A stretch of 39,980 nucleotides of DNA, taken from Nitrospirota bacterium. GTDB lineage: Bacteria; Nitrospirota; Thermodesulfovibrionia; UBA6902. The position numbers were made by a program, and so were the translations under genes. The notes under the pieces are model-generated. The model was not told the DNA's origin, searched no databases, and saw only the letters and a program-made list of their open reading frames with translations. Shown here piece by piece: positions 1-39,980 of the stretch (its first letter is position 1; each line of letters begins with the position of its first letter). The DNA is taken from contig JACRMS010000002.1 in assembly GCA_016214845.1 (NCBI GenBank), positions 1-39,980 of the forward strand, read 5' to 3'.

Positions 1-107
1 TATATATGGCAGCACTGGAACTCGATAAAAAATGGACCATGCCTCTCAGAGGATGGTCTCAAGTCTATTCTCAGATCGCTATATTGTTTGAGGATAGGAT
101 ACAGTGA
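1..107 (+). CDS. IS256-family transposase, C-terminal end only (cut by window edge)
   Basis: The first 107 bases read as the last 34 or so residues of an open frame that begins before the window and stops with TGA at 105-107. The tail contains KWTMPLRGWSQVYSQIAI followed by LFEDRI, the usual C-terminal signature of IS256-type (Mutator-like DDE) transposases, in which KWTMP, an aromatic residue and a QFAI-like stretch precede the stop. The terminal inverted repeat of the element should lie within the next few tens of bases, but I could not fix its end without the other end of the element. Whether the transposase is intact cannot be judged from here. Confidence 0.75.
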   Translation, partial: YMAALELDKKWTMPLRGWSQVYSQIAILFEDRIQ

Positions 108-372
108 AAATTGAACTTACACAGTTAGTGAGACAGTCTCGTGGCTTTTGCTCACAAAGTTGCAGTGTAAGTAATTCTGACTAAGGCGGCAGTTTTATTC
201 AATAATGGACTTCTCATGTTGAGGATTGTCGCTAAATATTCTCAGTATCAATTGCATTTCGAACTTATTGCTTTTTCGCATAAGTCAATAAATCTAAATA
301 TGTTCCATCGGGCTTGATTTCAACCGGAGATAGAGTTGTTCGGATCACTGGTTGAATCTTTACTATTGTTGA
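108..372. other. Gene-free stretch after the IS256 end
   Basis: No convincing reading frame, tRNA or strong hairpin is visible. The first part (about 108-145) probably contains the right end of the IS256-type element. The remainder is AT-rich sequence that meets the convergent end of the cupin gene. Confidence 0.5.
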
Positions 373-741
373 CTATTGGGATTCATCCCTGTGAACTGTT
401 TCAGGCGAGAAAGCCGGTAAACAGACAGCTATATATTCAGCTCCGCCTGGTTCAGGAGTACTGTATTGCACCCATTCGCCGCCCTGTACAATAACCGCTT
501 CTCCTTCCCGAACATCTATTGTCTGATTCTGTGTACTGACCCGTAGCACACCCCGCAAGACCAGAGTGTATTCGTTGAACTCAGGCTGCTGACCGGGCTC
601 GATCCATCCGGCGGGGCTTTTCATACGTGCGATGCTGACAGCATCTGTCTTTGAATTGACACGTCCTATGTATTCCCTTATCTCTTTCGGTTTGTTACCG
701 GATGCTGCTATTACGGTTGGCGCTTTGATCAAAATCGGCAT
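373..741 (-). CDS. Single-domain cupin protein
   Basis: A 122-residue protein whose centre and C-terminal half form a cupin barrel: EYTLVLRGVLRV resembles cupin motif 1, and VREGEAVIVQGGEWVQY supplies the Gly-rich turn and the second strand set. The usual metal-binding His residues of motif 1 are largely absent: the sequence has PEFNEYT where HxH is common. A ligand-binding or metal-poor role is therefore as likely as an enzyme. AGAGGGG lies 9 bases before the ATG. It is the last gene of the minus-strand run lipocalin - PPOX - cupin, 25 bases after the PPOX stop, so it is probably co-transcribed. The substrate is unknown. Confidence 0.75.
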   Translation of the reverse strand: MPILIKAPTVIAASGNKPKEIREYIGRVNSKTDAVSIARMKSPAGWIEPGQQPEFNEYTLVLRGVLRVSTQNQTIDVREGEAVIVQGGEWVQYSTPEPGGAEYIAVCLPAFSPETVHRDESQ

Positions 742-766
742 ATTGTATTACCCCTCTCAAAATACT

Positions 767-1159
767 TTATACATTAACCTGTCCGCTTCCTATAAGCGGC
801 AGTATCTTTTCAATACTGAAATGCACAAGATACTTTGGGCCTTTTTCCCTGTCCTCTTCGGGTGTCAAATTGCCCCTGGTCATTTTTGCTATAAGAGGAG
901 ATTCCGTCTCTTCCTTTATCTTTTTCAAATGCATTCTCAGGCCGCTGTATCCGGACCCGCTTTCGTGGAAGAGAAATGAAGCATACGGATTGGTTTGAAG
1001 ATTATGATGGGTCAGTTTTTGCCGCATTAAAAACGCGACAGTGCCGTCATCAAAAACATGCGGGCGTCCATAGATGGCAGAATTCACCTTTCCATCTGAA
1101 TCAGCGGTAGAAAGAACCCCTGTACCATGTGCACTCTCAAAATATTTTTTCAGGTCCAT
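767..1159 (-). CDS. PPOX-fold flavin-binding protein (copy 1 of a duplicated gene)
   Basis: This 130-residue protein fits the pyridoxamine 5'-phosphate oxidase-like split-barrel family, which binds FMN or F420 or occasionally haem and reduces or shields small substrates. The N-terminal TGVLSTADSDGKVNSAIYGRP and the following FLMRQKLTHHNL are typical of the family's first strands and cofactor-binding loop. AAAGGAG sits 5 bases before the ATG. It lies 10 bases after the lipocalin stop and 25 before the cupin start, in one operon. A second gene at 32481-32870 encodes a protein about 85% identical by hand count, which makes this half of a recent duplication. The substrate cannot be inferred. Confidence 0.8.
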   Translation of the reverse strand: MDLKKYFESAHGTGVLSTADSDGKVNSAIYGRPHVFDDGTVAFLMRQKLTHHNLQTNPYASFLFHESGSGYSGLRMHLKKIKEETESPLIAKMTRGNLTPEEDREKGPKYLVHFSIEKILPLIGSGQVNV

Positions 1160-1169
1160 TTTTTCTCCT

Positions 1170-1700
1170 TTATCTGGCAGTCCTTATCAGCCTTGAAGTA
1201 TCATAGTGCTGATCCTTGAGGCGGTTCAGTATTGCTTCGTAAACTGACTCATCCATAACCTGCGTTCTGCTCAGTATCCATAGGTATTGTCTGTCCGGAT
1301 GCCCGATAACGGCATATTCATAGTCCCTGCCGAGGTCTATTATCCAGTAAGCACCCGAAAAAGGCCAGAAGAAAGATACCTTCAGCTTCGCGTTCGTCTT
1401 TGAGTCAACAACCCACGCCTTGCCTTTTGCCGAGCGGAGCTTGCCAGGTTCTGCCTCTTCATAGCATTCGTTCAATACAGAGAGTTTTCCGTCATCTCTT
1501 AATGCATATGTAGCCCTGCTGCCGGCGCAGCCATTCTGAAACTTGTGAGGATACCTCGCTATCTCATACCACATGCCTGTATAGCGGCTGAGATCAACAA
1601 ATGGAACGACCTGTAATGGAGGGGCCGTATCTTTCATATGCATACATGAGGTCATAATAAATATAGGGACAAATATTAATATCCGTTTTAGGGTATACAT
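1170..1700 (-). CDS. blc: Outer-membrane lipoprotein lipocalin (Blc-like)
   Basis: A 176-residue precursor with a hydrophobic N-terminus ending in a lipobox at Cys19 (IMTSC), so it is predicted to be lipidated and sent to the outer membrane. The lipocalin signature GMWYEIARYP (Gly-x-Trp) follows at about residues 42-51, then the disulphide-type Cys of QNGCAG and NECYEE. The C-terminal DYEYAVIGHPDRQYLWILSR is the conserved second and third lipocalin region. Family members bind fatty acids or lysophospholipids and act in envelope maintenance or stress. Its length is normal for Blc. It sits between the small Cys-rich gene (35 bases upstream) and the PPOX gene (10 bases downstream). The corresponding block near 32.9 kb lacks it. 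Confidence 0.9.
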   Translation of the reverse strand: MYTLKRILIFVPIFIMTSCMHMKDTAPPLQVVPFVDLSRYTGMWYEIARYPHKFQNGCAGSRATYALRDDGKLSVLNECYEEAEPGKLRSAKGKAWVVDSKTNAKLKVSFFWPFSGAYWIIDLGRDYEYAVIGHPDRQYLWILSRTQVMDESVYEAILNRLKDQHYDTSRLIRTAR

Positions 1701-1735
1701 TTCTTCACCAGCCCGGTGAATTACTTTTCAGACTG

Positions 1736-1894
1736 TCAGCAGCCGGGCTCATCGGGATGCCCGCAGCAGCTCCGCCGCTTGATTATCTTAATTGCATTGT
1801 TCCGAAGCAGAGAGGTGATCTTCCTGCCAAGCGGCATCTGTGCTTTCAGATTTGAAATAAATTCTTTTATGTCCGGTTTCTGGTCTTCGCACAT
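1736..1894 (-). CDS. Small Cys-rich basic protein (52 aa), function unknown
   Basis: A minus-strand frame just upstream of the lipocalin encodes 52 residues from ATG 1894, ending in the motif RRSCCGHPDEPGC. The frame stays open upstream to a possible CTG start at 1933. The upstream residues LKEEIVK are also kept in the duplicated block near 32.9 kb, which suggests that they are, or were, translated. The body is basic and amphipathic (LRNNAIKIIKRR) with a C-terminal CC-x-H-x5-C cluster that could bind metal. No strong ribosome site is visible for either start. It probably leads the lipocalin-PPOX-cupin operon. I cannot name a family with certainty. Confidence 0.6.
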   Translation of the reverse strand: MCEDQKPDIKEFISNLKAQMPLGRKITSLLRNNAIKIIKRRSCCGHPDEPGC

Positions 1895-1977
1895 AATCTC
1901 AGATATACTGCTTTTAACGATTTCTTCTTTCAGATAAGAACATTATATCGTATAATTTCCATAAGGCAATACAGAAA

Positions 1978-2457
1978 ATGGTTATCAGTGAATCAATACT
2001 TATCAATGCTCCGCTTAAGCAGGTTTGGGATACGTTTACAGACCTTACCTGCTGGCGGGACTGGAGCTCTGTTCTCAGCAATGTTTCATTTGAAAATGAG
2101 AGGCTGACAGAGGGAAAAAGCTTTAAATTTTGCATTCGCCCATTTTCATTTCCAATGAATATAGAGCCGGTAGTGGAAGAACTGGTGACGGGGCAGAGGC
2201 TTGTATGGTCGGGCACAAAGCACGGAATTACGGCGCGTCACGAATTTATCTTTGAAGAGAAGAACGGGAAAACGCTTCTAACAAGCCGGGAAATATTTAA
2301 GCTGAACTGGCTCAAAAGAATCTTCTTTCATGTCCCGAAAAAGCGCCTTCACAAACTCTCGGTAATAATGCTGAGGGACCTGAAGCACGCTTGTGAAAAC
2401 AATTCAATACCTGAAAATACATCTGAGGACGGACTGTGGAAGAGAAGATCAAATTAG
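1978..2457 (+). CDS. SRPBCC-fold (START/polyketide cyclase-like) protein
   Basis: A 159-residue protein with the SRPBCC helix-grip start ILINAPLKQVWDTFTDLTCWRDW (first strand, first helix and the WxxW turn) and a later RHEFIFEEKNGKTLLTSRE strand pair. Such proteins bind hydrophobic ligands in a deep pocket; no catalytic residues can be assigned. It is transcribed divergently from the small Cys-rich gene, with only about 40-80 bases between starts, and overlaps the next gene by 22 bases, so the two are translationally coupled. The first 15 codons recur as a remnant at 33139-33184 in the duplicated block. The ribosome site is weak (AAGGCA). Confidence 0.8.
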   Translation: MVISESILINAPLKQVWDTFTDLTCWRDWSSVLSNVSFENERLTEGKSFKFCIRPFSFPMNIEPVVEELVTGQRLVWSGTKHGITARHEFIFEEKNGKTLLTSREIFKLNWLKRIFFHVPKKRLHKLSVIMLRDLKHACENNSIPENTSEDGLWKRRSN

Positions 2458-3386
2458 GAATAAGCCGGTGTCTCCTTGGTGAGAATGTCCGGTATGACGG
2501 CGGGCACAAGCTCGATCATTATTTTAAAGAGACGCTCGGCATGTATGTCGAATGGGTGGGGGTCTGTCCGGAAGTTGAGTATGGACTTCCTGTGCCGAGA
2601 GAGGCGATGCGCCTTGTCGGCGATGCGGCGTCCCCGCGTCTCTTGACCATCAGGACAAAGATAGACCATACGGATGGGATGAAGCGATGGGCGGACAAGA
2701 GGCTTAAAGAACTCGAAAAGGAGAACCTGTGCGGCTTCATCTTCAAAAGCAGATCGCCGAGTTCAGGCATAAGGGGTGTAAAGGTGTATGGCGAAACAGG
2801 CGTTAGTTCAAAGAGCGGTGCGGGGATATTTGGCGGCGCCTTTTTAAAACATTTTCCCCTTCTGCCTGCTGAAGATGACGGGAGGCTTCAGGACCCTCAG
2901 TTGAGAGAGAATTTCATTGAAAGGATTTTTGTTTACAGAAGATGGCTGGACTTTATTGCTGATGACAGGTCGCTGAAAGGGCTTGTCTCATTTCATACTG
3001 ACCATAAGCTCCTGCTCATGGCGCACAGCACTGAACATTACAGGAAACTCGGGAAACTTGTCGCAGAGGGGAAAAAATACAATCGCGATGAACTTCTCTA
3101 TGAATACATAAGGCAGATGATGGATGGGCTTAAACTTCTGGCCACAGTAAAAAAGAACACAAATGTCCTCATGCACATCATGGGGTATTTCAGGAACGAT
3201 CTTTCCGGAGAAGAGAAACAGGAGTTGATAGAGATTATTAATAATTATCATCAGGGACTCATCCCCCTCATTGTCCCGGTAACTCTTCTAAGGCACTATG
3301 TCAATAAATTTGACGAGCCCTATTTAAAGAGGCAGTATTATCTCAATCCACACCCACTGGAGCTGATGCTGAGAAATCATGTGTAG
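2436..3386 (+). CDS. DUF523-DUF1722 (YbgA-like) protein
   Basis: A 316-residue two-domain protein. Residues 1-150 match DUF523: SRCLLGENVRYDGGHK, CPEVEYGLPVPRE and FKSRSPSSG carry its conserved Cys and Arg positions. Residues about 175-310 match DUF1722 (YbgA), with HTDHKLLLMAHS and the C-terminal LNPHPLELMLRNHV. In many bacteria the same fusion sits beside photolyase or stress genes; its biochemical role is not established. The start is GTG at 2436, inside the previous gene, chosen because GAGG precedes it at good spacing and the next residues match the family. A photolyase gene does occur about 3 kb away, though on the other strand. Confidence 0.85.
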   Translation: MEEKIKLGISRCLLGENVRYDGGHKLDHYFKETLGMYVEWVGVCPEVEYGLPVPREAMRLVGDAASPRLLTIRTKIDHTDGMKRWADKRLKELEKENLCGFIFKSRSPSSGIRGVKVYGETGVSSKSGAGIFGGAFLKHFPLLPAEDDGRLQDPQLRENFIERIFVYRRWLDFIADDRSLKGLVSFHTDHKLLLMAHSTEHYRKLGKLVAEGKKYNRDELLYEYIRQMMDGLKLLATVKKNTNVLMHIMGYFRNDLSGEEKQELIEIINNYHQGLIPLIVPVTLLRHYVNKFDEPYLKRQYYLNPHPLELMLRNHV

Positions 3387-3424
3387 ATGGGACAAAAAAT
3401 GGGGACATGGAGCCGGTTTCCCAA

Positions 3425-5641
<2,217 letters not shown>

Positions 5642-5656
5642 TTAAGGACACAGAGC

Positions 5657-5676
5657 GTGTCTGAAAACTTAGACAC
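5657..5676. promoter_or_regulatory. Inverted repeat in the katG leader (possible operator)
   Basis: GTGTCT at 5657-5662 and its exact complement AGACAC at 5671-5676 are separated by 8 bases, ending 37 bases upstream of the katG start codon. A second weaker pair (CACC/GGTG at 5684-5698) follows. A repressor site or an mRNA hairpin is possible. It does not closely match a Fur/PerR box. Confidence 0.4.
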
Positions 5677-5734
5677 CTGAAGTCACCTGTTGATGGTGTC
5701 ACGAGAATATAAGTTTGTTACATCGTTAAAGGCA

Positions 5735-5762
5735 ATTGTACTACTTATGGTCGTAAAGTCAA
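5735..5762 (-). promoter_or_regulatory. Sigma-70-type promoter for katG
   Basis: Read on the minus strand, TTGACT (5762-5757) is followed after 16 bases by TACAAT (5740-5735). Both hexamers match the vegetative consensus at five of six positions. Transcription would begin near 5728 and give a leader of roughly 108 bases that contains the inverted repeat at 5657-5676. Confidence 0.55.
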
Positions 5763-5900
5763 CAAAGGACAAAAAAGTGGACACATCCCCTGTTTTTACT
5801 ATCATTTTACTTTTTCGGTATGCCTGGAGACTTCAATAAAAAATCCATCTGAAATTGCTTTTCTATGTTACTAACTGTGCGGGTCCGGGCTTGAAGCAGC

Positions 5901-6401
5901 TCACCACGAATATTCACTCACAACCTGGAACGAGCTTACATGGATACATTTGCTTATTTTCACAAGTATCAGTGCTGTTGAAGAAGCGTTTACAAATGCC
6001 CTGAGCCGGGGATGCTTATTAGTGAATATTTCAGCAAGCTCATCTCTCCCGGCTCCTTGCCTGATTACTTTTGCACTTCCTGAAATTGAAATCAATTCTG
6101 TCTTCATATAATCACCTGCAGTATTTGAGCGGGTATCGATCAGGAGAGATACATTCCTGTTTTTTGCAATATTACTGAACTTTTTTGTTTTACGCGGGGT
6201 AGCAAACACAAGCCCTTTCATGTCAGGGGTGACTGCAAATGCTACCAATGACGTATACGGTTCATTATCAGATGCGGTTGCGAGCACGGCGTGAGGCTGT
6301 TTCCTGTTCAATACGGCAAGCCTGCCCGGCACGTCCTCAGAGCCCTGTTTGACCGTAACAGGAATTGCTTTGCTGACACTTTTTGTTTTTTTAGTTATCA
6401 T
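5901..6401 (-). CDS. PPOX-fold flavin-binding protein (distinct from the 767/32481 pair)
   Basis: A 166-residue member of the PPOX-like split-barrel family. The core HAVLATASDNEPYTSLVAFAVTPD and FATPRKTKKFSNIAKNRNVSLLID follow the order strand - cofactor loop - T/RKxxN-I helix - strand seen in FMN-binding members. An ISISGSAKVI strand follows. It is only remotely like the two PPOX proteins elsewhere in this window. Its ATG overlaps the end of the photolyase gene by 11 bases, so it is co-translated with it. The position suggests a flavin- or deazaflavin-linked role near the photolyase, but that is inference from context. Confidence 0.8.
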   Translation of the reverse strand: MITKKTKSVSKAIPVTVKQGSEDVPGRLAVLNRKQPHAVLATASDNEPYTSLVAFAVTPDMKGLVFATPRKTKKFSNIAKNRNVSLLIDTRSNTAGDYMKTELISISGSAKVIRQGAGRDELAEIFTNKHPRLRAFVNASSTALILVKISKCIHVSSFQVVSEYSW

Positions 6402-7734
6402 TTTGTGTTATATACGCCCGTACATCAAATTTACCTTTACAGCCATTATAGCTCATATAACGTATCTTGCCGAATATCCTGCGGTCATTCCATGCCCTGT
6501 CATGTACCCCCCCGATGCTCCATGCAATCCCTGTATACCCGTTCGGATCGCGTCCGTCAAGTTCGTATTTGTCATTAAGATGAATAGCGGTCTCAAGCGC
6601 TTCTTCAGGAGATGAAGACCATTCAAGTATTTTCTTCGCCCAGTACATTCTCATATAACCATGCATCTTTCCCCGCTTTACCATTTCCATCTGCGCCGCG
6701 TTCCAGAGGTCATCATGAGTTTGCGCGTTCTCGAACTTCTTTAATGAATAAATATACTCACGCCTGTCCTTCCTGTGAGCATTGAGCGAGCGCTGAGACC
6801 ATTCCGGGAAACCCGCGAATGAATCATAGTGATCATTGTAATAACAAAAATTATCGGACAGTTCCCGCCTCACGATCAGTTCCTCAAGAAAAGCCTCTTT
6901 GGATTTTGCCGGGCAATCCGCGTTATCCGCCTCAAGCGCTGCCCTCTGGGCAGACAACTGTCCGAAGTGCAGATACGGTGAAAGGTTAGACTGCCCGTCT
7001 CTGGACGGGTCATTTCTCATATCAGCATATTGCGGCAGTTTTTTATTAATAAAAATTTTCAATGCTTTCAAAGCTGCCTTTTCACCCGGAACGATCCAGT
7101 CTGCCTCAGATACTGAATGGTCTGTATTCAGGGTCTTAATCGCCTTTTCCCAATCAACATCAGAAAGGCGTCTGGTCAACGTAAAAGGATGTTTTCTGAT
7201 CTTCGGGAAGTCTTCAAGGAATTCAGACAGCGCCCTCATTATCTTTGGCCTGAATGTGTATGCTGCGTATTCCTGCTTGGGTGACGCGATCCAGCAGGGC
7301 ACGATATTATGAGCGTCAACCTCATATAATGGAATGTTTATCTTTAGCGAGGCATTGTCTTTCCATTTCCTCTTGATCCTCAGAGGATCAAAATCGGTGA
7401 TAAGAACGCTGCTATTATTTCTTGTGATAAAAGAAGGAATCTCTTCTTCCGGATTACCGGCAAGCAGATGAAAGTAGATATTCTTCTTTCTAAGTGTTGA
7501 GTCGACTTCCCGCAGCCCTCTTAGCATAAAGCCGTAATGCCGGATCGTCGCGTTTAGAAAAGAAGGCGCCAGACAGAAGACAACGGCAAGCGGTGCTTTA
7601 CGTTCTATCGCTGTTTGCTGGGCGAACAGGAGCGCCCAGTTGTCCTGTACACGCTGGTCACGGCTCATCCAGTAAACAACGGGGCCTGTTCCGCCTTTTC
7701 CATCCTTGTTGATTCTTGCCCGTTTCTGATTCAT
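6391..7734 (-). CDS. phr: Class II CPD photolyase
   Basis: A 447-residue light-driven repair enzyme that splits cyclobutane pyrimidine dimers using FADH-. Class II hallmarks are clear: VYWMSRDQRVQDNWAL near the N-terminus (antenna/Rossmann domain), the middle LSPYLHFGQLSAQRAALE, and the C-terminal block ELDGRDPNGYTGIAWSIGG followed by HDRAW, which contains FAD and DNA-lesion contacts. It is of full length. It sits 23 bases after the membrane-protein stop and overlaps the following PPOX gene, forming a three-gene minus-strand operon. No good ribosome site precedes the ATG, so coupling to the upstream gene is likely. Confidence 0.95.
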   Translation of the reverse strand: MNQKRARINKDGKGGTGPVVYWMSRDQRVQDNWALLFAQQTAIERKAPLAVVFCLAPSFLNATIRHYGFMLRGLREVDSTLRKKNIYFHLLAGNPEEEIPSFITRNNSSVLITDFDPLRIKRKWKDNASLKINIPLYEVDAHNIVPCWIASPKQEYAAYTFRPKIMRALSEFLEDFPKIRKHPFTLTRRLSDVDWEKAIKTLNTDHSVSEADWIVPGEKAALKALKIFINKKLPQYADMRNDPSRDGQSNLSPYLHFGQLSAQRAALEADNADCPAKSKEAFLEELIVRRELSDNFCYYNDHYDSFAGFPEWSQRSLNAHRKDRREYIYSLKKFENAQTHDDLWNAAQMEMVKRGKMHGYMRMYWAKKILEWSSSPEEALETAIHLNDKYELDGRDPNGYTGIAWSIGGVHDRAWNDRRIFGKIRYMSYNGCKGKFDVRAYITQNDN

Positions 7735-7757
7735 TATTTATTACAAGACAGAATGTT

Positions 7758-8255
7758 TCACTTCACCATAACGAGATACCACACTAACAAGAAGACTTCG
7801 CTCCACCACCCGATGAATGACACAATAAAACTTAATACAATCTTAACCTGAAGGGAATCAGGCAAAAGTTCACCTGCCCTGCCTTCACGTTCACGCTTCA
7901 GGATATAAGGGCTTACGTAAAAAGAAAGAAACAATCCATTCAAAACAAGCGCAACCGCTATGATCGCCTGCAGTAACGGTATCCCGGCGAGACCGCTGTC
8001 ACGATAAGTTATAAGTGCCCCTGAAGTTGCCAGGAACAGGCCTATCCATATCAATGGCTTGGTGACCTTATGCGTCCTGGTCGTAGCTTCTGTCCAGTAT
8101 GCTGATCTCCTTCCCAGCGCACCATGTATATCAATGACAGTTACCGCTCCTAAACCAACAATGAATCCTGCAATGAATATAAAAATACCGATGATATCAA
8201 GCCATGGGACCGGTCTGCTGTCAGTTTGCAATGCTGTAAAAAGCAAGCTTTCCAT
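7758..8255 (-). CDS. Four-helix integral membrane protein, function unknown
   Basis: A 165-residue protein with four predicted membrane helices at about residues 21-42, 67-84, 92-114 and 138-162. The loop between helices 1 and 2 carries conserved-looking polar residues (IDIHGALGRRSAYWTEATTRTHKVTKP). Two His residues there (44 and 62) could ligate haem or metal, but I cannot confirm it. A GGAGGG site lies 9 bases before the ATG. It heads the operon with the photolyase and the PPOX protein, and its promoter should lie in the 124-base divergent gap before the NmrA-like gene. I do not recognise a named family. Confidence 0.75.
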   Translation of the reverse strand: MESLLFTALQTDSRPVPWLDIIGIFIFIAGFIVGLGAVTVIDIHGALGRRSAYWTEATTRTHKVTKPLIWIGLFLATSGALITYRDSGLAGIPLLQAIIAVALVLNGLFLSFYVSPYILKREREGRAGELLPDSLQVKIVLSFIVSFIGWWSEVFLLVWYLVMVK

Positions 8256-8379
8256 TTGTTCAGCCCTCCCTCACATGATGCGAAAAAATATAAATTGCCT
8301 GTTCAACTAAATCTTATCAGCTTTATGATCTGATTTCCATTCTATTTGTAAATTACATGTCATGTGATACACTTATATC

Positions 8380-9348
8380 ATGAACGATCTATCCTTCACT
8401 CCTGAAGACAGAGTGCTTGTCCTCGGTGCAACCGGGTTTATCGGGAGCAGACTAATAAAGGTGCTTGCAAAAAAGGACATCAAAATGCGCCTCCTTGTGC
8501 GCAGTACTTCAAAAGCTTCCGCCCTTGTTCCAAAGAACTCCGATATAGAGATCATCGAAGGAGACATTCTGAAAAATGAGAATCTCGGGGAAGCCATGAA
8601 GGGCATTCATTCCGCGTATTATCTAATTCACTCCATGGGAGGTAAACTCTTCTCACAACGCTTGGATTTTGCTGAGAAGGACAAACAGGCTGCGGGGAAC
8701 TTGGTTAAGGCATCGGACACTGCAGGGCTTAAGCGGATCATATATCTCGGCGGTCTCGGTGAGACCGGAGACAATCTCTCGGATCATCTTAGGAGCAGAT
8801 TGGATGTCGCAAAGATACTCTCTAAAGGGAAAGCCGGAGTAACATTCCTTCGCGCCGCTGTAATAATCGGCGCGGGAGGCGCATCTTATGAAATGCTGCG
8901 CTATCTCGTGGAGCGTTTGCCGGTCATGGTGACTCCCCGCTGGATTGACACAAAGATCCAGCCTGTAGCCGTCCGTGATGTTCTCGACTATCTCGTTGGT
9001 TGTCTGCTGAATCCGGACACAGCAGGAAAAACATTCGATATCGGGGGACCGGAGATTCTTACCTACAGGGAAATGATGAACCAGTATGCGGAGGCGCGGG
9101 GGATCACAAAGAGATTGATTATAACTATTCCGCTTTTGACCCCGAAGCTTTCTTCATACTGGGTAGACCTCGTAACACCGGTGCCAGCGGGCATTGCCCA
9201 TCCGCTTATCGAGGGATTGAAGAATGAGGTCATCTGCAGGGATAACAGAATAGATGAATTCTTTCCCATAGAGAAAACTCCTTTTCGGGAGGCTATTAAG
9301 ATCGCTATTTCCGAAGAAAAGACAGGGCCGGGAGTTACAGGGTTTTAA
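8380..9348 (+). CDS. NmrA/YbjT-like NAD(P)-binding atypical short-chain reductase
   Basis: A 322-residue Rossmann protein. The dinucleotide motif VLVLGATGFIGSRL (Gly16, Gly19, Gly22) opens the fold, EGDIL marks the end of the third strand, and AYYLIHSMGG takes the place of the usual SDR catalytic stretch, as in YbjT and NDUFA9-like relatives. YbjT itself continues with an SRPBCC-type (DUF2867) tail of about 150 residues that is missing here; the protein ends after TPFREAIKIAI. Family members bind NAD(P)H and often act in quinone or respiratory-complex contexts. No Shine-Dalgarno is visible before the ATG, and a TATATC-like element ends at the start codon, so a leaderless transcript is possible. 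Confidence 0.8.
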   Translation: MNDLSFTPEDRVLVLGATGFIGSRLIKVLAKKDIKMRLLVRSTSKASALVPKNSDIEIIEGDILKNENLGEAMKGIHSAYYLIHSMGGKLFSQRLDFAEKDKQAAGNLVKASDTAGLKRIIYLGGLGETGDNLSDHLRSRLDVAKILSKGKAGVTFLRAAVIIGAGGASYEMLRYLVERLPVMVTPRWIDTKIQPVAVRDVLDYLVGCLLNPDTAGKTFDIGGPEILTYREMMNQYAEARGITKRLIITIPLLTPKLSSYWVDLVTPVPAGIAHPLIEGLKNEVICRDNRIDEFFPIEKTPFREAIKIAISEEKTGPGVTGF

Positions 9349-9705
9349 CATCATATCAATCCGCCTCCCTAATATTCATTTACTTCATCATTCCGGACTA
9401 TTGATTATTTGGTGTGATAGTTAGTCATGCATCTCTTAACAATCAAAATTCTTTACACGCTCGCTTTGTTAGCAGAAGCAACTTTCCTTCGATTGAATGA
9501 GAATCACTCTTTTAACCTGTTATCATCGAATATAAAGTCCCCACAGATTACTGACTTGCAGGTATTATGAATAACAGCGAGCATTGCTGAAACGTCACGA
9601 TATCCGGCAGATATCGTTGACCATCAATCTGTAATTCAAATTGACAATAGCTTGGGGGATTTCGATGGATTTGATATATCAGAAAACTCACGTTCATGCC
9701 GAATC
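9349..9705. other. Gene-free convergent gap with a palindrome and a Fur-like site
   Basis: There is no credible gene in these 357 bases. ACGATATC at 9597-9604 is mirrored exactly by GATATCGT at 9610-9617 around a 5-base spacer. AATGAGAATCACTCTT at 9496-9511 matches 12 of 16 bases of the core Fur-box consensus, but no iron gene follows. The stretch borders the 3' end of the integrase gene and may be scar sequence from a lost insertion. Confidence 0.4.
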
Positions 9706-10890
9706 CTATTTTCCCCCTCCCTCGGCTTCCAAAGATTTAACAGATTTCAAATTCTGTACGAGTTGAACCGTCCGTCGAAGAGTTTCAGGTATCGAATGCA
9801 AATACCGGTTCGTTGTTTCGATATTCTTATGCCCCATTATGTCCATCACTGATTTTATGTCCGCGCCGGCCCAGAGGGCATGAGTGGCGAATGTATGGCG
9901 TATCATGTTGGGGGTGACGTGATTATTCAGTCCTGCTTTTTCTGAAGCGGTCTTGAGGGACCGTTGAATGGATCTCACTGGGGTATCTGTGGTAGAAAAT
10001 ACCCACCTGCCTTTTTTAGCCTTGAAAAGGTCTTTTAGAATTTCCAGCGCCTCATCGCATAAAGGGATGGTCCTCTCTTCGTTAGTCTTGGGTTTCCAAT
10101 CGCCCTTCCCTTGCACCTTTACCGTTTCCAAATTGAAATTCACATCATTCCACGTGAGGTAAGAAAGCTCCGCAGGCCTCATTCCGGTAAGCCTTCCGAA
10201 TCTGATTCGCTGGGCGACCAGATCATATGAAAGATTTGCCGCCAATTTTTCAAATTCATCAGGAGTCACAAATGCGTTCAGTTTTTTGGGCTCCGGCAGA
10301 TGCGGGTATTTGATCCTTACGTCTTTGATATATTTCTTGCTGATTGCAAAGTTTCTGATCTTCCGGACTATTCCGATATAAATATTGACGGCCCGGTTTG
10401 AATATAAGCGTGATTGCTTTGGCTTACTATTTTTTTTTGAATTAGCTCTTTTAAGCTCAATATCTTTAAACCGTATCTGGAACTTTGGGGGGTTCTGGGC
10501 TTTTCTTATTTCTTTAAAGGGTATCTGTTCCTGTGACTTCTTGAGCCCCTGATAACGTATGAGAAGATCCTCATCGATTTCGTTTGAGGAATATCGGTAG
10601 AAGAAATCCTTTACGTGATTTATATAGTTAGGCCTTAATTTATAGGCATTTCTTTTCGATTTTGTTTTCTCTATATGGTCCAGATACTCTTCAGCGACAA
10701 CATGAAAATATAAACGGTCTCCGGTATCGGTTAGATCCGACACATTCAGCATCTTCAGTCTCAGTTTCGTTTTTAACTCTTCCTCGATCCTTTTCGCCTC
10801 GGACTTTGTATTTCCGGCCTTCCGGTTGACTCTGGTTCCGTTGAAAACGAAATCGATGTACCAACTGTTACCTCTTTTATAAACAGCCAA
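9706..10890 (-). CDS. Tyrosine recombinase (phage-type integrase)
   Basis: A 394-residue integrase. The N-terminus [14 protein letters not shown] is an arm-type DNA-binding domain, the middle a SAM-like core-binding domain, and the C-terminal catalytic domain is complete. It holds Arg of [13 protein letters not shown], Lys of [10 protein letters not shown], the HxxR of [11 protein letters not shown], His of IMGHKN and the nucleophile Tyr of NRYLHS. The start is TTG at 10890, with GGAGGT six bases before it. The gene begins 150 bases downstream of the 3' end of tRNA-Pro, the standard position for an element integrated into that tRNA. No excisionase, cargo or repeated tRNA end is visible in the 1.2 kb to its left, so it is probably a relic or a minimal element. 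Confidence 0.92.
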
Positions 10891-11039
10891 GTTTTTACCT
10901 CCGGTTTTTGAGTAATTCTCTGCTTATGTATTACCCCAAAAACCAAAAGTCCCGACAAAGTCCCGACATCCGGGGACACAGGCTTTGCCGTCTTTTTCAT
11001 TCGACAGGAGTTAACAGATTGGATTTATGGGAGGAATTT

Positions 11040-11116
<77 letters not shown>

Positions 11117-11126
11117 AACTATATAG

Positions 11127-11154
11127 ATTATAAGATGTTACCGTGAAAAATCAA
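11127..11154 (-). promoter_or_regulatory. Promoter of tRNA-Pro
   Basis: On the minus strand TTGATT (11154-11149), a 16-base spacer and a perfect TATAAT (11132-11127) precede the tRNA 5' end by 10 bases, which is right for a short tRNA leader. Confidence 0.65.
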
Positions 11155-11256
11155 TCCAGATTTACCTTTCTGAGGCAAGCCGCGGGCAACATCAAATAAA
11201 TCTATCCATTAAATACTATTGCGATATAATATAACTAATAAAGTTAGAGGAAAGAT

Positions 11257-12060
11257 ATGCCTTTCAGGGAAAACAAGGCCGAACTTAAGACAGTCCTTGA
11301 GAATATCAGTGACGGGATTTTGTTCATTGATACCCTCGGGACCATCAGGGTTTATAACAAGGCCCTTTCTGAAATGTTGTCTATTAATGAAGATCTGACA
11401 GGAATGAAAATCTTTACACTCCCTGCGGAACATCCTCTGAGAGAGGGTATTTTCAGGGCCGACAAGGGATTCAAAGGCCCTTATTGCTGGGAAAGGAACA
11501 ACTGCCCGGAGGACACAGCCTGTCCGGGGAGGACCTCTCAATGCTGCAGGTGCTGGATACTTAACGCTTGCAGTTTATTTTCTTCAAATAGTAAAGACAA
11601 ATTCTGTATTGACTGCCAGCAATACATAAGCGTTAAACAGTTTCTTGAGAAACCCAAGGAATTTGACATAGGAGACAAAACTGTCTCCGTGTTGTCCTCG
11701 TTTATTGAATTCAGGAAGAAGAATGAGATCTGGGAGGTCATTGTCTTCAGAGACGTTACGTTTGAGAAACTCGACGCGGTAATAAAACTCGCGGGCGCCA
11801 TGGCGCATGAATTAAGACAGCCGCTCCAGATAATTACATCCTGCATATCTATTGTAAGCGACAGCCTTCCTGACGATCAGGAGGTAAAGGAAAATTTCGA
11901 TGTTATTAAAACGAGCTGCTACAGGATGAACAACATCATTGAGAAGATCACTCACATAACGCGGTACAAAACCAAACCTTATATATCAGGCCAGGATATC
12001 CTGGATATTGAAGAGTCTTCAGACGATACCCTTATTGATGATAAAGATAATGGCAGGTAA
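11257..12060 (+). CDS. PAS - two-CW-like - DHp sensor protein without a kinase ATPase domain
   Basis: A 267-residue cytosolic protein. Residues 8-60 look like a PAS domain (ENISDGILFIDTLGTIRVYN). Residues 77-120 hold nine Cys in a pattern close to the two-CW motif: CWERNNC at 77-83, C89, CCRCW at 96-100, C105, and CIDC at 117-120. A second PAS-type strand (EIWEVIVFRDVT) precedes a HisKA dimerisation helix pair with phosphoacceptor His184 in AMAHELRQPL. The protein then ends about 80 residues later with an acidic tail; the N, G1 and G2 boxes of the HATPase domain are absent. A partner kinase would have to phosphorylate it, or it works without phosphorylation. GAGGAAAG precedes the ATG. The next gene starts 5 bases after its stop. 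Confidence 0.75.
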   Translation: MPFRENKAELKTVLENISDGILFIDTLGTIRVYNKALSEMLSINEDLTGMKIFTLPAEHPLREGIFRADKGFKGPYCWERNNCPEDTACPGRTSQCCRCWILNACSLFSSNSKDKFCIDCQQYISVKQFLEKPKEFDIGDKTVSVLSSFIEFRKKNEIWEVIVFRDVTFEKLDAVIKLAGAMAHELRQPLQIITSCISIVSDSLPDDQEVKENFDVIKTSCYRMNNIIEKITHITRYKTKPYISGQDILDIEESSDDTLIDDKDNGR

Positions 12061-12065
12061 AAATA

Positions 12066-12734
12066 ATGACTATTGAAACCACTCTTCTTCTACTTGAATC
12101 GGTTTTGCTCATAGCGACCATTATCCTTCTCGTTTACAGCATCCGGGAAGGCAGGCAAAGAGAGCACCTCCTGCTGGAGATCGGGAAGGCGACAAAGATA
12201 CTTACCCGCCAGGAGTATTTCCTGTCAGTCCTTGACTCCATGATAAACGCAAAAGAAGAGGTATCAGGATGCATCACCGGCAGGGTCCCAAGCGGTGATG
12301 ATAAACAAATGACCACGGACATCATCGACACCCTTGAGGGCCTTACCAAAAGGGGAGTCCGCTCAATGTATCTTATGCCGAAGTTCCCCGACAGGCTGTA
12401 TTTGGGCTATCTTTACACGAAGGCGGGGGCTGTGGTTTTCTACAGCAGTTGTCTCATGGTGCACAACATGCGCTTCATGATCGTGGACGACAGCTCTGTT
12501 ATAATCGGCATCCCTGAAAGTGTGGGTGAGATGCAGGCGACCAAGAAGGGGTACAGGATCCCTTCCGAGGGGCTGGCAATGATACTAAAGAACTATCTCG
12601 ACACCTGCGAAAATAAAACCTCTTTTACAGGTTACGTAAATGAGGTGATGCAGCAGACCGGCGCATCACTGCAGCACATAGCGCGCGAGTTCCAGATAGA
12701 TGAGGAAGGTCTGAAGGAGCTGATGAAGGAATAA
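12066..12734 (+). CDS. Membrane-anchored degenerate phospholipase D-like protein
   Basis: A 222-residue protein with one N-terminal membrane helix (about residues 7-25, LLLESVLLIATIILLVYSI) and a basic cytosolic start of the soluble part. Residues 60-160 resemble one PLD-like half domain. The stretch HNMRFMIVDDSSVIIGIPE aligns with the usual HxKxxxxD...G block, but spacing and Lys are altered (HNMR), so catalysis is doubtful. A helical tail (residues 185-222) follows. It is 5 bases behind the PAS/two-CW gene, so the two products are likely to work together, perhaps with this one tethering the sensor at the membrane. That role is inferred. Confidence 0.6.
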   Translation: MTIETTLLLLESVLLIATIILLVYSIREGRQREHLLLEIGKATKILTRQEYFLSVLDSMINAKEEVSGCITGRVPSGDDKQMTTDIIDTLEGLTKRGVRSMYLMPKFPDRLYLGYLYTKAGAVVFYSSCLMVHNMRFMIVDDSSVIIGIPESVGEMQATKKGYRIPSEGLAMILKNYLDTCENKTSFTGYVNEVMQQTGASLQHIAREFQIDEEGLKELMKE

Positions 12735-12757
12735 ACCGGATTATTCTGAATACTGTT

Positions 12758-12851
12758 AGCCACGAATATTCACGATCCTGCTTTCCATTTATTTCCTACT
12801 TCCCACTTCCTACTTCTTACTTATTCGTGACAATTCGTGAAACTTCGTGGC
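12758..12851. repeat. Long imperfect inverted repeat between convergent genes
   Basis: AGCCACGAATATTCACGA at 12758-12775 is answered by TTCGTGAAACTTCGTGGC at 12834-12851, with only the central three bases unmatched. The loop holds CTTCCCACTTCCTACTTCTT-type short repeats. It fills the 130 bases between two convergent stops and may act as a two-way terminator. It belongs to the same general class as the repeats near 24.6, 34.6 and 36.5 kb. Confidence 0.65.
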
Positions 12852-12864
12852 CGAATGTTGGCTG

Positions 12865-13683
12865 TCAGACGGGCTTTAGATCGAGGGTGGCGGCGATGGC
12901 ATCGATGATACCTTTGCCGACAGGGACCTCTTTAAGAAGGAACCCTTCAAATAAGGCATTGTCACAAACTGTATTTATTAATCTGGGAACGCCTCTGGTG
13001 TAATGATGGATCGCCGTGATCGCGTCTGCCGCGAAAATTTCTTCTTCACATCCGGCGATCCTGAGCCTGTGCCTGATATACTCCCGTGTTATGGTCTCGT
13101 CAAGTCCGGTCAATTTATATTTGACGGCAACTCTCTGCTTCAACGGCTCGTCCAGGGCGAGGACGTTGTCAAGTTCGGGAAGCCCGAAAAGCACAAGGGT
13201 GATGAGCTTTCCATCGGGGCCTTCCATGTTAAGCAGGCCGCGGAATTCTTCCATTATCTCCCGCGACTGGAGCATCTGCACTTCGTCCATCAGGACGACT
13301 GTTTTGCGCCCGGACTGGGACACCTCAATGAATCTTTTATACAACTGGCCCAGGATCTCCAGTTTAGTGTCCGCGATATTTTCGATCCCCAATTGCATGG
13401 CAATTTTTTTCATCAGCCAGTCCGTTGTAACGGATGTATGAATGACCACGAGCAGGGCGGCCTCGTACTTATTTTCGTCCAGCTCATTGAGCATCCTCCG
13501 TGCGAGCGTGGTCTTGCCTGTGCCGACCCCGCCGACCACAACGGCAAGCCCTTTCATGGAGTCAACGGCATACTTAAGGCGCACCAGCGCCTGGGCATGC
13601 TGGGCGTTATTGTAAAAATACCGGTTGTCGACTATGTTTGAGAACGGGGACTCTTTTAATTTATAAAATTCCAGATGGTCCAT
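12865..13683 (-). CDS. ExeA/GspA-like AAA ATPase
   Basis: A 272-residue ATPase starting with the family signature MDHLEFYKLKESPFSNIVD. Walker A is GGVGTGKTT at residues 51-59 and Walker B VVLMDEVQ is near residue 130. The sensor region FGLPELDNVLAL...LKQRVAVKYKLTGLD and the lid HYTRGVPRLINTVCDNAL are typical of the ExeA group. Family members power assembly of type II secretion secretins or type IV pili, or serve transposition (TniB/MuB type). The usual C-terminal peptidoglycan-binding domain of ExeA is absent. It lies 89 bases after the TPR gene on the same strand. No other secretion gene is in the window. Confidence 0.85.
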   Translation of the reverse strand: MDHLEFYKLKESPFSNIVDNRYFYNNAQHAQALVRLKYAVDSMKGLAVVVGGVGTGKTTLARRMLNELDENKYEAALLVVIHTSVTTDWLMKKIAMQLGIENIADTKLEILGQLYKRFIEVSQSGRKTVVLMDEVQMLQSREIMEEFRGLLNMEGPDGKLITLVLFGLPELDNVLALDEPLKQRVAVKYKLTGLDETITREYIRHRLRIAGCEEEIFAADAITAIHHYTRGVPRLINTVCDNALFEGFLLKEVPVGKGIIDAIAATLDLKPV

Positions 13684-13772
13684 AATACATTAAATAATAA
13701 CATACTGACTGAAGGGATTTATTGTATTTTTGCGGGCTGCGATTTACGGTGTATAATTGTTTAATTATGAAT

Positions 13773-15479
13773 TCAGATATACGAGACCCTGTCTCTTTTC
13801 GCCCTTGGTTTGTCCTCCGGCTTCTGCACCTGGGCCTTCAGGAAATCCATCTTCTTTGATATGTCTCTAAAGCCCGGGTTCCTTGCGCTGATCTCGGAAT
13901 AAATTTCCAATGCATGATAGTAGTCGTTATTATTTATATGCACGCCTGCAAGTTCGTACTTCATATCGAGATATCTCTCATCATCGGGAGACAAGCTTTT
14001 AAGGAGTTTTTCAAATTCCACTATAGCGCGGGGATAATCTTTTTTCTCCATATAGCACGATGCTATCATGCGTAAGCTCAGCAGGGTCTTCTCAGGGTCC
14101 TTTGCCGCTGTCCTGAATTCGCCGATGGCATCGTCTAAAAGGCCCTTTCGCCTGTAATCAACACCTGCGATATAATGGGAATCATAATCTTCATCCTCAG
14201 TGACACCAATGTCTGTCTCTTTGATCTCCGCCAGTGAAGGTGTTACTTTGTCATGTCCGGTTGAAGAAGTTCCAGTCGCAGCGGGAGCAATAGTCTCAAT
14301 GACTTTTACCTGTTTGAGACCGAGGGCGTTCTCAAGATCATCTATCGTGGCTTTAATTGATATACTGCCGGGGTCTAATTCCAATGCCTCTCTGTATAAT
14401 TTAAGAGCCTCGTCCGGCAGTTTTTGCTCTTCATATATATTGGCAAGGTTTCTTAATTCCACCTTTAAGGCTTCATGATCGCCTTTTGTCCTGTAAATGG
14501 CCGTAAGCCGCTCCCTGACCGGGATGGGGTGAAGGCCGGCGAAATTTTTCAGCAGCCCGATTGCGTCCGCCCATTCACTGTCCCGCATGGATTCCTCTAT
14601 GCAGGGGAGCAGTTCTCTCCAGGCGTTTTCGAGCTTTCCTTCTTTGAGATAAAGCGTGCCGAGGATCTTTTTTGCCTGTACATCGGAGGCGTCTTTTTCA
14701 AGCAATTGCTGAAGGGCCTTCCTGGCATCTTCCGTCTTGTTTAATTTGACAGCAAGCTTTGCGTAACTAAGCAGCAGGTTCCTGTTGTCCGGCGTAACGG
14801 ATGCGGCTTGCGAGAGGTATTCCAGCGCCTTGCCCGGGTTGTTTTCCTGCTCCGCCAATTGGCTGAACCCGATCAGGGAAGATACATTTTTCGGGTCTAT
14901 GTTCTTTGCCTTCGAGTAAAACTCCATCGCCAGATTCGCGTCCCCCTTTTCAAGATAATCTGAAGCGATCGCGGCATACCCGGTTGCGGCCCTTTCTTTC
15001 AGCCCTAATTTCAGATAGATCTCTATCACCTTCATCCTGACATTCACATCAAAAGGGGAGATGTGCAGGATCTTTTCGTAGAGGTCTAAGGCCTTTTCGA
15101 TCTCGTTATTCCTGTTGTGGATCTCCGCAGCCTTTGTAAAATTTTCAATGGCATTCGCGGTGAAGCCTTTTTCCGCGTTGATCAAACCTAACGCGATCAG
15201 GGCATTCACATCGGAAGGGATGATATTGAGTATTTTTTTGTAAAGCGCGATCGCCTTAGGCGTGAAACCGTCTTCTTTGTAGATATCAGCCGCCTTTGAA
15301 TAAAATTCCACGGCCTCTTTTTGCGCGCCTTTTTTAAGGTATAAGTCGCCAATCGTGTTGTTAATATTCCCGTCTTTGCCCTCAGACAAAAGCTTTTCCA
15401 GTTCGGAAATTGCCTTGTCGACCTGGCCTTTGGCAACGAGTTTTTGCGCGGATTCTACTATGGCAGCTTTATCTTTCAT
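13773..15479 (-). CDS. Large tetratricopeptide-repeat protein
   Basis: About 568 residues made almost entirely of TPR units. Examples are NNTIGDLYLKKGAQKEAVEFY, ALIALGLINAEKGFTANAIE, SLIGFSQLAEQENNPGKALEY and KIYREALELDPGS-like copies, with a linker of low complexity (TIAPAATGTSSTG) near residues 395-415 and further repeats after it. There is no signal peptide or membrane helix, so it is cytosolic and probably a scaffold. The frame is open to a TTG at 15488; ATG 15479 is preferred, although the GGAG before it is close (3 bases). The ExeA-like ATPase follows on the same strand, suggesting a shared envelope or secretion task, which is inference. Confidence 0.8.
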   Translation of the reverse strand: MKDKAAIVESAQKLVAKGQVDKAISELEKLLSEGKDGNINNTIGDLYLKKGAQKEAVEFYSKAADIYKEDGFTPKAIALYKKILNIIPSDVNALIALGLINAEKGFTANAIENFTKAAEIHNRNNEIEKALDLYEKILHISPFDVNVRMKVIEIYLKLGLKERAATGYAAIASDYLEKGDANLAMEFYSKAKNIDPKNVSSLIGFSQLAEQENNPGKALEYLSQAASVTPDNRNLLLSYAKLAVKLNKTEDARKALQQLLEKDASDVQAKKILGTLYLKEGKLENAWRELLPCIEESMRDSEWADAIGLLKNFAGLHPIPVRERLTAIYRTKGDHEALKVELRNLANIYEEQKLPDEALKLYREALELDPGSISIKATIDDLENALGLKQVKVIETIAPAATGTSSTGHDKVTPSLAEIKETDIGVTEDEDYDSHYIAGVDYRRKGLLDDAIGEFRTAAKDPEKTLLSLRMIASCYMEKKDYPRAIVEFEKLLKSLSPDDERYLDMKYELAGVHINNNDYYHALEIYSEISARNPGFRDISKKMDFLKAQVQKPEDKPRAKRDRVSYI

Positions 15480-15598
15480 TTGCTCCAAATAACTATAGAG
15501 TTACCTTAAAAGCTTGACCGCGAAATGTCAATCCTGTAAGAGTACATATATATATACGGTAATTTTTTGAAGTTCTTAAGTGGGGGAAGTCCGGGCTG

Positions 15599-17041
15599 TT
15601 AAAAACCGAACTCTTTCCATCTTTCGGAAACGCGCCGTTTGATGTCTTCGGACATGACTATTTCGTTGGGCCATTCGCGGGTAAAGCCTTCTGACGGCCA
15701 TTTCTTCGTTGCGTCAATTCCCATTTTGCTGCCATACGCGGGGATATTTGATGCGTGCTCAAGCACGTCAAGCGGCCCTTCGACGATAACGGTATCTCTT
15801 TTCGGGTCCACATTATTCCCCATCCTCCAGACGACCTCGCTCAAGTCCTGCACATTGACCCATTTGTCTACGATAACAATTGCCTTTGTAAAGCTCATCT
15901 GGCCCATTCCCCACAGGGCATACATGACCTTTCTCGCGTGGCCGGGGTAGCGCTTATCAATGGAAATAACGGCGATGTTGTGGAACACGCCTTCAAGCGG
16001 GAGGTTCATGTCAATGATCTCCGGCAGTTGTTTCCTCAGCAATGGAAGGAATATCCTCTCCGTTGCCTTTCCGATAAAGCAGTCCTCCATCGGAGGCTTT
16101 CCGACAATCGTCGCGGGATAGATCGCGTCTTTCCTGTGCGTGATGCAGGTAATATGAAATACCGGATATTCATCGGCAAGGGAGTAATAACCGGTGTGGT
16201 CTCCGAACGGCCCTTCGGTCCTTCTTTCCCCGGGATCGCAATAGCCCTCAAGTATGATCTCTGAATTGGCGGGGACCTCTAAATCCACGGTCTCACATTT
16301 CACGAGATCAACAGTGTCGTTGCGCAAAAATCCGGCAAAGAGCATCTCATCAACTCCCTCCGGCAGCGGGGCTGTGGCGGAATACATGACCGCGGGGTCA
16401 GAGCCAATCGCAACCGCGACTTCCAGCTTTTGCCCTTTCTGCTCCGCCTTCCGGTAATGTCTCGCCCCGTCTTTGTGCATATGCCAGTGCATGCCTGTGG
16501 TCTTTGGATCGTAGACATGCATGCGGTACATGCCGCAGTTGCGTTCCCCCTTTTCAGGGTCTTTTGTAAAGACCATCGGCAGGGTGATGAATTTTCCGCC
16601 GTCTTCAGGCCACGTCTTTAAAATGGGGAAGATATCAAGCGATGGGTTGTCTTTTATGATCACTTCCTTGCACGGCCCGGTCTTTACGGTCTTAGGAAAA
16701 AAATCCGCAAGCTTCTTGAGTTTCGGCAGCGCCTTGAGCTTTTCTATAAAGTTGGTTGGGATCTCAGGCTCAAGGAATTCAAGAATACGGATGCCGATGT
16801 CGTCAAGGTTCTCCACCTCAAGCGCGAGGCGCATTCTCTCAAAAGAGCCGAAGGCATTTACAAGGGCCGGGAATTTGGAGCCCTTCGGATTTTCAAACAA
16901 CAGCGCCGGGCCGTTTGCCTTAACAACACGGTCGTTGATCTCCGCTATTTCAAGTACGGGATCGGCCCCGGCCTTTATCCGTTTCAGGAGGCCCTTCTTT
17001 TCAAGGAGTGACAGAAATTCTCGCAGATCTTTATAAGCCAT
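15599..17041 (-). CDS. UbiD-family prenylated-FMN decarboxylase (menaquinone-type)
   Basis: A 480-residue decarboxylase that uses prenyl-FMN and Mn to decarboxylate an aromatic or unsaturated acid. The N-terminal LREFLSLLEKKGLLKRI is the family opening. CGMYRMHVYDPKTTGMHWH and the block EGYCDPGERRTEGPFGDHTG carry the Arg/Glu catalytic network and metal ligands. PAYGSKMGIDATKKWPSEGF closes the fold. Its length and this ending fit the menaquinone/futalosine-pathway UbiD paralogues better than ubiquinone UbiD, though the sequence alone does not decide. It stands alone on the minus strand, divergent from the membrane-protein gene at 17127, with no strong ribosome site. Confidence 0.92.
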   Translation of the reverse strand: MAYKDLREFLSLLEKKGLLKRIKAGADPVLEIAEINDRVVKANGPALLFENPKGSKFPALVNAFGSFERMRLALEVENLDDIGIRILEFLEPEIPTNFIEKLKALPKLKKLADFFPKTVKTGPCKEVIIKDNPSLDIFPILKTWPEDGGKFITLPMVFTKDPEKGERNCGMYRMHVYDPKTTGMHWHMHKDGARHYRKAEQKGQKLEVAVAIGSDPAVMYSATAPLPEGVDEMLFAGFLRNDTVDLVKCETVDLEVPANSEIILEGYCDPGERRTEGPFGDHTGYYSLADEYPVFHITCITHRKDAIYPATIVGKPPMEDCFIGKATERIFLPLLRKQLPEIIDMNLPLEGVFHNIAVISIDKRYPGHARKVMYALWGMGQMSFTKAIVIVDKWVNVQDLSEVVWRMGNNVDPKRDTVIVEGPLDVLEHASNIPAYGSKMGIDATKKWPSEGFTREWPNEIVMSEDIKRRVSERWKEFGF

Positions 17042-17126
17042 TTGCCGTATATGATACAGGATAATTGTTTTAGCTTACAAGGGGCAAAGATGTCTTTAAG
17101 CGACAAGTGATGAGTAACAAGGACGC

Positions 17127-18284
17127 ATGACAGTAGCAGGAAGAAAATTTTCACTCGTTACCCGTTTTATGCGGTATCATATTGTTATGGAAACCCTCTC
17201 CATAAAAAAAGGCAGGATAATCATCTACAGGCTCTTTGACGTTGCCTCGGAGATCAACCTTTCACTGGTTGAATCACAGACAAGGGAAGGGGCCAGGAGG
17301 CTTCGTCTTTCAAAATACCCATCAACAAAGGCGATCGAGTTTGCCAATCCGCCAGTGTCTGTTGAGCTTCCGGGATTTGTTAAACAACTCTTTGGACGGG
17401 ATACAAAGGTTAACGTAATCGCAAGGGCCTACGACTTCGGCGTCATCTCTATCGCATTCGATATATCGATCCCGCGGGACACCGCATTTATCGAACTCGA
17501 GACAGTTACAAAGTCCCTCGACACCGATGAGTCCATTGATAAGAAGGCGATGGAATACATTGTTCATCTTATCGGCACGCTCGGAGACGCGGTCATCAGT
17601 TCCGGTATCAAAGAAGAATTTATGGAAGACTATATGATCTTCTTTATTGAAGAGCTTTCTGAATCAGCGGAGGCTTCAGATTTTTTAAAACGGTATGACC
17701 CCTCGCGCCTTCTGCTCTATGAAACACAGGAACTAAGCAGGCACACGCGGGCTGAAACCCTGAAACACCGTTTCAGTTATTATCCCAATGACCTGGTCAT
17801 CGTTCATCTCGATAACGCCTTTGTTATTGAACCCTCAGGCAGCTCCGACATCCTCGATATCCTTGAATTCGCCAACGCACAGATGCTTGAGCTGAGATAC
17901 TATAACCACGTCCTTGACAACGAACTTTCGCGGATATACAGCGAGCTTCCCAAAGGCAAGAGGATGCCGCTATTTAAACTGCGGGTCTATGAAAGATTTG
18001 TAAGGAATATCGCCGAGACCGTCACCGATTTTACCGAGGTCACTGAAAAAGTGGACAACGCGCTGAAGGTCACGGAGGACGTATATTACGCTAAGATCTA
18101 CAGGACAGCGATGGTGCTTTTCAGGAGCAGGGAATGGGAGGACAGCATCAAGGAAAAACTCCAGGTCGTGACGAATACCTACAAAATGCTTTATGACGAG
18201 ATTTCAACCCGCAGGGGGCACTTGCTTGAGATTGGGATCATTGTCCTCATTATTATAGAGATAGTTCTGCTTCTGGTTATTTAG
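17127..18284 (+). CDS. DUF155/RMD1-like protein with C-terminal membrane anchor
   Basis: Up to 385 residues ending in one hydrophobic helix (IGIIVLIIIEIVLLLVI). The run YYPNDLVIVHLDNAFVIEP followed by ILEFANAQMLELRYYNHVLDNELSRIY resembles the DUF155 (RMD1/Sif2/RMND1) pattern, including the charged helices and the C-terminal ExGIIxLIxxE anchor. Eukaryotic relatives act in mitochondrial translation or microtubule control; bacterial roles are unknown. ATG 17127 has an AAGGA site in front. ATG 17187 (METLSIKKGRIIIY) fits better as the true protein start by hydrophobic pattern but lacks a site, so the first 20 residues are uncertain. Confidence 0.6.
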   Translation: MTVAGRKFSLVTRFMRYHIVMETLSIKKGRIIIYRLFDVASEINLSLVESQTREGARRLRLSKYPSTKAIEFANPPVSVELPGFVKQLFGRDTKVNVIARAYDFGVISIAFDISIPRDTAFIELETVTKSLDTDESIDKKAMEYIVHLIGTLGDAVISSGIKEEFMEDYMIFFIEELSESAEASDFLKRYDPSRLLLYETQELSRHTRAETLKHRFSYYPNDLVIVHLDNAFVIEPSGSSDILDILEFANAQMLELRYYNHVLDNELSRIYSELPKGKRMPLFKLRVYERFVRNIAETVTDFTEVTEKVDNALKVTEDVYYAKIYRTAMVLFRSREWEDSIKEKLQVVTNTYKMLYDEISTRRGHLLEIGIIVLIIIEIVLLLVI

Positions 18285-18368
18285 GTTAAATCCTTTCAGT
18301 ATGCGCTCCCGCGCTTATGCTGTATAATGTTAATTAAAATTATAACTAAAGACACAAAGGAGTTTTAT

Positions 18369-18902
18369 ATGAACAGGGATTTCTTAAATGTGATCTACAC
18401 CCGCAAGAGCGTACGCAAATTCACAGGCGAAAAAGTAAAGAAGGAAGACCTCGACGCAATCCTCAGGGCCGGAATGTCCGCGCCCTCGGCAGTGAATGTT
18501 CAGCCATGGGCGTTTGTCGTAGTAACAGACAGGAACATCCTTGATGAACTCTGCGAGTCGCTTCCGTACACAAAGATGCTCGATAAGGCTGGGGCCGCTG
18601 TCATCGTCTGCGGCGTCCCTGACAAGGACGACACATACGCGAAACACTACTGGGTGATGGATTGTTCGCTGGCATCCGGCAACATCCTTCTTGCAGCGCA
18701 CGCGCTGGGCTACGGCGCGGTATGGACGGCAGCGTATGTGGACAAAGAAAGGGTCAAATCCGTAAGGAGGATCTTGTCCATTCCGGAAAACATAATCCCG
18801 TTGAATGTCATACCGATAGGCGTACCTGCAGACAGGGACGCGAAACCAGTGGACAAATTCAGGCGGGAGAACATTCACTGGGAGAAGTGGCAGAGAAGCT
18901 GA
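18369..18902 (+). CDS. Nitroreductase-family FMN protein
   Basis: A 177-residue nitroreductase-fold protein, which binds FMN as a dimer and reduces nitro, quinone or flavin-like substrates with NAD(P)H. RKSVRKFTGEKV (phosphate-binding Arg residues), MSAPSAVNVQPWAFVVV and LAAHALGYGAVWTA are the three family blocks. The start is ATG 18369, because AAAGGAG lies 7 bases before it; an upstream in-frame ATG at 18327 has none. A TATAAT at 18323-18328 probably belongs to its promoter. Its stop lies 9 bases from the convergent radical SAM stop. Confidence 0.9.
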   Translation: MNRDFLNVIYTRKSVRKFTGEKVKKEDLDAILRAGMSAPSAVNVQPWAFVVVTDRNILDELCESLPYTKMLDKAGAAVIVCGVPDKDDTYAKHYWVMDCSLASGNILLAAHALGYGAVWTAAYVDKERVKSVRRILSIPENIIPLNVIPIGVPADRDAKPVDKFRRENIHWEKWQRS

Positions 18903-18918
18903 AAGCTGACCTCAGCTT
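18896..18918. terminator. Small inverted repeat formed by two convergent stop codons
   Basis: AAGCTGA (18896-18902) and TCAGCTT (18912-18918) form a perfect 7-base stem around a 9-base loop. Each arm holds the Ser-stop (AGC TGA) of one of the two convergent genes. There is no T-run, so it would be at best a weak two-way terminator. Confidence 0.35.
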
Positions 18919-20879
18919 GCTGCCGGACATTCTATAAAAGATATGTTTTTAAAGTTGGCTTTCAACCCCGCTATAAACTCATCTTTGCCTTCCATCTTTT
19001 CCGAGTAATACAACTTTATCTTTGAGTGGAAGTCTCTCAGTTTTTTCATAAGCTTATGAAGGCTGTCACCTTCAATGGATATCATTTTTGTTATATCGAT
19101 GCCGAGCTCCTTATTTTCGGTCTTCAGGTAATTCGACATCCTCCTGTACAGCTTTTTACAGTTAATGTCATCCATTTTTCCCCGGAGCTCAAGACACATA
19201 TGCCCGGCGCTCAGGTTTCTTTTCAGCTTCAGCTCCAGATAGTTAAAAGACATATCAGGAAGGCTGCGGCCCTTCAGCGGAGGGGCCAGGAACTGCAGGA
19301 GAGGTTTGCGGAATGAAGTCACGTACGTCGAGGGCTGCCGCACATCGCCGATGAATTTCAATTTAAGATATTCCTTAAATGCAAAGCCCTGTCCCAGTTT
19401 TGTCAGCGCGATCTGGGCCGCGGTTTTGTTCCCGAACATCCTTCTGTATTTCTGTTCAATGTCCATCGCAAGTATTTTTGTGTTTTGATTGGGCAGATAC
19501 GGTCTCATAATGTCGATCGCGGAATAAAAATTCCTGCAATCCTGTTTCAGTTTTTCGTTTCTTTTCTTTTTCCACGGGTCCTGATATTTCAAAGTATATT
19601 CGTAACCGGTAATGTACGTGTCGCACATCCGCATTATCGAAGGCCCAAGCTCATGGAAATCTCTCTGAAAGGCCTCTTTGAGAATATGCTGAGACTCTCT
19701 TCGTGTAAACTCCGGATGGTCAAACCAGATGCGGTGCTGCCCGTGCCATTCTTCATAGGGCATGTCGGTGCGGAGCTTCCCTTTTTCTTTGTACTCCTTA
19801 TATAACGCTGTCTGGGGGAGAGGCCCTAACTGCATGAACTGGGCAAAGTCGGGACGGAGCGCCTTCATATATTCGACCTCTTTCCAGATATTTTCTTTTG
19901 TATGATGTTCCTGAAACAAAATGCTGGAAGCCAGGACCGAGACGCCGTGGTTTCTCAGATCACTGAACAGCTTCGGCATATCTATCCCCTGGTTCTTCTG
20001 GTAATTTTCAAGATACGATTCGACCCCGAGCCACAGGAAACCCACGCCGAGCTCAAAGACATTTTCAATGCCGAAATCCATTATCGTCTCCGCGGATGAA
20101 AAGATACCGAAGTAATATTGTTTGTCATGCTTCTTCATCAGATCAAGAAGCTCCATCGCGCGTTTTTTGTTCTTGAGAAAATTTTCATCCATGACAAAGA
20201 AGTCATTGCATCCGAACTTCTTCTCCATTCTCAGACAAATATCAAACAGCTCTTTGCCCGTCTGATAGAATGGAATATGCTCGAACTTGAAGTTATGTGT
20301 TGTACAGCAGAAACGGCAGCGGTTGGGACACCCTACCCCGGATAAAAGAATGCCGGACTTGCCTAAAAGCGGTATCCCCATGAACCGTTTGTTCTCAGCG
20401 GAAGGTATCAATGGGTGTTTTATGGGGGCGTCAACCTTCTCGTTGAATAACTTTCTTAACCACCTGACCCCTTCACCACGGGCGACATAATCGCAGTCGA
20501 TCATTTTTTCTATGTCAGGGATCTGAGTGCCGTGCCCGCCGAGGATGATTTTTGTCTTCGGGCTGTGTTTTCTTATGAGCTCAGCCATCTTTTTGGCTTT
20601 AAGAAAGTTCGGGGTTATAAAGGATATCCCGACATAATCGTATCCCTTTTTAATTTCCTTGATAAAACGGTCCATCGTGGGAAAATCCAGGACAACGGCA
20701 GGGTACTCAATATTTTCAGCCATGAGGTACAGGCCGAAGCTCCTGTGGTTGTAACGAAGAGAAAAGATCCCCTGTTCCCTCGTTATCTGATTGTGATACA
20801 ACTCCATGATGTTTTCTTTGCGTCCGAATTCATCGTCTACACCGTACGGCTTAAAGACCGACGTTAATAAAAGTTTCAT
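18912..20879 (-). CDS. B12-binding-type radical SAM protein with C-terminal STAS-like domain
   Basis: A 655-residue protein. Residues 50-150 form a Rossmann-like cobalamin-binding-type domain (YDYVGISFITPNFLKAKKMAE, KIILGGHGTQIPDIEKMI, CDYVARGEG). The radical SAM cluster is C184-x3-C188-x2-C191 in GVGCPNRCRFCC, followed by a TIM-barrel core (FFVMDENFL, FLWLGVES). The typical DxHxxG B12 motif is not seen. The last 110 residues (from about 545) fit a STAS fold: AGHMCLELRGKMDDINC, then LGIDITKMISIEGDSLHKLM, ending KNISFIEC. AAAGGAG precedes the ATG by 7 bases. The substrate is unknown; a role in lipid or envelope modification would be a guess. Confidence 0.8.
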   Translation of the reverse strand: MKLLLTSVFKPYGVDDEFGRKENIMELYHNQITREQGIFSLRYNHRSFGLYLMAENIEYPAVVLDFPTMDRFIKEIKKGYDYVGISFITPNFLKAKKMAELIRKHSPKTKIILGGHGTQIPDIEKMIDCDYVARGEGVRWLRKLFNEKVDAPIKHPLIPSAENKRFMGIPLLGKSGILLSGVGCPNRCRFCCTTHNFKFEHIPFYQTGKELFDICLRMEKKFGCNDFFVMDENFLKNKKRAMELLDLMKKHDKQYYFGIFSSAETIMDFGIENVFELGVGFLWLGVESYLENYQKNQGIDMPKLFSDLRNHGVSVLASSILFQEHHTKENIWKEVEYMKALRPDFAQFMQLGPLPQTALYKEYKEKGKLRTDMPYEEWHGQHRIWFDHPEFTRRESQHILKEAFQRDFHELGPSIMRMCDTYITGYEYTLKYQDPWKKKRNEKLKQDCRNFYSAIDIMRPYLPNQNTKILAMDIEQKYRRMFGNKTAAQIALTKLGQGFAFKEYLKLKFIGDVRQPSTYVTSFRKPLLQFLAPPLKGRSLPDMSFNYLELKLKRNLSAGHMCLELRGKMDDINCKKLYRRMSNYLKTENKELGIDITKMISIEGDSLHKLMKKLRDFHSKIKLYYSEKMEGKDEFIAGLKANFKNISFIECPAAS

Positions 20880-21095
20880 TTCATTTCTCCTTTGCTATTG
20901 GCAGCATTGGAGAATAGTACGTGCAGATATTCGACCGGACTTAGTTGCAAAGCATTGCACTGCGGGCAAACCTTGTGGGGATGGATGCGGACAGTCTCAT
21001 TAAAAATAAATACATTTTCTCTTAACTACCTTGTTCCTAACGTTATCACAATAAGACAGACCGGGTCAAGGTAGCAACGATGAGCTTCAGCAGTT

Positions 21096-21113
21096 CCCCT
21101 CTATCAAGAGGGG
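21096..21113. repeat. REP-like hairpin CCCCTCT/AGAGGGG
   Basis: CCCCTCT and AGAGGGG form a 7-base stem with an ATCA loop, followed by TCAGGGGTGTGTCC. It lies between the OmpA-lipoprotein stop and the radical SAM start. The shape is that of dispersed palindromic repeats; it may end transcription from the OmpA gene, though no T-run follows on the minus strand. Confidence 0.45.
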
Positions 21114-21177
21114 TCAGGGGTGTGTCCTCATCTTTTGTACTTTTGCTCTTCTGCTCTATGGCGCTACTGCTCTGTGG

Positions 21178-22050
21178 TCACTTCGGCGTCTCTTTGTCGA
21201 GCGGGATGAGGACGATCTCTATCCTCCGGTTCTTTGACTTTCCCTCGTCGGTCTCATTGGACTCGACCGGCCTGTATTCTGAATAGCCCGCCGCATTGAG
21301 AAAGGCCGGACTGACGCCTTTGTCCTGCAGGTATCTGGCCACGGTGGTGGCGCGGGTGGTTGAGAGCTCCCAGTTGGTCGGGAATTTCTCGGCAAGCACC
21401 GAGCCGATCGGCACGTTGTCAGTATGGCCCTCTATCCTTATCTGCTTGTCCGTGATGCCCTTTAGGATCTCAGCCACCCTGTCGAGTACCTTTTTCCCGT
21501 TTGTCTTTATATCAGCCTTGCCCGAATCAAACAGTATCTTTTCGACCATGGTAAGTGTAAGTTTGTCCTTGAGCTGCTTGACTGCGATCTCGCCCTTTTT
21601 TATCTCGTCAGTAAGCTCGGACACGACATTGTCATAAGAATGCTTCTGCTCCTCGATGACGCGGTCTCTTTCTTTAATGGCGTCCATTTTTTCCTGTGTG
21701 AGTCCGGCAATGATACGGTCTTTCTCTTTAATGGCCATCAGTTTTTCCTGGGAAATTTGCGCAACGGACTTGTTTATGTCCTTATTCGCCGCCGATAACA
21801 ACTCGTTGTTCCGCATGAGATCTTCTTTCTCTGCCCCGAGTTTTGCCACATCGGCCTCAAGCGCCTCACGGGCCGCTTGTTCTTTGCTGAGCTTGTCCCC
21901 GGTCTCTTGCAGCCTATTGGCAAGCTTTGCATTTTCAGCGTTAAGGTTATTAATGTCATTGACACGCTCATCATATTTTTTCGTCGTTACACAACCGGTT
22001 GCAAGGGCAAGGCCTACAATTGCCAGCAAAACGATCTTCATAAATTTCAT
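21178..22050 (-). CDS. OmpA-family peptidoglycan-binding lipoprotein with coiled coil
   Basis: A 290-residue precursor with signal peptide MKFMKIVLLAIVGLALATGC (lipobox LATGC, Cys20). Residues 30-155 are a long charged coiled coil with repeated LMAIKEKDRIIAGLTQ and MDAIKERDRVIEEQK units. Residues 165-285 are an OmpA/MotB domain: KILFDSGKADIKTNGKKVL, IRIEGHTDNVPIGS, NWELSTTRATTVARYL and SKNRRIEIVL contain the Asp and Arg that grip diaminopimelate. It should be anchored in the outer membrane and bind peptidoglycan across a coiled-coil spacer. AGGAG lies 6 bases before the ATG. It resembles YiaD/Pal-type proteins but is not next to tol genes. Confidence 0.9.
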   Translation of the reverse strand: MKFMKIVLLAIVGLALATGCVTTKKYDERVNDINNLNAENAKLANRLQETGDKLSKEQAAREALEADVAKLGAEKEDLMRNNELLSAANKDINKSVAQISQEKLMAIKEKDRIIAGLTQEKMDAIKERDRVIEEQKHSYDNVVSELTDEIKKGEIAVKQLKDKLTLTMVEKILFDSGKADIKTNGKKVLDRVAEILKGITDKQIRIEGHTDNVPIGSVLAEKFPTNWELSTTRATTVARYLQDKGVSPAFLNAAGYSEYRPVESNETDEGKSKNRRIEIVLIPLDKETPK

Positions 22051-22164
22051 AGCTGTCTCCTAATGACGGGGTTTGGGGTTAAATAATTTTTCGTGAATAT
22101 GGCAAATTCTATCATGAAATTTGAATGTCCGCAATACAAAGATGAGCTTTGTCAATTAAGAATT

Positions 22165-22180
22165 AAAAGTGCACACTTTT
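22165..22180. repeat. IS-end repeat AAAAGTGCACACTTTT
   Basis: The same AAAAGTGCACACTTT word occurs at 39855-39869, next to the stop of the transposase at the right edge, with a third related copy at 39877-39889. It probably marks the terminal region of this IS family. Confidence 0.6.
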
Positions 22181-22255
22181 GAGCAGATTTAAAATTTAAA
22201 AGAGTACACCCCTATGAGTTGTAATCTAAAACTTAAAAACGGGAGGCTTTAGATT

Positions 22256-22739
22256 ATGGCTCAAGCATCACCTCTGGGCTCCGGCTGCAAAAGGAAAATG
22301 GTATCTCATTACCTCAATAGATGACTTTAGCCGCTATATTCTTTATGCTGTCCTTCTTAGAAGAGAAACTGCTTTTAGCCCTACAGACAGTGATTATGCG
22401 GTATGGATGCCCTTACAAGTACTACGTTGACTGTCATTCCATTTCCGATTTGTCAGAGGCCGTGATTCTCTGTGGCTTAAACACCATAAACTCACTGATG
22501 AATCCACGCCTCAATGGAAACAGGTCTTGTTAGACTGCAACGTGAAAGTTACTTATGCCCTGTCTCCTCAAGCCAAGGGCAAGGTTGAACGACCTTACGG
22601 CTGGCTTCAGGATCGGCTCATTAGAACATGCATCATGGAAAATGTCACTGATATCAAACATGCTCAGAAAATTCTCAATCAGGAGCTCCATCGATATAAT
22701 TGCCGCCAGGTTCATTCAATAACTCAGGAAGAGCAGTCT
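22256..22739 (+). pseudogene. Decayed IS transposase (rve/DDE integrase core), frameshifted and truncated
   Basis: Pieces of one integrase-core transposase are spread over three frames: LWAPAAKGKWYLITSIDDF with SRYILYAVLLRRETA, then LALQTVIMRYGCPYKYYVD, then RGRDSLWLKHHKLTDE, VTYALSPQAKGKVERPYGWL and ELHRYNCRQVHSITQE. At least two frameshifts separate them, and the N-terminal helix-turn-helix and C-terminal parts are missing, so it cannot be active. The C-terminal part of the same family is encoded at the right edge of the window. The 3' break falls inside the end of the convergent TerB-like gene. Confidence 0.85.
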
Positions 22740-23189
22740 CTTGCGCACCTTGAGTTTGGCCTGGATGAAATCCTTATGGTCTACGTGGAGAAGGCCGGCG
22801 ATTTTGCGCACCATATGCTCTTCGTGTTTGTCCACGGCGGCGTCGGAAAATGCAACTTCCCAAAGGTGCTCAACAATTGTGACCCTCTGCTCATAGGCCA
22901 GCTTCTCATTGATGAGGGACGTAAAATCAAAATACCCTGTGGCCCTGCGGATCTCATCCTCCGCGAATTTTATCATCGCGCTAATTTCTTCCTTGGAAAG
23001 ATTGAACTTCGATTGCATGATTTTTGTTATTGCCTTCCGTTCGTCTTCCTTGATCTCTGAATCTGAGCGCATCATCTCGATAAGTAAAGCGGCGGTTGCA
23101 ATCTGAAGGGAATGTTCAGACACCCTGTCCGGGTTTTCAGCAGAGGATGTTATGTATTTTTTGAAAAACTGCGTGACAGTGCGTACCAT
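22716..23189 (-). CDS. TerB-like protein, C-terminus altered by IS junction
   Basis: A 157-residue all-helical protein of the TerB (tellurite-resistance B) superfamily. The repeated acidic helical pattern is seen in ATAALLIEMMRSDSEIKEDE and in HLWEVAFSDAAVDKHEEHM plus VRKIAGLLHV, each with the Asp/Glu cluster thought to bind metal. Family members act in stress or membrane-associated complexes; no other ter gene is here. The final residues KVRKRLLFLSY are encoded in sequence overlapping the transposase fragment, so the natural C-terminus has probably been replaced by a few IS-derived residues. The core domain is intact. There is no clear ribosome site before the ATG. Confidence 0.8.
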   Translation of the reverse strand: MVRTVTQFFKKYITSSAENPDRVSEHSLQIATAALLIEMMRSDSEIKEDERKAITKIMQSKFNLSKEEISAMIKFAEDEIRRATGYFDFTSLINEKLAYEQRVTIVEHLWEVAFSDAAVDKHEEHMVRKIAGLLHVDHKDFIQAKLKVRKRLLFLSY

Positions 23190-23230
23190 GCTTGTTAGAG
23201 TACTGATTACTTTCCGGTCTTGTCAACCTT

Positions 23231-24556
23231 TCAAAACAACCCTATCTGTTTATCTTTCTTAAGCTTTTTTGTATCAGGGACAACCTTTTCACCACTGGAT
23301 TTCCCTGAGATCTTTTTCCTCTCAACTGTCTCGAAGATTTTCACCTTCCCGTACTCGCCGTCATAGCCGGGCGCGATGTGGACATTGCCTTTGCGCACAC
23401 GTGAGATCGCCTCACGCAAAAGCGGTGAGCCTGCCTTTTCAATATCACCAAGAGGTACATCCATGAGGATTTTGAATTCATTGCCGAGGGACTGAAGCAG
23501 CTTCTGATATTCCTTATCAACTGCCTTGCTGTTGGCTCCAACTTTTAAAGTCTCCGCAATGATCTCGGGAAGCGGAATTATTGAATGAAAGGTCGGCGCG
23601 CCCTTTGGCTTAAATCCTTCTTCACGGTCCGCGAGTTTTTCAACGCGGTGTACGACACCGACAGTCACTTTCTTGCCGCAGACCGGGCAGAGATAGTTAT
23701 GCTTCACGGTTTCTTTTGGTGAAAGGCTCACCTCACACTGCCTGTGTCCGTCATGGTGGTATTTCCCTTCTTCAGGGAAAAATTCTATTGTGCCAAGAAA
23801 GCCCTTTCTTGTTTTCAGCGCGGCCATCATCTTCTTGTATGAGATCTCCGTATCAAAGATATTTGCCTCACGCCCGATCTTTGCAGGTGAATGGGCATCG
23901 GAGTTGGAGATAAGCGTCAGTCTGTCAAGGGCGGAAAGCCTCCAGTTCATGGCCGGGTCTGATGAAAGCCCTGTCTCAATGGCATAAATATGGGGCGTCA
24001 GTTCCCCAAAGCATTCCTCCATTGAATCAAAACCCGATACTGCGCCGAAGACCGAGAAGTGCGGCGTCCACGCGTGCGCCGGAACAAACATCGCTTCAGG
24101 CGCGTTATCAATTACTATCTTTAAAAGCTCCTTTGCATCAAGTCCGAGTATCGGCCTTCCGTCTGAGTTGATGTTGCCGATCTTTGAAAGCGCCAGACTT
24201 ATCTTTGCTGCATCAGCGAAATCAGGGACAAAGATTAATGAATGTACCTTTCTCGTCTTTCCGTTCTTGCTGTAGATACAGCTTATCTCCGAGGAGAGAA
24301 GAAAAAATACCTCCGCCCTGCAGGAACCGTAGATGTCATCGGACTGAAATTTCTTTTTCAGCATGAACAGGCCGTTGCCGGCAGGTTCGAGTTTCTCGTT
24401 CAGTTCCATGGACCATTTCGGATGCGTGAAATCGCCGGTGCCGATCACCGTGATCCCCTTTAGCTGCGCCCATCTCCAGATGCTCTCAGGAGACATATCT
24501 TTGCTGGTCGCTCGTGAGTATTTTGAGTGAATGTGCAGGTCGGCAATAAATCGCAT
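23231..24556 (-). CDS. Endonuclease Q-like PHP-domain nuclease
   Basis: A 441-residue protein of the EndoQ type, often misnamed UvrD helicase. The PHP domain starts with ADLHIHSKYSRATS and GTGDFTHPKW (metal-binding His and Asp) and includes ISNSDAHSPAKIGREA. A Cys4 zinc element follows at YLCPVCGKKVTVGVVHR, where the first two Cys are clear. The C-terminal part PAFHS-like, with EFKILMDVPLGDI, is also family-typical. Known EndoQ enzymes cut DNA 5' to deaminated bases (uracil, hypoxanthine) and abasic sites. AAGGGA lies about 11 bases before the ATG. It sits one gene downstream of radA, giving a small DNA-repair neighbourhood. Confidence 0.88.
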   Translation of the reverse strand: MRFIADLHIHSKYSRATSKDMSPESIWRWAQLKGITVIGTGDFTHPKWSMELNEKLEPAGNGLFMLKKKFQSDDIYGSCRAEVFFLLSSEISCIYSKNGKTRKVHSLIFVPDFADAAKISLALSKIGNINSDGRPILGLDAKELLKIVIDNAPEAMFVPAHAWTPHFSVFGAVSGFDSMEECFGELTPHIYAIETGLSSDPAMNWRLSALDRLTLISNSDAHSPAKIGREANIFDTEISYKKMMAALKTRKGFLGTIEFFPEEGKYHHDGHRQCEVSLSPKETVKHNYLCPVCGKKVTVGVVHRVEKLADREEGFKPKGAPTFHSIIPLPEIIAETLKVGANSKAVDKEYQKLLQSLGNEFKILMDVPLGDIEKAGSPLLREAISRVRKGNVHIAPGYDGEYGKVKIFETVERKKISGKSSGEKVVPDTKKLKKDKQIGLF

Positions 24557-24584
24557 AGTATTTTTATCCCTTTAATTTAAATTT

Positions 24585-24709
24585 AACCACAGAAGGCACA
24601 CAGAAAATAAGAAGTGAAGTTGAGAAGCTGAGAAATTAAGAAGTTAAGCTTTCCCATTTTCTTATCTTCTCAAACTCTCTCTCCGTGCCTCCGTGTTCTC
24701 TGTGGTTAT
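24585..24709. repeat. Long imperfect inverted repeat (AACCACAGA...TCTGTGGTT class)
   Basis: AACCACAGAAGGCACACAGA at 24585-24604 is answered by GTGCCTCCGTGTTCTCTGTGGTT near 24686-24707, with mismatches. The interior holds AAGAAGT-type short repeats. It fills the gap between the EndoQ-like gene and the lipoprotein gene, and the lipoprotein stop codon (24706-24708) lies inside its right arm. Confidence 0.65.
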
Positions 24710-25467
24710 TTATCTCCTAACGGTGTCCTGAAATCATTTTCCCCGAGCGGCGGGTTTTTGATTAGCTTTACAAGCTTCACGTCAAATCTGAAATTGCCCA
24801 TGAAGATTTCCAGTTGTGACGGATACCAGAAGCCTTCGTTATTTACAGGCCCGCTGTATTTAATGTGAATGGACTTGTCCGGCAGCATGATGTCCTGTGT
24901 TAAAGGCAGGAGCGTTGCGCTGTCAAGATGGATCTCTTTGTTTTCCGCCCTTATGATATATTCCCCTCCCTCTCTGTGCATGGAACCGTTATTTAAATCT
25001 TCCCACCAGAAGATCGAGCGGAGAAATTCATTTGCGACATTACGGAGTTTGCTGTCGGTGTTCCCTACAAGGGAATACAGCTCCCCGTCTTTGATCATGA
25101 AATCTCTGACGAGCATCCCGAATTTATATATCCTCATGTGTACCCAGTCGGGTTTTTTGACAAGCACTGAGGCGTTGATGAAATCGTACAGCTCATTATT
25201 TTTCTCGATCCTGATGTCGGCGATCGCCTTGAGGACCTCAATGTCACCGCCGGCTTTTTTAATGACTTCATCGAGGGACAGTTCTTCTTTGATGTATTGC
25301 GGCGGCGGGGCAACTTTGGGGGCGCAGCCAACGGAAAAGTAAGAAATAAGAAGTAAGAAGTAAGAAGTAAAGAGCAACTTGCGGAGAAGCGATACTTTTT
25401 TAACTTCCCACTTCCCACATCCCACTTCCCACTTAATAGAACAGTATTTCAATTGCTTCCTCAACAT
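24706..25467 (-). CDS. Outer-membrane lipoprotein of LolB/DUF4292 type
   Basis: Up to 253 residues. After a hydrophobic segment LLFTSYFLLLISYF comes SVGC, an atypical lipobox (Ser rather than Leu at -3). The mature part has beta-rich stretches (YDFINASVLVKKPDWVHMRIYKFG, REGGEYIIRAENKEIHLDSATLLPL) like LolA/LolB-fold lipoproteins or DUF4292. The true start is unclear. TTG 25467 gives the longest form; TTG 25455 has GAGG six bases before it. Both overlap the end of radA, so the genes are coupled. The N-terminal coding region is made of GTGGGAA and CTTCTTA short repeats, discussed separately. It probably helps carry lipoproteins or lipids to the outer membrane. Confidence 0.7.
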   Translation of the reverse strand: MLRKQLKYCSIKWEVGCGKWEVKKVSLLRKLLFTSYFLLLISYFSVGCAPKVAPPPQYIKEELSLDEVIKKAGGDIEVLKAIADIRIEKNNELYDFINASVLVKKPDWVHMRIYKFGMLVRDFMIKDGELYSLVGNTDSKLRNVANEFLRSIFWWEDLNNGSMHREGGEYIIRAENKEIHLDSATLLPLTQDIMLPDKSIHIKYSGPVNNEGFWYPSQLEIFMGNFRFDVKLVKLIKNPPLGENDFRTPLGDK

Positions 25468-26773
25468 TCTTTACCCCGATGATCTCAACATCATGTCCGT
25501 CCAATTTTTGCGCGTTGCTTGCAGGCACGATGCCTTTTTTAAAACCAAGTTTCGCGGCCTCTTTTATCCTCGTCTCAGCCTGGCCGATGGCCCTGACCTC
25601 GCCCGACAACCCGATCTCCCCGAACGTAAATGTCCCGTGCGCTATGACGGTATTTTTAAAAGATGAGGCTATTGCCGCGATGATCCCCAGGTCAATGGCA
25701 GGCTCGTCAATCTTCAGCCCGCCCACAACATTTACAAATATATCCATTCCGCCAAGCTGCATCCCGATACGCTTATCGAGAACCGCGATGAGGAGATTGA
25801 TCCTGTTGTAGTCAACGCCGAGCGCCGTCCTCCTTGGGACTCCGAAGTTCGACGCGGTGACGAGCGCCTGAATCTCTACAAGCAAAGGCCGCGTGCCCTC
25901 CATGCTGACGGTAACCACAGAGCCTGAGACATCCAGCGGCCTCTCAGAGAGAAAAAGTTGTGAAGGATTGTCGACTTCTTTCAGTCCTGATTCCTGCATT
26001 TCGAATACACCTATCTCATTGGCAGGGCCGAACCTGTTTTTCACGGCCCTGATTATTCTGAACGGGCTTCCCCTGTCGCCCTCAAAATAAAGTACAGTGT
26101 CCACAATATGCTCCAGCACCTTCGGTCCCGCTATCGCGCCTTCCTTTGTGACATGCCCGATTATGAAGAGCGGCATAGCGTGTTTCTTTGCAAGGAACAT
26201 CAGCTTTGTCGCGCATTCCCTTATCTGGCTGACCGAGCCCGGCGCGGAGGTAAGCTCAAGGGAAAAGATCGTCTGGATCGAATCAATCACGATCACCTGC
26301 GGATAAATATCCTGAGCAACGGAGATTATGCCTTCAAGGGATGTTTCGGGAAGGAGGATGATCTTATCGGATGCGATCTGTAATCTCTCAGCCCTTAGCT
26401 TTACCTGCTCCGGCGATTCCTCGCCTGAGACGTAGAGCACCTTGCCGAGTTTTGTGAGCCCGTTGAGCGCCTGAAGGATGAGCGTGGATTTCCCGATCCC
26501 CGGGTCTCCGCCTACAAGGACAACCGAACCGAGCACCACCCCGCCGCCAAGGGTCCTGTCCAATTCTTTTATCCCGGTGGAGAACCTGCTGTCAGAGGAA
26601 GGCGCAATTTCCGAGAGGACAACCGGCTGGGCCGTCTTCTGGCCTTTGATCTTTGCGACACGCGCCTCCTCAACAAAACTGTTCCACTCCCCGCAGTCAG
26701 GGCACTTCCCCAGCCATTTGGGAGTCGCATACCCGCAGCTCTGGCATTGATAGAGTATTCTGGTTTTGGACAT
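25433..26773 (-). CDS. radA: DNA repair protein RadA/Sms
   Basis: A 446-residue RecA-like branch-migration helicase acting in recombination. It has an N-terminal zinc finger CQSCGYATPKWLGKCPDC, Walker A GGDPGIGKST, Walker B VIVIDSIQTI, and the RadA-specific KNRFG motif in RAVKNRFGPANEIGVFEM. A C-terminal Lon-protease-like domain (GGLKIDEPAIDLGIIAAIASS, TFGEIGLSGEVRAIGQ) lacks a role in proteolysis. Length and domain order are normal. It is followed by the lipoprotein gene, which starts inside its last codons, and then by the EndoQ-like gene. Confidence 0.97.
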   Translation of the reverse strand: MSKTRILYQCQSCGYATPKWLGKCPDCGEWNSFVEEARVAKIKGQKTAQPVVLSEIAPSSDSRFSTGIKELDRTLGGGVVLGSVVLVGGDPGIGKSTLILQALNGLTKLGKVLYVSGEESPEQVKLRAERLQIASDKIILLPETSLEGIISVAQDIYPQVIVIDSIQTIFSLELTSAPGSVSQIRECATKLMFLAKKHAMPLFIIGHVTKEGAIAGPKVLEHIVDTVLYFEGDRGSPFRIIRAVKNRFGPANEIGVFEMQESGLKEVDNPSQLFLSERPLDVSGSVVTVSMEGTRPLLVEIQALVTASNFGVPRRTALGVDYNRINLLIAVLDKRIGMQLGGMDIFVNVVGGLKIDEPAIDLGIIAAIASSFKNTVIAHGTFTFGEIGLSGEVRAIGQAETRIKEAAKLGFKKGIVPASNAQKLDGHDVEIIGVKNVEEAIEILFY

Positions 26774-26996
26774 GCGCTATTTTACCAAACTTTAAAATTT
26801 AAAATATCGTCCTGAAACTCTTCACTAATAACTCATAACTCTTTTCGTGCTGTTGACTTTGAAAGCGGAATTCTGTTAATTTTGAAACTCTATAATTAAC
26901 TGCAATTGTTCGCGGGTAAACGCAGAAACTGATTGGTCAGTAAATTAACTTTTATAACAGATCATGTAAATCCTGCAAATCTGCATCCTGTTCTTC
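26774..26996. other. Divergent gap between radA and tRNA-Met
   Basis: AT-rich, with no gene visible. It must hold the radA promoter and that of the tRNA. TTGGTC and TATAAC near 26932-26957 are spaced too closely to call a promoter. Confidence 0.4.
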
Positions 26997-27073
26997 GGCG
27001 GTGTAGCTCAGTCGGTTAGAGCATACGGCTCATATCCGTAGTGTCGCTGGTTCGAGTCCAGCCACCGCCACCA
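26997..27073 (+). tRNA. tRNA with CAU anticodon, probably elongator tRNA-Met
   Basis: A 77-base cloverleaf with acceptor GGCGGTG/CACCGCC, discriminator A and encoded CCA. The anticodon arm ACGG-CTCATAT-CCGT gives CAU. It lacks the three G-C pairs at the base of the anticodon stem and the C1-A72 mismatch of initiator tRNA. tRNA-Ile2 (lysidine-modified CAU) is the main alternative. Confidence 0.9.
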
Positions 27074-27086
27074 ATTACCCTTCCTG

Positions 27087-27425
27087 TTACTTGCCTATCA
27101 GCTTAAATATCTTCGTAGCTTCCTGCGGCGCAAGCGTTTTTAATATCTTATAGTGTTCCCTTGCGGAGTCCCTGTCGTTTAATTCCAGATAGACGAGGGC
27201 GAGGTTGTAATGGGCGTCTTTATAATTCGGCTCTATCTTTACAGCTGCCCTGATATAATCTCTTGCCTGCTTAAGCATTCCCAATTTGTAATAAGCATTG
27301 CCGAGATTACAGTATGCGCCCGCGTCATCAGGCCTCATGGTGATAGCGACCTTGTAAGCTTTTATCGCTTCCTTGAACATTCCAAACGTGCTGTACATCG
27401 TCCCTTGATCATGAAAATCATTCAT
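27087..27425 (-). CDS. Small TPR protein
   Basis: About 112 residues with three TPR units: FHDQGTMYSTFGMFKEAIKAY, AYCNLGNAYYKLGMLKQARDY and AHYNLALVYLELNDRDSAREHY. There is no signal peptide, so it is a cytosolic adaptor. AAAGGAGG lies only one base from the first ATG (27434) but 10 bases from the second, so ATG 27425 is taken as the start. It is convergent with the tRNA on the other strand and divergent from the lipoprotein gene that begins at 27537. The binding partner is unknown. Confidence 0.8.
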   Translation of the reverse strand: MNDFHDQGTMYSTFGMFKEAIKAYKVAITMRPDDAGAYCNLGNAYYKLGMLKQARDYIRAAVKIEPNYKDAHYNLALVYLELNDRDSAREHYKILKTLAPQEATKIFKLIGK

Positions 27426-27536
27426 ACCGTTCATGCCTCCTTTAAATTTCAGGATGAATTATTTATCGGCTGTTTAGTCCTTATTTACAGTGATTCGGAT
27501 TACAGGGGCTTAAGCTGTTGTCAAGGCGGGGGATTT

Positions 27537-27950
27537 ATGCTAATAGAACAATATATGTTTATATCTTATCAGCCCCGCATTTTCATAATATTCACTTTTT
27601 TAATTTGTATATCTCTTTATATTGGAGGATGCACTGCAGCTCCGGGAAAAAGCGACGCCGATAGAGTAATAACAAAACATTTTGAAGCAAAAGGATACAG
27701 GGTAGTCGAGCTTAACACCGGTAATATCAATGCCGTACCGATGGGCGAAAAACAATACATGGGCACGCCCGGATATTATGTTGATGTGACATCTATGACT
27801 TTGGAAGTTTCCGTGAACATGAGGGAGAAGCCGAATTTCAAGCCCGGGCAAAAAATAACTTTTAAGAACGCCCGTGTTCTGGTCCGCCAACACACCGGAC
27901 CGGACAAAGAATGGGTCATCGCAAATATCATAGGGATATCCCTGCCATAA
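27537..27950 (+). CDS. Small predicted lipoprotein, function unknown
   Basis: A 137-residue precursor from ATG 27537 (GGGGG about four bases before it) or ATG 27555. A hydrophobic stretch FIIFTFLICISLYIGGC ends in a lipobox (IGGC). The mature part of about 107 residues is mostly beta: YRVVELNTGNINAVPMGEKQ, YYVDVTSMTLEVS and the C-terminal KEWVIANIIGISLP. The open frame extends to 27210 but that part is antisense to the TPR gene and is not credible. It lies 131 bases before the HEAT/HD-GYP pair on the same strand. I do not recognise the family. Confidence 0.65.
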   Translation: MLIEQYMFISYQPRIFIIFTFLICISLYIGGCTAAPGKSDADRVITKHFEAKGYRVVELNTGNINAVPMGEKQYMGTPGYYVDVTSMTLEVSVNMREKPNFKPGQKITFKNARVLVRQHTGPDKEWVIANIIGISLP

Positions 27951-28081
27951 GCTTTAGCATCAAACTCAAGAAATCCTTGATTTATTTCGAAAAGATTATT
28001 GTTATTTGCTATAAGGTCTTAACTGACATGAAGGGCTGTTAGCTGTTAACCGATTTTTGGTTATCAAAGGGGAAATGGACA

Positions 28082-30139
28082 GTGTTTGACTTAAAAGAAA
28101 ATGTGCCGCTTGACACCAGGTTGCTCAGTGAAGCAATTATTGAATTAAACATCTCCCGCCACAACGTATCCATTTATCCCCGTAACCACCCCATAGTAGA
28201 TACATCACTCAACAAGGCATTTGACCATTTACAGCAGCTTTTTGAATTGAGACAGGAAATCACGCTTGCAATAGCAAAAGACACCCTGATTATTGATATG
28301 CAGCACCTTGACAGGCAAAATCCGGTCTACAAGGATTTTGCCGCCTGCCTCAGCGGGATGAACATCGCTTCTGTGACATTTGTTCAGGGCTTGACAAAAG
28401 AAGAACTTTACTCATTTCACAGTTTCCTGCTGAAAAATATTCCTGACGAATTTGCGGGAGACATGCAGGAGTTTCTGGCAGAATATAACCTGGTCAATAT
28501 CAAAATCGGGTTTATAGATTATTCTGCGTTCATTATGACGGGATTGGAATCCGGGCAGACTGACACAGGGGAATCGCTTCTGGAAAAATATGTATACGGT
28601 CTTCTTGAGGGAAGTTTAGACACGGAAGACGCATATGACGTTCTGTTTAATATGCCTCCCGGACAATTCGCTGAACTGATAAACAATGCGGCCCCGGATA
28701 AAATCCGGGAAGACAGCTATGACAGGATAATCACTTCTTACATCAGGAGGTCCTCGGAAAGGGCGTTTTCCGGGAAAAAACTTGCGAAATTTCTCGGCTT
28801 TATTAATGACCTCAATCCCGGATTAAAGCAGCAGTTCCTGTCTTCTACGGCCAATGCCATGTCGCGTGATTTGACCTCTATTGAGAAATCTCTCAGGGAC
28901 ATGTCGGCAGACGATTTCATAGAGCTGTTCAGCATAATTAATGAGTATTCGGGGAGTATCCCGGAGGCGCTTAAAAATCTGCTCGACAAGTTCTCGGCAT
29001 ATCAGCAAAAACCTTCTTATGGCGGCGGGCTTGTTGAGGATGACATCTTTATATCTCCAGAAGTTGCCGCACTCTTTGAGAAAGCCAAATTCAGCGAATT
29101 TGTAACGGATTCATATCAGGCTGAAATTCAGCGTATTTTAAAAGCCGATACTCAGAAAGCCAGCGCCGAGCTGACAATAGCGTTCGCAAAGGAATGGAGC
29201 GATGAGCATATCGAAAAAGATTTTAACCGGATAATACTGGAGCTGCTTTCATCCGCCATACCGGACATTATTGACCGGGAAGATTACGGCTTGTTTGCCG
29301 GTATTCTGCAAGAGCAGATGGTACAATTCATAAACACCGGCCAGTACGGACAGGTGTTGAAGACAATCAGGACATTGGGGTCAAACGCCGATAACAGGCT
29401 GTCCTCTGTTGCGGTCCAATACTATAATTCTCCGCAGTTTATCTCCTCGCTGGTTGATTCGTTAAGGGTCATGGGCAGGCAGATGAGGGATGACGCCATG
29501 CTGCTTTGCGATTATTACGATGAAAAGGTCCTTCCCCCTTTGATGGATGCGCTTTTTGTTGAAGAGTCTCCGGCAACGAGGAAATTTATTCTAAGCGCAA
29601 TAACGCATTTTGGTTATAAAGCTGCTGATGAAGCCGTAAAACGTCTTGGCGACAAAAGGTGGTTCGTAACGAGGAACCTGCTCTTTATTTTGCTTGAATG
29701 CGGCAATGAAGAGGCGCTTAAACTGGCAAAGCCATTCTGCAATCATGAGAATCCCAAGGTAAGTTTCGAGGCGATAAAATGCCTGCTGAAGGCAAAGGAT
29801 GAGTATGGCATTACATCGCTCAGAAACTGTCTCAACCCGGAATCCGAAGAGCTCATTAAGAAAGCCCTTGACCTTGCAGGGGCCTTCAAAGTAAAAGAAG
29901 TTGTTACTGACCTGATCAAAATGCTGGAAAAAAGAGCAATGTTTGGGGCTGACTTTGAAAAAAAAATCCCTTTTGTGAGGGCGCTCGGACAGATAGGAGA
30001 TCCGGCCGCACTGGATACACTCAGAAACATTCTTAACGAGAAGTCTCTTTTTTTCAAAAACGCTCTCGACAGATTGAAAGAAGAAATAAAAAGGACCCTT
30101 AAGCATTATCCGGAGGAATCGGTTAAGGATATAAAGTAA
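28082..30139 (+). CDS. HEAT-repeat protein sharing an N-terminal module with the adjacent HD-GYP protein
   Basis: A 685-residue cytosolic protein starting at GTG 28082. Residues 15-125 form a module (IELNISRHNVSIYPRNHPIV, then DTLIIDMQHLDRQNP and GMNIASVTFVQGLTKEELYSF) that recurs in the next gene. The middle is helical with no recognised domain. Residues about 500-670 are HEAT/PBS-lyase-like repeats (FILSAITHFGYKAADEAVKRL, FVTRNLLFILLECGNEEALKL, FEAIKCLLKAKDEYGITSL, FVRALGQIGDPAALDTL). It has no enzyme motif, so a protein-binding or scaffold role is most likely. The HD-GYP gene starts 3 bases after its stop, indicating coupled expression. Confidence 0.8.
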   Translation: MFDLKENVPLDTRLLSEAIIELNISRHNVSIYPRNHPIVDTSLNKAFDHLQQLFELRQEITLAIAKDTLIIDMQHLDRQNPVYKDFAACLSGMNIASVTFVQGLTKEELYSFHSFLLKNIPDEFAGDMQEFLAEYNLVNIKIGFIDYSAFIMTGLESGQTDTGESLLEKYVYGLLEGSLDTEDAYDVLFNMPPGQFAELINNAAPDKIREDSYDRIITSYIRRSSERAFSGKKLAKFLGFINDLNPGLKQQFLSSTANAMSRDLTSIEKSLRDMSADDFIELFSIINEYSGSIPEALKNLLDKFSAYQQKPSYGGGLVEDDIFISPEVAALFEKAKFSEFVTDSYQAEIQRILKADTQKASAELTIAFAKEWSDEHIEKDFNRIILELLSSAIPDIIDREDYGLFAGILQEQMVQFINTGQYGQVLKTIRTLGSNADNRLSSVAVQYYNSPQFISSLVDSLRVMGRQMRDDAMLLCDYYDEKVLPPLMDALFVEESPATRKFILSAITHFGYKAADEAVKRLGDKRWFVTRNLLFILLECGNEEALKLAKPFCNHENPKVSFEAIKCLLKAKDEYGITSLRNCLNPESEELIKKALDLAGAFKVKEVVTDLIKMLEKRAMFGADFEKKIPFVRALGQIGDPAALDTLRNILNEKSLFFKNALDRLKEEIKRTLKHYPEESVKDIK

Positions 30140-30142
30140 GAC

Positions 30143-31234
30143 ATGACAACGTTAAAAAATTTCATCACGACATTTATGGTCGCCGTATCAAACTGCGCGC
30201 TTTATACAAAAGACCATGAGGCCTTTGACGAGCTGGCGAAGAATGCCTTTTCAGCTCTTAATGGACTGCTTGATGAAAGTTTTGAAATAATGATAATCGA
30301 AAACAACCTGATAATAAACAAGACGCCGGTCCGGGACGCCGGAATACATAATAGTAATCTTGTAAAGCGTCTCAGGAGAAAAGGCATCACACGTATCGAT
30401 TTTTTTAAGGGGGTGACCCTTTCAGAGGTCAAACAGATTATCATCGATTTTTCAACGCCCGGCAAAGGATTAACATCCTGCCCCCATATAAAGACAGGTA
30501 TTGTTGACGTTAACGTGAGCGCTCCGTGGCTGGATGCCGGCAGCATCCCCTTTTCCCCTTCGGACAATGTCGAAAAAGTGCAGAAGGTCTTTCATTCAAT
30601 ATCGCCTTTCAGGCAGCTTCCGGTAACAGAGCTTGAAGAAGTTGTGTTCCACTTTATCGCAACTTTCAAAAGAGAAGCGAACATCCTGAAAGTCCTGAGC
30701 CCGGTAAAGGCTTTTAGCGAATATACTTACACACACGCAACCAACGTCTCTGTACTTTCGATATTTCAGGCGGAATCCCTTGGCATAAAAGACGAACTCT
30801 TGCGTGATATCGGCATCTCGGCTTTACTGCATGATACCGGCAAGATGTTTGTTCCAAAGGAAATCCTCGAAAAAGCGGGCGCTCTCGATGACAGGGAATT
30901 TGCCGAGATGAAGAAGCATCCGCTTTACGGCGCGAGATACCTCGCAAAGATGAATGATGTCCCCAGGCTTGCCCCTGTTATTGCATTTGAGCATCATTTG
31001 AAATACGACGGCTCCGGATATCCCGGACTTTCCATGGAGGGAAAAAGACAGCACATCGGCAGTCAGATTGTCGCCATCTCCGATTTCTTTGACGCCCTCC
31101 GCACTCACAGGCCCTACAGGAAAAGCGTCGACGCAAAGACTATTTTAGTAATGATGGAAAAAAGCGCGGGCAGGGATTTCAACCCGTTCCTGGTCGATAA
31201 TTTCATAAGAATACTTCAGCCGGTAATTAATTAG
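30143..31234 (+). CDS. HD-GYP domain phosphodiesterase
   Basis: A 363-residue protein. Residues 1-125 are the module shared with the HEAT protein (VAVSNCALYTKDHEAF, NNLIINKTPVRDAG, KGITRIDFFKGVTLSEVKQI). Residues about 185-360 are an HD-GYP domain with ISALLHDTGKMFVPKEIL (HD pair), KKHPLYGARYL, FEHHLKYDGSGYPG and DFFDALRTHRPYRK. All expected metal and GYP residues are present, so c-di-GMP hydrolysis is likely. There is no receiver or other named sensor domain; the shared N-terminal module may be the input. It ends the plus-strand operon before a strong terminator. Confidence 0.9.
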   Translation: MTTLKNFITTFMVAVSNCALYTKDHEAFDELAKNAFSALNGLLDESFEIMIIENNLIINKTPVRDAGIHNSNLVKRLRRKGITRIDFFKGVTLSEVKQIIIDFSTPGKGLTSCPHIKTGIVDVNVSAPWLDAGSIPFSPSDNVEKVQKVFHSISPFRQLPVTELEEVVFHFIATFKREANILKVLSPVKAFSEYTYTHATNVSVLSIFQAESLGIKDELLRDIGISALLHDTGKMFVPKEILEKAGALDDREFAEMKKHPLYGARYLAKMNDVPRLAPVIAFEHHLKYDGSGYPGLSMEGKRQHIGSQIVAISDFFDALRTHRPYRKSVDAKTILVMMEKSAGRDFNPFLVDNFIRILQPVIN

Positions 31235-31260
31235 TCCATTCATACATCACTCTGTCTGTC

Positions 31261-31297
31261 ATTCCGGCAGTCCTTAAGCCGGAATCCGGTCTTTTTT
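31261..31297 (+). terminator. Rho-independent-type terminator after the HD-GYP gene (REP-like stem)
   Basis: ATTCCGGC (31261-31268) pairs perfectly with GCCGGAAT (31278-31285) around a 9-base loop, and six T follow at 31292-31297. The GTCATTCCGGC...GGAATCCGGT form is that of a dispersed REP-like repeat used as a terminator. The T-run starts 6 bases after the stem, a little late. Confidence 0.6.
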
Positions 31298-31358
31298 AAT
31301 TCCTTGTGAATCGACCAAGTCAGGAATTAAGGAAAAGGCGCATTCATCAACAGGCTTA

Positions 31359-32465
31359 TTAGATCTTCAACAATCTCCTCGCTATCTTGCCGGTTGCCGT
31401 CTCATACGCGCTCAGTGCGCCGTGGGGGCATACCTCGATGCAGCAGTAGCACCTTATGCATTTATCATAATCGAAGTGGACCTTTCTCTTGTCATGCGTT
31501 ATCGCTTTCGCGGGGCAGTATTTCCAGCATTCGCCGCAGAGTTTGCAGAGGGAGTCGTTACATACAGGCCTCTGGACAAGATGCCTGCGCATGAAACCGT
31601 GAAACTTTCTGGGCCCAAAGACAAGTGTGACTATCTCCGGGAATTTGAAGTCATTTATATCAGGAAGGTCGCCATCAATTTCAATTATTTCAGTTGTCAG
31701 TCCTTGCTCCATTGCGAATCTGTTGGTCAGTAATTCATCAGGTGCAATACCAAACATCTTACATACCGCAAAATCAACTGCCGCAGTATCACTGCTTCCT
31801 AAAACCACTCCAATATTTCTCGGCTCGCCGCCCTTGCCAGGACCCTGTCCCTGCATCGCGAGAATTCCGTCCATTATCGTGACAGACGGCTTTACCGCCT
31901 GATATATCTTCACAAGAAGTTTCGCGAACATCTCCCTGTCAACTCCGGTCCTGAAATGCCACTCGGGTTTTTTCATGCCGACAATGCAGCCGAACAGATT
32001 TTTTATGCCGAGCGTCAGGAGCATCTGCGCGTGGGTCTTCAGTTTCGGCAGGTTGATGAGAAAGTCGGCGTTCACCGCGTCCCCTGCGATCTCGATCTCG
32101 TTAAAAGGTTTCCCGACGTCAACGGCCGTGGATATTTTAAATTCCCTGAACTCGACATCCAGCCCTTCAAGCGCGCTTCTGACTCCGCTTTCTTTCAGGA
32201 TCTTTTCGAACGATGCCGCGGCAGAGCTGTCAGAGATAACCGGGCTGGCTCCTTTATCAATAACATACTCAGCAGCCGCCTTTATTATCATGGGATGAGT
32301 GACAACCGCCTTTTCAGGCGGGGCAGGCGCGAGAAGGTTGGGTTTGATAACAACCCTCATGTTTTTCCGGATCATGTTTCCTGCCGTGGCATCCATGATC
32401 TCAAAAAACACCGGCTTCAGCTTTTTGTAATCATACTCCGCTTTCCTGACGAACACCTTTGACAT
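31359..32465 (-). CDS. DUF362 protein with two C-terminal 4Fe-4S clusters
   Basis: A 368-residue protein. DUF362 covers residues 1-290 (MRVVIKPNLLAPAPPEKAVV, INLPKLKTHAQMLLTLGIKN with LFGCIVGMKKPEWH, GGEPRNIGVVLGSSDTAAVD). The end is a bacterial-ferredoxin pair, CKLCGECWKYCP and CIRCYCCIEVCP, giving two [4Fe-4S] clusters. Such fusions are common in anaerobes and their redox partner is unknown. There is no signal peptide, so it is cytosolic. The PPOX copy lies 15 bases upstream on the same strand, so the two may be co-transcribed, which hints at flavin-iron-sulfur electron flow. That link is inference. Confidence 0.88.
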   Translation of the reverse strand: MSKVFVRKAEYDYKKLKPVFFEIMDATAGNMIRKNMRVVIKPNLLAPAPPEKAVVTHPMIIKAAAEYVIDKGASPVISDSSAAASFEKILKESGVRSALEGLDVEFREFKISTAVDVGKPFNEIEIAGDAVNADFLINLPKLKTHAQMLLTLGIKNLFGCIVGMKKPEWHFRTGVDREMFAKLLVKIYQAVKPSVTIMDGILAMQGQGPGKGGEPRNIGVVLGSSDTAAVDFAVCKMFGIAPDELLTNRFAMEQGLTTEIIEIDGDLPDINDFKFPEIVTLVFGPRKFHGFMRRHLVQRPVCNDSLCKLCGECWKYCPAKAITHDKRKVHFDYDKCIRCYCCIEVCPHGALSAYETATGKIARRLLKI

Positions 32466-32480
32466 ATCGGATATGGTACC

Positions 32481-32870
32481 CTAATTGACCTCTCCGCTTC
32501 CAACAAGCGGCAGTATCTTCTCAACATTGAAATGCACAAGATACTTGGGTCCCTTTGCCCTGTCCTCCTCAGGTGTGAGGTTCCCCATGGTCATCTTCGC
32601 TATAAGCGGAGAATCAGTCTCTTCCTTTATCTTTTTCAAATGAAGTCTAAGGCCGCTGTACCCAGGCGCGCTTTCGTGGAAGAGAAATGCCGCGTAAGAG
32701 TTGGATTGAAGATTGTGATGAGTCAATTTTTGTCTCATTAAAAATGCGACAGTGCCGTCATCAAAAACATGCGGACGGGAATAAATAGCGGCATTCACCT
32801 TCCCCTCCGAATCAGAGGTAGCGAGCACCCCTGTACCCTTTGCGCTCTCAAAATATTTTTTCAGGTCCAT
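32481..32870 (-). CDS. PPOX-fold flavin-binding protein (copy 2 of a duplicated gene)
   Basis: This copy encodes 129 residues differing from the 767-1159 product at about 19 positions. All of RPHVFDDGTVAFLMRQKLTH followed by HNLQ is identical, and most changes are conservative (Ser/Ala, Glu/Asp, Ile/Val), so selection has kept the protein. AAAGGAG abuts a first ATG (32876) and lies 6 bases before the second, so ATG 32870 is the start and matches copy 1. Instead of lipocalin and cupin neighbours, this copy is followed by the DUF362-ferredoxin gene. Upstream is the shortened remnant of the copy-1 leader region. Confidence 0.85.
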   Translation of the reverse strand: MDLKKYFESAKGTGVLATSDSEGKVNAAIYSRPHVFDDGTVAFLMRQKLTHHNLQSNSYAAFLFHESAPGYSGLRLHLKKIKEETDSPLIAKMTMGNLTPEEDRAKGPKYLVHFNVEKILPLVGSGEVN

Positions 32871-32924
32871 TGTCATCTCCTTTGTTTGATCGTCCCTGTC
32901 AGTCTTAACGATTTCCTCTTTCAG

Positions 32925-33103
32925 CTAATTAGAGTCTGTCCATAAACTCGAACATCGGACCGTCATTCCCGTGCCTAAAGCACCTACTGTTGGCAGTCTG
33001 TTTAGCGGGAATCCAGTCTTTTAAATAAGTTCTGGATGCCCGATTAAAGACTTCGGGCATGACAAAAATAAAAAATAGCAATTTATGGACAGACTCTAAT
33101 TAG
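32925..33103. mobile_element. MITE-like element, 163 bp, with 14-bp terminal inverted repeats and 8-bp target duplication
   Basis: AGTCTGTCCATAAA (32933-32946) and TTTATGGACAGACT (33082-33095) are perfect inverted repeats. Each is flanked by CTAATTAG (32925-32932 and 33096-33103). In the duplicated locus near 1.93 kb the same flanks (TTTCAG and ATTATATCG) are separated by exactly 8 bases, which supports an 8-bp target duplication. The element has no frame for a transposase. Its interior contains GTCATTCCCG...CGGGAAT and ATGCCCG...CGGGCAT hairpins of REP type, so it must be moved in trans. Confidence 0.8.
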
Positions 33104-33138
33104 ATTATATCGTACACCTTCATAAGGCAATACATTGA

Positions 33139-33184
33139 ATGATAATCAGCGGACCGATAGTTATCAACGCTTCTCTTGAACAAA
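33139..33184 (+). pseudogene. Remnant of an SRPBCC gene start (second copy)
   Basis: The frame reads MIISGPIVINASLEQ, aligning with MVISESILINAPLKQ of the intact gene at 1978. It is cut off after about 15 codons by the terminator of the TmcB-like operon. The preceding CATAAGGCAATACA leader is also shared with the intact gene. Confidence 0.75.
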
Positions 33185-33216
33185 AAAAGGAGAAACAGGA
33201 TTACTCCTGTTTCTCC
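33182..33216 (-). terminator. Strong rho-independent terminator of the TmcB-like operon
   Basis: On the minus strand GGAGAAACAGG and CCTGTTTCTCC form an 11-base perfect stem (33216-33206 and 33199-33189) with a 6-base loop, followed by seven T (33188-33182). It begins 30 bases after the stop of the TmcB/DsrK-like gene. Confidence 0.92.
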
Positions 33217-33245
33217 CCGGTATTCCCGACCTGTAAAACGCCCGA

Positions 33246-34562
33246 TTATAAAACCAGCGCGTTTGATACAAGGTTAACAAGCTGTGTGACCTTCATATCA
33301 AGGTTGTAATGCTTGATAACATCGTTAAGCCCGTCAACGCAGTTGTGGCATGAGGTGACAACGTATTTTGCCCCTGTCGCCTCAAGCTGTTTGGCCTTCA
33401 CTATCGCAGACTGCAATCTCCTCGGCCTGTACTCCGACATCGACATGGCGCCGCCGCCGCCCGTACAGCAGTAATTCTCAGCGCGGTTGGGGTACATCTC
33501 CCTGAAATCGCCGACAACGTAATTTAGAAGTTCGCGCGGCTCTTCAGTCAGTCCGCAGCTTCTTGCGTTGTTGCAGGAATCATGGAATGTGTAGGAGCTG
33601 TTATTTTTTGATTTATCGACGTGGATCTTGCCTTCCTTGATGTATCTCAGCATTGTGATTACGGAACTCTCCGCTTCAAACTTGATGTCTTTCTTGGCCC
33701 AGTTGGGTCCTTCACAGCGCGTAGACCTGTAGCCGTGGCCGCATTCGGACATGACGAGTTTTTTGCCTTTCAGCTCTTCAACTTTTTCATAGACACGGCC
33801 TGCCACTGCGCCTCCCAGATCATCATCGCCTGAGAAGAGTCCGAAGTTGGTCATGTCCCAGCCCTCGCTCGGCATGGTCCAGTTTTCCTTTGCCGCATAA
33901 AATATTTTAGCGGCATCGAGGATCGATCTCGGGTCATGCTTTATTTCACGGGGATTGATCGTGTAGACGATGTTTGCGTTCATCTTGTCTATCGGGATCT
34001 TTGCCTTCGGGTTATTCACCTCGCCCTGGAGCTCCTCTTCCTGCCATTCGAGAGTTTCAAGATACTGCTCCTTGAGAACGCCCATCTGGTTGCCGATCTC
34101 CCATTGCTCCTTGCTGACATACTCAACGCCTTCAGGCATTATGCCGACATGCACAAGCAGCCCTCTCATCATACGGTTGAATGTGGCGAAGTCAACTCCC
34201 ATCGGGCAGTTGATAGTGCATCTCCTGCAGTTCGTGCATTTGCCGAACGCGGTGTCCTTCAGCTCTTCAAGCTCCTCATCAGTAAAAACGCTCTTCGCTC
34301 CGACCCATGATGGGAACACCTTCCCTGTCCAGTCATAGTGTTTCTTGAAGATCTTTCTTATCCTGTCGGCCTTGTATGCCGGGGCGTATGTGGGGTCGCC
34401 CGGGTTCGCAAGGACATAGTGGCATGAATCAGTGCACATGCCGCAGTGTACACACGCTGCCAGGGAGCCGACTATCTGGCGGTTGAGTTTCTTGCCCATC
34501 CTGTCGATTACCTTTTGGGCCTTGAAAGACCTCTTTTTGTTTTCATCATTCATTAGAAACAT
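33246..34562 (-). CDS. TmcB/DsrK/HdrD-like iron-sulfur subunit with CCG domains
   Basis: A 438-residue cytoplasmic redox subunit. The N-terminal part has two 4Fe-4S motifs, CVHCGMCTDSCHY (about residues 36-48) and CTNCRRCTINCP (about 110). The C-terminal part has CCG-type motifs: ECGHGYRSTRC, DSCNNARSC, NYCCTGGGGAMS and TSCHNCVDGL. These bind the special cubane clusters of HdrB/HdrD-like proteins and suggest thiol-disulphide or quinol-linked electron transfer. AAAGGAG precedes the ATG by 7 bases. The membrane partner lies upstream on the same strand, as in TmcBC, HmeCD and DsrMK complexes. The electron donor is unknown, and no dsrAB or tmcA is in the window. Confidence 0.88.
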   Translation of the reverse strand: MFLMNDENKKRSFKAQKVIDRMGKKLNRQIVGSLAACVHCGMCTDSCHYVLANPGDPTYAPAYKADRIRKIFKKHYDWTGKVFPSWVGAKSVFTDEELEELKDTAFGKCTNCRRCTINCPMGVDFATFNRMMRGLLVHVGIMPEGVEYVSKEQWEIGNQMGVLKEQYLETLEWQEEELQGEVNNPKAKIPIDKMNANIVYTINPREIKHDPRSILDAAKIFYAAKENWTMPSEGWDMTNFGLFSGDDDLGGAVAGRVYEKVEELKGKKLVMSECGHGYRSTRCEGPNWAKKDIKFEAESSVITMLRYIKEGKIHVDKSKNNSSYTFHDSCNNARSCGLTEEPRELLNYVVGDFREMYPNRAENYCCTGGGGAMSMSEYRPRRLQSAIVKAKQLEATGAKYVVTSCHNCVDGLNDVIKHYNLDMKVTQLVNLVSNALVL

Positions 34563-34594
34563 AGTGTATCTCCTTTTCTATTTATTGTTTGTTT

Positions 34595-34698
34595 AACCAC
34601 AGAGGTAGAGAATAAAATTAATCCGCAGATGTCGCAGATTGCACAGATTGGAAATACTCTTTTGTAAAAAATCTGCGAAAATCTGTGTAATCTGTGGA
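34595..34698. repeat. Long imperfect inverted repeat inside the tmc-like operon
   Basis: TTAACCACAGAGG begins the unit. CGCAGATTGCACAGATTGG near 34633-34651 is mirrored by AATCTGCGAAAATCTGTG and TAATCTGTGG at 34670-34698. It lies between the membrane subunit stop and the TmcB-like start, so it could form a long hairpin in the mRNA and set the ratio of the two subunits. Confidence 0.6.
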
Positions 34699-34736
34699 CC
34701 ATTTTTTCTAACTCCATATTCTGGGGTTTCATTTTT

Positions 34737-35423
34737 TTAATTACTTCCCAATGCAGGTTTACGCCTTAACGGGAACACGCCCCTGCGTCCGAGGGTCTTG
34801 CCGAGATAATGCCTTGTCATCGGGTAATAGAGATAGTGTGAAATTTTGCTGAACGGGACATACATCAGGAAAAAGGCGGTGACAAAGAAGTATGTCAATA
34901 GAATGCCTTCTCCCTGTGATGCGTCATTCGGCACCGAGTAGAATGCAAAGCCGAACCACGCCGTCAGGAGTATAAGTGAAAAATAATCATCAGGCGAGCT
35001 GATAGCGCGGACGTAAACGTTCGACACCCTGCGGATGATGCGCATTATTCCTACGACAAAGGCCGCTCCTATGCAGAATTGGAGAATGCTTTGCACTGTT
35101 GTGGATTTCAGCAGGCCCGGCGCGTACGGGATTATAAATGACAGGCCGATAGACGCGACAACCCCGAGGTGAAAAAGGACGAACTGGAGGTACATCAGCG
35201 GTTTGGTGCGCGTGCTCTCCATTACCCACGGCATAAGGACATTTGCAAGTGAATACCTGCTGCCCTTCTTCGGGTTTGTGTCACCCATGCCTGTTGCGGG
35301 CTGCCGCTCTTTACCCGCGGTCCATTTTAATAACCAGCGTACTCTCAGGAAATAAATTGTCGCCATAAAGACCAGCGCGATCTCCTGAAGTGTGTGTTCT
35401 GAAAAATGTAACAAGTTGCTCAT
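34737..35423 (-). CDS. NarI/DsrM/TmcC-like membrane cytochrome b subunit
   Basis: A 228-residue membrane protein with five predicted helices: about 10-26 (IALVFMATIYFLRVRW), 75-100 (PLMYLQFVLFHLGVVASIGLSF), 110-132, 145-166 and 172-200. His residues in the second helix (VLFHLGV) and last helix (KISHYLYYP) are placed like the haem b ligands of NarI-type subunits. It should pass electrons between the menaquinone pool and the TmcB-like subunit. AAAGGAG lies 7 bases before the ATG. It is separated from the TmcB-like gene by 174 bases containing an inverted repeat. Confidence 0.85.
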   Translation of the reverse strand: MSNLLHFSEHTLQEIALVFMATIYFLRVRWLLKWTAGKERQPATGMGDTNPKKGSRYSLANVLMPWVMESTRTKPLMYLQFVLFHLGVVASIGLSFIIPYAPGLLKSTTVQSILQFCIGAAFVVGIMRIIRRVSNVYVRAISSPDDYFSLILLTAWFGFAFYSVPNDASQGEGILLTYFFVTAFFLMYVPFSKISHYLYYPMTRHYLGKTLGRRGVFPLRRKPALGSN

Positions 35424-35440
35424 GATAGTCTCCTTTCAAC

Positions 35441-35503
35441 GTCACCCTGGACTTGTTTCAGGGTCTATATTGTTATCTTCAGATGCTGAAACAAGTTCAG
35501 CAT
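35441..35503. repeat. Paired REP-like hairpins upstream of the membrane subunit
   Basis: ACCCTG...CAGGGT at 35443-35464 and a perfect ATGCTGAA/TTCAGCAT stem at 35483-35503 form two back-to-back hairpins with TGTTTCA/TGAAACA shared between them. This is a dispersed repeat unit of the GTCACCCTGGACTTGTTTCA class. Confidence 0.6.
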
Positions 35504-35517
35504 GACAAACACGATAA

Positions 35518-36051
35518 TCAATTGCTCAGTTTTTTAAGTTGTTCCTTCAGCGGTGTGTATTCCCTGTTGTCATTTGCGCATATGACGACTTCCTTGATCT
35601 CCGATCCGTTCTTTAAATATTCGGCGATGGTTTCGGTCGTGATCTTTGCGCTCTCATCCAGAGGCACTCCGTAGAAGCCGGAACCCATCGGCGGGAACGC
35701 GATCCTCTCAACGCCGTTTGATTCAGCGACCTTCAAGGCGTTGAGGATGGTGAGCTTCAACTTCTTCACTGTGTCCTGCTCCTGAAATTTAGGGCCTACC
35801 GCGTGAATGATCTTCTTCGCCTTCATTCCGCCGGCGGTTGTGATCACCGCGTCAGTGACATTTACCGGGCCGAGATTTTCGAGCTCCTTCCTTACTGTCG
35901 GGCCTCCCCTCAGGGCGATTGCATTTCCGAAACCCGAGCCGAGTTTCAGGTCATTGCGCGCGTAAAACACGAATGCGTCAATCTCCGTGTCGGTGATGTC
36001 GCACTGCTTCACGCTAAGCGTTTTGTTTTTGATCTGGACTTTGTCAGACAT
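35518..36051 (-). CDS. Macro-domain protein (ADP-ribose binding)
   Basis: A 177-residue single macro domain, which binds ADP-ribose or O-acetyl-ADP-ribose and may remove ADP-ribose from proteins or nucleic acids. VKQCDITDTEIDAFVFYARN is the first strand with the catalytic-loop region. The usual NAAN is replaced by YARN, and SGFGNAIALRGGPTVRKE is the first binding loop. IIHAVGPKF and FPPMGSGFYGVPLDESAKI form the second (Gly-rich) loop. AAGGAGG lies 9 bases before the ATG. It is 95 bases before the tmc-like membrane subunit gene, separated by a REP-like unit, so shared regulation is uncertain. Confidence 0.9.
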   Translation of the reverse strand: MSDKVQIKNKTLSVKQCDITDTEIDAFVFYARNDLKLGSGFGNAIALRGGPTVRKELENLGPVNVTDAVITTAGGMKAKKIIHAVGPKFQEQDTVKKLKLTILNALKVAESNGVERIAFPPMGSGFYGVPLDESAKITTETIAEYLKNGSEIKEVVICANDNREYTPLKEQLKKLSN

Positions 36052-36461
36052 GATGCCTTCCTCCTTTTTATGGGTGAATATTTAATAGTGATGAATTAAT
36101 AATTAAGGAACTATTGTTCACCCTTAATTGCTAATTCCTGATTGTTAATTCTCAATTCCTAATTTTCTTCGTATCCCTGAAATTTCCTTTGCCAAAAGAA
36201 ACTGTCATTAGAGAAAGCAAAAGAAATGCCAGGCAGTGCAGCTTGGGTCTTATGTTGGAAAATCAGTGAGATAGAATAAGATTTAACTTTTTGCAGAGGT
36301 GTCAGGAAAGCAATAAATCTTTATCAGGATTTTAAGGGCAACAACTAACAGCGCATAATAAATAGTTTTTTTTGAAGCAATGATTATTGCAATGTGCAAG
36401 AAAACTTGCAGGAAGCCGTTTTAAAGCAGTGCAAGAGAGCAGAATAAATAATATATAATAA
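36052..36461. other. Gene-free AT-rich stretch upstream of the macro-domain gene
   Basis: I find no credible frame on either strand. The first part repeats TTAATTCCTAATT-like words. TGCAAG-AAAA-CTTGCA at 36395-36410 is a perfect 6-base hairpin. The macro-domain promoter should lie near 36060-36120. Confidence 0.5.
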
Positions 36462-36570
36462 ACACGGAGGCACTGAGAATAAATAGAAGATAAGAAGTTG
36501 TGATGCTTAGAAGTTAAGATAATTTTCTTGACTTCATGTCTTTTCTCCGTGCCTCCGTGTCTCTGTGGTT
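36462..36570. repeat. Long imperfect inverted repeat (CACGGAGGCAC class)
   Basis: ACACGGAGGCACTGAGAA at 36462-36479 is answered by TTCTCCGTGCCTCCGTGT at 36543-36560, followed by CTCTGTGGTT. The interior again carries AAGAAGT-type words. It ends 10 bases beyond the stop of the PBP gene. Confidence 0.65.
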
Positions 36571-36579
36571 TTAATATAT

Positions 36580-39500
36580 TTAACTCCCATGCTGAGAGGC
36601 GTCCTCATCAACTCTTTCAATCAGCGGTACGATCTTCGGGGCAAGAGCATTCATTACCTGCACGGGAAGTAAGCTCGTAAACTTGTAATCATCGGCCTCA
36701 GCTCCAGCCACGTACGCGGTTATCGTGCCGAAGAAGCGGTCGCCTAAAAAGAAAACAAAAACTGCTGTCCGGTTTATTGCCTGCGACTGTATGAGCCTGC
36801 CTCCCGGCCCGTAGATATCGCGCCGGTTATCACCAGTGCCTGTTTTCCCTCCAACCACTACCGGGGTCCCGTCTGAAAGAAGGAATGCTTTCTTCAGACG
36901 CTGGGCTGTTCCCTTTTGCACTACACCGGTGAGCGCATCCTTGACCACTGAAGCTACATCGGGAAGCATCATCTTCTCACCGGCTGTTACGTCAGGTTTT
37001 AAGATGGTCTCATAGGGAGTGTCCTTGGCAAAATGTAATTCCTGAATACGGATGGAGGGATACCATTCTCCGTTGTTGAGGACGATTCCTGTTAACTCCG
37101 CCAATGCGGAAGGACGGTCTGCCGAACTGCCGATGGCTGTAGCGTAGGAAGGCACAAGGGAGTCAAACGGGTATTTGAGGCGTTTCCATTCCTTGTGTAT
37201 CTCAGAAAATGCCTCGACCTCAAGGAGTGTGCGTATCCTGATGTCCTGTTTGTTTTTGCTGTGCGTATTGAACAGCCAGTTGTAAACTTCCTGCCGTTCG
37301 TTTTCGCTGGCCTTTACTATTTCAGAAATGCCTGCCTCAGGATGATCGCGCAGGTATGCGACAGTCCAGAGTTCCAGCGGATGGACATGGGCGATGTAGC
37401 CCCTGTCAACAAGGGGGAAAGCCTCCTGTGAATACCCCTCGTAAAATTTCCTGAGCGAGCTGTCCGAAAGCGTTGAATTCGGGAGGCGCGAGTGTATGAA
37501 AGAAGAAAATTCTTCAAAGCCTGCCTCCGGTTTTACAGAGCGGAAAATTGTCGCGAGGCGCACAGGCGTGGGCCTTATGTTTTGAAGGAGTATCTCAAGC
37601 GCATCATCAAAACTCTTCCCGTGGTATTTGCGGTAAAAACCATAGAGGAACGTCCTGCCCTCTTTGTCCGCGAAACGCGACAGGTATTCCTGTCTCCTCG
37701 GGTCTTTCATGTCCGCCATAAGTTCCGTAATCCCGTGGCGCTGAAAAGTATAGTAGCGGACGATGTCGCGCATCATTCGTATGAATACAAGATTAACAGA
37801 GTTGTGAAAGGCCTCACGCACGGATATGACCCGGTGATCAAATTTATTGTCGTAATTGGCAAAAGTGTGCACGCCTCCACCGGTGAAGAAACGCTCAGCC
37901 GGGCTTGCCGAATAATTCCTTTCCATGGCGGCCTCAAGCATGGCGGGTAAATTTTTATCCGTAGAATTTAAAAGATACCCGACCGCCCACCTGCTCAACT
38001 GATCTGTCCCTTCAACAGGGACTGCCCTTAATTGTTCACTTGAAAAGCCTGCGTAGTGGCCGTGAAGCTCCGCAATGATATTAAGATAGGAAACAAGGGT
38101 GCGCAGTTTGGCTGAAGAGCCCAATTCGAGTTTGACTCCCTCGTTGATATTTAGAGGCTGGTCGAAGTTGTCCGCCTGTATACGCAGCAGATTGGCTCCG
38201 GGCGCGCGTTCGTAGAGAGTAAAACTATATATGACATTAGGCGAGCTTCCATCTTTCAGAAGGTGAGAGCCGTACAGGCCCGCAGACCTGGCGAAGTCAG
38301 GTTCGCCAAGTTGTTGCAGGACCCCGGTCACATCCTCCTGAACGTCATGGTCGAGAGTGCTCTTTACAGTGAGGTCGAGGAGATCGAGGTCGTAGAGCTG
38401 CGGAACCGCAAGAAGAGAGAGAAGGCGCGGACGTATGGCATTGGCGGCCTTGCGCTCCACGTAGGGCGCTTTCCTCTTCACCGGCATATGCTTCTGCACG
38501 TTCAACTTCGCCTGAAGCGCTGCGTCGCGCTCTTCCGGCGAGATGATCCCGTTTTCTGCTAATACACGCAGGTAACCGTCGGTCTTTGATTCAAGCGCTT
38601 CCTGATTTTCAAGCAGATAAAAAGAAGGCCTGCGCTGGGCGAGAAAAAGGCTGACCGCCTGCTTGTAGGCTGAGGCCCACTCAGTAATTTCAGGTCCGGT
38701 GTTTTTGTTTTTCCCGCCGGTGAGACAGCGGTTGGCATTATCGAAATCCGCGCCGTACCACGCGTATAAACCATCGCCGAGGCCGTTGACCTGGCCATAT
38801 CCGGGAGCTGCCCCAAGCGGGATGGAATTAATATAGTCCAGGACGATCTGGTTCCGGCTGTCAAGGGTCTTTTCCCCGTTAAGATAAGCCCGAAGCGCGG
38901 CTGATTTCATCTGCCTGTACTTCTCATGGATCGAAGATGTCATTCCCTCCGCGGAGTGGCGGTATTTCTCCATCTGGGTAGCAAGGGTGCTCCCTCCGGG
39001 CGACCTCTCGTCCCTGTCAACCAGATGCCGTCCTTTAAGGATAACGGCTTTGGCAAGACGGTCCCACTCCACAGCAGGGTTAAGGTACGGGAGACGTTCA
39101 TTAAGCAATTCCTTGTTTTCAATAAAGAGCAGGGTCCTGGTAATTACTTCAGGTACTGCGTTGAAATCACTGTACACCCTTTCAGGATAAGAAGCGGAAA
39201 AGAGAGGCTTGTCGTCCCGGCCCAAAATCAGGAGCCCTGCCTGGGTCTTTTCATGGTATGCGGTAAAATAGCCTTTGTCTGTAAATTCGCGAAGCCGCGG
39301 TGAAATCCGCGCCTGTGCATCGACTGAAAATCCTTTGGCGGTCAGCCTGTCAACAAAAGCGGGAAGATGCGTATACCCCAATCTTTCATCGTAAGGCCCC
39401 GTCTTTGGAAAGCGGATGGAGGAACTTGGGCCGGGCTCCACCCAGAACTTCATGTCTTTCGCTACCCTGCTCAGGAAGTAAGCCTCAAACCTGGAGGTCC

Positions 39501-39705
39501 TCAATTCGTAGGCGATAAAAATAACGGACAGCACCAGTATTATCAGCACCCAGCCTGAGAAGAGCCATTTGTCCCGGCTGCGATGCTTTGCCCGGTTATT
39601 AGAATGAAAAAGCAACTTGATCTTTTCTACGGGAACCAATAGTCTTTCCATATACTGCCGGCGCCTTCTTCTGTCCGGCATATTCATTATAAAATAACTC
39701 TGCAA
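36580..39705 (-). CDS. Long bifunctional penicillin-binding protein (GT51 + transpeptidase)
   Basis: A 1041-residue inner-membrane protein with a basic N-terminus and one anchor helix at about 47-66. Residues 190-330 match GT51 glycosyltransferases: Glu196 of FIENKELL stands for the usual EDxxFxxH, with GGST at 237-240 and LDYINSIPLG at 289-298. The transpeptidase domain has S530-x2-K533 (ELGSSAKLRT), S636-V-N638 and K954-T-G956 (VGGKTGTGDN), so all three catalytic motifs remain. The gap of about 316 residues between SxN and KTG, and the longer SxxK-SxN gap, show large insertions. The start is TTG 39705 (GGAAGGGG before it) or ATG 39687. It stands alone. The altered GT51 motif makes glycosyltransferase activity less sure. 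Confidence 0.88.
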   Translation of the reverse strand: MQSYFIMNMPDRRRRRQYMERLLVPVEKIKLLFHSNNRAKHRSRDKWLFSGWVLIILVLSVIFIAYELRTSRFEAYFLSRVAKDMKFWVEPGPSSSIRFPKTGPYDERLGYTHLPAFVDRLTAKGFSVDAQARISPRLREFTDKGYFTAYHEKTQAGLLILGRDDKPLFSASYPERVYSDFNAVPEVITRTLLFIENKELLNERLPYLNPAVEWDRLAKAVILKGRHLVDRDERSPGGSTLATQMEKYRHSAEGMTSSIHEKYRQMKSAALRAYLNGEKTLDSRNQIVLDYINSIPLGAAPGYGQVNGLGDGLYAWYGADFDNANRCLTGGKNKNTGPEITEWASAYKQAVSLFLAQRRPSFYLLENQEALESKTDGYLRVLAENGIISPEERDAALQAKLNVQKHMPVKRKAPYVERKAANAIRPRLLSLLAVPQLYDLDLLDLTVKSTLDHDVQEDVTGVLQQLGEPDFARSAGLYGSHLLKDGSSPNVIYSFTLYERAPGANLLRIQADNFDQPLNINEGVKLELGSSAKLRTLVSYLNIIAELHGHYAGFSSEQLRAVPVEGTDQLSRWAVGYLLNSTDKNLPAMLEAAMERNYSASPAERFFTGGGVHTFANYDNKFDHRVISVREAFHNSVNLVFIRMMRDIVRYYTFQRHGITELMADMKDPRRQEYLSRFADKEGRTFLYGFYRKYHGKSFDDALEILLQNIRPTPVRLATIFRSVKPEAGFEEFSSFIHSRLPNSTLSDSSLRKFYEGYSQEAFPLVDRGYIAHVHPLELWTVAYLRDHPEAGISEIVKASENERQEVYNWLFNTHSKNKQDIRIRTLLEVEAFSEIHKEWKRLKYPFDSLVPSYATAIGSSADRPSALAELTGIVLNNGEWYPSIRIQELHFAKDTPYETILKPDVTAGEKMMLPDVASVVKDALTGVVQKGTAQRLKKAFLLSDGTPVVVGGKTGTGDNRRDIYGPGGRLIQSQAINRTAVFVFFLGDRFFGTITAYVAGAEADDYKFTSLLPVQVMNALAPKIVPLIERVDEDASQHGS

Positions 39706-39854
39706 TAAAAAGGCCCCTTCCTTTCAACACTCCAAAAAGAAGGAACCCCATAATTAAAACTACACAATAACCTGCGCTGAGTCAAGCGGGAGATTTTGCA
39801 TTCGCGCCGCGGGTCTATAAAACATGTATATAAAATATGTGTTAGCTAAAGTTC

Positions 39855-39889
39855 AAAAGTGCACACTTTAAGAATTAAAAGTGCACACC
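39855..39889. repeat. IS terminal repeats (AAAAGTGCACAC, two copies)
   Basis: AAAAGTGCACACTTT at 39855-39869 and AAAAGTGCACACC at 39877-39889 occur in tandem at the end of the transposase gene that runs off the window. The same word is at 22165-22180 beside the decayed copy. Confidence 0.6.
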
Positions 39890-39980
39890 TTCAAGGTCCT
39901 TGTTTTTGACGTTCTGAACGTCGAGCAAATTTCCGTTGCACCAGAATCTGACCTCAGACAATGTATTATTCAGTGGATAA
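39875..39980 (-). CDS. IS transposase, C-terminal end (cut by window edge)
   Basis: The minus strand reads YPLNNTLSEVRFWCNGNL then LDVQNVKNKDLEGVHF and a TAA stop at 39877-39875. This is the usual C-terminus of the rve-core transposase family whose central part lies, broken, at 22256-22739. The rest of the element lies beyond the window, so its state is unknown. Confidence 0.75.
   Translation of the reverse strand, partial: YPLNNTLSEVRFWCNGNLLDVQNVKNKDLEGVHF

Follow-up and report, generated by a model that had tools for sequence, protein, structure and literature searches.

The usual view of HD-GYP enzymes is of one chain that unites sensor and enzyme, and their substrates are not limited to c-di-GMP, as V-cGAP3 (PDB 5Z7C), an HD-GYP phosphodiesterase acting on 3′3′-cGAMP, makes clear. 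The HD-GYP phosphodiesterases PmGH of Persephonella (4MCW) and PA4781 (4R8Z) have, by Pfam assignment, sequence and fold, the same domain as a protein encoded in the DNA stretch analyzed here (referred to as the window; 39,980 nt of contig JACRMS010000002.1 of a Nitrospirota bacterium). This protein resembles PmGH and PA4781 in that the seven shared metal ligands and the GYP residues are intact. It differs from them in showing HHL where HHE is expected (HH(L/M/I) in most of its relatives), in bearing an N-terminal module that has no name, and in being encoded next to a conserved gene for a HEAT-repeat protein. V-cGAP3, which was the second best PDB sequence match, keeps HHE in the printed alignment, unlike the window protein; since the match begins at residue 188 of the latter, the module is unaligned with V-cGAP3. 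The neighboring HEAT protein is similar to bacterial HEAT and PBS-lyase HEAT-like proteins in its C-terminal repeats, which score above the Pfam cut-offs, but is distinguished from them by its N-terminal module, a long conserved middle region and the HD-GYP neighbor. As an idea, the control of a c-di-GMP enzyme by a dedicated partner is found in the SiaC-SiaD system, in which a diguanylate cyclase is activated by a partner protein; the enzyme class there (PMC8457831) is a different one, and in the window a single domain is common to both partners.

Two adjacent genes share an N-terminal module

The HEAT and HD-GYP genes of the window (Table 1) lie in the same frame, and the stop codon of the former is separated from the start codon of the latter by three bases (GAC), the spacing given in an earlier note on this DNA.

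Table 1. Features of the HEAT/HD-GYP gene pair (positions in the window)
Feature	Position	Strand	Description
HEAT subunit	28082..30139	+	ORF, GTG start, 685 aa; order: module, middle region, C-terminal HEAT repeats
Shared module, HEAT subunit	28127..28525	+	Residues 16-148 (hhalign); IYPRNHP motif at residues 31-37
C-terminal HEAT region	29402..30136	+	About residues 441-685; Pfam HEAT_2, HEAT_PBS
HD-GYP subunit	30143..31234	+	ORF, ATG start, 363 aa; Pfam HD_5, E 2.8e-22
Shared module, HD-GYP subunit	30155..30514	+	Residues 5-124 (hhalign; reciprocal whole-genome profile matches)
HD-GYP domain (predicted catalytic)	30704..31216	+	About residues 188-358 (AF2, Foldseek, metal ligands)
HHL replacing the HHE signature of HD-GYP domains	30992..31000	+	Residues 284-286
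GYP, intact	31016..31024	+	Residues 292-294; all three unchanged across the 67 aligned sequences

That note had also proposed that both proteins start with one common module. When the N-termini were compared as lone sequences the similarity was marginal (BLASTP E = 0.011, 21 of 95 residues identical). With family profiles it was unambiguous: hhalign, run on alignments of 70 HEAT and 67 HD-GYP sequences, identified the two segments listed in Table 1 as homologous, with a probability of 99.3 and an E-value of 3.3e-20 over 120 columns (7e-22 with a different selection of rows). Nineteen controls were run, one with the profile reversed and the others with slices of the remaining HD-GYP (8) and HEAT (10) sequences; the best of them reached a probability of only 1.5 (E = 0.034). 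In searches of the whole genome, the HEAT-module profile found the HD-GYP protein (E = 8e-9) and the HD-GYP-module profile found the HEAT protein (E = 1.7e-14); neither profile detected a further copy of the module in the 3.4 Mb genome at E-values up to 1, leaving these two genes only. The homology between the two modules is thus confirmed. The sequence pattern with which the note had described it holds as a loose consensus and literally matches neither protein: the HEAT module reads NVSIYPRNHP, LIID, NIASVTFVQGLTKEE and IKIGFID, and the HD-GYP module NCALYTKDHE, LIINKTP, GITRIDFFKGVTLSE and IKTGIVD. This looseness and the marginal single-pair score are what a likeness due to chance or convergence would produce, an explanation made exceedingly improbable by the profile E-value, its repetition with another row set, the negative controls, and the fact that each profile finds only the other protein.

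The module, of about 130 residues, presumably belongs to the alpha/beta fold class. None of 79 further HD-GYP loci, retrieved because they resemble the enzyme half, was found to carry it. It was present on SpoIIE proteins, a PAS-HisKA histidine kinase, a HEAT-cNMP-PilZ protein and GGDEF-AAA-HEAT proteins, which shows its reuse on other signaling proteins; single chains with HEAT repeats carrying two modules in tandem also exist. Searches with 44 module sequences revealed no fitting family in Pfam (at most two members matched per family, best E = 0.0022) or in NCBIfam (at most one member per family, best E = 0.0064), and profile searches of the PDB gave no convincing match. The designed protein Octarellin V.1 and a cytochrome trimer reached whole-sequence E-values of 2e-6 and 5e-5, respectively, but were discounted because each consisted of three repeated stretches of 8–11 bits, none of them significant alone. 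A structure prediction for four modules had a mean pLDDT of 39.9. In the AF2 model of the HD-GYP protein nearly all of the module was below 50, so that the HD domain alone was usable. Both low-confidence module models start with a helix-helix-strand-strand-helix-strand arrangement, to which no weight was given as evidence.

The gene pair is conserved and co-inherited

Among the 127 module-HEAT genes having room downstream, 119 were directly followed by a second module gene (115 after removal of duplicates). The distance between the two was at most 40 nt in 113 of these 115 cases, with a median of -4. Three of the eight module-HEAT genes without a downstream module partner are giants that carry two modules themselves. 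In a sample of 200 genomes of the class, with match cut-offs of our choosing, a strong HD-GYP match was present in 74 of the 76 genomes with a strong HEAT match, as against 1 of the 124 without it; in both HEAT-only genomes the HEAT gene lies at a contig end. The distribution is patchy: within the genus to which the window belongs, four of the ten listed genomes have a strong pair. The pair was also detected in MAGs titled Deltaproteobacteria and in a Planctomycetota-titled group.

A tree of the modules placed HEAT-type and HD-type sequences on two sides, with one change when counting only those rows. For 11 genomes containing several pairs, 24 tests were made on each part of the partner: the HD module tracked its own HEAT gene in 22 of them (one being a near tie), and the HD domain did so in 23. 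Gene order is conserved and the pair is co-inherited. The earlier note had taken the absence of conserved pairing elsewhere as the outcome that would speak against a two-gene unit; pairing proved widespread, and adjacency, co-occurrence, the split tree and the paralogous pairs all support such a unit. No description of the pair or of the module was found among the open-access papers returned for the terms searched, as judged by their titles and the opening of their abstracts.

The HD-GYP subunit keeps the metal ligands and lacks the HHE glutamate

The HD-GYP protein scored 79.7 bits with Pfam HD_5 (cut-off 27.2), its residues 179-358 matched the 4MCW sequence (E = 1e-27), and Foldseek aligned its model to the 4MCW structure (E = 5.7e-12, prob 1.00). 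The pLDDT of the AF2 model was 81–94 per 10-residue block over residues 191-360, save for block 291-300 (66). The seven metal ligands listed as common to both HD-GYP groups in PMC4159591 correspond to H198, H230, D231, H259, H284, H285 and D314; they were invariant in the 67 aligned sequences, as were the lysine of HDxGK and the GYP residues. An automatic count found all seven intact in 98 of 101 partners; reading added one more, and the remaining two are genes in two ORFs. In a sample of the G396 and G403 groups, all seven were kept in just 9 of 19 HD partners (count from an automatic alignment). The position of the eighth ligand, E185 in PmGH, is occupied by Tyr194 in a Y-T-Y motif, and the E/D-T-G of the trinuclear subgroup is missing. 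Judged by its Y-T-Y motif, the protein falls in the Y/F subfamily described in PMC4159591.

The HHExxDGxGYP signature reads HHLKYDGSGYP in the window. Its glutamate was found in none of 96 readable partners, which mostly show HH(L/M/I) and otherwise another non-E residue, as opposed to all 83 ordinary HD-GYP ORFs and each of the 17 further HD-GYPs that the genome encodes. The protein had been called a catalytic c-di-GMP phosphodiesterase in the earlier note; the HD-GYP fold and the seven ligands agree with this, but since HHE is systematically HH(L/M/I) activity is not to be assumed. The loss of HHE, together with the retention of seven ligands in only about half of the G396/G403 partners sampled, indicates that catalysis is not the constant feature of the family. 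The family offers a natural test of the role of the HHE glutamate, which is not among the alanine variants named for PmGH in the passages of PMC4159591 consulted.

The HEAT subunit

The HEAT protein matched Pfam HEAT_2 (E = 4.8e-14; 52.8 bits, cut-off 27.7; best stretch 518-595) and HEAT_PBS (25.6 bits, cut-off 20.9; residues 632-652). Its C-terminal region includes a D.RWfV.RN stretch conserved among 70 aligned sequences. It has no recognizable catalytic domain, and full-length relatives are present within the class.

A possible two-part signaling unit

The recurrence of the pair in several bacterial groups and the unusual change in the active-site motif make it look like a two-part signaling unit. 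We consider it slightly better than an even bet (a probability of about 0.5) that the two genes code for the halves of one cytosolic cyclic-dinucleotide signaling unit, joined by the module, with HEAT as the regulatory half and HD-GYP as the enzymatic one. The HEAT-type and HD-type modules would be old, distinct paralogous forms, one at each N-terminus, and would most likely hold the halves together as heteromers of one type with the other; they may also bind whatever ligand or partner controls activity. Regulation and docking would fall to the HEAT subunit, and the HD-GYP subunit would hydrolyze c-di-GMP or 3′3′-cGAMP at a probably binuclear metal site. Alternatively, it could be a partner-dependent form of such a hydrolase, considered because no readable member of the family retains the HHE glutamate. 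Only tentatively do we extend this to a two-subunit phosphodiesterase in which the module-docked HEAT protein completes or gates the active site of an HHE-less HD-GYP, with the module as a new, widely used paired domain, employed by SpoIIE phosphatases, a histidine kinase and GGDEF-AAA-HEAT proteins as well.

The module might instead be left over from an old duplication and sense ligands as a homodimer within each protein; the genes would then remain adjacent solely because both outputs are required of a single operon, and the proteins would not touch. Its presence on many unrelated outputs is as expected of a general sensor, and lone module-HEAT proteins exist. However, adjacency and order are nearly constant across many lineages, pairs are inherited as units even among paralogues, and the two module lineages are kept separate; this is more than shared regulation usually needs, and we regard such independent sensors as rather unlikely. 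A further alternative sees in the HD-GYP half a pseudo-enzyme or cyclic-dinucleotide receptor that would bind nucleotide without cutting it, within a binding or scaffold complex. This would agree with the non-E residue at HHE in every readable member and with the ligands missing from 10 of the 19 G396/G403 partners in the automatic alignment. It appears improbable given the invariance of ligands, HDxGK lysine and GYP in the aligned set and the nearly complete automatic count across partners, since such retention implies selection for metal chemistry or for tight metal-dependent binding.

In the pair described here, a conserved partner without a recognizable enzyme domain accompanies the enzyme, one domain that has no name is found on both, and a change in the active-site motif has gone along with this. 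This would add a new signaling domain in at least three groups (Nitrospirota, Deltaproteobacteria-titled MAGs and the Planctomycetota-titled group) and provide hints of function for proteins otherwise recognized by their HEAT or HD part alone.

Neighboring genes

A small lipoprotein gene just upstream had been suggested as a further member of the unit. This found no support: no homologue was present at any other locus then fetched, the only match being the window's own copy, and the closest available pair (94% for HD-GYP, 88% for HEAT) has radA upstream, without a lipoprotein gene. The flanking sequence retrieved around the pair in the window contained no GGDEF domain. Across Nitrospirota, GGDEF domains adjoin 9 of 87 pairs (1.6 expected), an enrichment that was traced to about three or four lineages.

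The HEAT and HD-GYP proteins share an N-terminal module

The genome containing the window (3.45 Mb in 41 contigs, 96% complete) carries a HEAT gene and an HD-GYP gene with GAC as the sole spacer between them (Table). A MAG titled 'Nitrospirae bacterium', the source of the closest pair found (locus L001), is close to this genome, and the HD-GYP proteins of the two are 94% identical. Pfam repeats in the HEAT protein were confined to its C-terminus (best HEAT_2 stretch, residues 518-595), and the Pfam HD domain of the HD-GYP protein started no earlier than residue 195; at the N-termini of both proteins, Pfam and NCBIfam gave nothing above cut-off. No homologue of the lipoprotein gene located upstream was found in any of the other loci compared.

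Table. Coordinates of the gene pair and of other features in the window and in loci fetched from other genomes
Sequence	Feature	Coordinates	Remarks
Window	HEAT gene	28082-30139	ORF; same strand and frame as HD-GYP gene
Window	HD-GYP gene	30143-31234	ORF; same strand and frame as HEAT gene
Window	Lipoprotein gene	27537-27950	
Window	Protein with two peroxidase stretches	3425-5638	737 aa; resembles a catalase-peroxidase
Window	Phage-type integrase	9706-10890	perhaps edge of a mobile element
Window	Protein with Macro domain	35518-36051	
L113	HD-GYP partner gene	809-1927	broken into two ORFs
L143	HD-GYP partner gene	921-2011	broken into two ORFs
L168	Module-PAS-HisKA-HATPase kinase	2920-4734	
L168	REC-HD-GYP response regulator	137-1198	1.7 kb downstream of the module kinase, same strand
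L219	GGDEF - AAA_16 - module - module - HEAT	550-4893	about 1300-1450 aa
L221	GGDEF - AAA_16 - module - module - HEAT	1539-5501	about 1300-1450 aa
L223	Module - HEAT - cNMP-binding - PilZ	1514-6556	1680 aa

The earlier note had proposed that both proteins begin with one common module, and profile comparison with controls showed this module to be real. A single HEAT sequence matched a single HD-GYP sequence at E=0.011 only. Using profiles built from 70 HEAT and 67 HD-GYP aligned sequences (the near-copy L082 was excluded from both), hhalign paired HEAT residues 16-148 with HD-GYP residues 5-124 at a probability of 99.3 (E=3.3e-20); a different row selection gave E=7e-22. Controls taken from the HD-GYP remainder (eight slices) and the HEAT remainder (ten), together with a reversed profile, yielded probabilities of 1.5 or less. 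When either module profile was run against the whole genome (E<=1), only the two adjacent genes were returned. The 17 other HD-GYP matches in this genome started at query residue 136 or later, and none of 79 other HD-GYP loci (L002-L080) showed a module or HEAT-profile match. Across 216 modules, the best-kept positions included those of an [LI]Y[PS]xxH motif (Tyr 95%, His 81%), a GhTxxE region (Gly 84%, Glu 84%) and an Ile further downstream (85%). In scans of 44 modules, any one Pfam family matched at most two members and any one NCBIfam family at most one, and profile searches of the PDB with the module found no convincing solved-structure match.

Conservation and co-inheritance of the gene pair

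The expectation that the same two genes would be paired elsewhere held, both by co-occurrence in 200 genomes of the class and by adjacency in the fetched loci. With strong matches defined as E<=1e-30 for HEAT and E<=1e-26 for the HD-GYP module (cut-offs set after the tables had been inspected), the HEAT gene was found in 76 of the 200 genomes, the HD-GYP gene in 75, both in 74 and neither in 123. In both HEAT-only genomes the HEAT gene extends to the contig end, and in the sole HD-only genome (G009) a diverged HEAT gene is present in place (L149). The distribution of the pair is patchy; in the window's own genus, four of the ten listed genomes have a strong pair.

The fetched loci were either the best matches returned by the search (L081-L110, L171-L180 and L181-L210) or hand-chosen from match lists, one batch partly for variety. 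Loci L001 and L081-L230 contained 139 ORFs with both module and HEAT repeats, 12 of which were excluded for the locus ending. Among the 127 assessed, a module gene lay within 400 nt downstream on the same strand in 119 and was absent in eight. Removal of four duplicates left 115 pairs. An HD domain was seen in 101 of the partners (the module genes directly following), the remaining 14 being cut by the locus end. The gap between the genes had a median of -4 and was 40 nt or less in 113 of the 115, overlaps being overstated because ORFs were extended to the first possible start.

The 216 modules were placed in a tree (IQ-TREE fast method), some rows of which are long. The HEAT/HD label required a single change among 202 labelled rows; across all 216, HEAT changed four times and HD twice, against a shuffled mean of 71.6. 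Paralogues were compared in 11 genomes with at least two pairs, the genome assignment being manual and incomplete. The partner of the nearest foreign HEAT gene was closer to the correct partner in 22 of 24 cases by HD module (the 22 including one near tie) and in 23 of 24 by HD domain. Module distances for the HEAT and HD halves correlated at 0.80 (0.17 or less across 200 shuffles). Judged from these sequences, the HEAT-type and HD-type halves are old and inherited together.

GGDEF domains flank nine of 87 Nitrospirota pairs (eight distinct loci, L113 counted twice), with 1.6 expected at 5.6 per Mb. This enrichment is suggestive only, because five of its loci (L111, L113 and L118-L120) carry close relatives of a single GGDEF gene. 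GGDEF was absent from the fetched flanks of the window's pair (1.5 kb upstream, 0.4 kb downstream).

Metal ligands and loss of the HHE glutamate

The nearest solved relative of the HD-GYP subunit was PmGH (4MCW), both by sequence (E 1e-27) and by the fold of the AF2 model, in which the HD domain (residues 191-360) had a pLDDT of 81-94 bar one ten-residue block. PMC4159591 lists seven metal ligands common to both HD-GYP groups, with E185 as the eighth, and gives Y-T-Y as one motif of the Y/F group. Compared with PmGH on this list, the window protein has the seven shared ligands, and a Tyr within a Y-T-Y motif takes the position of E185. None of the 67 aligned sequences departs from the seven ligands, the HDxGK lysine or GYP.

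Where HD-GYPs have the signature HHE, the window protein reads HHL (residues 284-286). The motif was readable in 96 of the 101 partners, and in none was the third residue E; it was L, M, I or V in 88 and T, K, Q, R or Y in eight. The glutamate was kept in 83 of 83 readable HD-GYP ORFs from control loci L002-L080, fetched by patterns outside the HHE region, and in 17 of 17 other HD-GYPs of the window's genome. Loss of HHE tracks the module and the partner, and no other new finding of the analysis is as specific. The pair thus combines a known enzyme domain, its motif systematically changed, with an unnamed domain and a partner that is conserved; neither pair nor module was found as a paper's subject in the open-access library searched, judged by title and abstract start.

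We favour a signalling unit of two subunits, which would be joined through their HEAT-type and HD-type modules. The HEAT repeats would serve in docking or regulation. The HD-GYP domain would be a phosphodiesterase, probably binuclear, acting on c-di-GMP or cGAMP, and its activity may need the partner. The chief rival to this reading is a shared sensor domain that the two co-transcribed proteins use separately.

Reach beyond the class

The HEAT module profile matched in 143 of 295 genomes of the phylum, class included. A broad module profile of 44 rows (A7) matched in six of 31 genomes reached via other loci. Within the phyla of three genomes it matched in 79 of 198 (G378, via L002, titled Deltaproteobacteria), 53 of 149 (G396, via L046, titled Planctomycetota) and 83 of 187 (G403, via L068, titled Deltaproteobacteria). 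G378 has two HEAT/HD-GYP pairs, and further pairs occur in its group. Twenty extra loci from the G396 (nine) and G403 (11) groups were selected for two nearby module hits. In all 20 the second module gene followed the first on the same strand; an HD domain was detectable in it in 19 (the exception being L308), and HEAT repeats were detected by profile in 14 of the first genes. All seven ligands were found in only nine of the 19 partners by automatic alignment, in which gaps may inflate failures, so the HD half seems to be frequently degenerate in these groups. The ligand-deficient partners in this alignment (L292, L294-L297, L300, L301, L303, L305 and L307) may be degenerate HD-GYP halves in pairs that have been retained.

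At least three rough length classes of pair exist: HEAT about 685-850 with HD about 360-430 (class 1), HEAT about 500-550 with HD 450-470 (class 2) and HEAT about 565-610 with HD 475-505 (class 3). In six of seven loci (L151-L157), the class 2 pair comes after a gene of 260-274 aa, tatA, tatC and a gene of 77-94 aa. This last gene, conserved in L151-L153 and L155-L157, has no Pfam family.

The module on other signalling proteins

The module was also found N-terminal to REC and SpoIIE domains (L171, L174, L178 and L231), the REC of L171 and L174 being below the Pfam cut-off. These module-REC-SpoIIE phosphatases come from MAGs titled Planctomycetota or Ca. Brocadiia and from one genome of the same group. 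In L168 the module heads a kinase (Table). Tandem modules occur mid-chain with GGDEF, AAA_16 and HEAT in L219 and L221, proteins in which, by their predicted domain order, an ATPase and the tandem modules are fused with a diguanylate cyclase domain; L222 has a similar chain, but GGDEF is absent from the fetched stretch. Tandem modules scored near-equally with the HEAT-type and HD-type profiles, so a fused HEAT/HD pair cannot be recognised in them. Two modules with HEAT are present in L220, and L223 carries the module with HEAT, cNMP-binding and PilZ domains, the module there being joined to a c-di-GMP receptor domain.
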